DNA from: Pseudomonas fluorescens
GTDB taxonomy: Bacteria > Pseudomonadota > Gammaproteobacteria > Pseudomonadales > Pseudomonadaceae
Assembly (NCBI RefSeq): GCF_001623525.1
Contig: NZ_CP015225.1
Span: 3,224,001-3,288,000, forward strand
DNA: 64,000 bases
Reading direction: 5' to 3'
The notes beneath the pieces were generated by a model. The model made no database searches. It had not been told where the DNA came from and was given only the letters and a program-made list of their open reading frames with translations. The position numbers and the translations under genes were made by a program. Shown here in pieces: positions 1 through 64,000 of this stretch; the stretch's first letter is position 1; every line of letters starts with the position of its first letter.

Positions 1-1
1 C

Positions 2-919
2 TCCCTCAGAAAGCTCGACATGCAAGACCTCATGGTGTTTAGCGCCGTGTACGAGCAAAGCAGTGTCACCGGCGTGTCCGAGGCATTGTGCGTCAGTCAG
101 TCAACCGTCAGTTATTGCCTCAAGAAACTGCGAACCTGTTTCGAAGACGAGCTATTCATCAACACCCGCACCGGCATGCGCCCCACCTATAAGGCCGAGG
201 GCATGTACGAGCATGTGCGCGCCATTTTGCAAAGCATCAACCTGTGCCATGCCGGTACACCCACCTTCGATCCGACCCGGCAAGCCATTACCTTCAATAT
301 TTGCGCACCGGAATATTTCGAACAGTTGATCCTGCCGCAACTGCTGCAAGGCTTCGATTACGCCAATCTGCCGGTGGTGGTGAACGTGCACAAGCTCGAA
401 GCCGACATCCCCGCCGAAGAGTTGCGCGACGGCAGCCTGGACCTGGTGATCTGCTTCGGCCCGAACTTCCACAGCAACCATGCCGATTTCAAATCCCGGC
501 AGTTGCTGGAGGAGGACCTGGTTTGTGTCGTGGATAAACGGGCGACGCCACTTGAACAGCAACTGAGCCTTCAGTCTTTCGTACGGCGCCGACACGTGTT
601 TCCGACGCCCTGGTCGTCAGCGACCAACATGGTGGACGGCTGGCTGTCGCAGCAGGCGCAACAACGCCAGATTGCCGCCCGCGCCAACAGCTACAGTGCC
701 GCACTGAAGATGATCACCGGCACCGACTTCATCCTGACCCTGCCCCGCCGCATCCAGAAATTGCTGGCCAACGAGGCAATCTTCAATCATCACGAAGCGC
801 CCCAGGGCCTGCCGGGGTTCACCCTGAACATGCAGTGGAGCCTGGCCGTCGATCAGGACAGTGCCAACGCCTGGCTGCGCGAACAGATCATCAAGGCCTG
901 CGCCGCCCGCGACACCTGA
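2..919 (+). CDS. LysR-family transcriptional regulator (5' end outside window)
   Basis: N-terminal winged HTH (VSEALCVSQSTVSYCLKKLR) followed by a substrate-binding-type effector domain, about 300 residues, typical of LysR activators with a NodD/LeuO-like layout. The frame stays open to the left edge and reads SLRKLD just before the first ATG at 20. Related LysR proteins begin with a similar LRKLD/LRKVD segment before the HTH, so the true start is probably upstream of this window and ATG 20 is internal. It converges on the hpaF-like gene, with stop codons 3 bp apart, so the two are not co-transcribed. Its target and inducer cannot be read from the sequence. Confidence 0.85.
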   Translation, partial: SLRKLDMQDLMVFSAVYEQSSVTGVSEALCVSQSTVSYCLKKLRTCFEDELFINTRTGMRPTYKAEGMYEHVRAILQSINLCHAGTPTFDPTRQAITFNICAPEYFEQLILPQLLQGFDYANLPVVVNVHKLEADIPAEELRDGSLDLVICFGPNFHSNHADFKSRQLLEEDLVCVVDKRATPLEQQLSLQSFVRRRHVFPTPWSSATNMVDGWLSQQAQQRQIAARANSYSAALKMITGTDFILTLPRRIQKLLANEAIFNHHEAPQGLPGFTLNMQWSLAVDQDSANAWLREQIIKACAARDT

Positions 920-922
920 ACG

Positions 923-1288
923 TCATTGACCGATCAAGGCCTTGGCATACGGGCCTCGATCGATGTCGAGGATTTCCACGCACAGTTGCACGCTAACGTC
1001 GGCCGGCCATGGCCCCAGTTCCTGGATCACGGCCAGCAGGCTATCGGCCAGTTGCTTCTTGATTTCCGTCGAGCGACCGCTTAGCAAGGCCAGCTTCACA
1101 TGCACGAAACCTCGCTCGCCCAGCCCCGTGCCCACCCGGAACGTCTCGAGCTTCACGGCCCGGCTCTTGATGTCCAGCTCGGCCGCGAATTGACCAGAAG
1201 CCACCAGCGCATTGTTCAGGCGCAGCAATGCAACATCGGCCTTCAGCTCGGGCAGGTTGGCGGTGTACTCCATGTGCAGGTGAGGCAT
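923..1288 (-). CDS. hpaF: 5-carboxymethyl-2-hydroxymuconate delta-isomerase family protein
   Basis: 121-residue tautomerase-superfamily protein starting MPHLHMEYTANL. In this family the proline exposed after Met removal is the catalytic base, and Pro2 is present. HpaF isomerises 5-carboxymethyl-2-hydroxymuconate in homoprotocatechuate (4-hydroxyphenylacetate) meta-cleavage. The longer frame begins at 1336, but the family start is the ATG at 1288, which places the proline correctly. No other hpa genes lie beside it, so it may be an orphan copy with an uncertain physiological substrate. LysR genes lie on both sides, one convergent and one further upstream on the same strand. Confidence 0.82.
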   Translation of the reverse strand: MPHLHMEYTANLPELKADVALLRLNNALVASGQFAAELDIKSRAVKLETFRVGTGLGERGFVHVKLALLSGRSTEIKKQLADSLLAVIQELGPWPADVSVQLCVEILDIDRGPYAKALIGQ

Positions 1289-1391
1289 GTGTTCGACTCC
1301 GATTCGAAAATATGACAAGGGGATTTCAGCCGTCACAACCTTACCCCGACTTTAAACGTTGGGGCAGTTTTTGTTTCGCTGCGGGCCGGTG

Positions 1392-2315
1392 TCAGGGTTG
1401 TACCGAGACCTCACGCTCGCCCATGAAGGCCTCCAACCGTGACCGCAACCAGCGCTCGGCCGGGTCGCTGTCGACATGGCTCAGCCAGACCATGGACAAA
1501 TCCAGGGTCGGGGTCTTGAAAGGAAAGGGTTCGTTGAACAGTTGCCCCGAAGCCGCCATGGCGGCGGCGGTATAGTCCGGCAAGCTGGCGATCAGGTCAG
1601 TGCCGGCCAGCAATGCCGGCAATGCGCTGTATTGCGGCACCGACAGCACGACCTGGCGTGTGCGTCCGATCTCGGCCAGCCATTCATCGACAAACCCGGC
1701 GACGTTCGCGGTATGGGACACCAGCACATGAGGTCGCGCGCAATACTCGTCCAGGGTCAGCGGCGTGTCCGACGCATCGGCGCGCAACACGCGGGGCTGG
1801 ATGTGTCGCAACAATTTGCGCTTGGCGTTGGCCGGCAGGCCGCGAGTCTGGCTGATGCCCACGGTGATGTCGCCCGATGCCAGCAAATCGGGGATGCGCC
1901 AGTAATCGACGTGCTGGACCACGAACACAATTTTCGGCGCCTCTTGCCGCAGGCTGCTCAACAGGGGCGGCAAGAGGCCGAACTCGACGTCGTCGGACAG
2001 GCCGATGCGAAACGTCATGGTGCTGCTGGTGGGGTCGAAATCGTGGGTCAGGCTCAAGGCCACCGACAGCGAATCGAGCGCCGGAGACAGATGCCGGATG
2101 ATTTCTTCAGCCCGGGCCGTCGGCTCCATGCGGTGACCGACGCGAATGAACAACGGGTCGTTGAACATTTTGCGCAAACGATTGAGGGCCGAGCTGATGG
2201 TCGGTTGGCCCAGGAACAGTTTTTCCGCCACCCGTGTCACGTTACGCTCAAGCATCAGCGTTTCGAAAACCACCATCAGGTTGATGTCGGCCTTGCGCAA
2301 TTCGTTGCGGTTCAT
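1392..2315 (-). CDS. LysR-family transcriptional regulator
   Basis: 307 residues. I chose the ATG at 2315 (MNRNELRKADINLMVVFETLM) because it matches the family N-terminus; the frame open to 2429 adds an unrelated extension. The HTH lies at about residues 20-60 (ALNRLRKMFNDPLFIRVG) and the effector-binding domain at about 95-300. It lies about 100 bp upstream of hpaF on the same strand, and a REP element separates it from the DUF6311 gene. It is a paralogue-like relative of the regulator at the left edge, not identical to it. Targets are unknown. Confidence 0.85.
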   Translation of the reverse strand: MNRNELRKADINLMVVFETLMLERNVTRVAEKLFLGQPTISSALNRLRKMFNDPLFIRVGHRMEPTARAEEIIRHLSPALDSLSVALSLTHDFDPTSSTMTFRIGLSDDVEFGLLPPLLSSLRQEAPKIVFVVQHVDYWRIPDLLASGDITVGISQTRGLPANAKRKLLRHIQPRVLRADASDTPLTLDEYCARPHVLVSHTANVAGFVDEWLAEIGRTRQVVLSVPQYSALPALLAGTDLIASLPDYTAAAMAASGQLFNEPFPFKTPTLDLSMVWLSHVDSDPAERWLRSRLEAFMGEREVSVQP

Positions 2316-2438
2316 CCACTGCCCTCCATCCCTTGATTGGCTGCAGTGTAGAAACGCCATGGGTTGTGCGTCTATGCGCAAAAAGGTTAAGCGCCTGCGT
2401 AATACCGTCGAAGAAATTGGGAGCGGCACCCTGCTTTT

Positions 2439-2531
2439 GTGGCGAGGGAGCTTGCTCCCGCTGGGCTGCGAAGCGCCCCCAAGATTTTGGGGTTGCTGCG
2501 CAACCGAGCGCGAGCAAGCTCCCTCGCCACA
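2439..2531. repeat. REP doublet (REPIN-like)
   Basis: Two inverted copies of a palindromic unit (GTGGCGAGGGAGCTTGCTCC and its complement) flank a short spacer. It lies between a LysR start and the end of the DUF6311 gene. The same arrangement recurs at 7192, 36347 and 46033. REP units of this type are extragenic palindromes mobilised by RAYT transposases in Pseudomonas; no RAYT gene is present here. Confidence 0.85.
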
Positions 2532-2542
2532 ATGAAAAAGCC

Positions 2543-4630
2543 CTACCTCACGATCAGCGATTTCAGCCCCAGCGCCATGACTCGCTCATCACCTCCCAGC
2601 CCCAGCGCCTTGGGGCTGATGGCATCGGGTAAATGAAAATGCACGCGCAACGACCCATCCGTGCCCATCGTTTCACGAATAGCCGGTGTCAGGGGCAGTT
2701 CAAGGGTGTTGTCTTGCAGGCGCGTGAACTGCGTCGACAACGCCGCCACACCGTTGATCGAGACGTCCACTCGCTGGCGCGTATGCAGGGGGGGCTGCAC
2801 GAACGCCGCCGCGTCTATCGAGAGGACGCGCGCTTCTGGCGCAATGCGCAAGACAATCTCAGCCTCGGTCCCTTCCGACCAGGTGCCCCAATCCTCGACG
2901 CGTCCCCAGCCACTGGCCAACATCGGGTTGATTCGGCTGAACACCTGGCGCTCGCCGATCTTCACCTGCACGTCCAGCGTCTCATCGGCAAACGATGGGC
3001 ATTGGGCACATGACCTCCAACCCGGCGCCAGCACCACAAGGCCATCGATACGGGTCAACAGGTCGGTCTGGCGATTGACGGTCTTCGCCGCCTGGAGCGC
3101 GGCGCCAGGGTCGAGGATGTACAGCGAATCCGCTGCATACTCGCCGCTGGCAAGCATCTGCGCGGCGCGTCGCTGGGCTTGTTCGATCTCCCGGGTGCCC
3201 ATGCGCCCCAGGTACACGCCATCGGTTTCCAATCCATGTTTCAGGGCGTATTGGCTGGTCAGCAGCCAGTTGTCCGGCTGGTTCTGCGGCAGCAGCGTCC
3301 GGACTTTCGAATAGTGGCTGGCCGCACTGGCCCAGAATGGATCATTCATGGAGGTGGACCAACTGGAGGCGGCCGGCATCATCCGGCTCTGGCGCAGACC
3401 TGCCCATCCAGCGCGGGTATCCAGGACTTGCACCAGCAGGGCGATGGCCAACAGACACGCCGCCGCCCGTGGTTTGTTGCCGCGGATCACCAGGAAAATG
3501 ACGGCAAATACGATGGCGTAGAACACCGGCCAGAACATCCGGCCAGACGCGCGAAAGACATTCGCCAGCTTCTCCAGGCTTCCGGGCAGCCAGTAATGCA
3601 CATCCAGCACGCCGATACCGAGGGTGTTGGTCAGCGAAAACAGCGTCAACCCGAACAGCGCCCACAGCAACAACCCTCTGTGGCGCACGGCACTCACCAG
3701 ACCGGTATTGCCTTGCAGCAGTGCCGCAGCGGCACAGATCGCCAGGATCAGGACTCCCAGTCCCAGGTAATTGAACCCTTCATAGTCCCCGGGCCCCTCG
3801 GGCAGGTCCCGCACGATGTAGGACCAGCCACTGGGGTCGACCAGCGACAGTACATTCAAGCGGTACAGGCCGTAACCACCCGATACGGTCCCGCCACCCA
3901 CACTGAAATAACCGGCCTGCCAGCAACAGAACGCAACCAGCAAAAACAAACCGCCCAGCTCGATCAAGGCATCGCGCCGGGACAACCGGCCCTTGATAGC
4001 CTGGCTGGCAAGGTCAGCCAGCCAGATCAGCGCCACCATGGCCAACAGGTAGGCATGCACCAACGCTGTCGCAGCCAATAGCACGCCCCAGGCCAGCCGT
4101 CGCTTCTGCAAACCAGGACGCAGCGCCAGGTACAAGGCCGCCAGAATCAGGAAATGCCCGGACAACGACAGGTGCCCGCCCATGCGCAGAAACATCGGAG
4201 GCGAAAACACAAACAACCCGGCGCCCAACAGCCTGATCCACAGTGACGGCGTCAGCAGGCCGAGCAGTTTCCAGGCGAACCAGGCTTGCAGGATGAAACA
4301 GGCCAGCAACCACAGGCCAAAATACTGGAACGTCTCGGGCAGCCAGCCGCTGAAGGGCTTGAACAGGAACGCCAGCAACGGATTGGAATCGGAAAAAATG
4401 ATGCCGCTGCCCAACTCCAGGCCATAGGAAGGGTTCATGCCCAACGGAAAGGTCCAAGGCGAACTGCGAAAAAACGCCCAGCCCATGTAATGGGTCGCCG
4501 CATCGCCCTCCCCCAGCCAGGCGATGTTCGTGGGGTCCAATACCCGTGGGCCGATCACCAGCAGGAATGCCAGCGCGCCCAACAGGATGGGCAACAAGCA
4601 GCCCCAGTAACGCTCACCACGAACGGTCAT
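2543..4630 (-). CDS. DUF6311-type polytopic membrane protein, putative GT-C-like glycosyltransferase
   Basis: 695 residues with about 10-12 predicted membrane helices in the first ~400 residues, then a soluble, probably periplasmic C-terminal region of about 280 residues. The first loop (GEGDAATHYMGWAFFRSSPW, then PLGMNPSYG) is characteristic of the DUF6311 family. The ATG overlaps the gtrA stop (ATGA), so it is translationally coupled as the last gene of gtrB-methyltransferase-gtrA-DUF6311. In Gtr systems, GtrB loads a sugar onto undecaprenyl phosphate, GtrA flips it, and a serotype-specific polytopic Gtr protein transfers it. By position this protein is the candidate transferase. That role is inferred from context, not demonstrated. 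Confidence 0.72.
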   Translation of the reverse strand: MTVRGERYWGCLLPILLGALAFLLVIGPRVLDPTNIAWLGEGDAATHYMGWAFFRSSPWTFPLGMNPSYGLELGSGIIFSDSNPLLAFLFKPFSGWLPETFQYFGLWLLACFILQAWFAWKLLGLLTPSLWIRLLGAGLFVFSPPMFLRMGGHLSLSGHFLILAALYLALRPGLQKRRLAWGVLLAATALVHAYLLAMVALIWLADLASQAIKGRLSRRDALIELGGLFLLVAFCCWQAGYFSVGGGTVSGGYGLYRLNVLSLVDPSGWSYIVRDLPEGPGDYEGFNYLGLGVLILAICAAAALLQGNTGLVSAVRHRGLLLWALFGLTLFSLTNTLGIGVLDVHYWLPGSLEKLANVFRASGRMFWPVFYAIVFAVIFLVIRGNKPRAAACLLAIALLVQVLDTRAGWAGLRQSRMMPAASSWSTSMNDPFWASAASHYSKVRTLLPQNQPDNWLLTSQYALKHGLETDGVYLGRMGTREIEQAQRRAAQMLASGEYAADSLYILDPGAALQAAKTVNRQTDLLTRIDGLVVLAPGWRSCAQCPSFADETLDVQVKIGERQVFSRINPMLASGWGRVEDWGTWSEGTEAEIVLRIAPEARVLSIDAAAFVQPPLHTRQRVDVSINGVAALSTQFTRLQDNTLELPLTPAIRETMGTDGSLRVHFHLPDAISPKALGLGGDERVMALGLKSLIVR

Positions 4631-5010
4631 CGATACGTCCAGAAATTATGCAGGATGAAGGTGAACACCGGGATAATCAGCGCCACGGCTGCGATGCCCG
4701 CCAGGTAATCCAGGCCGACGCGCTGGGCGCCCCAGGCCACCAGCATCGCCAGCCCGAACCCGCCGATCGATACCACCACGAAACGGCCAAGGGTACGGCC
4801 ATGCAAGCGGCTGGAAAAGCTCCATAGGGTGTTGACCAGGTACGACACCACGGTCGCCACGACAAAGGCGAAACCATTGGCCAGTGGCGGGTTTGCCAGG
4901 ATCAGGTGCACAAACAGCACGGCAGCCACCACATGGACTACGGTGACAACCAAGCCCGTCATGGCAAAGCGCAAGGCACGGCGCAGCAACGGCGAGTGCG
5001 TCCAGGTCAC
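4627..5010 (-). CDS. gtrA: GtrA-family membrane protein (putative polyprenyl-glycolipid flippase)
   Basis: 127 residues with four hydrophobic helices spanning nearly the whole protein, the standard GtrA size and topology. The frame is open to 5085, but the likely start is the GTG at 5010 (encoding MTWTHSPLLRR), which overlaps the upstream methyltransferase stop as GTGA. The family flips undecaprenyl-phosphate-linked sugars across the inner membrane. Its stop overlaps the start of the DUF6311 gene, so all three genes are translationally coupled. Confidence 0.85.
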   Translation of the reverse strand: MTWTHSPLLRRALRFAMTGLVVTVVHVVAAVLFVHLILANPPLANGFAFVVATVVSYLVNTLWSFSSRLHGRTLGRFVVVSIGGFGLAMLVAWGAQRVGLDYLAGIAAVALIIPVFTFILHNFWTYR

Positions 5011-5717
5011 GGCTTCTGCGCCAGGCAGAACACCGTCAGGCCGACCATACGATTGGCACCCATGAACGGACGCTCCAGGCTGCACAGTGACCTCAACACG
5101 CCATTGACCAGCGGATGATGACGCGCAAGCTGCGACTTGGCCGGGGCGCCGGACGCCTTGCGCTGCAACAGGCGCAGGGCGGCGGCAATGGGAAATACCA
5201 GGCCGAAGTAATACGCACCTTGCTGGACCTGCAAACCCGCCTGCGCCACGACACTTTCCAGCTGTTTGAGGGTGTAGCGGCGCTTGTGCTCGAGAAAATC
5301 ATCATGCCCGCTCCAGAGAAACTGGAACGCCGGCACGGTGATCAGGAAGCGGCTGCCCGACGGCACTTTGTCGACGTAGGCCTTGAGCAGCCCCACGTCA
5401 TCATCCACATGCTCCAGCACGTCCATCAGCAACACCAGGTCAGCGTCCAGCGTGTCGATGGCACGGCGGTAGCGGACCGGTTTACCGGCGGTACTGGCGT
5501 CGGAGTCGGCCGGATAACTGATGTCCACGCACCAGGCCTGGGCCGTTGCGGTATGGGTCAGCAGGTGATGGGAAAAAAAGCCCGACCCGGCCCCCACGTC
5601 CAGCAGCGTACTGGCCGAGGTGCCCTTGAGCATGTGCAGCATGGCGCGCGCTTTCGACCGGTAGTACCAATGCTGCTCGATATCGGGACCGAGGATATCG
5701 GTTTCCTTGAGGTCCAT
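5007..5717 (-). CDS. class I SAM-dependent methyltransferase
   Basis: 236 residues. Motif I of the Rossmann methyltransferase fold is seen as LLDVGAGSGFFSHHL near residue 40, and the acidic DVLEHVDDD block near residue 115 fits motif IV. The C-terminal part is basic with a hydrophobic patch and may associate with the membrane. It starts 2 bp after gtrB ends and overlaps gtrA by 4 bp, so it belongs to the glycosylation operon. A likely job is methylation of the sugar or of the lipid-linked intermediate, but the acceptor cannot be deduced. Confidence 0.8.
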   Translation of the reverse strand: MDLKETDILGPDIEQHWYYRSKARAMLHMLKGTSASTLLDVGAGSGFFSHHLLTHTATAQAWCVDISYPADSDASTAGKPVRYRRAIDTLDADLVLLMDVLEHVDDDVGLLKAYVDKVPSGSRFLITVPAFQFLWSGHDDFLEHKRRYTLKQLESVVAQAGLQVQQGAYYFGLVFPIAAALRLLQRKASGAPAKSQLARHHPLVNGVLRSLCSLERPFMGANRMVGLTVFCLAQKP

Positions 5718-5719
5718 GG

Positions 5720-6688
5720 TCAGTCCTTGGCGTCATAGAGGCGCCGCACCAGGAAAATCGGTCGGCGCTTGGATTCGATGTAGGTGCGCCCCAGGTACTC
5801 ACCCAGCACGCCGATACCGATCAGTTGCAACCCACCCAGGAACGTGACCGCCACCATCAGCGAAGCATAGCCCGGCAGGTCTACCCCGGAAATCAGGGTT
5901 CGCAGTACGATGAAGATGGCGAACGCAAAAGACACCAGCGAGACGCAAAGCCCCAGGTACGTCCAGATACGCAGCGGTTCGGTGCTGAAGCTGGTGATGC
6001 CTTCAAGAGCAAAATTCCACAGGCGCCAGCCATTGAACTTGCTTTCACCGGCGGCCCGTTCAGGCCTGACGTAATCCACGTAGGTGGTGCGGAATCCTAC
6101 CCAGGCAAACAGCCCTTTCATGAAGCGGCGAGATTCAGGCAGGGTTTGCAGGGCATCGACCACGCAGCGATCCATCAAGCGAAAATCGCCGACATTCTCC
6201 GGCAGCTTGTGGTCGGCGATTTTATTGTGCAGCCGGTAGAACCCGTTGGCGGAAACCTGCTTGGCCCAGGAGTCGGAGTCGCGGTTGATCCGATGACCCA
6301 GCACCACTTCGGCACCGTTGCGCCAGTGGGCAATCATTTCCAGGATGACTTCGGGAGGGTCTTGCAAATCGACATCGATCGGCACCACCGCCTGGCCACG
6401 AGCGGCTTGCAGGCCGGCACTCAACGCCGCCTCCTTGCCGAAGTTGCGACTCAGGTCGACGACTCGGATGCGCGGATCGGTCTTCTGCCGTTCCAGCAGC
6501 AGCACCAATGTGTCGTCCACGCTGCCGTCGTTGACGAACACCAGCTCCAGGCTCACCAGCGACTCATGGGCAAAGACCTGGTCGATCCTGGCCATGAACA
6601 CATCGATGGACTGGACTTCGTTGTAGACCGGAATGACAAGCGAAAGCGCTAGACGACCTTGCAGATCCGTTCCTGGATATTCAGTCAC
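5720..6688 (-). CDS. gtrB: GtrB-like family 2 glycosyltransferase (polyprenyl-phosphate glycosyltransferase)
   Basis: 322 residues with a GT-A domain (LSLVIPVYNE near residue 15, VFVNDGSVDDT, and the DxD-type PIDVDLQDPP near residue 105) followed by two C-terminal membrane helices, the GtrB/DPM1-like architecture. It would transfer a sugar from UDP-sugar to undecaprenyl phosphate on the cytoplasmic face. The start is a GTG at 6688 with a weak AAGAG ribosome-binding site. It is first in the four-gene minus-strand operon, and the roughly 300 bp upstream is free of genes and should hold the promoter. Confidence 0.88.
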   Translation of the reverse strand: MTEYPGTDLQGRLALSLVIPVYNEVQSIDVFMARIDQVFAHESLVSLELVFVNDGSVDDTLVLLLERQKTDPRIRVVDLSRNFGKEAALSAGLQAARGQAVVPIDVDLQDPPEVILEMIAHWRNGAEVVLGHRINRDSDSWAKQVSANGFYRLHNKIADHKLPENVGDFRLMDRCVVDALQTLPESRRFMKGLFAWVGFRTTYVDYVRPERAAGESKFNGWRLWNFALEGITSFSTEPLRIWTYLGLCVSLVSFAFAIFIVLRTLISGVDLPGYASLMVAVTFLGGLQLIGIGVLGEYLGRTYIESKRRPIFLVRRLYDAKD

Positions 6689-6989
6689 TTGATAGCTCTT
6701 TTTCTTATAGTGTTTTCAGTCCCATCGGCTTGCGGCCCTAGGCGTCGAAACGTATTAAGCAGGACCGAGCTGGGCAACGCAAGGATCAAACCGGAACTTC
6801 ATTGGACTGCGTGTTCGCAACATGACTTTTTTCCTACAGAAAGTCGAACCCTCTTTCCAGGCTCATGCCCAGCAATATTTAATAACCAATGGAAACGAAT
6901 TTCCCGTAGCCAAAACCCGCCACTTGGCTAGGCTGGCAGCCACATGTCCAACGCATGTCTTGACTGAATGAATCGCAGGGAGCGAACCG
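6689..6989. other. intergenic region between divergent gtrB and the DUF1508 gene
   Basis: About 300 bp, more AT-rich than its surroundings, with no credible coding frame. It should carry the divergent promoters of the gtr operon and the DUF1508 gene. A GAACTT hexamer near 6797 with TC about 15 bp downstream resembles a sigma22/AlgU promoter pointing right, but the spacing is one or two bases short, so I do not call it. Confidence 0.5.
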
Positions 6990-7181
6990 ATGTATTTTGA
7001 AATCTATCGACAGACCCGAGGCACCCCGAGCACTGGAAAAGGCCAATGGCGCTGGCGCTTGAGAGCCGGCAACCACGAAACGATCGCCAGCGGCGAATCC
7101 TATGTGAACAAGAGTGACTGCCTTCACGTCATCAGGCTGATCAAGAATGTCCAGGGCGAAACGCCTGTGAAGGAGATCTGA
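6990..7181 (+). CDS. DUF1508 (YegP-like) family protein
   Basis: 63 residues, one copy of the DUF1508 beta-rich unit (MYFEIYRQ, then GQWRWRLRAGNHETIASGESY). YegP of enterobacteria has two copies; the single-unit form is common in pseudomonads. The function is not established. The start is supported by GGGAG about 8 bp upstream. A REP doublet follows immediately. It stands alone between gtrB and an AraC regulator. Confidence 0.8.
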   Translation: MYFEIYRQTRGTPSTGKGQWRWRLRAGNHETIASGESYVNKSDCLHVIRLIKNVQGETPVKEI

Positions 7182-7191
7182 ACCGAATCAT

Positions 7192-7284
7192 TGTGGCGAG
7201 GGAGCTTGCTCCCGCTGGGCTGCGAAGCGGCCCTATGATTTTGCGGTGGCTGCGCAACCGAGCGGGAGCAAGCTCCCTCGCCAC
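7192..7284. repeat. REP doublet (REPIN-like)
   Basis: Inverted pair of the GTGGCGAGGGAGCTTGCTCC unit, nearly identical to the copy at 2439 including the spacer start CTGGGCTGCGAAGCG. It lies between the DUF1508 gene and the AraC regulator and may also act as a transcript 3' end. Confidence 0.85.
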
Positions 7285-7389
7285 GGGTTCAATCGCCTCA
7301 AGTGAGCAGTTTGCAGCCTGAGCGTTTTTTGCTGTAACGAAGGTTTTCAGGCAGGCAGGGTATGCGGACAAAAGCAGGAGGCTGGTGCA

Positions 7390-8196
7390 ATGACTCGATC
7401 AAACCATAATCGCGACTGGCTGGTGCGGGCGCCCGAATCGAGGAAAATGGAACGCATCGAGGCCTATTTCAGCGGGCATGGCTACACCACCCATCGCCAC
7501 GACACCTACGCCATCGGAATCACACTTTCCGGCGTGCAGAGCTTCAACTATCGCCACAGCAAGCGCCACAGCCAGCCTGGTGGCACCATCGTCCTGCATC
7601 CGGACGAGGCGCACGATGGCGAAGCCGGGACGAACGAGGGTTTTCGCTACCGGATGTTCTACATAGAACCGTCGGTGATCCAGCAAGTGCTGGGGGGCAA
7701 GCCATTGCCCTTCATCGAAGGAGGATTGTCCAACGACCCTCGCCTCAACATCGCGACCCGTCGACTATTGAACGGCCTGGATCATCCCCTCGATCCGCTG
7801 GAGGAAGAGGACGCCATCTACGATTTGGCCCAGGCACTCGACATCGCGGCCGGCAGCCGACGTGGGCGGCGGCTGATCGACTACCCTGCGGCAGAGCGTG
7901 CCCGCCTGTTCATCCATGATGCCCTCCAGCAGACGATCACACTGGATGACCTGGTGCAGGCCAGCGGCCGGGATCGATGGAGCCTGTCCCGGGATTTCCG
8001 GGCACTGTATGGCACCAGCCCCTATCGCTACATCACCCAGCGCCGCTTGAACGAAGCCCGGCGCCTGGTATTCCATGGCATACCGCTGAGCGAAGTAGCC
8101 CTGGCCTGTGGTTTTTTCGATCAGAGCCACATGACCCGACTGCACACCCAGGCCTTCGGTATTTCACCGGCACGCTGGCTGAAAATGCTGCGCTGA
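7390..8196 (+). CDS. AraC-family transcriptional regulator
   Basis: 268 residues: an N-terminal cupin-like sensor domain (HRHDTYAIGITLSGVQSF, then HPDEAHDGEAG) and a C-terminal double HTH (TLDDLVQASGRDRWSLSRDF and LSEVALACGFFDQSHMTRLH). This matches the AraC subfamily that often controls LysE-type exporters or small detoxification genes. The ribosome-binding site AGGAGG lies 9 bp before the ATG. The cupin gene begins about 100 bp downstream on the same strand and is a possible target. Confidence 0.87.
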   Translation: MTRSNHNRDWLVRAPESRKMERIEAYFSGHGYTTHRHDTYAIGITLSGVQSFNYRHSKRHSQPGGTIVLHPDEAHDGEAGTNEGFRYRMFYIEPSVIQQVLGGKPLPFIEGGLSNDPRLNIATRRLLNGLDHPLDPLEEEDAIYDLAQALDIAAGSRRGRRLIDYPAAERARLFIHDALQQTITLDDLVQASGRDRWSLSRDFRALYGTSPYRYITQRRLNEARRLVFHGIPLSEVALACGFFDQSHMTRLHTQAFGISPARWLKMLR

Positions 8197-8299
8197 AGGC
8201 ACAGGCTGGGCACGACAAAAAGCTGCACGATCATCCAATACGACACCCAGGCCCCGACAGTAAGGTACAGCTCACCACCCACCTGAGGAGCATGCCTCG

Positions 8300-8668
8300 A
8301 TGACCCACTACGCCCCCATCAACTTCGCTCAGAAATACGCACTGTTCCACGAACAATGGGCACCGAAAGTCGTGGCCGAAATGAATGACTACCAATTCAA
8401 GATCGTTCGGCTCGAAGGCGAATTCATCTGGCACACCCACGCCGACACCGATGAAACCTTCATCGTGCTGGAGGGCCAGTTGCATATCGACTTTCGCGAC
8501 GGTGCGGTGACCATAGGGCCGGGCGAAATGTACGTGGTCAAAAAAGGTGTCGAGCACAAGCCCAGCGCCGCACGCGAAGTGAAACTGCTGCCGATCGAAC
8601 CACGTGGTGTCCTCAATACCGGCGAACAAACCAATGAGCGAACGGCAGTCAATGATGTGTGGATCTGA
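8300..8668 (+). CDS. small cupin-domain protein
   Basis: 122 residues, a single cupin_2 barrel. Motif 1 is HTHADTDETFIVLEG at residues ~42-56 with the two His and the Glu expected for metal binding; motif 2 is GEMYVVKKGVEHKPSA with a His near residue 90. It may be a metal-dependent enzyme or binding protein; no substrate can be assigned. It lies about 100 bp after the AraC gene and converges on a PhyH-type dioxygenase gene with an 11 bp gap. Confidence 0.82.
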   Translation: MTHYAPINFAQKYALFHEQWAPKVVAEMNDYQFKIVRLEGEFIWHTHADTDETFIVLEGQLHIDFRDGAVTIGPGEMYVVKKGVEHKPSAAREVKLLPIEPRGVLNTGEQTNERTAVNDVWI

Positions 8669-8679
8669 CTGAGCCAGGC

Positions 8680-9426
8680 TCAATCGTATTCAGCTTCCTG
8701 GTGATCGCCCAACAACCGTCGCTGACGAGGTGTCGCGGCGACCAAGACCACAGGATTGAACTGCCAATGCAGGTAAGGTGAGAACTTCTGCGCGACCATC
8801 CGCCGACCATAGTGCACCTGAAGCATGTAACGCGTGCGGTCGGCGGTCCGGTTATCGCTACCGGCGTGCCATAACTCACTGCGCAGTATCAGCACATCGC
8901 CCGCCCGGCACAGCACGGGCTGCGCGGGGCGCCCTTGCCACTGCGTTTCGCCCTTCACGGGTGCCCGGCCGGCTTTGTGGCTGCCCGGAACGACCTGGGT
9001 CGGGCTCAAGTCGGCGTCGATATCATCCAGGTAAAACTGCGCGGTAAAAACCTGCATCGGCAGTTCAAAGGCAGGGTCGGCCAACAGCCCTGGCGGCAAT
9101 TGCATCGCCAGATAATCCAGGTGCAACGGCGCCCCGGTAAAACCGGGATGGCAGCGCCAGGCCGTTTGGCCGATGACATGGCAATCATCGCCCAGGGCCG
9201 CTTCGGCCAGCTCGATCACCCCGGCCACATCCAGGAACGGCAGCCAGAACGGATCGCGATTGAACACACATTTGTAATGATCGATGACACCGCTGTAGTC
9301 CCAATGCTGGGGCTTCAACTGGTCGATGGCATGGCGCAGGTCGGCGATCTGTCGGGCATCCAGCACGCCGGGCATCAGGACAAAACCGTCCTGATGCAGC
9401 GCGCGGAGCTGATCGTCAGTGGACAC
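8680..9426 (-). CDS. phytanoyl-CoA dioxygenase (PhyH) family Fe(II)/2-oxoglutarate oxygenase
   Basis: 248 residues. The facial triad is visible: HLD (HxD) near residue 100 and a distal His in SELWHAGSDN near residue 190, with a following Arg (RTRYMLQ) suited to 2-oxoglutarate. Family members hydroxylate diverse small molecules, so the substrate is open. It is followed closely, on the same strand upstream, by the chemoreceptor gene, with a 13 bp gap, so it may be read from the chemoreceptor transcript. Confidence 0.82.
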   Translation of the reverse strand: MSTDDQLRALHQDGFVLMPGVLDARQIADLRHAIDQLKPQHWDYSGVIDHYKCVFNRDPFWLPFLDVAGVIELAEAALGDDCHVIGQTAWRCHPGFTGAPLHLDYLAMQLPPGLLADPAFELPMQVFTAQFYLDDIDADLSPTQVVPGSHKAGRAPVKGETQWQGRPAQPVLCRAGDVLILRSELWHAGSDNRTADRTRYMLQVHYGRRMVAQKFSPYLHWQFNPVVLVAATPRQRRLLGDHQEAEYD

Positions 9427-9439
9427 GACACCCCCTGCT

Positions 9440-11074
9440 TCAGGTGCGGAAGCGACCGGTCAGTTCTGCCAGGTTTCTCGACAGGCTGGAAAGCTGTTGG
9501 CTGGCATGCATGCTCTGGGCAGAGTTCGCTGCCGCTTCGTTGGACAAGTCGCGGATATCAGAGATGTTGCGGGCGATCTCTTCGGTGACGCTGCTTTGCT
9601 CCTCGCAAGCACTGGCGATTTGCGCGGCCATGTCATTGATCTGCTGGATCGAACCGCCGGTACCGCTAAGCACCTGATCGACACCCGCGGCACGTTCGAC
9701 GCTATCGCGGGCCTTGGTGCTGCCCACGTGCATGGCTTGTACAGCCTTGGCGACACCGCTCTGCAACCGCTCGATGCGCACCTGAATGTCCTTGGTCGAG
9801 TCCTGTGTGCGCGCCGCAAGCGCCCTCACTTCATCGGCCACCACGGCAAAGCCACGGCCCTGCTCACCGGCCCGCGCGGCTTCGATGGCAGCGTTCAGCG
9901 CCAACAGGTTGGTCTGTTCGGCAATGCCACGGATCACCTCGAGCACGGCGCCAATACTGGAGGTTTCCTGGGCCAATGCCTCGATCGTGCCCGAAGCGCT
10001 CTCCACTTCCTGGGCCAACTGACGGATCGATTCGATGGTACTGCTGACCACCTCGGCACCGTCACGAGACTGGCTGCTCGCCTGTTGCGCGGCGCCCGAG
10101 GCGTTCGCCGCGTTATGCGCGACTTCATGCACCGCTGCGCTCATCTGGGTCGCAGCGGTGCTGACCTGATCGAGCGCCGCATGTTCGCTGCTGATCAACC
10201 GGTCATTCGTCGCGGCCATATCGGCCATGGCGCGGGCGGCGGAATCTACTTCACCTGTCACCCGTCCAACCTCGGCGATCAACGGCTGCAACTTGTCGAG
10301 AAAGCGGTTGAAGGCGCTGCCGAGCTGGCCCAACTCATCGGCCGAGCGTACCTCCAGACGCCCTTTCAGATCGCCGCCGCCCTCGGCAATCTGCTCGACG
10401 CGGTGCAGCAGTCGACGCATAGGGCTCAGCACCACAAGTGGCAGAACGACAAGCACCAGGATGCAACCAAGCAAGCCGACCAGCAGAATCACGCCTTGAT
10501 GCACGCCGACCGTCTCACCGTTTTCAATCGCTGCGTCGCCTTCGCGATGCGACGCAGCATCCTCTAGCTCACCCAGCTTGTCGATAGAGTCGCGCATGGT
10601 TTCGAACAGGCGCTCACTGTCACCAAAACTCAGGGCACTGGCGCCCTGCGGATCGCCTACAGACAGTTCGAGGACCCGCCGCGACACCTGCATCCATTTC
10701 CCGAAGCTGTCATTGAACTGACTGACCAAAGCCTGCGCCTCGGCACCGGGCTGCATCGCGGCATATTTCTGCACGCGGTCATAAGCCTGCTTCGCATTCT
10801 CGCCATGACTGGTGCTCAGCGCTTTCAAATGCTCGTTTGCATGACCATCCAGCAGGCTGCGCTCGGCGACGAAAGCCTGATAAAGATCACGGTCGGCGTT
10901 GAGCAGCAGGCTGATCGCCGGCAGATAACGCTTGGTCAATTGCGTACTGGATTCAGTCACCTGACCGATACCGCGCATGCCCGCCCACCCCATCAGCACC
11001 AGCAACACAGCCAGGAATGCGATCGGAAGGGTGATTTTCCAGCGAAAGCCCAGATCGGCAAAAAACCGCAGCAT
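9440..11074 (-). CDS. methyl-accepting chemotaxis protein
   Basis: 544 residues. TM1 is at about 13-33, a periplasmic ligand domain of about 155 residues looks like a four-helix bundle, TM2 is at about 193-213, then a HAMP domain, then the cytoplasmic signalling coiled coil with the invariant hairpin tip ([20 protein letters not shown], then [15 protein letters not shown]). It ends in a short basic RFRT tail without a CheR/CheB-binding pentapeptide. A FliA-type promoter lies about 35 bp upstream. The ligand is not predictable. Confidence 0.93.
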
Positions 11075-11107
11075 GGGGTGTCACTCCTTTCATGGGGATT
11101 AACCTAC

Positions 11108-11134
11108 CTATCGGCAGCCATGCCTTGAGCTATA
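11108..11134 (-). promoter_or_regulatory. FliA (sigma28)-type promoter of the chemoreceptor gene
   Basis: On the minus strand TATA-N15-GCCGATAG, against the consensus TAAA-N15-GCCGATAA: one mismatch in each box and exact spacing. It sits about 35 bp before the chemoreceptor ATG. FliA control is expected for chemotaxis genes. Confidence 0.7.
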
Positions 11135-11704
11135 GACCATTAGTCCAATTGTTACAAAGCTTTGGGTCTGGCAGACACCGGGGTTATGCAGGTCGCTGAG
11201 GGGGTTGGCGGGATAAAAAAAGGCGGGGGAGGCAATAGCTGCGGGAGTTTTCTGACACTTCCCGCCTACATAATTTAGGGAGTTTTCTGACTCATCATCT
11301 GATTGATGATTTTTCCAGAAGGGCTCTATAGTCCAAGCGTCGTTCGTAAGAGCGGCTTGGGTTTGGCGACGATCGGGTTTCCTCGGGATTTCGTACAGAG
11401 TCTAGCGCTTGGCGGACGCAATACCTCCCGCGTCTCACTCGATCCAATGGTCTCGGCCCGCGAATGCCTGGGCTGCCAATACTCTATTGGCAAACAAAGC
11501 CGGCACCCAGATCGCTATGGGCTGTACCACTTTCGTCGCTCACCCGAACGGATGGGATCAGATGGCTGAGCCGCATCGAGCGGTTGAAAATGGTGGGGGG
11601 TCTCGGACTGGATGCGACCACCCTTGCGAAGGCTTTCAGTGCCCGGAACGCCGTTGCTACGCGGGAAGCGGAGCGGGTTTGACGGGGTTGCCAGCGGCGC
11701 AGGC
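11135..11704. other. unexplained spacer with a 14-bp direct repeat and hairpin
   Basis: About 570 bp with no recognisable gene. GGGAGTTTTCTGAC occurs at 11243-11256 and again at 11278-11291, and the first copy forms part of a GCGGGA/TCCCGC inverted repeat (11241-11265). A frame from 11409 to 11711 encodes a coherent-looking peptide (WAANTLLANKAGTQIAMGC and onward) but lacks a ribosome-binding site. It could be a decayed gene, a regulatory RNA leader or a dispersed repeat. Confidence 0.4.
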
Positions 11705-11705
11705 C

Positions 11706-11755
11706 GTATAGCCAAACGATACACGCGTATAGACAATAGCTATACACCGATATAG
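11706..11755 (+). promoter_or_regulatory. probable operator of the DUF1778/GNAT toxin-antitoxin pair
   Basis: GTATAG at 11706, GTATAG at 11727, its complement CTATAC at 11740, and ATATAG at 11750. The central pair is a perfect inverted repeat with a 7 bp spacer. It lies about 110 bp before the antitoxin ATG, where a ribbon-helix-helix antitoxin would be expected to autorepress. Confidence 0.5.
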
Positions 11756-11863
11756 TGTTAACCACGAAGCCGACTCAACGGCATCGAATCTAAATCGATA
11801 GATCTTTCCAACGACCGATCACATTAAGCGAAGCACCGAGGCACCTCCAAGGCGGGAATCAAC

Positions 11864-12157
11864 ATGACCGTAAATATTGAAAAAATCGAAAGATCCAAGC
11901 CCGTCCCCATCAACATGAGGGCGGATGAAAAAAAACGGAACCTGATCGATTTGGCAGCTGCCATGTCTGGTCGTGATCGAACCAGCTTTATCTTGGAAGC
12001 TGCTTGTCAGAAAGCAGAGGAAGTCATCCTTGATAAGCGGCTGTTCCTTCTCGATGACGTTGCATTTGACGCATTTGAACAGGCCTTGGAAGCCAATCCG
12101 ATTCAAGGTAACAAATGTCTGCTTCAACTTCTCGAAAGGCCCAAACCGTGGAGCTGA
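11864..12157 (+). CDS. DUF1778 ribbon-helix-helix antitoxin (TacA-like)
   Basis: 97 residues. The N-terminus carries the RHH DNA-binding unit (PVPINMRADEKKRNLIDLAA, then GRDRTSFILEAAC), and the C-terminus (about 60-97) is the toxin-wrapping tail typical of DUF1778 antitoxins. It overlaps the downstream GNAT toxin gene by 43 bp. In known TacAT/AtaRT modules this protein neutralises an acetyltransferase that modifies aminoacyl-tRNA and autorepresses the operon. Confidence 0.87.
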   Translation: MTVNIEKIERSKPVPINMRADEKKRNLIDLAAAMSGRDRTSFILEAACQKAEEVILDKRLFLLDDVAFDAFEQALEANPIQGNKCLLQLLERPKPWS

Positions 12158-12636
12158 GGGCTCCAGAAAAGCTGAACGACGACCACATCCTGGACGAATT
12201 CGATTCAGGCGTAGCGTCGATCAACGATTATCTTCAAAAAACGGCGCGTAAAGCCCAAGCCGCCAAGCAAGCCGTTGTGTACGTTGTCTGTCGCAAGAAC
12301 ACGTTGGTCGTCATGGGCTATTACACACTGTCGAGTGGATCGATTGCTCGGGAGAATGTCGTTCCGAAAAGCCGTCAGCGCAATCCCCCAAGTGTGCACC
12401 CAGTGACCTTGTTGGGACGCATGGGCGTCACTGAGGCAGCACAAGGCCGGGGCTTCGCTATCGGCTTGCTTCAAGATGCGGTTGAACGAGCAATTATCGC
12501 GTCTGAAACCATCGGCTCTACTGCAATGATTGTCCACCCGCTTGACCAGCGTCTGTCGGACTTTTATGCCAAGCACGCAGGATTTATACCGTGCCCAGGG
12601 CTTTCACCTATTACGCTGATGTTGCCACTCCGATAG
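12115..12636 (+). CDS. GNAT-family acetyltransferase toxin (TacT/AtaT-like)
   Basis: 173 residues. The acetyl-CoA loop is visible as GVTEAAQGRGFAIGLLQDAV near residue 105, with a C-terminal DFYAKHAGF whose Tyr sits where TacT toxins keep their catalytic Tyr. Known relatives acetylate the amino group of charged tRNA and block translation. I chose the ATG at 12115 because AAGG lies 8 bp upstream; a GTG at 12148 is an alternative. The next feature downstream is tRNA-Ser(CGA). Confidence 0.86.
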   Translation: MSASTSRKAQTVELRAPEKLNDDHILDEFDSGVASINDYLQKTARKAQAAKQAVVYVVCRKNTLVVMGYYTLSSGSIARENVVPKSRQRNPPSVHPVTLLGRMGVTEAAQGRGFAIGLLQDAVERAIIASETIGSTAMIVHPLDQRLSDFYAKHAGFIPCPGLSPITLMLPLR

Positions 12637-12823
12637 CTTTTTGACGGACCACGCCCCATCCCAAGGTCCACAGTATATCGACGGCTTAGCATGTTCATCC
12701 GCACCGCATCAGAGTGCCGGGGATCGGCGCTTTTGCGAATTGCTCATGCTGTCCAAGCGAAACAGGGTCTGTCCCCGTTTTCCCGATGGGTTCCAGTCAT
12801 GCCCCGGACCAAACGCCAGAAAC

Positions 12824-12862
12824 GAAAAAGCCCCTGAAATGTTCAACCATTTCAGGGGCTTA
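12824..12862 (-). terminator. rho-independent terminator of tRNA-Ser
   Basis: On the minus strand AAGCCCCTGAAATGGTTG, an inverted copy, then a T-rich run: a strong GC-topped stem followed by TTTTTC. It lies immediately 3' of the tRNA. Confidence 0.8.
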
Positions 12863-12876
12863 GTCGTATTCAATAA

Positions 12877-12966
12877 TGGCGGAGAGATAGGGATTTGAAC
12901 CCTAGGTACTGTCGCCAGTACAACGGATTTCGAATCCGTCCCGTTCGGCCACTCCGGCATCTCTCC
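12877..12966 (-). tRNA. tRNA-Ser (anticodon CGA)
   Basis: 90-nt cloverleaf on the minus strand. The acceptor GGAGAGA pairs with TCTCTCC, followed by discriminator G and an encoded CCA; the anticodon stem ACGGA/TCCGT has loop TTCGAAA (anticodon CGA); there is a long variable arm as in class II tRNAs and a T-loop GTTCAAATC. It lies between purC and the DUF1778/GNAT module. Confidence 0.97.
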
Positions 12967-13049
12967 AGTGGCGCGCATCATACCAGCACATTCGCCGGAA
13001 GCGAACCCCCGAGCGAAATTTTTTCCGTGCTATCAGATGCTTGCGTCGA

Positions 13050-13763
13050 TTACAGCGGCACACCCAGGCGCTGGGCAACTTCTTCGTAGGCTTCGATGAC
13101 GTCACCGAGGCCCTGGCGGAAGCGGTCCTTGTCCATCTTCTTCTTGGTGTCCTTGTCCCAGAGGCGGCAGCCATCCGGGCTGAACTCGTCGCCCAGGACG
13201 ATGGAGCCGTCGCTGAACACGCCGAATTCAAGCTTGAAGTCCACCAGCAGCAGGCCGGCGTCGTCGAACAGCTTGGTCAGCACTTCGTTGACCTTGAGGG
13301 ACAACGCCTTCATGCGGGCCAGTTGCTCGGCGGTGCCCCAACCGAATGCCACGACGTGGGATTCGTTGATGAACGGGTCGCCCTTGGCGTCGTCCTTCAG
13401 GAACAGCTCGAAGGTGTAGGGGTTGAGCTTCATGCCCTCTTCCACGCCCAGGCGCTTGACCAGGCTGCCGGCGGCGTAGTTACGCACGACGCATTCGACC
13501 GGGATCATGTCCAGCTTCTTGACCAGGCATTCGTTGTCGCCCAGCAGCTTGTCGAACTGGGTCGGCACGCCGGCGGCTTCGAGCTTCTGCATGATGAAGG
13601 CGTTGAACTTGTTGTTCACCATGCCCTTGCGGTCCAGCTGTTCGATGCGCTTGCCGTCGAACGCCGAGGTGTCGTTGCGAAACAGCAGGATCAAGCGGTC
13701 AGCGTCGTCGGTCTTGTAAACCGACTTGGCTTTGCCGCGGTAGAGTTCTTCACGTTTTTCCAT
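13050..13763 (-). CDS. purC: phosphoribosylaminoimidazole-succinocarboxamide synthase (SAICAR synthetase)
   Basis: 237 residues, the standard bacterial PurC length, starting [20 protein letters not shown]. The family motifs [11 protein letters not shown] and [14 protein letters not shown] near residues 170-205 bind ATP and CAIR. It ligates aspartate to CAIR in de novo purine synthesis, in the cytoplasm. It is last of the minus-strand block dapA-bamC-MBL-purC, with a 27 bp gap to the MBL gene, and tRNA-Ser lies 83 bp further on without an obvious terminator between. Confidence 0.97.
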
Positions 13764-13790
13764 GATGGGCTCCGCTTGCTAAGTAGTGGG

Positions 13791-14549
13791 CTAGGCGATA
13801 TGTCGCCAGTCGAGCCCTGAATCTTGATCGGCCAGTTGCAGCCAGTCCGGGTCGCACCCGAGGGTGTCGACAAAACATTGCCGGGCCAGCTGCGGCAGGT
13901 TGTTCTTGCTGCTCAGATGGGCCAGGACCAGGTGTTGCAGGCCTTGCCAGCCCAACTCGGCCACCAGGAACGCTGCCTGGTGGTTGTTCAAATGCCCGTG
14001 TTCCCCGCCTACCCGCTGCTTGAGGAAGTACGGGTAGTAACCACGCGCCAACATGTCGCGGCAGTGGTTGGACTCGATCATCAACGCATCGAGGTCCCGA
14101 TAACTGTCCATCACCCTGTCGCAATACGACCCCAGGTCGGTCAACAGCCCAAAGCGCCGCTCGCCGTCGCTGAACACATATTGCGTCGGTTCCCGGGCAT
14201 CGTGCGCCACGCTGACCACGCTGATATCCAGGCAACCGATGCGCAGTTGTTCGCCACCGGCCACGAAACCGGCCGGCTCGATGGGCTTGCGCAGGCCTGC
14301 CAGTGTCCCACGGCTCAGGTACACCGGCAGATTGTAGCGCCGAGACAGCAAACCCACGCCATGCACGTGGTCGGCATGTTCGTGGGTCACGAGTATCGCG
14401 CTCAGTTGCGCCGGGTGCACACCCAGGCGCAACAGGCGCTTCTCGGTTTCCCGCAGGGAGAAACCACAATCGACCAACACATACGTGCCGGCGCTGGCTA
14501 CCAGCGTGCCGTTCCCTTGGCTACCGCTGCCGAGAACGGAAAAACGCAT
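13791..14549 (-). CDS. MBL-fold metallohydrolase (YycJ/WalJ-like)
   Basis: 252 residues. The metal site THEHADHVHG near residue 55 (HxHxDH), then SVAHDA near residue 145 and a C-terminal LAHLS, give the metallo-beta-lactamase fold. Similarity in size and pattern is to the YycJ/WalJ exonuclease-like group; the actual substrate is not established for pseudomonads. It sits 4 bp downstream of bamC, in a conserved block with dapA and purC. Confidence 0.87.
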   Translation of the reverse strand: MRFSVLGSGSQGNGTLVASAGTYVLVDCGFSLRETEKRLLRLGVHPAQLSAILVTHEHADHVHGVGLLSRRYNLPVYLSRGTLAGLRKPIEPAGFVAGGEQLRIGCLDISVVSVAHDAREPTQYVFSDGERRFGLLTDLGSYCDRVMDSYRDLDALMIESNHCRDMLARGYYPYFLKQRVGGEHGHLNNHQAAFLVAELGWQGLQHLVLAHLSSKNNLPQLARQCFVDTLGCDPDWLQLADQDSGLDWRHIA

Positions 14550-14553
14550 CGGA

Positions 14554-15669
14554 TCAGCCCAGGTTGTCCTGAATCACGCCCAACACCTTGCGGGCCACAT
14601 CAGCCGGCGCCACGGTATTGATGTTCTTCTCGACGGTGACCTGGACGTTGTCGCCGACCTTGCTCAGGCGAACCTGATAACGCTCGGCGCGCGCCTCGAT
14701 TTCTTCCTTGTCCGGCTTGCTGCCGAACAGGCCACTGAAGAAGCCAGGCTTCTCGTCTTTCCTCTCGGCTTTTTCAGCGAGGTTGATGTAGTACAAGCCC
14801 AGGCTGCGGTTGATGTCTTCAACGCGCCACTCGCCCTGCTCCAGCGCGCGACCAACGCTCGACCAGGCACGGTCCAGGTCGGAGCCGACGTTGAGCACCG
14901 GGTTGCCGCTGCCGTCTTCGCTCAGGCTGACGCGACTCGGCGCATCGAACTCCTTGGACGCCAGCATCGAGACCGAACCGCCCTGCTCCGCGTTACGACT
15001 CATGCTGGCAAGCATGTCGTCCACCAGCGCAGCGTCGAGGCCGGTATTGACCGAGCGGTTGGTGAAGGCCACGTCGGCGGTGCTGCCGGCAGGTCGCTCG
15101 GCGCTGACCACATAGACCTCACTGGTGTTGCGCTGCACGCCCGGCTCGATGCGCACCCGCACGCGGGTTTCGCTGTCGGCCGCGACACCGGCGGCGCTCA
15201 TGCGCTTGGCCATGGCAGCAGACAGTTCATCGGAGCGCTGCCAGGTGGTGGTGAACTCGCCGGTTTGCGGACGCTGTTCGTCCAGGCGGAAACCGTTGTC
15301 CTGGAAGAACTGGATCGCCACTGGCCAGACTTCGGCCGGTGGATGCTGGCCCATGACCCAGCTGGAGTCGCCGCTCTTCTGCAGGGTGTAGTCGCTGGCA
15401 TCGGCCACGGCCGACAGCGGCTGTGGACGTGGGACGATGTATTCGCCCTTGACGCTGTCGTCGGCGACGTTGCGCGGGATCGGCAGCAGCGGATCAAGGC
15501 GCTTGGCAACGCTGACGTCTTGCGGCAGTTGCATCGGTGCAGTCTGTTGCGCCTGCAGGTAATCGCTACCACGGTCGCGGAAGTAACCTTCCGGTCCCCA
15601 GATCCATCCGCAGCCGCTGGTGCTGGAGATAATCAAGGCAAGTGCGGAAAGTCCGGCCATTCGCTTCAT
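14554..15669 (-). CDS. bamC: outer membrane assembly lipoprotein BamC
   Basis: 371 residues with a lipoprotein signal ending at the lipobox STSGC (Cys about residue 20), then an unstructured segment that in BamC contacts BamD, and two helix-grip domains. It is part of the BAM complex that inserts beta-barrel proteins in the outer membrane. It lies 17 bp downstream of dapA, the classical dapA-nlpB arrangement. In reading the sequence I found no frameshift. Confidence 0.92.
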   Translation of the reverse strand: MKRMAGLSALALIISSTSGCGWIWGPEGYFRDRGSDYLQAQQTAPMQLPQDVSVAKRLDPLLPIPRNVADDSVKGEYIVPRPQPLSAVADASDYTLQKSGDSSWVMGQHPPAEVWPVAIQFFQDNGFRLDEQRPQTGEFTTTWQRSDELSAAMAKRMSAAGVAADSETRVRVRIEPGVQRNTSEVYVVSAERPAGSTADVAFTNRSVNTGLDAALVDDMLASMSRNAEQGGSVSMLASKEFDAPSRVSLSEDGSGNPVLNVGSDLDRAWSSVGRALEQGEWRVEDINRSLGLYYINLAEKAERKDEKPGFFSGLFGSKPDKEEIEARAERYQVRLSKVGDNVQVTVEKNINTVAPADVARKVLGVIQDNLG

Positions 15670-15686
15670 GCGTTGTACTTCCTCAA

Positions 15687-16565
15687 TTAAACCAGGACGC
15701 CGGACTGGCGCATGGCCTGCCGCAGCGGTTCGTGACAGGGGGTGCTCAGCCAGGTCAGTGGCAGGCGGATGCCTTCGTGCATCAGGCCCATTTCAACCAA
15801 GGCCCACTTCACCGGAATCGGGTTGGCCTCGATGAACAGGTCCTTGTGCAACGGCATCAGTTTTGCGTTGATTGCCCGCGCAGTCTCGGCGTCGCCCTTG
15901 AGCGCGGCCTCGCACAGGTCGGCCATTTCGCGCGGAGCAACGTTGGCGGTGACGGAGATGTTGCCCTTGCCACCCAGCAGGATCAGCTCGACCGCTGTCG
16001 GATCATCACCGGACAGCACGATGAAGTCCTTGCTCACGCCATCGAGGATGGCCTTGGCGCGCTTCATGTCGCCGGTGGCTTCCTTGATGCCGATGATGTT
16101 CGGCACGGTGGACAGGCGGATCACGGTCTCGGCCTGCATGTCGCAGGAGGTGCGGCCGGGAACGTTATAGAGGATCTGCGGGATATCGACGGCTTCGGCA
16201 ATGTGCTTGAAGTGCTGGTACAAGCCTTCCTGGGTCGGCTTGTTGTAGTACGGAACGACCAGCAGGCAAGCGTCGGCACCGGCTTCCTTGGCGTTGCGGG
16301 TCAGCTCGACGGCCTCGCGGGTCGAGTTGGCGCCGGTGCCGGCGATGACGGGGATGCGACCGTTGACCTGCTTGACCACGGCACGGATGACTTCGATGTG
16401 CTCATTGACGTCGAGGGTTGCCGACTCGCCGGTGGTACCGACAGCGACAATGGCATGGGTGCCGTTCTCAAGGTGGAAGTCCACGAGTTTGCTGAGGCTG
16501 GCCCAGTCAAGATGCCCTTGTGCATCCATGGGTGTGACCAGTGCCACCATACTGCCCGCAATCAT
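15687..16565 (-). CDS. dapA: 4-hydroxy-tetrahydrodipicolinate synthase
   Basis: 292 residues from the ATG at 16565 ([14 protein letters not shown]); the frame extending to 16613 adds a spurious 16-residue tail. Motifs: GTTGESATL near residue 45, the active-site Tyr in [13 protein letters not shown] near 133, and the Schiff-base Lys in [10 protein letters not shown] near 161. It condenses pyruvate with aspartate semialdehyde at the lysine/diaminopimelate branch point. First gene of the dapA-bamC-MBL-purC block. Confidence 0.96.
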
Positions 16566-16880
16566 GAAACCGCTCCTGCCGGAAAAAGAGAGCGGTAATG
16601 GTACTGGCGCCAAGATGCTTGTACAAGCGAACTACCATTCCCCTTGGCGATGGTTTTCGCTACCCTTCAGGCTTTGATCGGTACCGACAAGCTCATATGC
16701 CGGTTTCCAGCCTCCGTTTTCGTCGCCGCAAGCCCCGATCCCGGGTTTGTCCCGGTGCGTTCCAGCTGTCGTGGAATGCAGCGCAACCCCGGGCACAAGG
16801 CTTGAGCCGTTCGTTTTTCCGGGCCTGGCGCTGTATCGAGCGGCAAAAGTACCGACCGCTCATCGCTTTAGGAATGCTGC
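16566..16880. other. divergent promoter region of dapA and gcvR
   Basis: 315 bp without a gene. On the minus strand TTGTAC (16621-16626), a 17 bp gap and TACCAT (16598-16603) form a plausible sigma70 promoter about 30 bp before the dapA start. I could not pick out a convincing gcvR promoter. Confidence 0.35.
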
Positions 16881-17441
16881 ATGTCCACCCCCACAGTCCG
16901 CGAACAATTCCTTGTTATCAGTGCCCTTGGCGCCAACCCCATGGAGCTGACTAACGTCCTGTGCCGCGCCAGCCATGAAAATCGCTGCGCCGTCGTGACC
17001 TCACGCCTGACCCGTCACGGCGAATGCAGTGCGCTCGTGCTCGAGATCTCCGGCAGCTGGGACGCCCTGGCTCGCCTGGAGGGCAGCCTGCCGGTGCTGG
17101 CCAAGAAGCATGCCTTCACCGTCAACGTGGTGCGTAGCGCCGCGCTGGAGAACCGTCCCCAGGCCCTGCCCTACGTGGCCTATGTGAGCTCGGCCTACCG
17201 TCCGGACATCATCAACGAGCTGTGCCAGTTCTTCATGGACCATCACGTCGAGCTGGAAAACCTGACCTGCGACACCTACCAGGCCCCGCAGACCGGCGGC
17301 ACCATGCTCAATGCCACGTTCACCGTGACCCTGCCGGCCGGCACCCAGATCAGTTGGCTGCGCGATCAGTTCCTGGATTTCGCCGATGCGATGAACCTGG
17401 ACGCGCTGATCGAACCGTGGCGCCCACAAAACCCAATGTAA
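16881..17441 (+). CDS. gcvR: glycine cleavage system transcriptional repressor GcvR-like ACT-domain protein
   Basis: 186 residues consisting of two ACT domains (about 8-85 and 95-175; motifs FLVISALGANPMELTNVLC and YVAYVSSAYRPDIINELCQF). In E. coli GcvR binds glycine and antagonises GcvA on the gcv operon; the pseudomonad homologue keeps the fold but its partner is not shown here. AGGA lies 9 bp upstream of the ATG. bcp begins 10 bp after it, the same gcvR-bcp linkage seen in enterobacteria. Confidence 0.88.
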   Translation: MSTPTVREQFLVISALGANPMELTNVLCRASHENRCAVVTSRLTRHGECSALVLEISGSWDALARLEGSLPVLAKKHAFTVNVVRSAALENRPQALPYVAYVSSAYRPDIINELCQFFMDHHVELENLTCDTYQAPQTGGTMLNATFTVTLPAGTQISWLRDQFLDFADAMNLDALIEPWRPQNPM

Positions 17442-17451
17442 GGAAGCGTTC

Positions 17452-17925
17452 ATGGCCGTTGCAGTCGACCAGCCGGTTACCGATTTCCAGGCACCCGCCA
17501 CCAGCGGACAGACCATCAGCCTCGCCGCCCTCAAGGGCAAACAGGTGGTGATCTACTTCTACCCCAAGGACAGCACCCCGGGCTGCACCACCGAAGGCCA
17601 GGGTTTTCGGGACCAGTATGCGCAGTTCCAGGCCGCCAACACCGAAGTGTTCGGCGTCTCCCGGGACAGCCTCAAGTCCCACGAGAATTTCAAGTGCAAG
17701 CAGGAGTTCCCGTTCGAGCTGATCAGCGACAAGGACGAGGCCGTCTGCCAGCTGTTCGACGTGATCAAGCTGAAAAAACTCTATGGCAAGGAATACCTGG
17801 GCGTTGATCGCAGCACCTTCCTGATCGACAAGAACGGCGTGCTGCACCAGGAATGGCGCGGCGTGAAGGTGCCGGGGCATGTGGATGCGGTGTTGGCGGC
17901 GGCTCAGGCCCTCGACAAGGGCTGA
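17452..17925 (+). CDS. bcp: thioredoxin-dependent peroxiredoxin (Bcp/PrxQ)
   Basis: 157 residues, a thioredoxin-fold peroxiredoxin. The peroxidatic Cys is C45 in YPKDSTPGCTTEG. E. coli Bcp has a second Cys at position 50; here that position is Gln, so resolution must use another Cys (for example the one in NFKCKQEF near residue 83) or a partner thiol. It reduces H2O2 and organic peroxides in the cytoplasm. Probably co-transcribed with gcvR (10 bp gap). A REP doublet follows. Confidence 0.93.
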   Translation: MAVAVDQPVTDFQAPATSGQTISLAALKGKQVVIYFYPKDSTPGCTTEGQGFRDQYAQFQAANTEVFGVSRDSLKSHENFKCKQEFPFELISDKDEAVCQLFDVIKLKKLYGKEYLGVDRSTFLIDKNGVLHQEWRGVKVPGHVDAVLAAAQALDKG

Positions 17926-17949
17926 AATTCTCGCTGCCTGTACTGGCGC

Positions 17950-18027
17950 CATCGCGAGCAAGCTCGCTCCCACATGGGATCTGTGATGTTCAATAGAACC
18001 CTGTGGGAGCGAGCTTGCTCGCGATGA
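17950..18027. repeat. REP doublet, CATCGCGAGCAAGCTCGCTC type
   Basis: Inverted pair of a second REP sequence type (ATCGCGAGCAAGCTCGCTCC and complement) between bcp and the convergent permease gene; also present at 36284, 43594 and 57229. It may serve as a 3' end for both genes. Confidence 0.82.
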
Positions 18028-18054
18028 GGCCATCAGCCCCAACCGATGGATCAG

Positions 18055-19125
18055 CTACAACAACGGCGCGACAACCGGCTCCTTGCTCGGCCACGCATCC
18101 AGCACCGCCTTGAACAGGGTCGCCAGGGGGATCGCGAAGAACACCCCCCAGAACCCCCACAGCCCACCAAACAACAGCACCGCACAGATGATCGCCACCG
18201 GGTGCAGGTTCACCGCCTCGGAGAACAGCAGCGGGACCAGCACGTTGCCATCTAGCGTCTGGATAATCCCGTAGACCGCCATCAGGTAGATGAACTGATC
18301 GCTCCAGCCCCACTGGAACAGCGCAATCAAGGCCACCGGCACGGTCACCACCACGGTGCCAACGTAGGGCACCACCACTGAAATGCCCACCAGCAGCGCC
18401 AGCAGGGCGGCGTAATTGAGCCCCATGGTCACGAAACCGATATAGGTCACGCCGCCGCAGATGAAAATCTCGATGACTTTTCCGCGAATGTAATTGGCGA
18501 TCTGCCGATTCATCTCCTGAGCCACTCGGGTAATCAGCGCCCGCTCACGCGGCAGGTAGCCTCGGACCCAACGACCGATCATTTCCCGGTCCTTGAGGAA
18601 GAAGAACACCAGGATCGGCACCAGCACCAGGTAGATCATGATGTTGACCAGAAGCGGCAGGCTGGACAGCGAAAACGTCAGCGCCCATTGGCCGAACTTG
18701 CCGATCTGGCCGCGCACGACTTCAATGGCTTGCAACACCTGCTCGTCGGACACCAGATGCGGATAACGCTCGGGCAACAGCAACAGCACGGACTGCCATT
18801 TGGCAAGCATCCCCGGCAACTCGTTGAAGAGCGTCACCAACTGGTGCCAGAGCAGCGGCACGATCACGATTATGAACACCAACAACAAGCCCATGAACAG
18901 GGCGAACACCAAGCCCACCGCCACCGCACCCGGCAACCGCAAGCGCTCCAAAGTCGTGACCAAACCTTGCATCAGGTACGCCAGCACCATCCCCGCCAGC
19001 ACCGGCGCGAGCATGCCGCCCAGGGTGAGCACGGCGGCAAAGGCCAGGAACAGCAGCACCGCCAGGACCACAGCTTCTTCATCGGAGAAGTAGCGCTGGA
19101 TCCAGTCGCGTAACACTTTGAACAT
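18055..19125 (-). CDS. AI-2E-family (PerM-like) transporter
   Basis: 356 residues with about eight membrane helices, hydrophobic throughout except for a central cytoplasmic/periplasmic segment. It ends with the family-typical LFGGLWGFWGVFFAIPLATL. The family covers AI-2 exporters, Na+/H+ antiporters and unassigned permeases, so a substrate cannot be named. It lies 29 bp downstream of the TusA-like gene on the same strand. Confidence 0.88.
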   Translation of the reverse strand: MFKVLRDWIQRYFSDEEAVVLAVLLFLAFAAVLTLGGMLAPVLAGMVLAYLMQGLVTTLERLRLPGAVAVGLVFALFMGLLLVFIIVIVPLLWHQLVTLFNELPGMLAKWQSVLLLLPERYPHLVSDEQVLQAIEVVRGQIGKFGQWALTFSLSSLPLLVNIMIYLVLVPILVFFFLKDREMIGRWVRGYLPRERALITRVAQEMNRQIANYIRGKVIEIFICGGVTYIGFVTMGLNYAALLALLVGISVVVPYVGTVVVTVPVALIALFQWGWSDQFIYLMAVYGIIQTLDGNVLVPLLFSEAVNLHPVAIICAVLLFGGLWGFWGVFFAIPLATLFKAVLDAWPSKEPVVAPLL

Positions 19126-19154
19126 TAAAAATCCTTAAGAGACGCTGTGGGTTT

Positions 19155-19394
19155 TCAGGCCTTTTTCAGCCAGTAACGGTAGACGCCGTTTTCGTCTTCT
19201 TCACGCAGCAGCGTGTGACCGGCCAATCGGGCGAAGGTGCGAAAATCACGTTGCGAGCCCGCATCCGTGGCGATCACCTTGAGCACACTACCGCTGGCCA
19301 AGCGATTGAGTTCCAGCTTGGCCTTGAGCAACGGCAACGGACAGTTCAGGCCGCTGGCGTCCAGTTCGGCATCGTGGGCTACAGCATCGGTCAT
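19155..19394 (-). CDS. TusA/SirA-like sulfur-carrier protein
   Basis: 79 residues with the family hallmark LNCPLPLLKAK; the persulfide-carrying Cys is C18. TusA proteins pass sulfur from cysteine desulfurase to thiolation or molybdopterin pathways. This copy sits with an AI-2E permease and opposite an M48 protease rather than with tusBCDE, so its exact branch is uncertain. Confidence 0.88.
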   Translation of the reverse strand: MTDAVAHDAELDASGLNCPLPLLKAKLELNRLASGSVLKVIATDAGSQRDFRTFARLAGHTLLREEDENGVYRYWLKKA

Positions 19395-19492
19395 GGGTTC
19401 ACTCCGCGGCAGATCGTTGAGCGGCCTAGAATATCTGGTCCCGGGCCCGGTGTCCGGCTACAGTAAGGTCTTTGTCGACTAAGGCTTCGTGC

Positions 19493-20926
19493 ATGACATT
19501 TCTGCGCCCCACCCTGCTGACGCTCGCTTGCCTGCTTGCCTCACCGGGCTTCGCCGACGACCTGCCGTCACTTGGCGATGCCAGTTCTGCCATCGTCTCG
19601 CCAGAACAGGAGCACCAACTGGGCCGCGCCTGGCTGGCCCTGCTGCGCAGCCAGGTTTCACAGCTCAACGATCCACAGCTCAAGGACTACGTCGAATCCA
19701 GCGTCTATAAACTGGTGGAAACCAGCCAGGTCAACGACCGACGCCTGGAGTTCATCCTGATCAACAGCCCGCAGCTCAACGCCTTCGCCGCACCTGGCGG
19801 AATCGTCGGGGTCAACGGCGGCCTGTTCCTCAATGCGCAGACCGAAGGCGAATACGCCTCGGTCATGGCCCACGAACTGGCGCACTTGTCACAACGCCAC
19901 TTCGCCCGCGGCGTCGAAGCCCAGCAGCGCATGCAAGTGCCAATGATGGCCGCACTGCTGGCCGGCATCGTGATTGCCGCCGCCGGTGGCGGTGACGCCG
20001 GGATCGCGGCCATCGCCGGGACCCAGGCCGCGGCCATCCAGGAACAACGGCGTTTCTCGCGCCAGAACGAACAGGAAGCCGACCGCATCGGTATCCAGAA
20101 CCTGGAAAAGGCCGGCTACGATCCGCGGTCCATGCCGACCATGTTCGAGCGCCTGATGCGCCAGTACCGGTTCGACGCCAGGCCCCCGGAATTCCTGCTG
20201 ACTCACCCGGTGACCGAATCCCGGATCGCCGACACCCGCAATCGCGCCGAACAGGCCAAGCCGGGCGGTATCGAGGACAGTGTGCGCTACCAACTGATTC
20301 GCGCACGGGTCCAGTTGATCTATGAAGAAACCCCGGGCCTGGGCGCCAAGCGCTTCCGGGCGCAGCTGGATGAGAACCCGAAGAACGACGTGGCGCGCTA
20401 TGGCCTGGCGATCGCGCAGATCAAGGGTGGCCAGTTGAATGAAGCACGGGAGAACCTCAAGCCGTTGCTGGCCAAATCGCCCAACGAGATCATCTACAAC
20501 CTCGCCCAGGTGGACTTGGACATCACCAGCAACAAACTGGCCGACGCTCAATCCCGCGTCGACCGGATGCTGGGCCAATACCCGGGCAACTATCCGCTCA
20601 ACCAGGTGCGCGTCGACCTGCTGCTCAAGCAGAACCGCCCCGCCGACGCCGAGAAGGCCCTGGAAAACTTGCTCAAGACCCGTCCGGACGATCCGGATGT
20701 CTGGTACATGGTGGCCGAGACTCGCGGGCTGTCGGGCAACATCATCGGCCTGCATCAGGCCCGTGCCGAGTACTTCGCACTGGTGGGCGACTACCGTCAG
20801 GCCATTCAGCAGTTGGACTTCGCCAAACGGCGCGCCGGCACCAATTTCCCCCTGTCGTCACGCATCGATGCCCGGCAGCGGGAACTCATGGAGCAGGAAC
20901 GCATGGTCAAGGACATGATGGGCTGA
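19493..20926 (+). CDS. periplasmic M48-family metalloprotease with TPR repeats (BepA-like)
   Basis: 477 residues from the ATG at 19493. TAAGG lies 8 bp upstream and a clean signal peptide (MTFLRPTLLTLACLLASPGF) follows; the in-frame TTG at 19472 is rejected. The zinc site is HELAH near residue 127 with a downstream Glu in EQEADRIG near 195. The C-terminal half (~270-477) is TPR-like. E. coli BepA degrades stalled LptD/BAM substrates in the periplasm, and its closeness to mucD fits envelope quality control. Convergent with mucD across a shared terminator. Confidence 0.9.
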   Translation: MTFLRPTLLTLACLLASPGFADDLPSLGDASSAIVSPEQEHQLGRAWLALLRSQVSQLNDPQLKDYVESSVYKLVETSQVNDRRLEFILINSPQLNAFAAPGGIVGVNGGLFLNAQTEGEYASVMAHELAHLSQRHFARGVEAQQRMQVPMMAALLAGIVIAAAGGGDAGIAAIAGTQAAAIQEQRRFSRQNEQEADRIGIQNLEKAGYDPRSMPTMFERLMRQYRFDARPPEFLLTHPVTESRIADTRNRAEQAKPGGIEDSVRYQLIRARVQLIYEETPGLGAKRFRAQLDENPKNDVARYGLAIAQIKGGQLNEARENLKPLLAKSPNEIIYNLAQVDLDITSNKLADAQSRVDRMLGQYPGNYPLNQVRVDLLLKQNRPADAEKALENLLKTRPDDPDVWYMVAETRGLSGNIIGLHQARAEYFALVGDYRQAIQQLDFAKRRAGTNFPLSSRIDARQRELMEQERMVKDMMG

Positions 20927-20942
20927 GCATTTGCCAGACAAT

Positions 20943-20975
20943 AAAAAACCGCCTCTATCGAGGCGGTTTTTTTTT
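20943..20975. terminator. bidirectional rho-independent terminator
   Basis: AACCGCCTC-TATC-GAGGCGGTT stem (20947-20968) flanked by an A run on the left and a T run on the right. It can stop both the M48 protease transcript and the mucD transcript. Confidence 0.92.
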
Positions 20976-20989
20976 GAGCCGCTAACCGG

Positions 20990-22420
20990 TCATTCGGCCA
21001 GCTTGAAGGTGATGAAGCTCGCACGCCCCTGGCGCAGGACCCGCATCGAGACCGAACGATTCTTCGGCAACGCCTTGGCGATGTCGGTGAACTCCTTGGC
21101 GGAACCGATGGCCTGGTTGTTCAGGTGCGTAATGATATCGCCCGGCTGAAGGCCGATCAGGGCGGCAGGACCATCCTGCACCTCCTTGATCACCACACCG
21201 CCCTGAAGCTCCAGGGTGCGCTTCTGCTCTTCGGTCAGCTCGGCCACAGCCACGCCCAGACGGTTGCTGCTGCGCTCGACGCCAGACTTGGGCAGCGAAT
21301 CCAACTCCTTGCCTTCTTCAGGAATGGCGCCGACGGTCAATTCGACGTTCTTGCGCTTGCCTTCACGAATCACTTCCAGATTGGCCTTGGCACCGGCCTT
21401 GAGGGCACCTACCAAGTGCGGCAGGTCGGCGGACATGACGATCGGCTGACCATTCATGCTCAGGATCACGTCACCCACTTGCAGGCCGCCCTTGGCAGCC
21501 GGGCCACCTTCCTGGATCTGCGCCACCAGCGCACCGGCCGGCTTTTCCAGCCCGAACGACTCGGCCAGGTCCTTGTTCACTTCCTGAATGACCACGCCCA
21601 ACCAGCCGCGGCTCACCTTGCCTTCGCTTTTCAGTTGGTTGGACACGTCCATGGCAACGTCGATCGGAATCGCGAAGGACACGCCCATGAAACCACCCGA
21701 ACGGGTATAGATCTGGGAGTTGATGCCGACGACTTCACCCGCGAGGTTGAACAGCGGGCCACCGGAGTTACCCGGATTGATCGGCACGTCGGTCTGGATG
21801 AAGGGCACGTAGTTTTCGTTCGGCAGGCTGCGACCGATGGCGCTGACAATACCCTGGGTCACGGTGTGGTCGAAGCCGAACGGCGAACCAATGGCCACGA
21901 CCCATTGGCCGGCTTTCAGGTCCTGGGATTTGCCCAGCTTGAGCACGGGCAGATCCTTGCCTTCGATTTTCAACAGCGCCACGTCGGAACGCGGATCGGT
22001 GCCGATCAGCTTGGCCTTGAGCTCACTGCGATCGGCCAGGCGTACCAGGATTTCGTCGGCATCGGCGATCACATGGTTGTTGGTCAGGATGTAGCCATCA
22101 GACGAAATAATGAAACCCGACCCCAGGGATTGCGCTTCGCGCTGGCGACCACCGCCAGGCGAACGGGGTTGTTGCGGCATGCCGCGTTCGAAGAACTCAC
22201 GCAGCATCGGCGGCAAACCTTCAAGGTCCGGCATTTGCTGGTCCGACACGCGGCGATCCGGCAGTTTCTGGGTCGTGCTGATGTTCACTACGGCGGGCGA
22301 CGCCTGCTCGACCAATTGCGTAAAGTCGGGCAACTCGACCGCCACGGCAGGAACGGCCTGGCCGAGCACAAGCACGGTGGCAAGGATAGAGAGATAGGTT
22401 TTCAAGCGTGGTATCGACAT
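20990..22420 (-). CDS. mucD: periplasmic serine protease/chaperone MucD (DegP/HtrA family)
   Basis: 476 residues. A signal peptide to about residue 27 precedes the trypsin-like domain with the triad His (YILTNNHVI), Asp (DPRSDVALLKI) and Ser (NPGNSGGPLF), then two PDZ domains (about 265-350 and 375-470). MucD degrades misfolded envelope proteins and in P. aeruginosa restrains AlgU activation. It is downstream of mucB, but separated by 234 bp with no mucC in between, so it may have its own promoter. Confidence 0.96.
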   Translation of the reverse strand: MSIPRLKTYLSILATVLVLGQAVPAVAVELPDFTQLVEQASPAVVNISTTQKLPDRRVSDQQMPDLEGLPPMLREFFERGMPQQPRSPGGGRQREAQSLGSGFIISSDGYILTNNHVIADADEILVRLADRSELKAKLIGTDPRSDVALLKIEGKDLPVLKLGKSQDLKAGQWVVAIGSPFGFDHTVTQGIVSAIGRSLPNENYVPFIQTDVPINPGNSGGPLFNLAGEVVGINSQIYTRSGGFMGVSFAIPIDVAMDVSNQLKSEGKVSRGWLGVVIQEVNKDLAESFGLEKPAGALVAQIQEGGPAAKGGLQVGDVILSMNGQPIVMSADLPHLVGALKAGAKANLEVIREGKRKNVELTVGAIPEEGKELDSLPKSGVERSSNRLGVAVAELTEEQKRTLELQGGVVIKEVQDGPAALIGLQPGDIITHLNNQAIGSAKEFTDIAKALPKNRSVSMRVLRQGRASFITFKLAE

Positions 22421-22654
22421 ACGGCTCCCGTTACGACGAGCATGGTTAAGCGATATGGAGCAAGGAATACCAGGAAAAGATACGCCGGTATTTTTGTTCC
22501 GGAAACAGACAAGGCCAGGGCCGAGCGGCTCTGACCTATAGAAAAAAAGCTGGATTTTTGCAAATGAAAATACTGACAGGAAGTTTCGGCATTTCGATCA
22601 AGCCCTGGCATCATCAGCCTCTCGCACAATCGAACCACCCATCCAGCCTGCAGG

Positions 22655-23602
22655 CTATTGAGTTGCCGTGACGTCGGAGCGCATGGAAAGCGCAATCCGT
22701 TCCGCCGTACCGATAGGAATCTCACCGACCACCGTGACCATCATCTCGCCCTGGGGCGTCGTGAGCCTGCGGGAGACGGCAGCCGTCGGGCCGAGCTGAG
22801 TACGGGTATCAGTGGCGTTGGCACCGTTCAACGGCTCCAGGAACACCGAGAAGCGCGCCAGGCCATCGTCGTACATCAAGCTGTTGACCTGGACCTGAGT
22901 GTCCGGGTCCTTGCGCACGGCACTGCTGGACAGCTCGAACCCAGGCGGAAGCCAGTCCGAGTGCCAGGCGGCTTTCACCGCGACGACCTTGGCGGAATCC
23001 TGCGTGACAGCCTTGCATTCGGCGCTGGCTTGCAGATCACCGTCTGTCGGCGCGGCGACATTCAAGCGGGTGAACTGGAAACGTTCGAGCAACTGGCCCT
23101 TGTCATTGAGCAACAGGGACTTGAGCGGCAAGCCGGTCTCTTTATCCAGGTGCAGCTCGAAACCATAGCGATGCTGGTCCTTTGGCGTCATCGCCACAAT
23201 GACCGCTTGACGCCCGGCCACGCGCGACTTGCCAATGACGGCCAGGTCATACCAATTCTTGAGTTTTTGCGGATCGAGCGCACGTGAGGTGCCGTCAGGC
23301 GTATTGCCCAGCCCCGCGATCAAGGAGCCACTGACGCATTGAGTATGCCCATCAATGCGCAGGACTTCCTGTGCCGAGCCGTCGAGCTGGAGTAACCGCT
23401 CGCGGACTTTGCCATCCTGGACGCGATGCCAGATGTTATGGGTAGAAAAACTACCGTTGCGCTCGTAAACGAAAGTGCCCTGGAAGCTCTGCTGCTGCTC
23501 GGCTTGACTCAGGCGATTCAACCAATCCTGAGCCTCATCGGCATGGGCTGGAATCACACACCAGCCACCAAGCAGAAGCGTGAATAGAGGTATGGCGCGC
23601 AA
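22655..23602 (-). CDS. mucB: sigma factor AlgU regulatory protein MucB (RseB)
   Basis: 315 residues, signal peptide to about residue 21 (ending AHA), then the two-domain RseB fold (LolA-like N-terminal domain starting WLNRLSQAEQQQSFQGTFVY and a C-terminal domain to 315). Periplasmic MucB shields MucA from the AlgW protease and senses lipid/LPS signals. It follows mucA by 12 bp. Confidence 0.95.
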   Translation of the reverse strand: MRAIPLFTLLLGGWCVIPAHADEAQDWLNRLSQAEQQQSFQGTFVYERNGSFSTHNIWHRVQDGKVRERLLQLDGSAQEVLRIDGHTQCVSGSLIAGLGNTPDGTSRALDPQKLKNWYDLAVIGKSRVAGRQAVIVAMTPKDQHRYGFELHLDKETGLPLKSLLLNDKGQLLERFQFTRLNVAAPTDGDLQASAECKAVTQDSAKVVAVKAAWHSDWLPPGFELSSSAVRKDPDTQVQVNSLMYDDGLARFSVFLEPLNGANATDTRTQLGPTAAVSRRLTTPQGEMMVTVVGEIPIGTAERIALSMRSDVTATQ

Positions 23603-23614
23603 TGGTTTTCCTTA

Positions 23615-24202
23615 TTAACGATTTTCCATGCTGGCTGCACGGGCGTAAGGCAGTGCGCTTTCAGTACCTTTCAGGGCAGCTTGCTGAGCATGCTGACGCA
23701 GGTAGTTGGGCAGACGCTGATCATGCCAGCCAGGTTGGCCTTGCAGAACACCATTGACCATTGGGCCCGCGGTTTCCGAGCCTTCGCTGTAACCGGCCAG
23801 TACCGCTGGACCCTTGACCTGTGGAGCGGCCAGGCCAGGCTGGTTGGATTGCTGCGCCATCTGCACGCCGGCAATCTCATCCTGGTTGTACAGGCGCACA
23901 CCGGCCAGTACGGCCACGGTGACCGAAGCGGCTACTGCCAGGCGACCCAGGCTGCGCCATGGTCCGCGAGAGGCTTTAGCCGGTACGGCTTCGTCAGCCA
24001 ATGCAGCGGAAACTGCCGCAGCGATGTCCAGGCGTGGAAGCAACAAATCCTTGTGCATCACGGCCCGGGCGATCTGGTAACGAGCCCAGGTCTCACGGGT
24101 TTCAACATCGTCGAAGGCATTCAATACCCGACGCAATTCCAGTTCGTCCGCTTCGTTATCCATCACTGCGGACAGCGATTCCTGCAGGGCTTCACGACTC
24201 AT
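23615..24202 (-). CDS. mucA: anti-sigma factor MucA
   Basis: 195 residues from the ATG at 24202 (MSREALQESLSAVMDNEADE); the frame open to 24271 is an extension. The cytoplasmic N-terminal RseA-type domain binds AlgU; a single membrane helix lies near residues 83-103 (LGRLAVAASVTVAVLAGVRL); the periplasmic tail binds MucB and receives the AlgW cut. The protein is full length, so there is no sign of a mucA22-type truncating mutation that would give mucoidy. It lies 31 bp after algU. Confidence 0.96.
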   Translation of the reverse strand: MSREALQESLSAVMDNEADELELRRVLNAFDDVETRETWARYQIARAVMHKDLLLPRLDIAAAVSAALADEAVPAKASRGPWRSLGRLAVAASVTVAVLAGVRLYNQDEIAGVQMAQQSNQPGLAAPQVKGPAVLAGYSEGSETAGPMVNGVLQGQPGWHDQRLPNYLRQHAQQAALKGTESALPYARAASMENR

Positions 24203-24233
24203 GGCGTTCCTCTCTTGGCTGTCGCCGCTGTCT

Positions 24234-24815
24234 CTAGTTTTCCTGCAACAAAGGTTGCAGGGCTTTATCAATGGCCTCCCGGGCGCGGAAGATCCGGGAG
24301 CGCACGGTGCCTACAGGACATTGCATGACGCTCGCAATGTCTTCGTAACTCAGACCGTCGAACTCGCGTAAAGTTAAAGCCGTACGCAAATCTTCGGGCA
24401 ATTGCTGGATGGTTCGATGGACGGTGCCTTCGATCTCATCCCGCAGCAACGCACGTTCTGGTGACTCGAGATCCTTGAGGCCATGATCGCCATCATAGAA
24501 CTCGGCATCCTCAGAACTTACATCGCTATCCGGCGGCCGGCGGCCGCGTGAAACCAGATAGTTTTTCGCCGTGTTGATGGCGATGCGGTAAAGCCACGTA
24601 TAAAACGCGCTGTCCCCGCGAAAATTACCAAGTGCGCGGTAGGCCTTGATGAAGGCTTCCTGAGCGACATCTTGCGCTTCATGGGTGTCGTGCACGAAAC
24701 GCACGATCAACCCGAGAATTTTGTGCTGGTATTTAAGCACTAGCAGATCGAAAGCTCGCTTGTCGCCGCGTTGGACGCGCTCGACCAGCTGCTGATCCTC
24801 TTCCTGGGTTAGCAT
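24234..24815 (-). CDS. algU: extracytoplasmic-function sigma factor AlgU (sigma22/RpoE)
   Basis: 193 residues from the ATG at 24815 (MLTQEEDQQLVERVQRGD), the conserved length of AlgU; the 43-residue extension in the open frame is rejected. Sigma region 2 (AFDLLVLKYQHKILGLIVRF, then DVAQEAFIKAYRAL) and region 4 (LTLREFDGLSYEDIASVMQC) are intact. It directs the envelope-stress and alginate regulon. First gene of algU-mucA-mucB with a self-type promoter upstream. Confidence 0.97.
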   Translation of the reverse strand: MLTQEEDQQLVERVQRGDKRAFDLLVLKYQHKILGLIVRFVHDTHEAQDVAQEAFIKAYRALGNFRGDSAFYTWLYRIAINTAKNYLVSRGRRPPDSDVSSEDAEFYDGDHGLKDLESPERALLRDEIEGTVHRTIQQLPEDLRTALTLREFDGLSYEDIASVMQCPVGTVRSRIFRAREAIDKALQPLLQEN

Positions 24816-25374
24816 GAACACTCCTCGATAAGCTCGAAGGAGGCTTGCATTACTAATTGACCGGGCTTGCAAACATAGACTCGGGCTTTTCGCAAAAGTT
24901 CTCCCCCTTCCAAGCAAGTTTCCGGCGCGCTCTGATCTCGGCACGCACGAAAAACGCAGCAGGAGATTCCCCGGCTGCGCGAATAATCTGTCACCGGGCC
25001 TGACGGCAGAGACTCCAATCGAAATCTTGCACCAACCCGACGCTGCTCCCTTTTGCAGACAACCGTCTATTGAACGTAGGCGCTTGGCAAAAGTTCCCGC
25101 TATCTATAGCGCTGTATACTGAATATCAGGCAACCGTGACGAGATAAACAGCGTTCTGTCCTCGAAACGGCGGCCTTATCGACGTTGTACCCAAACCGGC
25201 AATCCGACGAAGCGTGTCGCTTTTCCGTCACGCTGGTTTCACATTGCCATGAATGCCCGGCTATTGTGCCGATCCCCCCCTCTATATACTAGTGGGCTGC
25301 GTGGCTGCCTGACCCGTTGAAGCGGTGTCTTGCGCCAACCCCGACCCGGGTCGCCTTGAGCGGAAACCATTCGA
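24816..25374. other. divergent control region of algU and nadB
   Basis: About 560 bp without a credible gene. It holds the AlgU-type promoter described separately. TATATACT near 25283-25290 could be the -10 of a nadB promoter, but no good -35 is in register. Confidence 0.5.
24875..24901 (-). promoter_or_regulatory. AlgU-dependent autoregulatory promoter of algU
   Basis: Minus-strand GAACTT, 16 bp, then TCTAT, against the AlgU consensus GAACTT-N16/17-TCtga. It lies 60 bp before the algU start, as expected for positive autoregulation. Confidence 0.75.
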
Positions 25375-26991
25375 ATGAGCCAACAGTTTCAACACGATGT
25401 TCTGGTAATCGGCAGCGGAGCCGCCGGATTGAGCCTTGCACTGACGTTGCCTGCGCATTTGCGCATTGCAGTACTGAGCAAGGGCGACCTGGCCAACGGT
25501 TCGACCTTCTGGGCCCAGGGCGGCGTCGCCGCCGTACTGGACGATACCGACACCATTGAGTCCCATGTCGACGACACCCTCAACGCCGGTGGTGGCCTTT
25601 GCAATCCACAGGCGGTGCGTTTCACCGTGGAACACAGCAGGGAAGCCATCCAGTGGCTGATCGACCAAGGCGTACCGTTTACCCGTGACGAACAATCGGG
25701 CACCGAAGACGGCGGTTTCGAGTTCCACTTGACGCGCGAAGGCGGTCACAGCCATCGACGCATCATCCATGCGGCTGACGCCACCGGTGCAGCGATCTTC
25801 AAGACCCTGCTCGCCCAGGCGCGACTGCGGCCGAACATCGAGTTGCTGGAACAGCGCGTCGCGGTCGACCTGATCACCGAAAAACGCCTGGGCCTGGACG
25901 GCGATCGCTGCCTCGGTGCCTACGTGCTCAATCGCGGCACCGGTGAAGTCGATACCTACGGTGCGCGCTTCGTCATCCTGGCGTCCGGCGGCGCAGCGAA
26001 AGTCTACCTTTATACCAGCAACCCCGACGGCGCCTGCGGCGATGGCATTGCCATGGCCTGGCGTTCGGGTTGCCGGGTGGCGAACCTGGAGTTCAACCAG
26101 TTTCACCCCACCTGCCTCTATCACCCGCTGGCCAAGAGTTTCCTGATCACCGAAGCCCTGCGTGGAGAAGGGGCCCACCTCAAACTGCCCAACGGCGAAC
26201 GCTTCATGCAACGCTTCGATCCGCGCGCCGAACTGGCGCCGCGCGACATCGTCGCCCGGGCCATCGACCACGAAATGAAGCGCCTGGGTATCGATTGCGT
26301 TTACCTGGACATCAGCCACAAGCCCGAAGCGTTCATCAAGAGCCACTTCCCGACGGTGTACGAACGCTGCCTGGAGTTCTCCATCGACATCACCAAGCAG
26401 CCGATTCCGGTGGTGCCGGCAGCGCATTACACCTGCGGTGGCGTGATGGTCGACCAACAGGGCCGCACCGACGTGCCTGGCCTGTATGCCATTGGCGAAA
26501 CCAGCTTCACCGGCCTGCACGGCGCCAACCGCATGGCCAGCAACTCGCTGTTGGAATGCTTCGTCTACGCCCGCTCGGCGGCGGCAGACATCCTGGCGCA
26601 ATTGCCGCAGATTGCCGTTCCAGCCGCCCTGCCCTCGTGGGACGCCAGCCAGGTCACCGATTCGGATGAAGACGTGATCATCGCGCACAACTGGGACGAA
26701 CTACGGCGATTCATGTGGGACTACGTGGGCATCGTGCGCACCAACAAGCGCCTGCAACGAGCACAACATCGGGTGCGCTTGCTGCTGGATGAAATCGACG
26801 AGTTCTACAGCAACTATAAAGTCAGTCGGGACCTGATCGAACTGCGCAACCTGGCCCAGGTGGCCGAACTGATGATTCGCTCGGCCATGGAACGCAAGGA
26901 AAGCCGGGGACTGCATTACACCCTCGACTACCCGAACCTGCTGCCCGAGGCACTGGACACTATCCTGGTGCCGCCCACCTACGCCGACTGA
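25375..26991 (+). CDS. nadB: L-aspartate oxidase
   Basis: 538 residues. An FAD-binding N-terminus ([17 protein letters not shown] at ~8-24) is followed by the fumarate-reductase-like substrate domain (HTxCG-like segment [12 protein letters not shown] near 350, [20 protein letters not shown] near 382) and a C-terminal helical domain. It oxidises aspartate to iminoaspartate for quinolinate and NAD synthesis. Transcribed divergently from algU. Its last 32 bp overlap the end of ygfX on the opposite strand. Confidence 0.97.
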
Positions 26992-27412
26992 ACCTGAGCT
27001 GCACCCGCAGGCGCCGATGAACATCCGGCGCCAGCGCATCGCGCGGCACACACACCGACCGGACCCGCCGTTCACCCTGCACGCGAAAACGCAGCACGAC
27101 GATCATCGGCAGCGCCAGGCTATCGGGGCGCAGTTGCACAGCCCGCCACCCATCGGCCCGGCTCCAGAGTTGCCAGCCAGCGGCATTACGACGCAACCCG
27201 CAGAAAGCCCGGCGATGGGTCAGCACGACATATCGGGGGATCACCCAAGCACCATGGGCCAGGCACAATACAATGCCGAGCGCTGCGAACCAGGATGGGA
27301 CGGACAACAGGCACAACGAACCCAGGGCGAACACCTGGGCCAGCAGATAAGCCGCCAGCAGTTGCCCGGAGGCCTGCCAGCGGCATTCGAAGCGATTACT
27401 TGGGCTGGACAC
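26960..27412 (-). CDS. ygfX: YgfX (CptA)-like inner-membrane protein
   Basis: 150 residues: N-terminal cytoplasmic stub, two closely spaced membrane helices (~18-55), then an Arg-rich soluble domain of about 90 residues. Size, topology and linkage to sdhE match YgfX, in E. coli described as the toxin partner of SdhE (CptAB), though that role is disputed. Its start overlaps the sdhE end by 17 bp, and its own 3' end overlaps nadB convergently. Confidence 0.8.
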
Positions 27413-27650
27413 GGTCCAGAATCATCCGGACCATGCGCTGCAACTCAGGGTCTTCGGATTCACTGCGCTCCATGAACCAGCCGAACATGTCCTGATCCTC
27501 GCATTCGAGCAGGCGGACATAGCACGCGCGGTCCACTTCATTGAGATGGGGATAGACCTCTTTGACGAATGGCACCAGCAACACGTCCAGCTCAAGCATG
27601 CCGCGGCGGCTGTGCCAGTAGAGGCGATTCAGTTCAACATCTTCGACCAT
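27396..27650 (-). CDS. sdhE: succinate dehydrogenase/fumarate reductase flavinylation factor SdhE
   Basis: 84 residues from the ATG at 27650; the longer frame to 27746 is discarded. The signature RRGMLELD near residue 14 (RGxxE) needed for covalent FAD attachment to SdhA/FrdA is intact. First of the two-gene sdhE-ygfX operon, divergent from ygfZ. Confidence 0.93.
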
Positions 27651-27799
27651 GGAGCGCTCCTCAAATAGAGCGCAAGTATACAGGCCCCGCCGCAGTGGAA
27701 CAGACAGCTTTGGTCGGGCACCACCGATCCTTTGTGAACTACCCATTTCAAGGGCGCCCCCTTATGATGTCTACCAGACCTTTTATCCTGCGATGACCC

Positions 27800-28741
27800 A
27801 TGGCTGATTCCGCTTTTTTCTGCACCCTGTCCCACGAAGGCGTCCTCGCGGTCCGCGGCGTGGATGCCAGCAAATTCCTGCAAGGCCAATTGACCTGCAA
27901 CCTCGACTACTTGAGCGACAGACGAGCCAGCCTCGGCGCCCGCTGCACCCAGAAAGGCCGGATGCAATCGAGCTTCCGCATTTTGCTCGAAGGTGACGGC
28001 GTGTTGATGGCCATGGCCGCCGAACTGCTCGAACCGCAACTGGCCGACTTGAAAAAATATGCCGTGTTCTCCAAATCCAAGCTCACCAACGAAAGTGCGG
28101 CCTGGGTTCGCTTCGGCCTGGAAAACGCCGACAAGGCGCTCACCGACCTGGGTCTCGAACTGCCGAGCGACACCGACAGCGTGGCTCGCCATGAAGCCTT
28201 GATCGCCATCCGCGTATCTCCCGGTCGCGCCGAATTGTGGGCCCCTGCCGAACAGGCACAGACGCTGCGAACCCGCCTGGGCGCAGAACTGGCCGAAGCG
28301 GACCTGAACCCCTGGCTGCTGGGCCAGATCCGCGCCGGAATCGGCCAGGTCATGCCGGCCACCCGCGAACTGTTCATCCCACAGATGCTCAACCTGCAAG
28401 CCGTCGGCGGCGTGAGTTTCAAGAAAGGCTGCTACACCGGCCAGGAAATCGTCGCCCGCATGCAATACCTGGGCAAGCTCAAGCGACGCCTGTATCGCCT
28501 GCAACTGGACGCCAGCGAACTGCCGGAACCCGGCACAGCGCTGTTCTCCCCCACGCATGGCAGTTCCATTGGCGAAGTGGTGATTGCCGCCCGCGGCGAA
28601 GGAAATATTGAACTGCTGGCAGTATTGCAGGCCGAAGCAGCAGAAGATGACAATCTGCACCTCGGCGCCTTGGAAGGCCCACGCCTTCAACTGTTGGACC
28701 TGCCTTACGAACTGGATCGCGACCGCGAAATCCAGCGCTGA
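27800..28741 (+). CDS. ygfZ: folate-binding protein YgfZ (Fe-S cluster maturation)
   Basis: 313 residues, GcvT-like fold, with the YgfZ signature KGCYTGQEIVARMQYLGK near residue 215; the Cys is required in E. coli. It supports repair or assembly of Fe-S enzymes through tetrahydrofolate. Divergent from sdhE-ygfX, as in many gammaproteobacteria, and followed 35 bp later by the HDOD gene. Confidence 0.93.
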   Translation: MADSAFFCTLSHEGVLAVRGVDASKFLQGQLTCNLDYLSDRRASLGARCTQKGRMQSSFRILLEGDGVLMAMAAELLEPQLADLKKYAVFSKSKLTNESAAWVRFGLENADKALTDLGLELPSDTDSVARHEALIAIRVSPGRAELWAPAEQAQTLRTRLGAELAEADLNPWLLGQIRAGIGQVMPATRELFIPQMLNLQAVGGVSFKKGCYTGQEIVARMQYLGKLKRRLYRLQLDASELPEPGTALFSPTHGSSIGEVVIAARGEGNIELLAVLQAEAAEDDNLHLGALEGPRLQLLDLPYELDRDREIQR

Positions 28742-28776
28742 TCGCAGCATTTGCCGCAATACCCTAGAGAACCGAA

Positions 28777-29598
28777 ATGAGCGATTTGGCGGATAAGGTC
28801 CAACGGGATTTGGTGCAAGCCATCGATAACGACGACTTGGTTCTGCCGACATTACCGGAAGTGGCCCTGCAGATTCGCCGGGCCGCCGAAGACCCGGAAA
28901 TCAGCGTCAGCAACCTGAGCAAAGTGATCGGCCGCGATACGGCCCTCTCGGCACGCCTGATAAAGGTGGTCAACAGCCCACTGCTGCGCGCCACGCAGGA
29001 AGTCACCGACCTGCACACGGCCATCACTCGATTGGGCGTCAACTACAGCAGCAACCTGGCCATCGGCCTGGTCATGGAGCAAATTTTCCACGCCCGCTCC
29101 GAGGTGGTGGAACTGAAGATGCGCGAGGTCTGGGGAAAGAGCCTGGAGATCGCCGGCGTCAGCTATGCGCTGTGTCGCGGTTACACCCAACTCAAGCCCG
29201 ACCAGGCCGCGTTGGGTGGGCTGGTGCACCAGATCGGCGTGTTGCCGATCCTGACGTATGCGCAAGACAACAATGAATTGCTGTCGGACCCGGTCAGCCT
29301 CAACCACGTCATCGAAACGATTCACCCGGTGCTGGGGGACAAACTACTTAGCGTCTGGGAATTTCCGGAGCGGTTGGTGAAGCTGCCGGGGCTGTATCTG
29401 GATTTCACCCGGGATTCCAAGCAAATCGATTATGTCGACCTGGTGCAGGTCGCGGCGCTGTATTGCTACAAGGACACTGATCACCCGCTCAGCCGAATTG
29501 ATGTGTTTTCAGTCCCGGCTTTCAAGAAACTGGGGATTGACCCGGACAACAAGGCCCGCTGCGTGGATATCGAAGAAGCGCGGTCGATGTTTTATTAA
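28777..29598 (+). CDS. HDOD-domain protein
   Basis: 273 residues. The HDOD core covers about 20-215 (LPTLPEVALQIRRAAEDPEI, then SNLSKVIGRDTALSARLIKV). HDOD domains are HD-related but lack the full metal triad and act as signalling scaffolds in motility and stress regulation. No second domain is seen. Short gap after ygfZ suggests co-transcription. Confidence 0.88.
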   Translation: MSDLADKVQRDLVQAIDNDDLVLPTLPEVALQIRRAAEDPEISVSNLSKVIGRDTALSARLIKVVNSPLLRATQEVTDLHTAITRLGVNYSSNLAIGLVMEQIFHARSEVVELKMREVWGKSLEIAGVSYALCRGYTQLKPDQAALGGLVHQIGVLPILTYAQDNNELLSDPVSLNHVIETIHPVLGDKLLSVWEFPERLVKLPGLYLDFTRDSKQIDYVDLVQVAALYCYKDTDHPLSRIDVFSVPAFKKLGIDPDNKARCVDIEEARSMFY

Positions 29599-29670
29599 GC
29601 CCAGCCTGACAACCAGGAAATCTGGGCCAGATGCTGACCTGAACAGACACACCGCAGTGATAGCAAATCC

Positions 29671-29713
29671 TGGGGCGCTACGCGCCCAACGGGGATAAAT
29701 CCCCTCGCCACAA
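29671..29713. repeat. single REP half-unit (GGGGATAAATCCCCTCGCCA type)
   Basis: One palindromic unit CGGGGATAAATCCCCTCGCC with its usual GCGCCCAA lead, between the convergent HDOD and tctE genes. Same sequence type as the pair at 49232. No mate is seen. Confidence 0.7.
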
Positions 29714-29730
29714 CAGTGTTCGGCCTTGGC

Positions 29731-31122
29731 TCAATCTGAACCTGGGATAAAACTCACCCGCACCTTCAACCCCCGCTCCTGCCCATCATGCAAGGTAATC
29801 TGCGCCAAGTGGGCACGGCAGATTTCACCCACGATCGCCAACCCCAGGCCGGAGCCGGCCACTTGCTGGTTGCGTCGATAGAAGCGCTCGAACACCCGAT
29901 CCCGCTCGTGCAGCGGAATGCCGGGGCCATCGTCCTCGACCTCCAGCACGGCCGGCGCAGAAACCCGCAGGATTACATTGCCGCCCGATGGGGTATGGGC
30001 CAGGGCGTTGTCCACCAGGTTGCTCAACAACTCGTTCAACAAGGTCGGCTCGCCCCGCAACCACACAGGCTCGTCGGCTTCCAGGGCCAGCGCCACCCCT
30101 CGGGCATGGGCCAGCGGGGCCATGGCCATGCCCAACTCACGAGCCAACTGGCTGAGATCAAGCAGTTGCGCGCCGCCCTCGGCAATGGCCCGGGCGCCGT
30201 TTTCCACACGCGCCAAGGACAGCAATTGGTTAGCCAGGTGGGTTAACCGGTCAGTACCTTGGGCCGCAGTTTCCAGGGTTTCACGCCAGGTCGCCGGTTC
30301 GCTGGCTCGCAAACCCAGCTCAAGGCGGGCCTTGAGTGCAGCCAAGGGCGTGCGCAGCTCATGGGCGGCATCAGCGATGAACTGCGCCTGACGCTCGAAC
30401 TGCCCGCGCAGACGCTCGGTGAAATGGTTGAGGGCGCGCACCAGCGGCCAGAGTTCATGCTGCACTTCCACCAGGGGCAATGGCCGCAGGTCATCCGACT
30501 GGCGCTCTTCCACCGCCGTGCGCAAGCGTTCCAACGGGCGCAATGCCGCGCTGACTGCAAACCACACCAACAGCAGCGCGCCCACGGCCAGCATGCCCAG
30601 GCGCAACAGCGTGTCGGCCATCAGCCCGCGGGCCATGCTGACCCGCGCCTCTTCGGTCTCCGCTACACGAATTTCCGCCATGCCGTTCATGTTCGGCTCG
30701 CTCACGGCCTTGAGCAGGCTCACCACCCGCACGTTCTGGCCCTGATAGCGAGCGTTGTAAAAGCGCGCCAGGGCTGGGTAATCGTCCGTGCGCGGCGTGC
30801 CGGGCGGCGGACCGGGGAGGTTTTCATAGCCGGAAATCAGCTTCTTGTCGATGTCATTGACCTGGTAATAAATGCGTCCGGCGCTGTCGTAGGCGAAAGT
30901 ATCCAGGGCCACGTAGGGCACATCCGCACTGAGGCTGCCGTCACGCGCCGAAAGGCCCGCTGCGATGGTCCTGGCCGAAGCCAGCAGGGTCCGATCGTAG
31001 GCGGTGTCGGCAGCCTCGCGACCGTTCCAATAGGCGCTCAAGCCGCTGGCGAGCATCAATACCACCAGCAGCAGCGCGAGGTTGCGAAGCAGCCGCCAGC
31101 GCAGACTGTCGGGCTTATGCAT
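29731..31122 (-). CDS. tctE: sensor histidine kinase TctE-like
   Basis: 463 residues. TM1 at about 12-30, a periplasmic sensor of about 140 residues, TM2 at about 170-190, then a HisKA segment with FIADAAHELRTPLAALKARL (phospho-acceptor His near 252) and the ATPase boxes NLVDNALAHT, DDGPGIP and GSGLGLAIV. It overlaps the upstream tctD gene by 8 bp. In Pseudomonas TctDE controls the divergent tripartite tricarboxylate transporter; the same arrangement is present here. Confidence 0.9.
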   Translation of the reverse strand: MHKPDSLRWRLLRNLALLLVVLMLASGLSAYWNGREAADTAYDRTLLASARTIAAGLSARDGSLSADVPYVALDTFAYDSAGRIYYQVNDIDKKLISGYENLPGPPPGTPRTDDYPALARFYNARYQGQNVRVVSLLKAVSEPNMNGMAEIRVAETEEARVSMARGLMADTLLRLGMLAVGALLLVWFAVSAALRPLERLRTAVEERQSDDLRPLPLVEVQHELWPLVRALNHFTERLRGQFERQAQFIADAAHELRTPLAALKARLELGLRASEPATWRETLETAAQGTDRLTHLANQLLSLARVENGARAIAEGGAQLLDLSQLARELGMAMAPLAHARGVALALEADEPVWLRGEPTLLNELLSNLVDNALAHTPSGGNVILRVSAPAVLEVEDDGPGIPLHERDRVFERFYRRNQQVAGSGLGLAIVGEICRAHLAQITLHDGQERGLKVRVSFIPGSD

Positions 31123-31786
31123 TGCGATTTTCCAGCAGGTAGCCCAGGCCGCGGAACGTCACGATCGCCACCGCATGACCATCGAGTTTCTTGCGTAAGC
31201 GATGGACGTAGATTTCGATGGCGTCGGGGCTGGCCTCTTCGTCCAGGCCGAACACCTGGGCCGCCAGTTGCTCCTTGCTCATCACCCGCCCCGGCCGGGC
31301 GATCAATGCCTCCAGCACGGCTTGCTCACGGGACGTCAGCGTCAACAGTTCATCGTCGAGGGTAAACCGGCGGGTGTCCAGGTCATAGACCAGCCCGCCA
31401 CAGCGCTGCTGGCGCTCGCCGCCCAGTACGCTGCGGCGCAGCAGGGCCTTGACCCGGGCCTCCAGCTCAGTGAGTTCGAATGGCTTGGCCAGATAGTCGT
31501 CGGCACCGAGGTTGAGGCCGTGGACGCGGTCCTTGACGTCGCTGCGGGCAGTCAACATCAGCACGGGCAAAGTCTTGCCGCGAGCCCGCAAACGCGCCAG
31601 CACCTCGAAACCGTCCATGCGCGGCAGCCCGACATCCAGGACCGCCACGGCGTACTCCTCGCTGCTCAAGGCCAGGTCGGCCGCGACGCCGTCGTGCAGC
31701 ACGTCCACGGTCAAACCGGCACTCTTGAGCGCTTGGGCAACGCTTTCGGCGAGCTGCAGATGGTCTTCGACGAGCAGAACACGCAT
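31115..31786 (-). CDS. tctD: response regulator TctD-like (OmpR family)
   Basis: 223 residues: receiver domain with phosphorylatable Asp in VAVLDVGLPRMDG near residue 51 and Lys in LAKPFELTEL near 102, then an OmpR/PhoB winged helix with IEIYVHRLRKKLDG. Divergent from tctCBA across about 425 bp, so the target promoter is probably in that gap. Confidence 0.92.
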   Translation of the reverse strand: MRVLLVEDHLQLAESVAQALKSAGLTVDVLHDGVAADLALSSEEYAVAVLDVGLPRMDGFEVLARLRARGKTLPVLMLTARSDVKDRVHGLNLGADDYLAKPFELTELEARVKALLRRSVLGGERQQRCGGLVYDLDTRRFTLDDELLTLTSREQAVLEALIARPGRVMSKEQLAAQVFGLDEEASPDAIEIYVHRLRKKLDGHAVAIVTFRGLGYLLENRNA

Positions 31787-32025
31787 GGGTTTTTCCTCGA
31801 TTCAGGGATGGCCGACGCCATTCTTTGGCGCGGAGTTTACAGCCGCATCCGCCACTGTGAAGCCAAAAAACACGCTGAAAGCTTTTGAAAGGTTAGCGAA
31901 AGGTTGGGCCGTTAGAGTCCCTTTACGGATAGTTTCGACTGACCGTCGCGGCGCCCGATCGCGAATGAAAAATGCCACGAAGCATTTTCGTCCTGAATAA
32001 GAAGAATAAAAGCGGAGTATTCACC

Positions 32026-32148
32026 ATGCTGTCCATGCAGCTACAGGCCCCAGCGCCTGCTCGCCCTTCTCGCTTCAACCAGACCGCCTTGGGCGGTGTC
32101 GCCCTGCATCCAATCCCGGTAATGACCTGCGCGCCCCGTCAGCGATGA
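32026..32148 (+). CDS. possible 40-residue leader peptide upstream of tctC
   Basis: An ATG with GCGGAG 8 bp upstream opens a 40-codon frame (MLSMQLQAPAPARPSRFNQ, then TALGGVALHPIPV and onward) that ends 64 bp before tctC. It is Ala/Pro-rich with no signal or domain. It could be a translated leader that couples to tctC, or a chance frame; the ribosome-binding site is its only strong support. The 240 bp between it and tctD should hold the divergent promoters. Confidence 0.4.
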   Translation: MLSMQLQAPAPARPSRFNQTALGGVALHPIPVMTCAPRQR

Positions 32149-32188
32149 CTTGGGCGGGGTCCGTCAACGACACATTTTCACCACGCAT

Positions 32189-32196
32189 AACAACAA
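32189..32196 (+). promoter_or_regulatory. Crc/Hfq catabolite-repression (CA) motif near the tctC start
   Basis: AACAACAA, matching AAnAAnAA, 16 bp before the tctC ATG and abutting its ribosome-binding site. Such sites let Hfq/Crc block translation when preferred carbon sources are present. This fits a tricarboxylate uptake operon. Confidence 0.65.
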
Positions 32197-32212
32197 TCCT
32201 GTGGAGACAACA

Positions 32213-33205
32213 ATGAACCTTTCCCTGCGTAAAGTAGCCCTGGCCGCCGGATGCCTGATGTTCGCCGGGCAGTTGCTCGCCGCTGATCCATCCAAAGAGC
32301 CCAAGCGCCCCGAATGCATCGCCCCAGCCTCTCCCGGCGGCGGTTTTGACCTGACCTGCAAACTGGCGCAAAGCGCGCTGGTCAATCAAAAACTGCTGAC
32401 CAAACCGATGCGCGTCACCTACATGCCAGGCGGCGTCGGCGCAGTGGCCTACAACGCAGTCGTCGCTCAGCGTCCGGCCGACGCTGGCACGCTGGTGGCC
32501 TGGTCCAGCGGCTCGTTGCTGAACCTGGCCCAGGGCAAGTTCGGTCGTTTCGATGAAAGCGCCGTGCGCTGGCTGGCCGCCGTCGGCACCAGCTATGGCG
32601 CCATCGCCGTGAAAAGCGATTCCCCCTACAAGAACCTCGACGATCTGGTACAGGCCCTGAAGAAAGACCCGGGCTCCGTGGTCATCGGCTCTGGCGGCAC
32701 CGTCGGCAGCCAGGACTGGATGCAGACCGCCCTGATCGCCAAGGCCGCCGGCATCAACCCGCGCGACCTGCGTTACGTGGCCCTCGAAGGCGGCGGTGAG
32801 ATCGCCACCGCGCTGCTGGGCGGCCACATACAGGTCGGCAGTACCGACATTTCCGACTCCATGCCTCACATCCAGAGCGGCGACATGCGCCTGCTGGCCG
32901 TGTTTGCCGAGAAGCGTATCGACGAGCCGGAGATGAAAGACATTCCAACCGCGAAAGAACAAGGCTACGACATTGTCTGGCCGGTGGTTCGTGGCTTCTA
33001 CCTCGGGCCAAAAGTCAGCGACGAAGACTACGCCTGGTGGAAGGACGCGTTCGACAAGCTGCTGGCCTCCGAAGAGTTCGCCAAGCTGCGTGACCAGCGT
33101 GAGCTGTTCCCGTTCGCCATGACCGGCCCGGAACTGGATGCCTATGTGAAGAAACAAGTGGCTGATTACAAGGTGCTGGCCAAAGAGTTCGGCCTGATCC
33201 AGTAA
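32213..33205 (+). CDS. tctC: tripartite tricarboxylate transporter substrate-binding protein TctC
   Basis: 330 residues from the ATG at 32213; a signal peptide (LRKVALAAGCLMFAGQLLA) is directly followed by the TctC hallmark PECIAPASPGGGFDLTCKLA near residue 33. Binds a citrate-like tricarboxylate in the periplasm and delivers it to TctAB. First gene of tctC-tctB-tctA-abrB; divergent from tctDE. The upstream extension of the frame to 32150 is rejected because it would displace the signal peptide. Confidence 0.93.
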   Translation: MNLSLRKVALAAGCLMFAGQLLAADPSKEPKRPECIAPASPGGGFDLTCKLAQSALVNQKLLTKPMRVTYMPGGVGAVAYNAVVAQRPADAGTLVAWSSGSLLNLAQGKFGRFDESAVRWLAAVGTSYGAIAVKSDSPYKNLDDLVQALKKDPGSVVIGSGGTVGSQDWMQTALIAKAAGINPRDLRYVALEGGGEIATALLGGHIQVGSTDISDSMPHIQSGDMRLLAVFAEKRIDEPEMKDIPTAKEQGYDIVWPVVRGFYLGPKVSDEDYAWWKDAFDKLLASEEFAKLRDQRELFPFAMTGPELDAYVKKQVADYKVLAKEFGLIQ

Positions 33206-33260
33206 CCGTCTCTGTTCTCGCGGCGGCGCCGGCACTGTCGGCGCCGCCCAGGAGTTAGTC

Positions 33261-33722
33261 ATGCTCACCATCCAACGTATTTTTGCCGCGGTGCTGCTAC
33301 TGGCCTGTATCGGCCTGGCACTGATGGCCTGGCCCTATCAAGCGGCCTTTTCCTACGAACCGGTCGGCCCGCGCGCCTTTCCCTTGCTGATGCTCGGGCT
33401 GATGGGGCTGGCATTGCTGTACATGCTGTTTCGCCCGACGCCCATCGTGCATAGCGACGAAGACCCGCACCTGGACCGCGAAACCTTGCAGAAAATCGGT
33501 ATCTGCGTGGTGCTGCTGCTGGTCTTCGCCGGCACCTTCGAACCCTTGGGCTTCATTCTTGCCAGCATCCTGATCGGCGTGCCGATGGCGCGCCTTTACG
33601 GCGGTCGCTGGGTGCCCAGCGTGGTGATCATCAGCCTGATGGCCATCGGTCTTTACCTGTTGTTCGACAAGCTGATGGACGTGCCGCTGCCCCTGGGCCT
33701 GCTCGACGTCCTGGAGAATTGA
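33261..33722 (+). CDS. tctB: tripartite tricarboxylate transporter small membrane subunit TctB
   Basis: 153 residues with four membrane helices, the normal TctB (DUF1468) size. Forms the membrane unit with TctA. It ends 1 bp before the tctA ATG, so translation is coupled. Confidence 0.9.
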   Translation: MLTIQRIFAAVLLLACIGLALMAWPYQAAFSYEPVGPRAFPLLMLGLMGLALLYMLFRPTPIVHSDEDPHLDRETLQKIGICVVLLLVFAGTFEPLGFILASILIGVPMARLYGGRWVPSVVIISLMAIGLYLLFDKLMDVPLPLGLLDVLEN

Positions 33723-33723
33723 T

Positions 33724-35238
33724 ATGGATACCCTGAATTATCTCGGCCAGGGTTTTGGCGTTGCACTGACCCCCTACAACCTCGTCACAGCACTGACCGG
33801 CACCCTGATCGGCACCGTGGTCGGCCTGCTGCCGGGCCTGGGCCCGATCAACGGCGTGGCGCTGCTGATCCCGATTGCCTTTGCCCTGGGGCTGCCGCCG
33901 GAATCGGCGCTGATCCTGCTGGCCGCGGTGTACCTGGGTTGCGAATACGGCGGACGTATCAGCTCGATCCTGCTCAACATCCCGGGTGAAGCTTCCACCG
34001 TGATGACCACCCTCGATGGCTATCCAATGGCCCGCCAAGGCCTGGCCGGCGTGGCGTTGTCGCTGTCGGCGTGGAGTTCGTTCATCGGCGCGTTCATCGC
34101 CACCTGCGGCATGGTGTTGTTCGCACCGTTGCTGGCCAAATGGGCGATTGCCTTCGGGCCGGCGGAATATTTCGTCCTGATGGTGTTCGCCATTGTCTGC
34201 CTCGGCGGCATGGCCGGCGACCGACCGCTCAAGACCTTCATCGCGGCGCTGATCGGCCTGTTCCTGTCCAGTGTCGGGATCGACGCCAACAGCGGCGTGT
34301 ACCGTTTCACCGGGGACAACATCCACTTGACCGACGGCATCCAGTTCGTCGTGCTGGTGCTGGGCCTGTTCTCCATCAGCGAAATCCTGTTGCTGCTGGA
34401 AAAAACCCATCGCGGCCAGGAGGCGGTGAAAGCTACCGGGCGAATGATGTTCAACTTCAAGGAAGCCGCGTCGGTCTTCACTGTGAACCTGCGCTGCGGC
34501 GTGCTCGGTTTCATCATGGGCGTGCTGCCGGGTGCTGGTGCGACCCTGGCCAGTGCCGTGGCCTATATGACGGAAAAACGCATTGCCGGCGCCGGTGGCT
34601 CGTTCGGCCAGGGCGACAAGCGCGGCCTCGCCGCCCCGGAAACAGCCATCGGTGGCGCGGCCTGCGGTGCGCTGGTGCCAATGCTGACCCTCGGTGTTCC
34701 CGGCTCGGGCACCACCGCGGTGATGATCGGCGCGCTGTCGCTGTACAACATCACGCCCGGTCCACTGCTGTTCCAGCAACAGCCGGACATCGTCTGGGGC
34801 CTGATCGCGTCGTTGTTCGTCGCCAACATCATGCTGGTGATCCTCAACATCCCGATGATCCGCATCTTCACCCGGATCCTGGCGGTGCCGAACTGGGCGC
34901 TGGTTCCGGTCATCGCGATCATCACCGGGATCGGTGTCTATGCGGTGCATGCCACCACGTTCGACCTGTTCCTGATGATCGGTATCGGCATCTTCGGCTA
35001 TATCCTGCGCAAGCTGGACTTCCCGCTGTCGCCAGTGCTGCTGGGCTTCATCCTCGGTGGCCTGATGGAGCAGAACCTGCGGCGTGCGCTGTCGATTTCC
35101 AACGGTGCACTGGAGATCCTCTGGTCGAGCCCGATCACGTTCGGCTGCTGGATCCTGACAGCGATCATGCTGTTCATGCCATTGCTGCGAATCTGGCGCC
35201 GCCGCGCCGCTCAACGTCGCGCCCTGGCCAATGTCTGA
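33724..35238 (+). CDS. tctA: tripartite tricarboxylate transporter large membrane subunit TctA
   Basis: 504 residues, about 11-12 helices. The glycine-rich signatures GLLPGLGPINGVALLIP (~35-51) and GVLPGAGATLASAVAYM (~265) are typical of TctA permeases, which run on an ion gradient. The last 8 bp overlap the next gene, encoding an AbrB-family permease. A 527-codon antisense frame covers it but is a codon-bias shadow. Confidence 0.94.
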   Translation: MDTLNYLGQGFGVALTPYNLVTALTGTLIGTVVGLLPGLGPINGVALLIPIAFALGLPPESALILLAAVYLGCEYGGRISSILLNIPGEASTVMTTLDGYPMARQGLAGVALSLSAWSSFIGAFIATCGMVLFAPLLAKWAIAFGPAEYFVLMVFAIVCLGGMAGDRPLKTFIAALIGLFLSSVGIDANSGVYRFTGDNIHLTDGIQFVVLVLGLFSISEILLLLEKTHRGQEAVKATGRMMFNFKEAASVFTVNLRCGVLGFIMGVLPGAGATLASAVAYMTEKRIAGAGGSFGQGDKRGLAAPETAIGGAACGALVPMLTLGVPGSGTTAVMIGALSLYNITPGPLLFQQQPDIVWGLIASLFVANIMLVILNIPMIRIFTRILAVPNWALVPVIAIITGIGVYAVHATTFDLFLMIGIGIFGYILRKLDFPLSPVLLGFILGGLMEQNLRRALSISNGALEILWSSPITFGCWILTAIMLFMPLLRIWRRRAAQRRALANV

Positions 35239-36271
35239 GGCGACATTCAGACAATGGTGGGGAACACCGCTGGTCGGCCTGGCCGGCGGTTACCTGGCCA
35301 GCCTGATCGGCTGGCCTTTGCCCTGGATGGTCGGTTCGTTGCTGGCGATCATCCTGGTGCGCTGTCTTACGCCGTGGCAACTGATGGAAATCCCCGGCGG
35401 CCGTAAGTGCGGCCAATGGGTGGTGGGCATCGGTATCGGCCTGCACTTCACTCCTGTGGTGATGGAGCAGGTGCTGAGCCACTTCGGCCTGATCTTCTTC
35501 GGCGCGCTGATCACCAGCGTGTCCAGCGTGGTGAGTGTCTGGCTCATGCGTCGCACTGGCGAGGAGCGCGCCACCGCGTTCTTCTCGAGCATGCCGGGCG
35601 GTTCCGGCGAAATGGTCAACCTCGGTGCCCGCAACGGCGCGGACCTTAGTCGTGTTGCAGCAGGCCAGAGCCTGCGGGTGCTGGTGGTAGTGCTGTGCGT
35701 GCCGGCAGCCTTCAAGTACCTGTTGGGCGAAGGCTCGCCGGTGCAACACGCCACGACGGTGGACTGGCTGTGGCTGGCGATCCTGTTCCCGGCGGGCGCC
35801 CTGCTCGCCTGGGTCTGGGAGCGATTGCGCCAACCCAACCCCTGGTTGTTCGGACCCTTGCTGGTAAGTGCGGCGGTGAGCGTCGGTTGGGACCTGCACA
35901 TCGGCCTGCCCAACGGCGCCAGCCAGGTCGGCCAGTGGTTGATCGGCAGCGGATTGGGTTGTCATTTCAACCGGCAGTTCTTTCGTCGGGCGCCGTCGTT
36001 CATGGGGCGTACCCTGATCGGCACGGTGTTGACGATGCTGATCGCCACGCTTGCAGCCCTAGGCTTGAGCACCTTGACCCATCTGGATCTACGTTCACTG
36101 ACACTCGGTATGATGCCCGGCGGCATCGCGGAAATGAGCCTGACGGCGGAAACATTGCAACTGTCAGTGCCATTGGTGACAGCGTTGCAGGTGATGCGAT
36201 TGCTGTTTGTGTTGTTTCTGGCGGAGCCGTTGTTCAGGTATTGGATGCGCAAGCCGGGTTCGGACTTATAG
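35231..36271 (+). CDS. AbrB-family (ammonia monooxygenase-like) membrane protein
   Basis: 346 residues, about nine or ten helices in two similar halves (LPWMVGSLLAIILVRCL, MPGGSGEMVNLGARNGAD, and later MMPGGIAEMSLTAETL), the duplicated AbrB/PF05145 fold. The name is historical and unrelated to the Bacillus regulator; function is unknown. It is translationally coupled to tctA (8 bp overlap), so a role in exporting or handling the same organic acids is a reasonable inference. Confidence 0.83.
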   Translation: MSEATFRQWWGTPLVGLAGGYLASLIGWPLPWMVGSLLAIILVRCLTPWQLMEIPGGRKCGQWVVGIGIGLHFTPVVMEQVLSHFGLIFFGALITSVSSVVSVWLMRRTGEERATAFFSSMPGGSGEMVNLGARNGADLSRVAAGQSLRVLVVVLCVPAAFKYLLGEGSPVQHATTVDWLWLAILFPAGALLAWVWERLRQPNPWLFGPLLVSAAVSVGWDLHIGLPNGASQVGQWLIGSGLGCHFNRQFFRRAPSFMGRTLIGTVLTMLIATLAALGLSTLTHLDLRSLTLGMMPGGIAEMSLTAETLQLSVPLVTALQVMRLLFVLFLAEPLFRYWMRKPGSDL

Positions 36272-36283
36272 ACCAAGTTGCCT

Positions 36284-36312
36284 TCATCGCGAGCAAGCTC
36301 ACTCCCACAGGG
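36284..36312. repeat. single REP half-unit (CATCGCGAGCAAGCTC type)
   Basis: One palindromic unit, slightly diverged (GCTCACTCCC), after the AbrB gene and 34 bp before a REP doublet of the other sequence type. Confidence 0.7.
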
Positions 36313-36346
36313 ACTTCGGTCGAGCTCCAATTTCGGCTTCACACAA

Positions 36347-36468
36347 TGTGGCGAGGGAGCTTGCTCCCGCTGGCCTGCGAAGCAGGCCTCTGCATTTTTT
36401 CAGCCGGACCGCATGATCCGATTTTGCGACTGCTGCGCAGCCGAGCGGGAGCAAGCTCCCTCGCCACG
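36347..36468. repeat. REP doublet (REPIN-like), GTGGCGAGGGAGC type
   Basis: Inverted pair with a longer spacer than the copies at 2439 and 7192. It lies between the convergent AbrB and ung genes, where it may act as a shared transcript end. Confidence 0.82.
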
Positions 36469-36515
36469 GGTTGTGGGTGGTTTGGGCTCGCGATGAAGCC
36501 CTGACTGCCGACCAC

Positions 36516-37208
36516 TTAAAGCGGCGGCAACCGCCAATCAATAGGCGCCTCGCCATGTTGCTCAAGGAACTTGTTGGCCCGACTGAAATGCCCGCACCCC
36601 AGAAAACCCCGATAAGCCGACAACGGTGACGGGTGAACCGAGGTCAGCACCAAGTGCTTGGTAGCGTCGATCAGTTTCTGCTTGCTCTGGGCATGGGCGC
36701 CCCATAACAGGAAGACCAGGTTCTGCTGGTGTTCGCTGACCACTTCGATGACCCGGTCGGTGAAATGCTGCCAGCCCTTGCCTGCGTGGGCGTTGGCGTT
36801 GGCACGCTCCACGGTCATGGTAGTGTTGAGCAGCAACACGCCTTGGTCGGCCCAGCTTTGCAGATAGCCGTGGTTGGGAATATCGATGTTCAGATCGCGC
36901 TTCAACTCCTTGTAGATATTGACCAGCGACGGCGGCGCCGGCACACCCGGTTGCACCGAGAAACACAAGCCATGGGCCTGGCCCGGGCCGTGATACGGAT
37001 CCTGGCCGAGGATCACCACCTTGACCTTGTCCAGCGGTGTGGAATTGAGGGCATTGAAAATCAGCGGTGCCGGTGGATAAATTTCCTTGCCGGCGGCGTA
37101 CTCCCGACGTAGGAATTCGCGCAACTCCGCCATGTAGGGCTGGTCGAACTCGGCACGCAGTGCCTGCTTCCAGCTCGGTTCGAGTTTGATACGGTCGTCG
37201 GCAGTCAT
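36516..37208 (-). CDS. ung: uracil-DNA glycosylase
   Basis: 230 residues from the ATG at 37208; the frame to 37307 adds an unrelated leader. The catalytic motif [17 protein letters not shown] near residue 65 (Asp activates water) and the DNA-intercalation loop [12 protein letters not shown] near 187 are intact. Removes uracil from DNA in base excision repair. It stands alone, divergent from the enoyl-CoA hydratase-family gene. Confidence 0.96.
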
Positions 37209-37339
37209 GGTTGCATCCGGTAAAAACAATGGGCGCACCCTAGGAAAGCCTACATGGCTTGTCAATTGATCTGACGCAGAACCAGCACTTTCCCACGCAG
37301 CGGTCATACTGAGTATTCAAATTTCTGATCGAGGTCACG

Positions 37340-38452
37340 ATGAATCTGCACTTCGAAGAGCTCACCGGCATCGACGGTGCCCGTATCGGCATCGCCACCC
37401 TGGACGCCGAAAAATCCTTGAATGCCTTGTCCCTGCCGATGATCAACGCCTTGCGTGATCGTCTCGATGCCTGGGCCCGGGAGCCACAGGTCGTGTGCGT
37501 GTTATTGCGCGGCAATGGCGCCAAGGCTTTCTGCGCCGGCGGTGAAGTGCGCAGCCTGGTAGAGGCCTGCCGTGCCCATCCCGGTGAAGTACCGCCGCTG
37601 GCTGCACAATTCTTCGCCGCGGAATACCGCTTGGACTTCAACCTGCACACCTATCCAAAACCCCTGCTGTGCTGGGGGCATGGTTATGTACTGGGTGGCG
37701 GCATGGGCCTGCTGCAAGGCGCCAGTACCCGCATCGTCACGCCAAGCAGTCGCCTGGCCATGCCGGAAATCAGCATCGGCCTGTACCCGGATGTCGGCGC
37801 CAGTTGGTTCTTGTCGCGCCTGCCCGGCAAGCTCGGGCTGTTTCTCGGCCTGACCGGCGCCCACATGAATGCCCGGGACGCCATCGACCTGGACCTGGCC
37901 GATCGCTTTTTGCTGGATGAACAACAGGACGACCTGATCGAAGGCCTGCTGCAACTCAACTGGCAGGAACAGACCGCGGTGCAGCTCAACAGCCTGCTCA
38001 AGGCCCTGCAACAGGAAGCGGTCGGCCAAATGCCCGAAGCCCAATGGCTACCACGTCGGCAGAAAATCGATGAATGGCTGGATGTCAGCGATGTGCGCTG
38101 CGCCTGGAAAGCCCTCAGCCTGCTGGTGGACCACTCGGACCCACTGATCGCCCGCGCCGCCAAGACCATGACCGAAGGTTCGCCCTTGACCGCTTATCTG
38201 GTCTGGGAACAGATCGCCCGTGCCCGGCATTTGTCCTTGGCCGGCGTGTTCCGGATGGAATACACCTTGAGCCTCAACTGCTGTCGCCATCCGGAATTCA
38301 GCGAAGGCGTGCGCGCGCGGCTGATCGACAAGGACCACAAGCCCCGTTGGCACTGGCCGGACATCAACCATGTGCCCGAGGCGGCGGTCGAGGCGCACTT
38401 TCACAAGGCGTGGGAAGGGCGGCATCCGTTGGCGGACTTGTCCAACGAGTAA
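37340..38452 (+). CDS. enoyl-CoA hydratase/isomerase-family protein, 3-hydroxyisobutyryl-CoA hydrolase-like
   Basis: 370 residues, the long form of the crotonase superfamily. The oxyanion-hole region FCAGGEVRSLVEACR near residue 60 and MPEISIGLYPDVGASWFLSRL near 140 match the 3-hydroxyisobutyryl-CoA hydrolase group of valine degradation. No other valine-pathway genes are nearby, so the exact substrate is tentative. The convergent lipoprotein gene shares a terminator. Confidence 0.85.
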   Translation: MNLHFEELTGIDGARIGIATLDAEKSLNALSLPMINALRDRLDAWAREPQVVCVLLRGNGAKAFCAGGEVRSLVEACRAHPGEVPPLAAQFFAAEYRLDFNLHTYPKPLLCWGHGYVLGGGMGLLQGASTRIVTPSSRLAMPEISIGLYPDVGASWFLSRLPGKLGLFLGLTGAHMNARDAIDLDLADRFLLDEQQDDLIEGLLQLNWQEQTAVQLNSLLKALQQEAVGQMPEAQWLPRRQKIDEWLDVSDVRCAWKALSLLVDHSDPLIARAAKTMTEGSPLTAYLVWEQIARARHLSLAGVFRMEYTLSLNCCRHPEFSEGVRARLIDKDHKPRWHWPDINHVPEAAVEAHFHKAWEGRHPLADLSNE

Positions 38453-38502
38453 CGAGTCAGCAACTCCCACAAGAGCTATCCCATCGGGTTTATTGCAGGC
38501 AC

Positions 38503-38532
38503 AAAAAAGCGGCGCTTCATGCGCCGCTTTCT
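38503..38532. terminator. bidirectional rho-independent terminator
   Basis: AAGCGGCGC-TTCAT-GCGCCGCTT stem (38507-38529) preceded by an A run and followed by TTTCTGTT. It sits between two convergent genes, and the A run makes it stronger for the minus-strand lipoprotein transcript. Confidence 0.85.
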
Positions 38533-38544
38533 GTTGCCCTGGGA

Positions 38545-38973
38545 TCAGCGGTGACTGCCCCGTCCATCGTGATCGCCGCGTCCCCGATGATCACGTCCGC
38601 CTCGACCGCGTCGGTCGTCATTCCAGCCGCCCCGGTCATGGCCGTCCCAGCCACCCCGATTCGGATAAGACCGGTACGCCGCTCGCGGTGGCGAGTAGTA
38701 GCGTGGGCCTTGCTGATAGTAACGCGGTGCCGAGTAATGGCGCGGCGCCGGTTGGTAGTAACGCGGTGCCGAGTAATAGCGCGGCGCCGGTTGGTAATAC
38801 CGCGGGGCGTAATAGCCACGCGGAGCCGAATAATAACTCCCGCCACTGTAATAGACCGGTGCCGGTGAGGTATAGACCTCGGAACGATAGTAGCTCGAGT
38901 CTCCGTCGTAGTAAGGCACGCATGCCGAAAGAGTCAAACCGAGAAACGCAATGAGGAGCAGTCGTCGATACAT
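38545..38973 (-). CDS. Tyr/Pro/Arg repeat lipoprotein of unknown function
   Basis: 142 residues. A lipoprotein signal ends at LSAC (Cys near 18); the middle (~45-95) is a tandem run of YYSAPRYYQPAPR-type units, about four copies; the tail (~105-142) is Gly/Arg/Asp/His-rich (RGGRDHRGRGDHDG). The repeats suggest an envelope or matrix-binding surface protein, but I do not recognise a family beyond low-complexity YYxxPR proteins. The DNA repeats invite copy-number change between strains. Confidence 0.75.
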   Translation of the reverse strand: MYRRLLLIAFLGLTLSACVPYYDGDSSYYRSEVYTSPAPVYYSGGSYYSAPRGYYAPRYYQPAPRYYSAPRYYQPAPRHYSAPRYYQQGPRYYSPPRAAYRSYPNRGGWDGHDRGGWNDDRRGRGGRDHRGRGDHDGRGSHR

Positions 38974-39121
38974 GGCGGCCTCCTGGACCGCGAATGAGCC
39001 GCATCAGCGACGCTGATGGGCGGCAGCCAACTTTGTGTGACTGACGCATATTCAGACAGCAAAATCGGAATCTGGTGCGACCTGGCAACAACTAGAAACA
39101 TGTCGCTCGTCGCCCTCTTCC

Positions 39122-39137
39122 GGTGCGCGACGGCACC
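39122..39137. promoter_or_regulatory. inverted repeat upstream of the guanidine operon promoter
   Basis: GGTGC-N6-GCACC, about 80 bp before the sigma54-like promoter. An activator site is plausible. The half-site order differs from the classical NtrC site, so the binder is not assigned. Confidence 0.3.
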
Positions 39138-39212
39138 ACAAGCAAGCACAAATCCGCCCTCAATCGTCGTTCCCCAACTCCTGCCCTCTCTATCCCGGGC
39201 CTTTGCCCGAAT

Positions 39213-39228
39213 TGGCACGGCTCTCGCT
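39213..39228 (+). promoter_or_regulatory. sigma54 (RpoN)-type promoter of the guanidine operon
   Basis: TGGCACG-N4-TCGCT against the consensus TGGCACG-N4-TTGCW, one mismatch and correct spacing. It would start RNA near 39240, about 45 nt before the riboswitch. Nitrogen control is expected for a pathway whose product is ammonium. Confidence 0.55.
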
Positions 39229-39282
39229 TTAACAAATTCCGTGCAGGAGTCATCACAGGTTCGCGGCACCACAATTTGCAAT

Positions 39283-39384
39283 GGCTGACTAGGGTTCCGG
39301 CTCGCCTCTGGCGAGTGACTGGTCCGAGAGTTGGCGACCTCCAGTTGAGGTTACACGGCGGGACAAAAGCCCGGGAGACAAGCC
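39283..39384 (+). promoter_or_regulatory. guanidine-I (ykkC) riboswitch
   Basis: The conserved blocks occur in order: CTAGGGTTCCG, ACTGGTCCGAGAG, ACACGGCGGG and AAAAGCCCGGGAGA, with GGCT/AGCC closing the outer stem and a GCTCGCC/GGCGAGT hairpin between the first two. This class binds guanidinium and turns genes on. It is 55 nt before the first gene of the guanidine operon. The following GC-rich segment could form the expression platform; I did not fold it. Confidence 0.93.
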
Positions 39385-39439
39385 ACCGTTCGCGGTGCCG
39401 CGTTGCTCCTGTCCGCCCTTGATCAACTGGAGAACCACC

Positions 39440-40507
39440 ATGTTCAAGCTTCGTCTGTCCGCCCTGCTCCTCGCCGCGCTCTCGGCCCTCGTGAGCTTCT
39501 CATCCGCCGCCGCCCAAAAAGACCACTTCAGCGTCTGCTGGACCATTTATGCCGGCTGGATGCCTTGGGAATACGCCGGCAGCCAAGGCATCGTCGACAA
39601 ATGGGCGAAAAAATACGGCATCAAGATCGATGTCGTGCAGCTCAACGATTACGTCGAATCCATCAACCAGTACACCGCCGGTCAGTTCGACGGCTGCACC
39701 ATGACCAACATGGACGCCCTGACCATTCCCGCCGCCGGTGGCGTGGACAGCACCGCGCTGATCGTCAGCGACTTCTCCAATGGCAACGACGGCATCGTCC
39801 TCAAGGGCGAAGGCAAGAAAGTCACCGATCTCAAGGGCATGGACGTCAACCTGGTGGAACTGTCGGTGTCCCATTATCTGCTGGCCCGCGCCCTGGATTC
39901 GGTTGGTCTCGCCGAGAAAGACCTGAAAGTCGTCAATACCTCCGACGCCGACATCTCTGCCGCCTTCAACACCGACCAGGTCAAGGCCGTCACCACCTGG
40001 AACCCGATGCTCTCGGACATCAAGGCCCAGCCCGGCGTGAGCGAAGTGTTCAATTCCAGCCAGGTCCCTGGCGAGATCATGGACATGATGGTGGTCAACA
40101 CCCAGACCCTGCAGGACAACCCGGCCTTGGGCAAAGCGTTGACCGGCGCCTGGTTTGAAGTGGTGGCGCTGATGAACGCGAAAAACGCCGCGAGCAAGAC
40201 CGCGTTGGAGCACATGGCCAAGGCCTCGGGCACCGACCTGGCCGGCTTCCAGGCGCAACTGGACACCACCAAGCTGTTCGCCACACCCAAGGAAGCCCTG
40301 GGTTTCGCCACCAGCGAACAACTGCCCGCCACCATGGGCAAAGTCGCCAACTTCTCGTTCCAGCACGGCTTGCTGGGCGAAGGTGCCAAGGACGCCAACG
40401 CAGTCGGCATGGCGTTCGCCAATGGCGTAACCCGCGGCGACAAGGCCAACCTCAAGCTGCGCTTTGACCCGACCTACGTACAGCTGGCCGCCGACGCCAA
40501 GCTGTAA
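39440..40507 (+). CDS. ABC transporter substrate-binding protein (guanidine/urea carboxylase-associated)
   Basis: 355 residues from the ATG at 39440, GGAG 8 bp upstream, signal peptide to about residue 24 (SSAAAQ). A NitT/TauT-like periplasmic binding fold starting FSVCWTIYAGWMPWEYAG, as in the family annotated 'putative urea ABC transporter, substrate-binding'. Under a guanidine-I riboswitch the ligand is more likely guanidine or a guanidino compound than urea. First gene of the operon. Confidence 0.9.
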   Translation: MFKLRLSALLLAALSALVSFSSAAAQKDHFSVCWTIYAGWMPWEYAGSQGIVDKWAKKYGIKIDVVQLNDYVESINQYTAGQFDGCTMTNMDALTIPAAGGVDSTALIVSDFSNGNDGIVLKGEGKKVTDLKGMDVNLVELSVSHYLLARALDSVGLAEKDLKVVNTSDADISAAFNTDQVKAVTTWNPMLSDIKAQPGVSEVFNSSQVPGEIMDMMVVNTQTLQDNPALGKALTGAWFEVVALMNAKNAASKTALEHMAKASGTDLAGFQAQLDTTKLFATPKEALGFATSEQLPATMGKVANFSFQHGLLGEGAKDANAVGMAFANGVTRGDKANLKLRFDPTYVQLAADAKL

Positions 40508-40522
40508 ACCGGAGGACCTGGC

Positions 40523-41338
40523 ATGCGCCTGATCAACCGCTATCCGGATCGCCCCAGCCGTTTATTGCTGGTGATCCTGCCCTTCGCGCTGGTGTTGTTC
40601 GCCTACTTCATGGGCTCGGCCGAACGGTTGACGGACAACCCCAACGACAAGCTGCTGCCCAGCGCCGTGCAAATGACCGATGCGGTGAAACGCCTGGCCT
40701 TCACCGCCGACGCCCGCAGTGGCGATTACTTGCTCTGGCAAGACACCGCCTCGAGCCTGCGCCGCTTGGCCATCGGCCTGGGCATCAGCGCCCTGGCCGG
40801 ACTGTGCCTGGGCATTGCCGCCGGCACGTTGCCGCTGTTGGGCGCGCCGTTATCGCCGTTGCTCACCGTGGTGTCGATGGTGCCGCCGCTGGCCATCCTG
40901 CCGATCCTGTTCATCGTCTTCGGCCTGGGAGAATTGTCGAAAGTGATGCTGATCGTCATTGGCATCACACCGTGCCTGGCCCGGGACCTGGAACAGCGCG
41001 CCCGGGAAATTCCGCCCGAACTGCTGATCAAGGCCCAGACCCTCGGCGCTTCGACCTGGACGCTGATGCTGCGGGTGGTGCTGCCGCAATTGCTGCCGCG
41101 CTTGCTGATTTCCCTGCGGCTGATGCTAGGTTCGGCCTGGCTGTTTCTGATCGCCGCCGAAGCCATCGCCTCCACCGATGGGCTGGGCTATCGGATTTTC
41201 CTGGTGCGGCGTTACCTGGCGATGGACGTGATCTTGCCGTACGTGGTGTGGATCACCCTACTCGCCTGGCTGATGGACTGGTGCCTCAAGCGCCTGACCC
41301 GGCAAGCGTTCCCTTGGTATGAAGGGGCGAAGGCATGA
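40523..41338 (+). CDS. ABC transporter permease (TauC/SsuC-like)
   Basis: 271 residues, about six helices, with the EAA loop LLIKAQTLGASTWTLMLRVV near residue 180 that contacts the ATPase. Together with the neighbours it forms a complete importer. Starts 15 bp after the binding-protein gene and overlaps the ATPase gene by 4 bp. Confidence 0.92.
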   Translation: MRLINRYPDRPSRLLLVILPFALVLFAYFMGSAERLTDNPNDKLLPSAVQMTDAVKRLAFTADARSGDYLLWQDTASSLRRLAIGLGISALAGLCLGIAAGTLPLLGAPLSPLLTVVSMVPPLAILPILFIVFGLGELSKVMLIVIGITPCLARDLEQRAREIPPELLIKAQTLGASTWTLMLRVVLPQLLPRLLISLRLMLGSAWLFLIAAEAIASTDGLGYRIFLVRRYLAMDVILPYVVWITLLAWLMDWCLKRLTRQAFPWYEGAKA

Positions 41339-42123
41339 GTTTCATTACGGTGAACAACGTCTGGCAGCAGTACGCCGATCAGGTGGTGCTCGAGCGCTTG
41401 AACCTGAGGGTCGCCGAAGGGGAGTTCTGCACCCTGGTGGGCGCGTCGGGTTGTGGCAAGTCGACCTTCCTGCGGTTGCTGCTGGGCCAGGAGCGCGCCA
41501 GCCGCGGACAGATTCTCCTCGATGGCGAACCCTTGGCCGGCGAGCCGGATGCCAGCCGGGGCGTGGTGTTCCAGCGTTATTCGGTGTTCCCGCACCTGAG
41601 CGTGCTGGACAACGTGACCCTGGGCCTGGAGTTGCCGCGCTCAGCACTTTTGGGGCGGCTGTTCGGCAGCGCCAAGCGCCAGGCCCGCGAAGAAGCCGCA
41701 CAACTACTGGACAAAGTCGGCCTCGGCCATGCGCTGGATAAATACCCGGCGCAACTGTCCGGGGGTATGCAGCAGCGGCTGGCGATCGCCCAGGCACTGA
41801 TCATGAAGCCGCGTGTCCTGCTGCTGGACGAGCCCTTCGGCGCCCTCGACCCCGGCATTCGCAAAGACATGCACGCCTTGTTGCTGGAGCTGTGGCGCGA
41901 AACCCGGCTGACGGTGTTCATGGTCACCCACGACCTGTCCGAAGGTTTCAGCCTCGGCACACGCCTGTTGGTGTTCGACAAGGTCCGCGTCGATCCCCAC
42001 GCCCCCGGCGCCTATGGCGCACGCATCACCTACGACATCCCATTGAACAGCGACCGCCGCACCGCCCGTGCCGCCGTCGACGCCCTGCCCGCCGAACTGG
42101 CCGGCACGTTGCGTATTGCTTGA
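41335..42123 (+). CDS. ABC transporter ATP-binding protein (TauB/SsuB-like)
   Basis: 262 residues: Walker A GASGCGKST (~38), signature LSGGMQQRLAIAQAL (~141), Walker B RVLLLDEPFGALD (~160), switch His in MVTHDLSEG (~197). Powers import of the riboswitch ligand or a related compound. ATGA overlap with the permease gene. Confidence 0.94.
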   Translation: MSFITVNNVWQQYADQVVLERLNLRVAEGEFCTLVGASGCGKSTFLRLLLGQERASRGQILLDGEPLAGEPDASRGVVFQRYSVFPHLSVLDNVTLGLELPRSALLGRLFGSAKRQAREEAAQLLDKVGLGHALDKYPAQLSGGMQQRLAIAQALIMKPRVLLLDEPFGALDPGIRKDMHALLLELWRETRLTVFMVTHDLSEGFSLGTRLLVFDKVRVDPHAPGAYGARITYDIPLNSDRRTARAAVDALPAELAGTLRIA

Positions 42124-42135
42124 ACGGAGTTTTTC

Positions 42136-42861
42136 ATGACCGACTCGACCCACTTGTTTACGCCCTTCGCCGAAGAATTGCTGCCCGGTGGCGGCCACCG
42201 CTCCTTCGTGCTCAAGCGCGGCCAACTGCTGCGCCTGACCGACCTGCGTGGCGGGGCCAACGTGAGCCTCACGCTACTCAATGCCAACGAGAAAACCGAA
42301 CGCCTGAACCTGCCCGACAGCCTCAAATGCCAACACACCGCCAAGCTCACCGCCGGCCACTGCCTTTACTCGGACATGGGCCGGGTGCTGGCGGCCATCA
42401 CCGCCGACACCTGCGGCTGGAGCGACAGCCTGGGCGGCGTGCTCTGCGCCGAGGAAGTCGCGCAAAAATACGGTCAGGGCCGCTACCAGGAACTGCGTAA
42501 CGGCTTCTTTCGCAACGGTACCGACAACCTGTTGGTGGAACTGGGCAAATGGGGACTGGGCCTGTCCGACCTGCTGATGACCCTCAACCTGTTCAGCCGG
42601 GTCGATGTCGATGAGGCCGGAAACTTTCACTTCGTCGAGGGCAATTCCCTGACCGGCGACTACATCGAGTTGTACGCGCCGATGGACACCCTGGTGGTGC
42701 TGACCGCGCTGCAACACCCGATGGACCCGAACCCGCAATACGCCCCGCAACCGCTCAAGCTCAGCTGGATGAATGCCGATGCCAGCGTCGCCGAGCACTG
42801 CCGCCTTTCGCGCCCGGAAAACCAGCGCGGCTTCATCAACACCGACCGCCTGTTCGCCTGA
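42136..42861 (+). CDS. DUF1989 protein UAAP1, carboxyguanidine deiminase subunit
   Basis: 241 residues of the DUF1989 fold ([59 protein letters not shown]). Formerly 'urea carboxylase-associated protein 1'. Published work on guanidine assimilation assigns the two DUF1989 proteins as a heteromeric deiminase (CgdAB) converting carboxyguanidine to allophanate; which subunit is A or B I do not assign. 12 bp after the ATPase gene. Confidence 0.88.
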
Positions 42862-42872
42862 GGATCGCTGCC

Positions 42873-43514
42873 ATGTCACACGCCATCGCCACCGCACACA
42901 AGCAACCCGACACCGCCGTCTACCGTGCCACGATTCCCGCCGGGGAACCCTGGCTGGTGGAGGTCAAGAAGGGCCAGACCCTGCGCATCCTCGACCTGGA
43001 AGGCAACCAAGCGGTCGATACGCTGTTCTACAGCCTGGCCAATCCCAAGGAACGCTACGACGTGCAGCGCACCCTGCGTCGACAAAACAGCGTTTATTTG
43101 AGCACCGGCAGCGTGCTCTATTCCAACCTCGGCCACCCGATGCTGACCATCGTCGAAGACACGTGCGGGCGCCACGACACCCTCGGCGGCGCCTGCGCCC
43201 AGGAAAGCAACACCGTGCGCTACGCCCTGGAAAAACGCTACATGCACAGCTGCCGTGACAACTACCTGCGGGCCTGTGCCCACGACGGTCGCCTGGGCAA
43301 GGGCGATATCGGGCCGAACATCAACTTTTTCATGAACGTGCCGGTCACCGCCGATGGCGGCCTGACCTTCGAAGACGGGATCTCGGCGCCAGGCAAATAC
43401 GTCGACCTGCGGGCCGAGATGGACGTGATCGTGTTGATCTCCAACTGCCCGCAACTGAACAACCCGTGCAACGCCTACAACCCCACGCCTGCGGAGCTTT
43501 TGATATGGAACTGA
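42873..43514 (+). CDS. DUF1989 protein UAAP2, second carboxyguanidine deiminase subunit
   Basis: 213 residues, DUF1989 ([57 protein letters not shown]). Conserved Cys and His residues in [12 protein letters not shown] fit a metal or catalytic site. Partner of the preceding protein; releases ammonia between the carboxylase and the allophanate hydrolase steps. A 25-codon frame overlaps its stop. Confidence 0.88.
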
Positions 43515-43583
43515 AACTCACCCGCCTGCGGCGCTGGCTGTTCGCGTTGTGCCAGAGCCGGTCGGGGCAGTGCATCAAATAAC
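43506..43583 (+). CDS. possible 25-residue ORF overlapping the UAAP2 stop
   Basis: ATG at 43506 lies inside the last codons of UAAP2 with GGAG 8 bp upstream and encodes a basic peptide, [18 protein letters not shown], then RSGQCIK. No family is recognised. Overlap and spacing are as expected for translational coupling, but it may be chance. Confidence 0.35.
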
Positions 43584-43593
43584 GCCCTGATCC

Positions 43594-43627
43594 CTTGTGG
43601 GAGCGAGCAAGCTCGCTCCCACAAGGG
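43594..43627. repeat. single REP forming a perfect 16-bp palindrome
   Basis: CCTTGTGGGAGCGAGC, AA, then the exact complement: a perfect hairpin. It lies 113 bp before the carboxylase start inside the operon. It lacks a T run, so it is not a classical terminator, but it could stabilise or partially stop the upstream message. Confidence 0.9.
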
Positions 43628-43740
43628 GCGCAGTGATGTTTGGAAATTTCGCCACCTGGGACGACCCCGGCGGCCATCGAAAACTGCGGGACGGCCCGCA
43701 TCCCAATTCAGGCAGACCTGCATGCCTGAGGGGTAATGCC

Positions 43741-46700
43741 ATGTTCGAAAAAATCCTGATTGCCAACCGTGGCGCCATCGCCTGCCGCATCTTGCGGACC
43801 CTGCGCGAACTGAAGGTCCAAGGTGTCGCGGTGTATTCCCAAGCCGACGCCGCCAGCTTGCATATCCTCCAGGCCGACGAAGCCCACTGCCTGGGCGAAG
43901 GCGCGGCGGCCGGTACTTACCTGGCGGTGGACAAGCTTTTGGCGATTGCCAAAGGCAGTGGCGCGACCGCGATCCATCCCGGCTACGGCTTTCTCTCGGA
44001 AAACGCAGCCTTCGCCGAAGCCTGCGAAGCGGCCGGTATTGCCTTCATCGGTCCGACGCCAGAGCAACTGCGTGTGTTTGGCCTCAAGCACACCGCCCGC
44101 GATCTAGCTCGGCAACACGGCGTGCCGCTGCTCGAAGGCACCGAACTGCTCGACAGCCTCGACGCCGCACTGTTGGCCGCAACCCGGATCGGTTATCCAG
44201 TGATGCTCAAAAGCACCGCCGGCGGCGGCGGAATCGGCATGCGCGTGTGTCGCAGCGCCGCTGAGCTGAGCGAATCCTTCGAAGCTGTGAAGCGCCTGGG
44301 CCAGAACAACTTCAGCGATGCCGGAGTGTTCATCGAGAAGTACATCGAACGCGCACGGCATCTGGAGGTACAGGTGTTCGGCGACGGCCAGGGCCAGGTG
44401 ATCGCCCTGGGCGTGCGCGACTGCTCGGTGCAACGGCGCAACCAGAAAGTCCTCGAGGAAACCCCGGCGCCGAACCTGCCCGAGGGCATGGCCGACGAAC
44501 TCTGCGCAGCGGCGATCCAACTGGCCCAGGCCGTGAACTACCGCAGCGCCGGCACTGTGGAGTTCGTGTTCGACAGCGACGCGGGGCGCTTCTATTTCCT
44601 GGAAGTGAACACCCGCCTGCAAGTGGAGCATGGCGTCACCGAGCAGGTCTGGGGCGTGGACCTGGTGCGCTGGATGGTGCAATTGGCGGCCGGTGATTTA
44701 CCGCCACTGAACGAGCTGGGCCAAGGTTTGAAAGCCGAGGGCCACGCGATACAGGCGCGCCTGTATGCCGAGGACCCAGGCCGGGATTTCCAGCCAAGCC
44801 CAGGGCTGCTGACCGCCGTGAAATTTCCCCAGGCCGACGGCAAAGCACTGCGCATCGACACCTGGGTCGAGGCCGGTTGCCAGATCCCGCCCTACTTCGA
44901 CCCGATGATCGCCAAGGTCATTCGCTGGGCGCCGACCCGCGAGCAAGCGCGCCTGGGCCTTTATCAAGCACTGGATGAAAGCCTGCTGTACGGCGTCGAG
45001 ACCAACCGCCAATACCTGCAACAAATTCTCCTCGACACACCGTTTGCCAGCGGCCAGCCCTGGACCCGCTGCCTGGAGGCGTTGGTCTATCGAGCCAACA
45101 CCGTCGAAGTGCTCAGCCCAGGCACCCAGACCAGCGTCCAGGACTATCCCGGCCGCCTCGGTTATTGGGCCGTGGGTGTACCGCCGTCAGGGCCGATGGA
45201 CAGCCGTTCGTTGCGCCTGGGCAATCGCCTCTTGGGCAACGAAGAAGGTGCGGCGGCATTGGAAATCACCATGAACGGGCCGCTGCTGCGTTTTAACTGC
45301 GCCGCCCGAGTGACGGTGACCGGTGCGGTGATTGCCCTCACGCTCGACGGTGAAGCGGTGCCGATGAATACACCGTTGTCGATTGCTGCCGGCGCCACCC
45401 TCGCGATCGGCAATATCTCTGGCGCCGGGGCACGCAGTTACCTGTGCCTGCAAGGCGGCGTGCAAGTGCCGGATTACCTGGGCAGTAAAAGCACCTTCAC
45501 CCTCGGCCAGTTTGGCGGCCACGGCGGACGAGCGTTGTGTACCGGCGACGTGTTGCACCTGACACCGCTGGATGAGCACACGACACTGCCGCCAACCAGC
45601 GCACCGATCCTGGAACTGCCGAGCGTGCGCCAGATCCGCGTGATCTACGGCCCCCACGGCGCGCCCGAATATTTCACCGAGCGCTACATCCAGACCTTCT
45701 TCGACACGGCCTGGGAAGTGCACTTCAACTCCAGCCGCACCGGCGTGCGCCTGATCGGGCCGAAACCCGAGTGGGTCCGCGCCGACGGCGGCGAGGCCGG
45801 GCTGCACCCTTCCAATATCCATGACAACCCCTACGCCATCGGCGCCGTGGACTTCACCGGCGACATGCCCGTCATCCTCGGCCCCGACGGCCCGAGCCTG
45901 GGCGGTTTCGTCTGCCCGGTGACGGTGATCGAAGCGGACCTCTGGCAGTTGGGGCAACTCAAGGCAGGGGACAAGGTGCGATTCGTGCCGGTGGATATAT
46001 CGACCGCCCGCTCACTGGCGACACACATCCCTTGTGGCGAGGGAGCTTGCTCCCGCTCGAATGCGCAGCACTCGCCAGACAATGGTCCTACCGATAAAGA
46101 GTTGGGGCCGCTTCGCGACCCAGCGCGAGCAAGCTCGCTCGCCACAGGTTCTGGGTGCACACAGAAATGGGGGTCGCCTGTGGTATTGGATATCGGCCAG
46201 GACGATACCCGCCTGGTGGCAAGGCTATCTGGCGACACCCACCTGCTGCTGGAAATCGGCGCCCCCGAACTGGACCTGGTGCTGCGCTTTCGCGCCCACG
46301 CCTTGATGCAAGCGTTGGAACACAAACACCTGCCCGGCGTGATCGACCTGACGCCGGGCATTCGCTCGCTGCAAGTGCACTACCAACCCGAGCAATTACC
46401 CCTGGCCGATCTACTGTCCATCGTCGCCGGGGAATGGGACGCCGTGTGCGCCGCGCAAGACCTGCAAGTGCCGTCGCGCATCGTCCATCTGCCATTGTCC
46501 TGGGACGATCCGGCTTGCCAACTCGCCATCGAAAAATACATGACCACGGTGCGCAAGGACGCGCCCTGGTGCCCGAGCAACCTGGAGTTCATCCGGCGCA
46601 TCAACGACCTGCCCAACCTCGATGAGGTGCAACGCACCGTGTTCGATGCCAGCTACCTGGTGATGGGTCTGGGGGACGTCTACCTCGGCGCGCCGGTCGC

Positions 46701-47421
46701 CACGCCGCTCGACCCGCGCCATCGCCTGGTAACCACCAAATACAACCCGGCCCGCACCTGGACCGCGGAAAACTCGGTAGGCATTGGCGGCGCCTATATG
46801 TGCGTGTACGGCATGGAAGGCCCGGGCGGCTATCAGTTCGTCGGGCGCACGTTGCAGATGTGGAATCGTTATCGGGACGTCGCCGCCTTCGACGGCAAGC
46901 CGTGGCTGCTGCGGTTTTTCGACCAGATCCGCTTCTACCCGGTCAGCGCCGATGAACTGCTGCGCATCCGTCGGGACTTCCCCCTGGGCCGCTTCGACCT
47001 GGCGATCGAGCACAGTCAGCTCAATCTCGCTGAATACCAGCGTTTCCTGGCGCAGGAGGCTGACAGCATCGCTGCGTTCCGTCACCAGCAACAACGCGCC
47101 TTCGAGGCCGAGCGCGAGCGTTGGATCGCCAGTGGCCAGGCGCACTTCGACAGTGAAGAGCCGGCCATCGCCCCGAGCGAGGATTCGCCGCTGACTGACG
47201 GTCAACTGAGTGTCGACAGCCACATCGCCGGTAACCTCTGGCAGGTCCAGGTGGAGGTTGGCGCTCGGGTCGCCGCTGGCGATGTGCTGGTCATCCTGGA
47301 GTCGATGAAGATGGAAATCCCGGTGCTGGCACCCGTGGCCGGCGTGGTACGCGAGGTGCGCGTGCAGCCCGGTTCGGCGGTGCGCGCCGGACAGCGCGTC
47401 GTGGTGCTGGAACGTGACTGA
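43741..47421 (+). CDS. biotin-dependent guanidine (urea) carboxylase containing an in-frame REP insertion
   Basis: 1226 residues from the ATG at 43741 (MFEKILIANRGAIACRILRT). Domains: biotin carboxylase ~1-450 (ATP-grasp loop GGGGIGMRV near 160, EVNTRLQVEHGVTE near 290); KipA/AHS2 ~455-760; a REP-encoded stretch ~765-802; KipI/AHS1 ~810-1040; biotinyl domain at the C-terminus with ESMKMEI, Lys1190 biotinylated. Urea-carboxylase-type enzymes of this riboswitch-linked group carboxylate guanidine. Homologues have a short linker at the AHS2/AHS1 junction; here it is lengthened by the repeat. It has no stop, so the protein may be functional. Confidence 0.9.
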   Translation: MFEKILIANRGAIACRILRTLRELKVQGVAVYSQADAASLHILQADEAHCLGEGAAAGTYLAVDKLLAIAKGSGATAIHPGYGFLSENAAFAEACEAAGIAFIGPTPEQLRVFGLKHTARDLARQHGVPLLEGTELLDSLDAALLAATRIGYPVMLKSTAGGGGIGMRVCRSAAELSESFEAVKRLGQNNFSDAGVFIEKYIERARHLEVQVFGDGQGQVIALGVRDCSVQRRNQKVLEETPAPNLPEGMADELCAAAIQLAQAVNYRSAGTVEFVFDSDAGRFYFLEVNTRLQVEHGVTEQVWGVDLVRWMVQLAAGDLPPLNELGQGLKAEGHAIQARLYAEDPGRDFQPSPGLLTAVKFPQADGKALRIDTWVEAGCQIPPYFDPMIAKVIRWAPTREQARLGLYQALDESLLYGVETNRQYLQQILLDTPFASGQPWTRCLEALVYRANTVEVLSPGTQTSVQDYPGRLGYWAVGVPPSGPMDSRSLRLGNRLLGNEEGAAALEITMNGPLLRFNCAARVTVTGAVIALTLDGEAVPMNTPLSIAAGATLAIGNISGAGARSYLCLQGGVQVPDYLGSKSTFTLGQFGGHGGRALCTGDVLHLTPLDEHTTLPPTSAPILELPSVRQIRVIYGPHGAPEYFTERYIQTFFDTAWEVHFNSSRTGVRLIGPKPEWVRADGGEAGLHPSNIHDNPYAIGAVDFTGDMPVILGPDGPSLGGFVCPVTVIEADLWQLGQLKAGDKVRFVPVDISTARSLATHIPCGEGACSRSNAQHSPDNGPTDKELGPLRDPARASSLATGSGCTQKWGSPVVLDIGQDDTRLVARLSGDTHLLLEIGAPELDLVLRFRAHALMQALEHKHLPGVIDLTPGIRSLQVHYQPEQLPLADLLSIVAGEWDAVCAAQDLQVPSRIVHLPLSWDDPACQLAIEKYMTTVRKDAPWCPSNLEFIRRINDLPNLDEVQRTVFDASYLVMGLGDVYLGAPVATPLDPRHRLVTTKYNPARTWTAENSVGIGGAYMCVYGMEGPGGYQFVGRTLQMWNRYRDVAAFDGKPWLLRFFDQIRFYPVSADELLRIRRDFPLGRFDLAIEHSQLNLAEYQRFLAQEADSIAAFRHQQQRAFEAERERWIASGQAHFDSEEPAIAPSEDSPLTDGQLSVDSHIAGNLWQVQVEVGARVAAGDVLVILESMKMEIPVLAPVAGVVREVRVQPGSAVRAGQRVVVLERD
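46033..46146. repeat. REP doublet (REPIN) inside the carboxylase coding region
   Basis: Inverted GTGGCGAGGGAGCTTGCTCC unit and a GCGCGAGCAAGCTCGCTCGC unit about 114 bp apart. Read in the gene's frame it encodes Cys/Gly/Ser/Arg-rich residues without a stop. All other copies in this window are between genes. Confidence 0.9.
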
Positions 47422-47443
47422 ACTCAATCAAAGGATTAACCCC

Positions 47444-49222
47444 ATGAACTTCTCTCTTCGCTTGGACGACCTGCGCAATGCCTACCGCAGCGGCGAACTG
47501 ACGCCTCGGACATTGCTGTTGGAGCTGCGGGAAAAAGCCGCGGCGCTGAACCCGGACTATCACCTGTTCATCCACCTGCTGACGGCCGAGGAACTGGAAC
47601 CCTACCTGGCCGCGCTGGAAGGCCGCGACCTGGAGAGCCTGCCGCTGTACGGCGTACCTTTTGCCATCAAGGACAACATCGACCTAGCCGGCATTCCCAC
47701 CACTGCCGCCTGCCCTTCGTTTGCCTACGTACCGCCACGTTCGGCCACCATCGTCGAACAGTTGCTGGCACTGGGCGCGATCCCCCTGGGCAAGACCAAC
47801 CTCGACCAATTCGCCACCGGGCTCAATGGCACTCGCTCGCCCTACGGCGCCTGCCGCAACAGCGTGCTGCCCGACTACCCGGCAGGCGGTTCGAGCGCCG
47901 GCTCATCGCTGGCCGTGGCCCTGGGCGTGGCGAGCTTTGCCTTGGGCACCGACACCGCCGGCTCCGGTCGGGTGCCCGCAGCGTTGAACAACCTGGTGGG
48001 ATTGAAAGCCACCCTGGGGCTGATCTCCACGGCGGGCGTGGTCCCGGCCTGTCGCACGCTGGACTGCGTCACGACCTTCACGGCGACGGCCAAGGAAGCC
48101 AGCCAGCTGTTGGCGCTGACGGCCCATCCAGACCCTAGTGACGACTACAGCCGCCACAACCCGCAGTGGAACGACGGCTCTGCGTTCGGCGTGCCCCGGC
48201 GCTTTCGCTTCGGTGTGCCGCGCCAGCAAGACTTGGAGTTTTTCGGCTGTCCTGAAGGTCCGCAACTGTTTCTGGATGCCATCGAGCGACTCGAACGCCT
48301 GGGCGGCGAAGCCGTGGAACTGGACCTGTCGCCGTTCCTGGAAGCCGCACGGCTGCTTTATGAAGGCCCGTGGGTGGCCGAACGCTACAGCGTTGCCGGC
48401 CCATTGATGGAGCGCGAGCCCGACGCCGTACTGCCCGTCATCCGTGCCGTATTGGCGAAAGCGCCTACGGTGGATGGTGTACAAACCTTCCGTGCCCGCT
48501 ACCGTTTGCAAACGCTCAAAGCCCAATGCGACCGGGCCATGGAGGCGCTTGATTGCGTACTCACACCGACCATCGGCCGACCGGTGACCCTCGCCGAACT
48601 GACCGCCGAACCGGTGCAGCGCAACTCGGAGCTGGGGTACTACACCAATTTCATGAACCTGCTGGACTACGCCGCCGTCGCCGTGCCCAGCGCATTCATG
48701 GCCAACGGCTTGCCTTGGGGCGTGACGCTGTTCGGTCGAGCGTTCACCGATCAATACCTCTTGAGCGTGGCCGATGCCTTGCAGCGTCAACAGGACACGG
48801 CTTTGCCAGCGCCCGCCAACCCGGCGCGCCACGACCGGGCGCGGCTGGTGGTGTGTGGTGCACACCTGGACGGGTTGGCGCTGAACTGGCAACTCAAGCA
48901 ACGCGGCGCGCGACTGATCGAGGCCACCCAAAGCTCGCCGGACTACCGTCTCCATGCCTTGGCCGGCGGCCCGCCCCTGCGCCCCGGCATGCTTCGGGTC
49001 AGCGAGGGCGGCGTGGCGATCGAGGTGGAAGTCTGGGAGCTGCCGAGCAGCGAACTGGGTTCGTTCCTGACCGGCATCCCCGCACCGTTGGGGCTGGGCA
49101 AGGTGCAACTGGCCGATGGGCGCTGGGAAAGCGGATTCATTTGCGAGGCCTATGGTTTGGAGGGCGCGCAGGACATCAGCCATCTGGGGGGATGGCGGGC
49201 TTATCTAACTACCCTTGAGTAA
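47444..49222 (+). CDS. atzF: allophanate hydrolase
   Basis: 592 residues from the ATG at 47444 (AAAGGA 8 bp upstream); a GTG further up at 47414 is rejected. The amidase-signature domain (~1-430) has catalytic Lys in FAIKDN (~72) and two Ser in GGSSAGSSLAVA (~150) and GTDTAGSGR (~172). The C-terminal domain (~455-592) is the allophanate-hydrolase extension that decarboxylates the intermediate. Produces ammonium and CO2, completing guanidine or urea use. Last gene of the operon, 22 bp after the carboxylase. Confidence 0.93.
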   Translation: MNFSLRLDDLRNAYRSGELTPRTLLLELREKAAALNPDYHLFIHLLTAEELEPYLAALEGRDLESLPLYGVPFAIKDNIDLAGIPTTAACPSFAYVPPRSATIVEQLLALGAIPLGKTNLDQFATGLNGTRSPYGACRNSVLPDYPAGGSSAGSSLAVALGVASFALGTDTAGSGRVPAALNNLVGLKATLGLISTAGVVPACRTLDCVTTFTATAKEASQLLALTAHPDPSDDYSRHNPQWNDGSAFGVPRRFRFGVPRQQDLEFFGCPEGPQLFLDAIERLERLGGEAVELDLSPFLEAARLLYEGPWVAERYSVAGPLMEREPDAVLPVIRAVLAKAPTVDGVQTFRARYRLQTLKAQCDRAMEALDCVLTPTIGRPVTLAELTAEPVQRNSELGYYTNFMNLLDYAAVAVPSAFMANGLPWGVTLFGRAFTDQYLLSVADALQRQQDTALPAPANPARHDRARLVVCGAHLDGLALNWQLKQRGARLIEATQSSPDYRLHALAGGPPLRPGMLRVSEGGVAIEVEVWELPSSELGSFLTGIPAPLGLGKVQLADGRWESGFICEAYGLEGAQDISHLGGWRAYLTTLE

Positions 49223-49231
49223 ACAGTGCCC

Positions 49232-49354
49232 TGTGGCGAGGGGATTTATCCCCGCTGGGCTGCGAAGCGGCCCCAATGCACTCTGTCTGATACACCGCGC
49301 TGTCAGGTATTGGGGCTGCTGCGCAGCCCAACGGGGATAAATCCCCTCGCCACA
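49232..49354. repeat. REP doublet, GTGGCGAGGGGATTTATCCC type
   Basis: Inverted pair of the GGGGATTTATCCCC palindromic unit after the allophanate hydrolase gene, same type as the single unit at 29671. Likely marks the end of the guanidine operon. Confidence 0.85.
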
Positions 49355-49437
49355 ATCTTGCAAACCTGCAAATTCGACTGTCTTTTCCCACAAGGCCACT
49401 AAACTGACGTCATTGGGTCTGCGCCAAGGGAATCGCC

Positions 49438-50184
49438 ATGTCGCTCCGTTCGCCGTTGTATTCCCAGCGCAAGCCGCTCCTGGCCGTGGTGGCGCTGCTG
49501 GGTACCGGATTCCTGATCATTGCCTTGCTGGGCTATTACGCAGCCCATGCCTCGGTACGCGATAACATCCTCAAGACACTGTATCTGAACCTGTTGATCG
49601 GCATACTCGTGACGCTGGCTGTCCTGGCAATCCTTTATCGGTTGATCAACAGCTACCAACAACGCATCGACGCCCAGGCCACCCTCGACAGCCTGACCGA
49701 ACTGCCGAACCGCCGTGGCTTCGATCTGCTGGCCGTGCAAGCCCTCCATGAAGCCCAGCGCGAACCCAAACCCTTGACTGCGCTGCTGATGGAACTGGAC
49801 GATTTCAAGCGGTTGGACACCACCCATGGTCATGTCGCCACCGATCAACTGCTGGCCGGGTTCGCCCGCGACCTGACACAAAACCTGCGGCATTCGGACA
49901 TCGTGTGTCGCTGGAGCACTGAAGCCTTTGTCGTCCTGCTCAAGGACATCGATGGACAGACCGGTCTGAAAATCGCCGAGAAAATTCGTCAACGCATCGA
50001 AACACAACGCTACTTCTGCAGTGGCAAACAGCTGTTGGTGACCGTCAGCATCGGCCTCACCACCCTGCAAGACGAAGATGTCTTGCACACGCTGCTGTTG
50101 CGGACCGATCATGCGCTGCAACGCGCCCGGCAGACCGGGTGCAACCGAATCTGCGTGGAAATGCCTCATTCCAGTTATGAATAA
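49438..50184 (+). CDS. membrane GGDEF-fold protein with degenerate active site
   Basis: 248 residues: two membrane helices (~15-35 and ~45-65), a short linker and a GGDEF fold (LDSLTELPNRRGFDLLAVQA; LMELDDFKRLDTTHGH). The signature loop that should read GGDEF is S160-T161-E162-A163-F164, so diguanylate cyclase activity is unlikely; it may bind GTP or act as an inactive partner. Its stop overlaps the CWC gene start by 8 bp. Confidence 0.85.
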   Translation: MSLRSPLYSQRKPLLAVVALLGTGFLIIALLGYYAAHASVRDNILKTLYLNLLIGILVTLAVLAILYRLINSYQQRIDAQATLDSLTELPNRRGFDLLAVQALHEAQREPKPLTALLMELDDFKRLDTTHGHVATDQLLAGFARDLTQNLRHSDIVCRWSTEAFVVLLKDIDGQTGLKIAEKIRQRIETQRYFCSGKQLLVTVSIGLTTLQDEDVLHTLLLRTDHALQRARQTGCNRICVEMPHSSYE

Positions 50185-50395
50185 ACCCGATCTTTGCCCG
50201 GCCTGCGGCGGCGTCAACGACTGCACCCTGGCCAATCCGATAACCGTCGACCGGGCCTGCTGGTGTTATGGCGTGAGTATCGATCCGTCCGTGCTGGAGG
50301 CCTTACCGGCCGAACTGCGCGATCAATCCTGCCTGTGCCCGCGCTGCGCCCAGGTCCAAGACCAGTTGCAAGCCAAGCCCCGGCCGATCGCGTAA
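50177..50395 (+). CDS. cysteine-rich CWC-family protein
   Basis: 72 residues from the ATG at 50177; the earlier in-frame start is rejected. Eight Cys including CPACGG, CWC (ACWCYG) and LCPRCAQ give a small zinc-binding fold, the CWC family. Function unknown. Overlaps the preceding GGDEF gene by 8 bp and precedes rsuA by 35 bp. Confidence 0.82.
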   Translation: MNKPDLCPACGGVNDCTLANPITVDRACWCYGVSIDPSVLEALPAELRDQSCLCPRCAQVQDQLQAKPRPIA

Positions 50396-50430
50396 AATGC
50401 GCGCCCTCCGTTCTCCTGCCCGAATTGCCC

Positions 50431-51123
50431 ATGCGTGTTGACCGCTTCCTCAGTAATCTGCCGCGCTTCAATCGCCAACAGGTTCGACTGTTGCTGGTGG
50501 AGCGTCGGGTGCGGATCGATGGGCAGATCGTCAGCGATCCCCATGCGCAAGTGCGGGAGTTCAGCCGTGTCGAGGTCGGCGACGACGTGCTGCAAGCGGG
50601 CCGACCGGCGCGCTACTTCATGCTGCACAAACCACCCGGCTGCGTGAGCGCCACTCGCGATCCGCAACACCCCACCGTCCTCGACTGGTTGGACGAGCCA
50701 GACAAGGACGACCTGCACATCGCCGGACGCCTGGACTTCAACACCACCGGCCTGATGCTGATCACCAACGATGGCAGCTGGTCGCGGCGCCTGACCCAGC
50801 CGCAGACCAAATTGCCCAAGGTCTACTACGTCGAAACCGAGCAAACCATCACCGCCGAATACGCCACCACCTTCGCCCACGGCTTGTACTTCGCCTTCGA
50901 AGACCTCACCACTCAGCCCGCTGAGCTGACGTTGCTGGGGCCGAAATCAGCGCGACTGAGCATCGTCGAAGGGCGCTATCACCAGGTCAAGCGCATGTTC
51001 GGCCACTTCGATAACAAGGTGCTGCGCCTGCACCGTGAACGCATGGGGCCACTGCTGCTGGACGCCAACCTCGAGCCCGGTCACTACCGCGCCTTGACAC
51101 CTGAAGAGATCCGTCTGATTTGA
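50431..51123 (+). CDS. rsuA: 16S rRNA pseudouridine synthase RsuA family
   Basis: 230 residues from the ATG at 50431; the frame extends upstream to 50194 in a shadow of the CWC gene. S4 RNA-binding domain at ~1-55 (RVDRFLSNLPRFNRQQVRLL), then the synthase domain with AGRLDFNTTGLMLITNDG; the catalytic Asp is D102, the same number as in E. coli RsuA, which makes pseudouridine 516 of 16S rRNA. I therefore favour RsuA over RluE/RluF. Confidence 0.87.
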   Translation: MRVDRFLSNLPRFNRQQVRLLLVERRVRIDGQIVSDPHAQVREFSRVEVGDDVLQAGRPARYFMLHKPPGCVSATRDPQHPTVLDWLDEPDKDDLHIAGRLDFNTTGLMLITNDGSWSRRLTQPQTKLPKVYYVETEQTITAEYATTFAHGLYFAFEDLTTQPAELTLLGPKSARLSIVEGRYHQVKRMFGHFDNKVLRLHRERMGPLLLDANLEPGHYRALTPEEIRLI

Positions 51124-51431
51124 GTCGATGACCGTCGGGCAGAAGTGTCGAACAATTTTCCGATAGGTACTTGCGCAACGGTCGCCCCCCTGCTTGAATC
51201 AAACCGTCGGCCGAAATGTGACCGATGAGTCACAACATACTTCCAAGAAACTTTTTGCCGGCTGGAACCCTCAGGTTCCGCCTTGTCCCGCCGGCGAACT
51301 GCCCGCCTATAACAACACCCGTCGACCTTTTTTGGATCGACATGGGCCTTATCTTCCAGGCGTATGCCTACCTGTCACATTGCCCGTGCAATCTCATTGC
51401 GCGCATACCCGCTTGCCAGGAGTCTTATGAC
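51124..51431. other. leader and promoter region of phaG
   Basis: 308 bp with no gene; the frame open through it lacks a ribosome-binding site before 51432. It contains a perfect inverted repeat GGAACC-CTCA-GGTTCC at 51264-51279, a candidate operator or hairpin. I could not match a standard promoter with confidence. Confidence 0.4.
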
Positions 51432-52316
51432 ATGAGGCCAGAAATCGCTGTGCTGGATATACAGGGTCAGTATCGGGTTTACACGGAGTTCTATCGCGCA
51501 GACGCCGCACAAAAGACCATCATCCTGGTCAACGGCTCAATGGCCACCACCGCGTCGTTTGCACAGACCGCCAAAAACCTCTACCCGCAATTCAATGTTG
51601 TGCTGTACGACCAACCCTACGCGGGCAAGTCCAAAGCCCACAACAGGCATGAGACCATGCTGACGAAAGAGGTCGAAGGCCAGATCCTCCTGGAACTGAT
51701 CGACCACTTCGCCGCCGAGCACGTGCTGTCGTTTTCCTGGGGCGGCGCCGCCACGCTGACCGCCCTGGCCCAGCGCCCACGGCGCATCGAAAAAGCCGTG
51801 ATCAGCTCGTTCTCACCGGTACTCAATGCGCCGATGCGTGACTACCTGGAGCGCGGCGTGGATTACCTGAGCAGCCTGGACGGCGACCGTGTCGGACACT
51901 TGGTCAACAGCACCATCGGCAAACACTTGCCGCCGTTGTTCAAGCGTTTCAACTATCGCCACGTCAGCAGCCTGGCCGAGCACGAATACGGGCAGATGCA
52001 CTTCCACATCAGCGATGTGCTTCACAGCGACCAGTTGTGCTACGTCAACGCGGCGAAAAAAATCAACGTGCCGGTGCTGTTCCTGAACGGCGAATGGGAC
52101 GAATACACCGCGGCCGACGACGCCAGGCTTTTTGCCGATCATGTGCAGTACAGCAGCTTCAGCACACTGCAAGCCACCGGGCACTTCCTGGACATGGAAC
52201 ACAAGGCCGCCTGCCGCGACAGCCGCAACGCCCTGTTGGACTTCCTGAAACCGGCCCACCACGAAAGTCGACCACGCTACAACTACGTGCAGGACTACCA
52301 TGCACTGGCTATCTGA
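51432..52316 (+). CDS. phaG: (R)-3-hydroxydecanoyl-ACP:CoA transacylase / hydroxyacyl-ACP thioesterase PhaG
   Basis: 294 residues, starting MRPEIAVLDIQGQYRVYTEF, a block I recognise as the PhaG N-terminus. Alpha/beta hydrolase: NGSMATTASFAQT, nucleophile Ser in SFSWGGAATL (~102), acid in NGEWDEYT (~223) and His in TGHFLDME (~251). It diverts 3-hydroxyacyl chains from fatty-acid synthesis to mcl-polyhydroxyalkanoate from sugars; RhlA is its nearest relative. Regulation would lie in the upstream gap. No other pha genes are here. Confidence 0.92.
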   Translation: MRPEIAVLDIQGQYRVYTEFYRADAAQKTIILVNGSMATTASFAQTAKNLYPQFNVVLYDQPYAGKSKAHNRHETMLTKEVEGQILLELIDHFAAEHVLSFSWGGAATLTALAQRPRRIEKAVISSFSPVLNAPMRDYLERGVDYLSSLDGDRVGHLVNSTIGKHLPPLFKRFNYRHVSSLAEHEYGQMHFHISDVLHSDQLCYVNAAKKINVPVLFLNGEWDEYTAADDARLFADHVQYSSFSTLQATGHFLDMEHKAACRDSRNALLDFLKPAHHESRPRYNYVQDYHALAI

Positions 52317-52326
52317 AACCGAGTCC

Positions 52327-52376
52327 TCGCGAGCAAGCCCCGCCCTACGCTTCTGGCAACGGGGCTTGCCCGCGAA
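52327..52376. terminator. imperfect palindrome after phaG, possible terminator or REP relic
   Basis: TCGCGAGCAAGCCCCG and CGGGGCTTGCCCGCGA face each other across a 16-base loop. There is no T run. It resembles a diverged REP pair. Confidence 0.5.
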
Positions 52377-52478
52377 CGACCGCTCTGGTTTGAGGCTTGC
52401 GTAGACGGGTGACCTCACCGTACGTAAAGAAAAACTTCAAATCCTCGGCCACATCTGGTACAAAGTCAGCCGCTCTGA

Positions 52479-52552
52479 GCGGGTGTCGTATAATGGCATT
52501 ACTCCAGCTTCCCAAGCTGATAACGAGGGTTCGATTCCCTTCACCCGCTCCA
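52479..52552 (+). tRNA. tRNA-Gly (anticodon CCC)
   Basis: 74-nt cloverleaf: acceptor GCGGGTG pairs with CACCCGC, anticodon stem CAGC/GCTG around TTCCCAA (anticodon CCC), T-loop GGTTCGATTCC, encoded CCA. A terminator follows. Confidence 0.96.
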
Positions 52553-52594
52553 ATCGAATTCTGGTCCTGCGCTGTGTGTTTTTTGGCGAAGGAT

Positions 52595-52627
52595 AAAAAA
52601 ACCGGCTCTTGGTGGCCGGTTTTTTTT
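52595..52627 (+). terminator. rho-independent terminator of tRNA-Gly
   Basis: AACCGGC and GCCGGTT stem with an eight-base loop followed by a run of T. Confidence 0.88.
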
Positions 52628-52692
52628 GGTCTGGAATTTTGTGGGATTTGCGCCCTGAGGTTCACACCGAGTACCTATGAAGGAGAGCAAGG

Positions 52693-53274
52693 ATGCACCT
52701 GATTGACTCATATCTGCCTACGTATCAGTTCAGTGAATTGCATACCGTGGACATCCCCGTAGACCCTTCCCGTGCCATGGCGGCAATCCTCGACCACCGC
52801 CCCGAAGACGACCGTTTCTTTCGGTATGCAATCAAGCTTCGCGAACTCCCCATGCGCCTGCTGGGTCGATCTCCGCATCCAGGCGCTGATCAACGCGCTT
52901 CATTCGGCATTGATAATTTCACATTGCTTCAGCGCAACGGCGACGTAGAGGTCGCTTACGGACTCGCCGGCAAGCTGTGGAAAGCTGACTACGGCCAAGT
53001 CGTTGTCGCGGATGCCGAAGCGTTCGAGCTATTCAATGAGCCGGGGAATGTGAAGCTGGTCATCAGTTTCAGCTGCCAGTTGCTGCGATCGGGGCTGACG
53101 AGGGTCACCACGCAGACACGGGTGCATTGCCTCGACGCGGATGCGTTGCGAAGTTTTACGTCGTATTGGTATTTGATTCGCCCGGTCAGCGGGCTTATCC
53201 GTCGGCGCATGCTGAAGGCTATTGCGAGGCGTTGCGCAGCAGGCGCTTTGAAGAGCAGTACGCCAAGAGCATGA
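52693..53274 (+). CDS. uncharacterised protein, possible START/SRPBCC-like fold
   Basis: 193 residues with a good AAGGAG site upstream; no signal peptide. Hydrophobic-strand pattern in the middle (NGDVEVAYGLAGKLWKADY; LVISFSCQLLRSGLTRVTTQ) and a basic C-terminal helix (YWYLIRPVSGLIRRRMLKAI) recall uncharacterised DUF2867/SRPBCC-type proteins, low certainty. First gene beyond tRNA-Gly; no operon partner. Confidence 0.65.
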   Translation: MHLIDSYLPTYQFSELHTVDIPVDPSRAMAAILDHRPEDDRFFRYAIKLRELPMRLLGRSPHPGADQRASFGIDNFTLLQRNGDVEVAYGLAGKLWKADYGQVVVADAEAFELFNEPGNVKLVISFSCQLLRSGLTRVTTQTRVHCLDADALRSFTSYWYLIRPVSGLIRRRMLKAIARRCAAGALKSSTPRA

Positions 53275-53384
53275 ATGAGCGCTCATGGCGAAAATTTCAC
53301 CGCGCCCTCACCAAGAGGGGAACTGGTAGGCGGTAAGGGTGCTGACCAAACCGGACTGGGCTGTGCCGAAAAGTGGACAGAAAA

Positions 53385-53570
53385 TCAAACATGCCTTGCG
53401 ACAAAAGCGACGACGGCAAACAGGGTCAGGGCGAACGCGGCACCGATGCTGAACGGCAAAAACGTAACGCGGAATGTGGCCGGGGCCGGGCGTCTCATCT
53501 CTTCAGCTAACGCCTCTACCTCTTGATGCAATTGCTCGATGCTTGCTTGGTAACTACGAGGTGTAGGCAT
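53385..53570 (-). CDS. small single-pass membrane protein of unknown function
   Basis: 61 residues from the ATG at 53570, with GGAG about 8 bp upstream. An N-terminal amphipathic/coiled stretch (SYQASIEQLHQEVEALAEEM) precedes a basic turn and one C-terminal membrane helix (FSIGAAFALTLFAVVAFVA). No family recognised. A sister-like gene, similar in build, lies 130 bp upstream on the same strand. Confidence 0.65.
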   Translation of the reverse strand: MPTPRSYQASIEQLHQEVEALAEEMRRPAPATFRVTFLPFSIGAAFALTLFAVVAFVARHV

Positions 53571-53700
53571 GTTTCTTTCTCCTCCGAGGTCGCGGGTCGT
53601 GCTGAGTCTGAACCATTTCGAGCAATGTGAGCCGTATGCTTGCAAAGCTCAAGTACCAGTAATGTAGGGTGGGTATTGGCGCATTGTGGCGAACCAGCGT

Positions 53701-53895
53701 TCAAATTTTAATCCCAAAACCCGCAACGGCGACAAGGGCAGTCGCAACCCCTGCCCCTACTGCGTATGGATACCAGAAGGCCTCGTGCTTCAGCTTCGTT
53801 TCCTCGGCCGTAAGTTTGCGAGTCTCAGCCAACAGCTTTCGGGTTTCGATCAATAGTTTATCGAGTTCTAAATTATCGCGGTCGTTCTGAAGCAT
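53701..53895 (-). CDS. small coiled-coil membrane protein of unknown function
   Basis: 64 residues: a charged heptad-like helix (DKLLIETRKLLAETRKLTAE, then ETKLKHEAF) followed by one membrane helix (YAVGAGVATALVAVAGFGI). Similar small proteins are scattered in pseudomonad genomes next to mobile DNA, but none has a defined role. Pairs in layout with the gene at 53385. Confidence 0.65.
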   Translation of the reverse strand: MLQNDRDNLELDKLLIETRKLLAETRKLTAEETKLKHEAFWYPYAVGAGVATALVAVAGFGIKI

Positions 53896-54315
53896 TGATC
53901 ATCCTTCCAAGGTTTGAGCCGCCGCATTAAGCGTCGTTTTCTGCGAAGCCGGAAAAATCTGTCGGACATCAATGGCTCGTTGCCAACCGTGTAGTCCGTC
54001 TGCGGAGCACTATTTCCTATCTGCGCAGTTGTGGATAGCGGGCGGCTCTCGCTTAATTTGTAGGCCGAATCCGAGAATTGCGTAGGGGGTGCGCATACTT
54101 TACTTTTCGGCGAGTTTCGCCTTGTTGCGCTTGTCCTTCGAGCCACTCTCCAGACGTCGCTGCAAATCAGCGATCGGGGCTTGGAAACCCGCGAGTCAAG
54201 CAACCGCGCTTCACGGGAGCTAGACAATGCGTACCTCGCAGCAAATCAAATCACTTTCAAACCAGCCAAAGCTCAGGCCCCGAACCTACTGTTTCTCGAT
54301 CGACAGAGGCAGGCC
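53896..54315. other. gene-free region before a truncated DUF3077 gene
   Basis: About 420 bp. A minus-strand frame (54227-53868) exists, but its Arg/Ser-rich peptide has no recognisable fold and no ribosome-binding site. I see no repeats or RNA motif. It may carry the promoters of the small membrane protein gene and the DUF3077 remnant. Confidence 0.45.
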
Positions 54316-54594
54316 ATGAACGAAAACACTGAACTAAAAACCATCGACTACACCCCCTTCAACTATTCCGCTGATCGAGCGCTGTTCCGGGTCAACGGCG
54401 GATTCCCCATCCAAGAGGCACTGGAACGGGCGTCGGATCTTTGCTTTTTGTATCTTGGCCGCCCACTTGTGTCGTTCATTGCTCAGTCCCCGGCAGATGC
54501 CCCAACGGCAGCGCCCCCGGCGTCTTCACCGTATGAATCGCAAAATTGCTCCGGATATCACTCACACCCGGCAGTTTCAGCAGCCGCCCAGTGA
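54316..54594 (+). pseudogene. truncated DUF3077-like protein
   Basis: The first ~55 codons from the ATG at 54316 (MNENTELKTIDYTPFNYSAD, then ALFRVNGGFPIQEALERASD) look like the start of a DUF3077 protein. The remaining codons are the antisense of the Lrp C-terminus and do not resemble the family, so the 3' part appears lost. It overlaps the convergent lrp gene by 119 bp. Confidence 0.55.
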
Positions 54595-54958
54595 GGAATC
54601 GGTCGTAGGCCCGCAGGTCTGGCACCACCACTTGCAATAGAAAATCCGATTCGCCTGATACCAGAAACGCCGAGATCACTTCCGGCAACGCCGTAACGGC
54701 CTGGCGAAACGCTTCGGCTTGTTCGTCGTTATGCCGTTCAACCTTGACCCCGACAAAAATCGTCAGCCCAAGGCCCACTTCGTCGCGATCCAGAATGGCT
54801 TGATAACCACGAATCACACCGGCGTCTTCGAGCATCCGCACGCGGCGCAGGCAGGGTGACGGGGACAAGCCAATTTCTTCGGCCAGTTGCACATTGCTCA
54901 GGCGACCATCGCGTTGCAGCGCGGCGAGGATTTTGCGGTCGAAGGCATCCAGTTTCAT
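54476..54958 (-). CDS. Lrp/AsnC-family transcriptional regulator
   Basis: 160 residues from the ATG at 54958; the ATG at 54994 is an extension. Winged HTH (KLDAFDRKILAALQRDGRLS; LSPSPCLRRVRMLEDAGVI) and RAM/ACT ligand domain. Divergent from a LysE-type exporter gene 145 bp away, the typical arrangement where the Lrp protein induces amino-acid export. Confidence 0.9.
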   Translation of the reverse strand: MKLDAFDRKILAALQRDGRLSNVQLAEEIGLSPSPCLRRVRMLEDAGVIRGYQAILDRDEVGLGLTIFVGVKVERHNDEQAEAFRQAVTALPEVISAFLVSGESDFLLQVVVPDLRAYDRFLTGRLLKLPGVSDIRSNFAIHTVKTPGALPLGHLPGTEQ

Positions 54959-55103
54959 GAATTGGCATTTCCCGATTGAATAACACGAGCACATGGCAGG
55001 TTATGCCAATTTCCTGAGCTTTAGAAGCTGACTTCGCAACCACCTGCCCTGCCCTTCGGCCCTAGACTGGCACGACCGAATCGTCGATGAAGGGGGATGT
55101 GGC

Positions 55104-55733
55104 ATGGCAGAGCTCTGGTTGTTCCTGATGGCCTTGATGGTGGTGTATGTGCTGCCTGGGCCGGACATGATCCTGCTGCTGCAAACCGGTGCCCGCCAGG
55201 GCAAGGGCGCGGCGCTGGCGACGGCGGTGGGCCTGGGCGTTGCCCGGGGATGTCATGTCGCGCTGGCTGCATTGGGGCTTTCGGCATTGTTCAAGACCGC
55301 GCCCTGGACCTTTGATGCGGTGCGCCTGGCCGGGGCGGCCTATTTGTTATGGATCGGTTTTCAATGCCTGCGGACCACGTTGTTGCCGAGTTTTGAAGGA
55401 GCCGGTGTCGAGGCCGGAAAACGGCGTTGGTACCAGGCGATTCGGCGCGGTCTGCTGACCAATCTGCTCAACCCCAAGGCATTGTTGTTTTGCTCGGTGT
55501 TATTGCCGCAGTTCATCGATCCGCAGGGCGGGCCGGTGCTGGGACAGTTTGCGACCCTGGGCGTGGTGTTGGTCAGCGTGGGTTTGTTGTTCGATAGCGC
55601 CTACGCGCTGGTAGGTGTCGCGCTTGGGCGCTGGCTTCAACGCTCGCCTTCGGCCCAGCGTGTTCAGCAATGGTTGTTTGGGAGTCTTTTGATTGGGTTT
55701 GCGGTGCGGCTGACGTTTGTGCAGCAGGCCTAG
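55104..55733 (+). CDS. LysE-family amino-acid exporter
   Basis: 209 residues, six helices, LysE/RhtB signature PGPDMILLLQTGARQGKGAA near residue 18. Likely exports an amino acid or analogue under the divergent Lrp regulator. Followed by a REP half-unit. Confidence 0.88.
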   Translation: MAELWLFLMALMVVYVLPGPDMILLLQTGARQGKGAALATAVGLGVARGCHVALAALGLSALFKTAPWTFDAVRLAGAAYLLWIGFQCLRTTLLPSFEGAGVEAGKRRWYQAIRRGLLTNLLNPKALLFCSVLLPQFIDPQGGPVLGQFATLGVVLVSVGLLFDSAYALVGVALGRWLQRSPSAQRVQQWLFGSLLIGFAVRLTFVQQA

Positions 55734-55792
55734 TGCCTGGATAAGCTGGTCGGACGGACACCTGGAGCGAGGCGAACTGGGCTGAAACCGGG

Positions 55793-55833
55793 GGCTGCTA
55801 CGTAGCCCAGCGGGAGCAAGCTCCCTCGCCACG
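55793..55833. repeat. single REP half-unit adjoining a toxin remnant
   Basis: CGTAGCCCAGCGGGAGCAAG, then CTCCCTCGCCAC: the right half of the usual doublet, with no left mate. The next bases fall inside the HigB-like remnant, so the repeat marks its truncated 5' end. Confidence 0.75.
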
Positions 55834-55835
55834 TG

Positions 55836-55958
55836 GCATTATTCGGCGGTAACAAATACCGAATCATTCTGGCGATCGACTATCAGCGCCAGCTCGGTTT
55901 TGTCCGGTTCGTCGGAACCCATGCTCAGTACGACCAAATCAATGCGGAGACCGTATGA
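55836..55958 (+). pseudogene. 3' remnant of a HigB-type toxin gene
   Basis: This frame encodes FGGNKYRIILAIDYQRQLGF, then VRFVGTHAQYDQINAETV and a stop. It matches the C-terminal third of HigB mRNA interferases, whose endings share GGNKYR and FVGTHAQYD. The stop overlaps the antitoxin ATG as ATGA, the usual order for this toxin-first class. The N-terminal two thirds are missing, with a REP half-unit in their place. Confidence 0.8.
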
Positions 55959-56317
55959 TGAACATCAAACCCATTCGCAACCAAGATGATCTGAATGCAG
56001 CCTTTGCGCGCATCGAGCAACTCTGGGGGGCTGACGTCGGTTCGGCTGAAGGCGATGAGCTGGAAATCCTTGCCTTGCTGATCGAAAAATATGAGGACGA
56101 GCACTACCCAATGCCGCCTTCCGATCCAATTGAGGCCATCAAATTCCGGATGGATCAGCAAGGCTTGACCGCGCGCGACTTGGAACCGTTCCTCGGTTCG
56201 AGCGGGCGTGTATCTGAAGTGCTGAACCGCAAACGCAAACTGAGTCTGGCGATGATTAAACGCCTTCACGATGGATTGCGAATCCCTTATGAGAGCCTTT
56301 TGGCGGACGTTGCCTAA
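55955..56317 (+). CDS. higA: HigA-like antitoxin with XRE-type HTH (orphan)
   Basis: 120 residues: N-terminal antitoxin region (~1-50) and a C-terminal HTH (LTARDLEPFLGSSGRVSEVL, then NRKRKLSLAMIKRL). This layout is the HigA class encoded after its toxin. The intact protein could still act as a repressor or neutralise toxins encoded elsewhere. A second ATG at 55958 is an alternative start. Confidence 0.85.
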   Translation: MMNIKPIRNQDDLNAAFARIEQLWGADVGSAEGDELEILALLIEKYEDEHYPMPPSDPIEAIKFRMDQQGLTARDLEPFLGSSGRVSEVLNRKRKLSLAMIKRLHDGLRIPYESLLADVA

Positions 56318-56529
56318 CACGTGACGGCATCGACCAACCCCACCAACATCTCAAATAGAATCGGTCCATCGTGACCGGTTTTTGAGGTCCTCGTTTTAGT
56401 CACTACCACCCTCATCACATCCCGAAATAACTCACTCCCTCTCCCCCGCAGTCCTTACCAGGCGCGGCTTCTACACTTCGGAACAACCCACTCACCCACC
56501 CACCAGTGTCGCTCCTGGTGGTTATAGTG

Positions 56530-56557
56530 TTGATCATTAAAATTCAGTAGGTATAGT
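56530..56557 (+). promoter_or_regulatory. promoter/operator of hicAB
   Basis: TTGATC, 16 bp, TATAGT; the -10 overlaps a palindrome GGTA-TAG-TACC (56551-56561), a likely operator for the autoregulating HicB. It starts about 30 bp before the hicA start. Confidence 0.55.
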
Positions 56558-56586
56558 ACCCACCAAGCACACCACACGGAGGTGTT

Positions 56587-56838
56587 GTGAATAGCCGATT
56601 CTTGATAAGCCAAATCATTGCAGACGGTTGGTATCTGGTGCGGGTTCGGGGCAGTCATCATCACTTCAAGCACCCGACCAAACCGGGATTGGTCACGGTT
56701 CCTCATCCGAAGAAGGACCTGCTCAAGAAAACGGCCATCAGTATTTTGCAACAGGCGCTGCTTCAGCCGGCCCATTGCGCGACGTTCCCGGAGGACGATG
56801 AATATGCTTTACCCGATTGCGATTTTCATGGGCGATGA
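56587..56838 (+). CDS. hicA: HicA-family mRNA interferase toxin
   Basis: Up to 83 residues from a GTG at 56587. dsRBD-like fold with the catalytic His in VRGSHHHFKHP and the family TVPHPKKDLLKKT. Usual HicA proteins are about 60 residues; here the frame runs on over the hicB start, giving an atypical C-terminal tail. First gene of hicAB. Confidence 0.87.
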   Translation: MNSRFLISQIIADGWYLVRVRGSHHHFKHPTKPGLVTVPHPKKDLLKKTAISILQQALLQPAHCATFPEDDEYALPDCDFHGR

Positions 56839-57214
56839 CAAGCACGCCTGGGGGGTTGAAGTGCCGGATATCCCAGGGTGTTTTTCCGCAGGCGACGACC
56901 TCGACGAGGCCATGGCAATGGCGCGTGAGGCCATTGAGGGACATTTTGAAATTCTGGCTGAAGACGGCTCGCCGATTCCGCCGGCCAACACCGTTACCTT
57001 GCACGCCGCCAATCCGAAATATGCCGGCTGCACCTGGGCACTGGTGGACATTGATGTGACCAAGTACCTGGGCAAGGCGCAGAAGCTCAACATCACGTTG
57101 CCAGGCTATCTGCTGAATCGCATTGATGAATACGTGCTGCACCATCCTGAAGAGAAGAGCCGCTCCGGCTTCCTGGCTTCGGCAGCGCTGAAGGTGTTGC
57201 AACAAGGCCGGTGA
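56804..57214 (+). CDS. hicB: HicB-family antitoxin
   Basis: 136 residues. I chose the ATG at 56804 because GGAGG is 9 bp upstream; the ATG at 56798 is too near it. N-terminal partial RNase-H-like domain (GVEVPDIPGCFSAGDDLDEA) and C-terminal DNA-binding RHH-like helix (LPGYLLNRIDEYVLHHPEEK). Neutralises HicA and represses the operon. Overlaps hicA by 35 bp. Confidence 0.88.
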   Translation: MLYPIAIFMGDDKHAWGVEVPDIPGCFSAGDDLDEAMAMAREAIEGHFEILAEDGSPIPPANTVTLHAANPKYAGCTWALVDIDVTKYLGKAQKLNITLPGYLLNRIDEYVLHHPEEKSRSGFLASAALKVLQQGR

Positions 57215-57228
57215 GAAGCCACCACCAC

Positions 57229-57320
57229 CTGTGGGAGCGAGCTTGCTCGCGATAGCGCCCTGTCAGCCAACATGGAAGCTGCTGATCTGACGCCATCGCG
57301 AGCAAGCTCGCTCCCACAGG
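57229..57320. repeat. REP doublet, CGCGAGCAAGCTCGCTCCCA type
   Basis: Inverted pair of the same unit as at 17950, between hicB and the small lipoprotein gene, both of which end here. Confidence 0.83.
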
Positions 57321-57334
57321 ACTCAGCCAGACGG

Positions 57335-57481
57335 CTATTTTTTCTCCGCCCCGGACTCCTGCATCTGCACCGAAGACTTGGTGCCGTCGGTGTTGTCCTT
57401 GGTCTCGTTATCCGAGTTGTCGAAACAGCCTTGCAGGGCGAACAAGCAGCAGGCAAGGCAAAAAGTGCGGGCGATATTCAT
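57335..57481 (-). CDS. 48-residue lipoprotein of unknown function
   Basis: The ATG at 57481 has GGAG 8 bp upstream and opens MNIARTFCLACCLFALQG followed by Cys-Phe: a textbook lipoprotein signal with lipobox LQGC. The mature part is a short acidic/Asn/Thr-rich tail (CFDNSDNETKDNTDGTKSS and onward). It fits the very small envelope lipoproteins common in pseudomonads. Confidence 0.72.
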   Translation of the reverse strand: MNIARTFCLACCLFALQGCFDNSDNETKDNTDGTKSSVQMQESGAEKK

Positions 57482-57657
57482 GTTGTACTCCGATGCCGAG
57501 GGCTTTGAGCAGTGACCTGCGAGAGCGGCAATGGTTGCGACTGTCGTCGTGCCGGACGATGAACGTCGACGGATGCTGGCGACTGAAATGTAAGTAGAAT
57601 TTTCACCGCCTCGTTGCTGTCACACCAGACAGGTGCATCCAATAAGGAAACACGGCA

Positions 57658-58062
57658 ATGGCGTTCGCAAAAATCGCTCAAAAACTGGCCCTCTGGGCGG
57701 GGAGCCCCAAGACATTCCTGGGGGCCATCGTGTTGTTGGCACTGTGGGCAGCCAGCGGACCTTTCTTCGGTTTCAACGACACCTGGCAATTGATCATCAA
57801 CACCTCGACCACCATCATCACCTTCCTCATGGTGTTCCTGATCCAGAATACGCAGAACCGCGATACGGACATCCTGCATCTCAAGGTCGACGAATTATTG
57901 CGGGCGACCAAGGATGCACAGAACGCAATGCTCGGCCTCGAGTCGCTGGACCTCAAGCAACTGGAAGCGCTGAGAAAGCACTACCAGGACATGGGCAAAG
58001 ACGAGGCCAAGAGCCTTGACGGCTTGGAACAAAAAAACAAAATCGACCTGAACCAGTGCTGA
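57658..58062 (+). CDS. low-affinity iron permease family membrane protein
   Basis: 134 residues: two helices (~18-35 and ~42-65), a conserved NTSTTIITFLMVFLIQNTQN, then a cytoplasmic helix to the end. PF04120-type family; the iron link comes from yeast Fet4 and is not shown for bacteria. It stands alone, convergent with the DUF4142 gene. Confidence 0.83.
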   Translation: MAFAKIAQKLALWAGSPKTFLGAIVLLALWAASGPFFGFNDTWQLIINTSTTIITFLMVFLIQNTQNRDTDILHLKVDELLRATKDAQNAMLGLESLDLKQLEALRKHYQDMGKDEAKSLDGLEQKNKIDLNQC

Positions 58063-58103
58063 TGCCTGTGCACGCGTGCTGTCAGGCCTTTTTTCGGCGG
58101 GCA

Positions 58104-58130
58104 AAATCAACCGGGACGCTTGCGCCCCGG
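58104..58130 (-). terminator. probable terminator after the DUF4142 gene
   Basis: Minus strand CCGGGGCGCAAGCGTCCCGG followed by TTGATTTT. Stem with one mismatch and a weak T run. Confidence 0.5.
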
Positions 58131-58158
58131 TCCTGAATGTCAAAGCAGATCCAGCAGA

Positions 58159-58662
58159 TCAACGGCTGGCCTGCAGCGCCCTGGCCATTTCGAGATGGGT
58201 CTGCAACTTGGGCAGGGTTTCGTCGGCAAACGCCTTGATCTCCGGCACTTCGGTGGTCTGGGCCTGCTGCTGGATCTGCGCGATGGCCTCCTCGGTGGCC
58301 TTGACCTGGGTGGCGGCATACGCAGCCTCGAACGACTCGCCTTCCTTGACCTGCGGCATCAGGGCCTTGGCCTTGTCAGCCACCTCCTCCCGGGGGGCGA
58401 CAGGCAAGTCGAGCTTCTTGGCGATCTTCGCCAAGTGTTGATTGGCCGTGGTGCGGTCGTTGATCACCATGATGGTGTAGTCCTTGACCTCCCTGGATTC
58501 GGCTTTTCCGTGGGCCATGCGACTTGTCTCGATGTCGGCCATGCCTTTGGCGGAAGCATCGTTGATGAATTCGGCAGGCGATTGGGCCCAGGCACTGTTG
58601 GCGCCCAGGCCCATCAACACGACAACACTGGTGGTGCGAAAAAAACTGGCCATACGGCTCAT
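58159..58662 (-). CDS. DUF4142 periplasmic protein
   Basis: 167 residues from the ATG at 58662, GGAGG 8 bp upstream; the longer open frame to 59076 is a shadow. Signal peptide ends near NSAWA (~residue 25); the rest is a ferritin-like helical bundle (FINDASAKGMADIETSRMAH; VKDYTIMVINDRTTANQHLA), the DUF4142 fold. These envelope proteins are often stress-induced; no direct function known. Confidence 0.88.
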   Translation of the reverse strand: MSRMASFFRTTSVVVLMGLGANSAWAQSPAEFINDASAKGMADIETSRMAHGKAESREVKDYTIMVINDRTTANQHLAKIAKKLDLPVAPREEVADKAKALMPQVKEGESFEAAYAATQVKATEEAIAQIQQQAQTTEVPEIKAFADETLPKLQTHLEMARALQASR

Positions 58663-58987
58663 GATCGCGCCCTCCTCTGATGAAAGTTCTGGCGGTTTAT
58701 CCACCGTTGAATCAGAACCAACCATGAATACAGCGAAACGTGCGACCCGGCTTTCGACGGTTTCTATCGACGCTCGTGATGGTGGTTCTCCCACTTCTGC
58801 GACCCGCTTCGGACACCTTCGTTCGATCATGAGCAATGTTTGCCAGATAAATACCGCTTGAACCGGGCATGGTCCGGCCCCCCCTATTCGTGGATGCAGG
58901 GCGCGCAGCCCCCTTCTTATATTCGAATTGGATACGGGTTGAAGGTTTGAGAAAGGTGCTCGTGCCACGACGAACGGTGGCGCGCTT
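58663..58987. other. intergenic region between the DUF4142 and GGDEF genes
   Basis: 325 bp, both flanking genes on the minus strand. It should hold the DUF4142 promoter; I found no convincing AlgU or sigma70 match and no coding frame with a ribosome-binding site. Confidence 0.45.
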
Positions 58988-60352
58988 TCAGATGCCGAAC
59001 GCCCTGTGATTCTGGCGTTTGGCGGCATACATCGCCTCGTCGGCGTGGCGGAACAGGGCAACATCTTCAGTGCCATGGTCAGGGAAACAGGCCACGCCGA
59101 TGCTCGGTTCGATGCTTAGGCAGTGCCCGTCCAGGCGCAGTGGCTGGGCCAATGCATGGCGGATTTTTTCCTGCACGCGTTGGGCATCCGCCAAGGCCTG
59201 GATGCTGTGCAGCAGCACCACGAACTCGTCCCCACCAATACGTGCCACGGTGTCGGTGTCGCGGATACAGCCCTTGAGACGATTGGCCACCGCTTGTAAC
59301 AGCATGTCGCCAACCCCGTGGCCATAGGTGTCGTTGATCTGCTTGAAACGGTCCAGGTCGATGTACAGCAAGGCCATGCGCCCGGACGCCGCGCGAGCGG
59401 TCGCCAATGCACACTTGAACCGTTCACGGAGTAATTCGCGGTTGGGCACCTGGGTCAATTGATCGTACTGAGCCATGTGCTGCAATCGGGCGTGCAACTG
59501 CTTGCGCTCGATGGCGACGGTGATCTGTGCGCAGACGTATTGCAGCAGTTCCTTGTCCTGCTCGGTGTAGCGCACGTTGTCCGGCGCACTCTTGACGATC
59601 AGCGCGCCAATCGTACCGCTCTGCGAATTTAGCGGCACGCCCAGCCAACACGGCGCGTCCGGCCGCGCTACAAGGTCATCGAACCCCGGCGGCAAGTCGT
59701 TACAACCAGGCGTCAGCAGGATCGGCTGGCCGCTGCGAATCACCTCGGCGCACAAACGCCCAGTGACCGTGCCTGGCAACTCGGGCTGCCCTTCCCGATC
59801 ATCGACGTGATAGGGGAAGTTCAGCTGCGAACATTGTTCGTCATACAGCGCCACCGAGAAATTCAGCGCCGGCAGCCACTCGCCAATAATCAGGTGGATG
59901 CGCTTGAACAGCGCCAACAGGTCTGCCGCGGCATGGGCCGCCTCGGAAATCGCATACAACGCCGCCTGTCGGGACTCGGCCTGCTTGCGTTCGGTGATGT
60001 CTCGGGCCACGGCAATGCGCAGTTGGTCCGCCGGCGACCAGCGCGCCGACCACAGGATGTGCACCACCCGCCCATCCTTGCGCACGTAGCGGTTCTCGAA
60101 ATTGAGCTTGGGCTCGCCATCCATGATCTCCCGCGCCGCCTCAAGGGTCCGCTGGCGGTCGGCGGGATGCACCAGGTCGATCATTAGCTGGCCGATCAGT
60201 TCCTGCGGCGTGTAGCCAAAGATCTGTTCGCAGGCAGCGCTGACGAACACGAAACGCCCTTGGCCGTCGACGGCACACACGGCGTCCAGCAGAAGATCGA
60301 TGTAGCTGGCCAGCGGCGCGGAACTTCGAGTGTCCATGGGGCTGGAGGTCAT
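58988..60352 (-). CDS. PAS-GAF-GGDEF diguanylate cyclase
   Basis: About 454 residues from the ATG at 60352. PAS at ~15-120 (DAVCAVDGQGRFVFVSAACE; ends in DITERKQAE), GAF at ~140-275, GGDEF at ~285-450 with an intact RIGGDEFVVLL, so it should make c-di-GMP. No membrane helix from this start. Start uncertain: 60337 also has an ATG, and the frame is open to 60496, which would add a hydrophobic N-terminus; none has a good ribosome-binding site. Confidence 0.87.
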   Translation of the reverse strand: MTSSPMDTRSSAPLASYIDLLLDAVCAVDGQGRFVFVSAACEQIFGYTPQELIGQLMIDLVHPADRQRTLEAAREIMDGEPKLNFENRYVRKDGRVVHILWSARWSPADQLRIAVARDITERKQAESRQAALYAISEAAHAAADLLALFKRIHLIIGEWLPALNFSVALYDEQCSQLNFPYHVDDREGQPELPGTVTGRLCAEVIRSGQPILLTPGCNDLPPGFDDLVARPDAPCWLGVPLNSQSGTIGALIVKSAPDNVRYTEQDKELLQYVCAQITVAIERKQLHARLQHMAQYDQLTQVPNRELLRERFKCALATARAASGRMALLYIDLDRFKQINDTYGHGVGDMLLQAVANRLKGCIRDTDTVARIGGDEFVVLLHSIQALADAQRVQEKIRHALAQPLRLDGHCLSIEPSIGVACFPDHGTEDVALFRHADEAMYAAKRQNHRAFGI

Positions 60353-60542
60353 CCGGATAATGCAGCGGTGAGCGAAGCGGGTGATCGTCAGTTCGTGACG
60401 CCGATACAACGAGCGAGACCGATGCGCCCCTGTACCGATGAGGATAGCGCAGGGGATCAGACTGTAGAGGATGAGCCTCGATATCGGGGCGAACATTCAC
60501 ACAAACGATGGAGACCAACGGGACTGGCCACACTTCAAGGAC

Positions 60543-60575
60543 GATGTAGTATGTTGTATTACAAACCACTACATC
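60543..60575 (+). promoter_or_regulatory. operator-like inverted repeat of the RHH/ParE module
   Basis: GATGTAGT and ACTACATC, a perfect 8-bp inverted repeat with a 17-base AT-rich centre, 10 bp before the antitoxin ATG. A likely autoregulatory site. Confidence 0.6.
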
Positions 60576-60584
60576 GAGATCGTC

Positions 60585-60824
60585 ATGTCCATCATGTCAT
60601 TGCGCTTGCCCGATGACGTCGCCGAAACCCTGGCGGTATTGGCCAAGGCTACCGGGCGCAGCAAATCATTCCTGGCCGTCGATGCGCTACGCGAATACCT
60701 AGCCCGTGAAGCCTGGCAGATCAAGGAAATCCAAGAAGCCTTGCATGAGGCAGATGCAGGTGACTTCGCGAGTCCCGAGGATGTCAGCACGATTGCCGAA
60801 AAATGGATGAACAATGCAGGTTGA
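60585..60824 (+). CDS. ribbon-helix-helix antitoxin (ParD/CopG-like)
   Basis: 79 residues from the ATG at 60585 (a second ATG at 60594). RHH: MSLRLPDDVAETLAVLAKAT, then GRSKSFLAVDALREYLAREA; C-terminal acidic tail binds the toxin. Overlaps the ParE gene by 11 bp. Confidence 0.86.
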   Translation: MSIMSLRLPDDVAETLAVLAKATGRSKSFLAVDALREYLAREAWQIKEIQEALHEADAGDFASPEDVSTIAEKWMNNAG

Positions 60825-61098
60825 GTGGCTGCGTACTGCCCTCAAGAATCTGGACGACGAAGCCGCTTATATTGCGCTGGACAATCCAAAAGCAGCAGCG
60901 CACTTCGTCAAGGCAATTCTCATGAGCGTCGAGCAACTTGCTCAATTCCCTGCGTCCGGTCGTGAAGGCCGCCTGGCTGGCACCCGTGAATGGGTTGTCC
61001 CCGACCGCCCATACCTGATTCCCTATCGCGTTCGCCACGGACGTGTGCAAATCCTGCGACTGTTCCATACGCGACGATTGCCGCCCAACGCCTGGTAG
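60814..61098 (+). CDS. ParE/RelE-family toxin
   Basis: 94 residues, RelE/ParE fold: EWLRTALKNLDDEAAYIALD, then a C-terminal YLIPYRVRHGRVQILRLFHT. ParE members poison gyrase, RelE members cut mRNA; the sequence alone does not settle which. Second gene of the pair. Confidence 0.87.
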   Translation: MQVEWLRTALKNLDDEAAYIALDNPKAAAHFVKAILMSVEQLAQFPASGREGRLAGTREWVVPDRPYLIPYRVRHGRVQILRLFHTRRLPPNAW

Positions 61099-61127
61099 GT
61101 GCAGCCACTCGCTTCAACGCAGCCCCG

Positions 61128-61541
61128 TCACTCCGTAAAAAACGCCATACCGGCATACGGTGCCTGCCGACAAGCCTTCAACCGCGACGCCAGGTCGCCC
61201 ACATGTACTTCAAGCTTGTGCCCGTCCGGGTCGAGAAAGTAGAACGAATCACCCTCGCTGCGGTTGTCGCGCCACGATGACACCTGGGCCGCGTTCAGCC
61301 GCGCCACCAGTGCCGGGAAATCCTCGGCAGTGATGCTGAAAGCGTAATGGGTGTAGTCCGCCGCCGGCTGGGGCCGGCGCAATGGGTCGAAAGCCAGGCA
61401 CAACCACAAACCCGGCAGCGACAAATAGGCCCCGCGGTCCCACTTGGCTTCGAGACGCAACTGTAATAGCTCGCCATAAAAACCCACGCTGCGATCCAGG
61501 TCGGTGACGGCAAGGGTCAGATGATTGAGGCCTGAGAGCAT
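61128..61541 (-). CDS. fosA: fosfomycin resistance glutathione transferase FosA
   Basis: 137 residues from the ATG at 61541 ([20 protein letters not shown]); the frame to 61607 is an extension. Glyoxalase/VOC fold with metal ligands His7 (GLNHL), His in DYTHYAF (~63) and Glu in [10 protein letters not shown] (~109); K+ loop and fosfomycin residues in [15 protein letters not shown]. Opens the fosfomycin epoxide with glutathione. Intrinsic fosA is common in pseudomonads. Confidence 0.93.
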
Positions 61542-61798
61542 CAGCAAACCACCTTCAGAAAAGAGTGATAACCCAGTGGGCGTGGGGCGAACCCAGGGTA
61601 CTTCCAAGCTCCGACATCGCCGACGGATTCCCCGTCCAAGGCCCTAGGCAAAGTCCTACGCAGAACTCTCCAGTGACACTCAAACACGCCAGAAACAGCC
61701 GATTCAAAGCCCTGCACAACAATCTGTAAAGTCTGGAAACACACCGCTATCGAAACACCCCACGGACAGCACCATTCACCAAGGAATGTAATCGCACC

Positions 61799-63034
61799 AT
61801 GAACCAGACCGCTCAAGCACCCCATCACTTCACCCACTACCGCAAGGTGATTTCCCTGGCAGACCAGAACTGGCAGGGCACCGAAGCCGGAAAGGTCTCA
61901 GGGCTGAATGTCGAGGTCAAGACACCCAATGTGCTGGTCGACCAATACGGTCGTACCTTTCATCATTTCTGTACCACGTCCTACCTGGGCCTGGACTATC
62001 ACCCCGCATTGCTGGACGGCGCCATGACGGCCCTGTGGGAAACCGGGACCCTGCGGGTCGCCAACTCAAGGAATCGCTGCAAACTGGCGATCCTGGACCA
62101 GTACGAAACCCAATTGTCGGAGCTGTTTGGCGCCAGTTGCCTCAGTGCCCTGTCGTGCAGTGCGGCAAGCGCCGGAATCCTGCCGCTGCTGGCCAGCGGT
62201 GCATTCACCAACCATTGTTCGCCGGTCATGGTGTTTGACAAACACGCCCATTACTCGATGAACCACAGCAAGGCCGCCTGTGCCGATGAAACCCAGGTCG
62301 TCACGTGCCCGCACAACGACATGGACTTCATCGAAGACCTGTGCAAACGCCAGCGCTGCGTGGCGTACGTGGCCGACAGCGCCTACAGCATGGGCGGATT
62401 GGCGGACCTGGACAGCCTGATGTATCTCAAGCAACGCTATGGCCTGTTTCTTTATCTGGATGACTCCCACGCGCTGTCTGCGGTCGGGGAGTCCGGCGCA
62501 GGCCTGGTCCGTTCGCGCGTCCCGGCCGTGGATGAACGCACCCTGATCGTTGCGTCCTTGGCCAAGTCATTCGGGGCCAGTGGCGGGATGGTCATGTTTG
62601 GTAGCGAGCGGCACAAAGCGCTGGTGCAGCGTTACGGTGGGCCGAGCAATTGGTCCCAGAGCCTGAACGCAGCGGCCATCGGCGCCGGTATGGCGTCGAT
62701 ACGCCTGCACCGCAGTCGAGAATTCAGCGCCCTGCAGGAGCGTTTGCAAGCTAATATCCGCTTCTTCGACAGCCTCGTGCGCACTGAACAGCGCGGCAAT
62801 CCCATGGCAATCCGCATGGTGCCCTGCGGTGAAGCGGCCCTGGCCAACAGCCTGGCCGTCGAACTGGCCGAACTGGGGTATTTCACTTCAGCGGTCTTTT
62901 TTCCCGTGGTGCCGCAAGGCAAAGCCGCCATTCGCATCACCCTGCGCGCCGACATGGAGCCGAACGTGATTCGCTCGTTTTGCGAAAAGATCACCGAACT
63001 GCTGCTGACCCACGGGCGTGACATCCGCCCTTGA
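61799..63034 (+). CDS. alpha-oxoamine-synthase-type PLP enzyme (8-amino-7-oxononanoate synthase/KBL-like)
   Basis: 411 residues, fold type I aminotransferase class I/II. TTSYLGLDYHP (~60) and RVANSRNRCKL (~93) mark the N-terminal part; the cofactor Asp/His is in YLDDSHALSAVGESGAGLV (~220); the Schiff-base Lys is K256 in ASLAKSFGASGG. It joins an acyl thioester to an amino acid with loss of CO2 in known relatives (BioF, KBL, SPT, CqsA/LqsA). The motifs are not typical BioF. Followed 13 bp later by an exporter gene, suggesting a secreted metabolite. Confidence 0.83.
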   Translation: MNQTAQAPHHFTHYRKVISLADQNWQGTEAGKVSGLNVEVKTPNVLVDQYGRTFHHFCTTSYLGLDYHPALLDGAMTALWETGTLRVANSRNRCKLAILDQYETQLSELFGASCLSALSCSAASAGILPLLASGAFTNHCSPVMVFDKHAHYSMNHSKAACADETQVVTCPHNDMDFIEDLCKRQRCVAYVADSAYSMGGLADLDSLMYLKQRYGLFLYLDDSHALSAVGESGAGLVRSRVPAVDERTLIVASLAKSFGASGGMVMFGSERHKALVQRYGGPSNWSQSLNAAAIGAGMASIRLHRSREFSALQERLQANIRFFDSLVRTEQRGNPMAIRMVPCGEAALANSLAVELAELGYFTSAVFFPVVPQGKAAIRITLRADMEPNVIRSFCEKITELLLTHGRDIRP

Positions 63035-63047
63035 GACAGGACGCTCG

Positions 63048-64000
63048 ATGAAGAACCGTACAACCCTGATCGTCACTTGCACTACCGTTTTCCTGGCCCA
63101 ACTGGGCATGAGCATCTACTTGCCGGCCCTGCCCGATATCGCCCGGGACCTGGGCGCCGATGCGTCCCGGGTTTCCTGGGGCTTGTCGGTGTACCTGATC
63201 GGCATGGCGCTGCCCATGTTGCTGTGGGGCAGCCTGAGCCAACGGCTGGGGCGCAAGCCGGTCTTGCTGGCGGCCTTGGGGTTGTACGGCTTGGGCAACC
63301 TGGCCCTGCCGCTGGGCACAACCGTGGAGGCGTTCCTGACGCTCAGGTTGATCCAGGGCATCGGTGCCAGCGGTATCTCGGTGATGGCGCGGGTACTGAT
63401 TCGGGACAGTTTCAGCGGCGACCTGTTGGCCAAGGCACTGTCATGGATATCGATCGCCTTTGTGATTGCCCTCGGTATCGGCCAGTACCTGGGCTCGCTG
63501 ATCCAGGCCGTTTTCGGCTGGGAGGCGATTTTCCAAGGCTTGGGCGCCGTCAGCCTGGCCATGGCAGCGGCGGTGTCCCGGGCCAGGTTCCCGGTGCTGG
63601 TGCAAACCGGCAACGGGCAATCGGCGTGGGGCATCTACGGGCACATCCTGCGACAACGCGCGTTCCTGCTGCCGGCCTTGGCCGGTGGGCTGGGTTACGG
63701 CGTGATCGTCGCCTTCAACACCGCCGCGCCACTGATCCTGCAGGAAAGCTTCCACTGGTCACCCATTGAATACGGCCTGCTGGGCTGGCCGGTCAGTGCG
63801 GCGTACTTGCTTGGGGCGTTGGTGGTGAATGCTTTTGTACTGCGTACCGGTCAACGGCGAATGATGGGCTGGGGCATTGCCCTGGTGCTGGGCGGGAGCA
63901 TGAGCATGCTGGCAGGCAGCCTCACCTTGAGCAGTGTCGCGCTGCTCTTCTGGCTGCCGTATTGCTTCGCGGTGTTTGGCCAGTCGTTGATCTACCCCAT
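63048..64000 (+). CDS. MFS transporter, Bcr/CflA drug-efflux subfamily (3' end outside window)
   Basis: From the ATG at 63048 (CAGGA upstream) 317 codons are visible, open to the window edge. Begins MKNRTTLIVTCTTVFLAQLG, then MSIYLPALPDIARDLG; motif A LSQRLGRKPVLLAAL near residue 65; about nine helices so far. Bcr/CflA members export small drugs, sulfonamides or dipeptides. As the likely partner of the PLP enzyme it may export that product. Confidence 0.85.
   Translation, partial: MKNRTTLIVTCTTVFLAQLGMSIYLPALPDIARDLGADASRVSWGLSVYLIGMALPMLLWGSLSQRLGRKPVLLAALGLYGLGNLALPLGTTVEAFLTLRLIQGIGASGISVMARVLIRDSFSGDLLAKALSWISIAFVIALGIGQYLGSLIQAVFGWEAIFQGLGAVSLAMAAAVSRARFPVLVQTGNGQSAWGIYGHILRQRAFLLPALAGGLGYGVIVAFNTAAPLILQESFHWSPIEYGLLGWPVSAAYLLGALVVNAFVLRTGQRRMMGWGIALVLGGSMSMLAGSLTLSSVALLFWLPYCFAVFGQSLIYP

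Follow-up and report, generated by a model that had tools for sequence, protein, structure and literature searches.

REPINs of changing class in the domain linker of a Pseudomonas carboxylase: a probable permissive coding niche

Within a stretch of 64,000 nucleotides of Pseudomonas fluorescens DNA (the window), the gene encoding a urea/guanidine carboxylase contains a complete REPIN, running from GTGG to CCAC, that consists of two inverted REPs of class PF17 and is read through in frame. Comparison of 209 linkers leads us to consider it probable that the tether between two carboxyltransferase domains of this enzyme is a permissive coding niche that harbors REPINs and lets others overwrite them, subject to a filter on the reading frame. 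An initial annotation had recognized the doublet and taken it for a one-off insertion into a linker of the ordinary kind, perhaps a case of a repeat becoming protein. The insertion proved not to be singular: REPs are found in the linkers of all 29 closest loci (that of the window included), mostly of classes other than PF17, and comparison with close homologues thus finds REP-bearing linkers rather than ordinary linkers free of REPs. The idea of a repeat becoming protein was only half right, as the putative peptide follows the turnover of repeats in the DNA and not selection on the protein.

The features of the window are given in Table 1. The encoded protein matches the family TIGR02712 (urea_carbox) over its full length with 1911.8 bits, against a curated cut-off of 1303.85, and its frame is open without a stop across the insert, as the initial annotation had it. 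The 21-nt REP pattern matches at 46034-46054 (+ strand, no mismatches) and at 46125-46145 (- strand, 2 mismatches), and in the whole window it has 9 matches, compared with 0 in 100 shuffled sequences. The two REPs form a single inverted pair, with arms of 48 nt that are 75% complementary, and both arms can be assigned to REP class PF17 (Nunvar 2013), having the GTRG start and the imperfect palindrome. The doublet is therefore real. It was also rightly placed at a domain junction, since CT_A_B stops at residue 751 of the scanned protein and CT_C_D begins at residue 829. A predicted structure of the 607-residue CT region (mean pLDDT 56.4, pTM 0.48) has values below 50 in the linker (residues 310-356) and likewise in much of the rest of the model, so the model was left out of the evidence. 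When the insert peptide was searched against its own genome, 81 matches were obtained in dozens of other places, a few of them being other carboxylase domains.

Table 1. Coordinates of the carboxylase gene, its repeats, and neighboring riboswitches in the window.
Feature	Position	Strand	Remarks
Guanidine-I riboswitch	39278..39379	+	upstream of transporter-like genes
Guanidine-II riboswitch	43653..43699	+	41 nt ahead of carboxylase start codon
Urea/guanidine carboxylase gene	43741..47421	+	1226 aa; ATG at 43741; frame open across insert
Linker CT_A_B to CT_C_D, as extracted for comparison	45994..46242	+	249 nt
PF17-class REPIN (GTGG...CCAC)	46034..46145	+	112 nt
Left REP, PF17	46034..46057	+	0 mismatches over 24 nt
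Right REP, PF17	46122..46145	-	2 mismatches over 24 nt
Candidate degenerate remnant, older GTGGGAG-type REPIN end	46156..46173	+	from alignment; inferred in window; exact (CTCCCACAGGG) in L027 and L049

The surroundings of the gene are compatible with an operon for the use of guanidine, guanidine being the putative substrate as judged from the neighboring riboswitches (the transporter-like genes were named by eye from the listing of open reading frames). It may be remarked that two distinct classes of guanidine riboswitch occur in this one region.

The linkers compared come from two sets of loci. A scan of 398 genomes of the genus detected the upstream domain in 217 at a threshold of E 1e-90, and the 130 best-scoring of those places (30 including the window's own and the next 100) make up the genus sample; the named set consists of the best 80 loci of the named-locus scan. 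One locus lacking the downstream half (L026) was left out, giving 129 genus-sample and 80 named linkers, 209 altogether, of which 194 are distinct. The genus sample is skewed to close relatives, and one genome may occur in both sets. REPs were called with 22 published classes at a threshold of 2 mismatches, and flanks of equal length were searched at a threshold of 5.

By this measure, 105 of the 129 genus-sample linkers and 36 of the 80 named linkers contain a REP of some class. Exact class REPs are present in 78 and 28 of them, respectively, and inverted REP pairs (5 mismatches or fewer) in 99 and 35. The equal-length flanks of all 209 loci contain no REP, even at 5 mismatches, and chance similarity, considered as an explanation of the repeats, was rejected on account of these flanks and the shuffled sequences. 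A measure independent of class, the presence of inverted stems of at least 12 bp, gives 108/129 linkers against 2/129 and 8/129 flanks in the genus sample and 41/80 linkers against 1/80 and 3/80 flanks in the named set. The 80 named loci, each up to 10 kb in length, hold 75 REPs (at most 2 mismatches) outside the gene and none in the gene outside the linker. No class REP was found in the 13 enterobacterial and betaproteobacterial rows, whose linkers are 165-180 nt long; one of these linkers (L107) has a 14-bp stem.

The reading frame is maintained in 208 of the 209 linkers, which have lengths that are multiples of 3 and contain no stop. The sole out-of-frame linker (L212, from a single-contig genome) contains a stop, and it possibly represents a decaying gene or an error. 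REPINs of the PF8/PF8 type within the gene are 87 nt long in 8 of 8 cases, all 8 having a common ancestry; among the places listed in the genomes of two of those strains, the length is a multiple of 3 in 36 of 106 copies (60 leave a remainder of 1 and 10 a remainder of 2). In two linkers (L049 and L128), the REPIN has been reduced to one palindrome and is still in frame, the copy in L049 lying beside the remnant of an older REPIN. The 420-nt linker of Pseudomonas viridiflava isolate p4.B4 (L060), with five REP matches (at most 2 mismatches), is open throughout. Elements of class PF17 are frequently readable, since 48 to 67 of 90 PF17 REPINs from the window's own genome, depending on the frame, are free of stops.

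The class of REP changes often among related linkers. On a tree made from the flanks, the class of the 5' REP requires 59 changes among the 98 rows that have a 5' REP with at most 1 mismatch, and the REP superfamily requires 28 among 194 rows. This tree (194 rows, 807 columns) is a local one, built by a quick method from the columns next to the linker and supported by SH-aLRT only, and interspecies transfer of alleles can therefore look like turnover in these counts. Linkers with PF17/PF7 have 5' features in common and yet are scattered on the tree: seven rows need seven changes, at least three of which well supported branches make unavoidable. Such a pattern would be expected if turnover chiefly reflected species swapping entire linker alleles by homologous recombination, rather than movement of REPINs within a genome, an alternative that we regard as doubtful. 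Differences between close pairs are centered on the REPIN. In four pairs (L035/L147, L034/L147, L167/L169, and L038/L164), for example, the flanks diverge by 2.9-4.3%, and the REPINs differ in class and in length (87 vs 75 nt) with the frame preserved. More broadly, 338 pairs have a flank divergence of 10% or less (the pairs overlap and are not independent), and the class differs in 275 of them and is the same in 63.

The linker also tracks the genome in which it resides. Its class is the commonest of the four tested in the genome in 31 of 40 genomes, compared with a mean of 10.1 after shuffling and no value as high in 10000 trials; the 40 were picked from 129 for having a clear linker class, only four classes were counted, and kinship inflates the test. 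Linkers of class PF14 match the top class of the genome in 3 of 10 genomes, and those of other classes do so in 28 of 30. Both the tracking and the centering of differences on the REPIN speak against exchange of whole alleles, although the kinship of hosts and alleles weakens both points.

The initial capture appears not to have been a single event. In 148 linkers the first REP lies on the + strand, and for 101 of these it begins at +43 or +46 nt. Classes starting with GTGGGAG or GTAGGAG are mostly found at +43/46, +58, or +28, those of the PF17/PF7 type start at +40, and a set of 12 linkers uses a different frame for the REP (+44, +59). It might be argued from the nearly constant onset, and from some loops that look related across classes, that a single ancient insertion became domesticated and has since done no more than drift and mutate, with point mutations in situ giving rise to the REP classes. 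That history is very improbable, considering that the two arms are usually of the same class, that lengths jump (87/75 nt) in close pairs, that the linker class tracks the genome, and that other repeats altogether occupy the site in some loci (L194/L195 and L072/L086/L206). One of these repeats, the non-REP palindrome TTCCCACGCTCTGCGTGGGAA, fills the linker of L195 in frame and extends that of L194 beside a REPIN. The genomes of L194 and L195 have 63 and 93 exact copies of it, respectively, often arranged in inverted pairs; the genome of the window has 28, and a fourth genome lacks exact copies. Another, CTCTCCC/GGGAGAGGG, falls outside the listed REP classes and is found in the linkers of L072, L086, L109, and L206 (with different letters in L068), where it encodes peptides of the SPLP...GEG and QPSP types; extra copies of its core lie close to the gene in L086 and L109. 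Two more linkers without a listed REP class (L084 and L112) show inverted pairs built around GGGGCGAATTCATTCGCC that perhaps belong to a further REP-like family.

Traces of former occupants may be preserved as well. When 8 PF17/PF7 linkers were aligned, the sequence 3' of the element was found to match the end of a GTGGGAG-type REPIN, exactly in L027 and L049 and partially or poorly in the other 6, which include the window. The PF17 copy in the window may therefore adjoin what is left of an older REPIN, to judge from the alignment. Bertels and Rainey (PMC3116915) reported that REPINs had been excised in population reads and that the footprints covered only part of the element, which is compatible with remnants of this sort.

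How does the linker compare with sites outside genes? At one extragenic site (site A, window 36348-36467, with orthologous sites in L307-L336), 26 of the 30 loci, counting that of the window, carry a REP; among the four that lack one, two offered no more than 150 nt to examine. The REP at site A lies about 17 nt beyond the last sense codon in 21 loci, its position being kept and its class changing between genomes. A second site (site B) has a REP in 5 of 8 loci, again including its own, and on this showing the linker may be more steadily occupied than some extragenic sites, the comparison resting on two sites only. The linker resembles site A in position, class changes, and occupancy, to which it adds a reading-frame filter, and it is for this resemblance that the permissive niche was adopted as the preferred explanation.

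Other cases of REPs within genes were sought by a test of codon usage, which recognized 33 of 37 linker REPs and hence can miss cases. No in-frame, in-gene REP cluster was found among 44 in the flanks of named loci, 26 in pieces of the own genome, 8 in the window, 137 over 800 kb of its genome, and 29 in relatives, amounting to 234 distinct clusters (9 own-genome duplicates and 1 from a relative having been removed and 10 edge cases left out). The statement that the other REPs of the window are extragenic is in accord with this result, as the 8 further clusters fail the test that the carboxylase copy passes. PF17 REPs are thus mainly extragenic, as is usual for the family, and the copy in the carboxylase is the exception to the 137. 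For five same-strand cases in the 800 kb, and for two others from relatives, coding signal is present on either side, the frames being different. Twenty other places in the genome that match the insert peptide were considered and rejected: their frames are open, G+C by codon position is mostly of the non-coding kind, and none passed the in-gene test. Rare cases elsewhere do exist, since 14 of 1067 REP 16-mers in strain SBW25 are reported to overlap genes (PMC3116915).

Selection on the enzyme contrasts sharply with selection on the insert. The REPIN has a pN/pS of 0.825 over 36 disjoint close pairs (1.43 in the arms and 0.69 in the loop), and the two flanks have 0.054 and 0.051; the pairs were chosen for recognizable REPs and a linker divergence below 25%, which favors conserved arms. 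These values (0.83 against 0.05, in round figures) indicate that purifying selection acts strongly on the enzyme and hardly at all on the insert peptide, in keeping with the view that the peptide is unlike its flanks and the linker tolerant, though the value in the loop leaves weak constraint on the peptide possible. The strong selection on the flanks also argues against an artefact of assembly or annotation, as do PF17 linkers in other assemblies (including the single-contig G268 and G205) and in protein records P0001-P0007. Misassembly is common at repeats, and even so an artefact is scarcely credible here.

Synonymous divergence is 0.057 in the REP arms as compared with 0.33 and 0.26 in the flanks, pointing to sameness at the level of DNA or RNA. 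The hairpin predicted for the window has a folding energy of -71.8 kcal/mol (z -5.8), and in predictions for 141 loci, REP-bearing linkers have a median of -76.7 against -56.3 kcal/mol for flanks. Perhaps, then, the REPIN is kept for a function, its hairpin in the mRNA slowing ribosomes between domains to allow folding, or tuning expression, with changes of class that preserve the hairpin. Greater stability of folding and alike arms are what a functional hairpin would show, and the linker is occupied in 29 of 29 closest loci against 26/30 and 5/8 at the extragenic sites. The stability, however, follows from being a REPIN, for which reason function receives a minor share, and site A has similar occupancy and recognizable arms. 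Moreover, none of the 13 enterobacterial and betaproteobacterial rows has a class REP, nor do Pseudomonas linkers such as L073, L078, L079, and L197; the REPIN of L049 has collapsed, and the linkers of three protein records (P0063, P0064, and P0073) are short and without REP peptide. All told, a kept function seems improbable. We attach a similarly small likelihood to a variant in which the segment evolves in concert with extragenic repeats since the hairpin is useful, lineages re-fitting the current class of REPIN as a translational spacer that separates the two carboxyltransferase domains. If that were true, selfish DNA would be a renewable functional part of the carboxylase gene.

The permissive niche could be maintained as follows. 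The tether joining the carboxyltransferase halves would tolerate changes in length and sequence, and REPINs and other short palindromic repeats would have been captured there on several occasions within Pseudomonas. Once resident, REPINs would behave as at an extragenic locus, whole elements being lost, collapsed, or replaced by a class abundant in the genome. The agent may be mobilization of REPs by a RAYT-type enzyme or conversion of one repeat by another, aided by allele exchange between species. The window's genome contains 1188 PF17-type REPs at no more than 2 mismatches (0 with the reversed pattern as control), a high copy number, and a single match to Y1_Tnp (C1:6267609-6267926) with PF17 REP pairs on either side; we infer that this gene is of RAYT type and the mobilizer of PF17 REPs. 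At the linker, an extra rule would apply, selection for an intact reading frame free of stops. With replacement of REPINs and selection for frame acting together, the linker peptide would be near neutral and largely set by the repeat population of the genome. What sequence comparison shows fits this scheme: the occupied linkers, the turnover of classes and their tracking of the genome, the preserved frame, the relaxed constraint on the peptide, and the similar extragenic control. Under it, replacement would occur by a step of one of the kinds just named, the peptide would be produced, and the enzyme would function normally.

The site would then amount to a natural, many-times-repeated experiment on the entry of mobile palindromic DNA into a coding region. 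It records repeat families under a frame filter in more than 100 genomes, so that insertion, replacement, and decay of REPINs can be studied at one place, and it suggests that selfish DNA can dictate the sequence of a protein linker. Linkers of this kind should be flagged as misleading for alignments and domain annotation.

Urea carboxylase of K. lactis (3va7) and urea amidolyase (5i8i) have the same domain order and junction; compared at the protein level, they have 42 residues between the aligned blocks, and the query has 62. The repeat itself is like the REPINs described for fluorescent pseudomonads (PMC3116915; classes PF1-PF22, Nunvar 2013, PMC3686654) in its PF17 sequence and inverted doublet, in its hundreds of copies, and in having that REP on both sides of a RAYT-type gene. 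It differs in that those are described as mainly extragenic, whereas the carboxylase REPIN is a coding segment at a site held across much of the genus. Rickettsia palindromic elements (as described in PMC3733652) are likewise palindromic repeats in frame within protein genes; they have another tag and belong to another family, and the carboxylase is the only such gene among the REP clusters assessed here. The CGTC-tagged end of those elements and of CGTC REPs is lacking, the element beginning with GTGG, so it works like a Rickettsia palindromic element without being one. A search of openly licensed full text found no report of REPs within a urea or guanidine carboxylase. Closest are the intragenic GTAG/CGTC REPs of Di Nocera 2013 (PMC3733652), which are reported in frame within real genes, with linkers or loops proposed as tolerant, and which include different REPs at about the same recB site in two Xanthomonas species. 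The present case is alike in all these respects, and to what is described there it adds the following of one site over 209 loci and through many classes, together with the tracking of the genome by class, measurements of pN/pS, and controls at extragenic sites. In-frame intragenic REPs are themselves already known; what we claim as new is a coding site that is genus-wide, occupied by many classes, and tracks the repeats of the genome.
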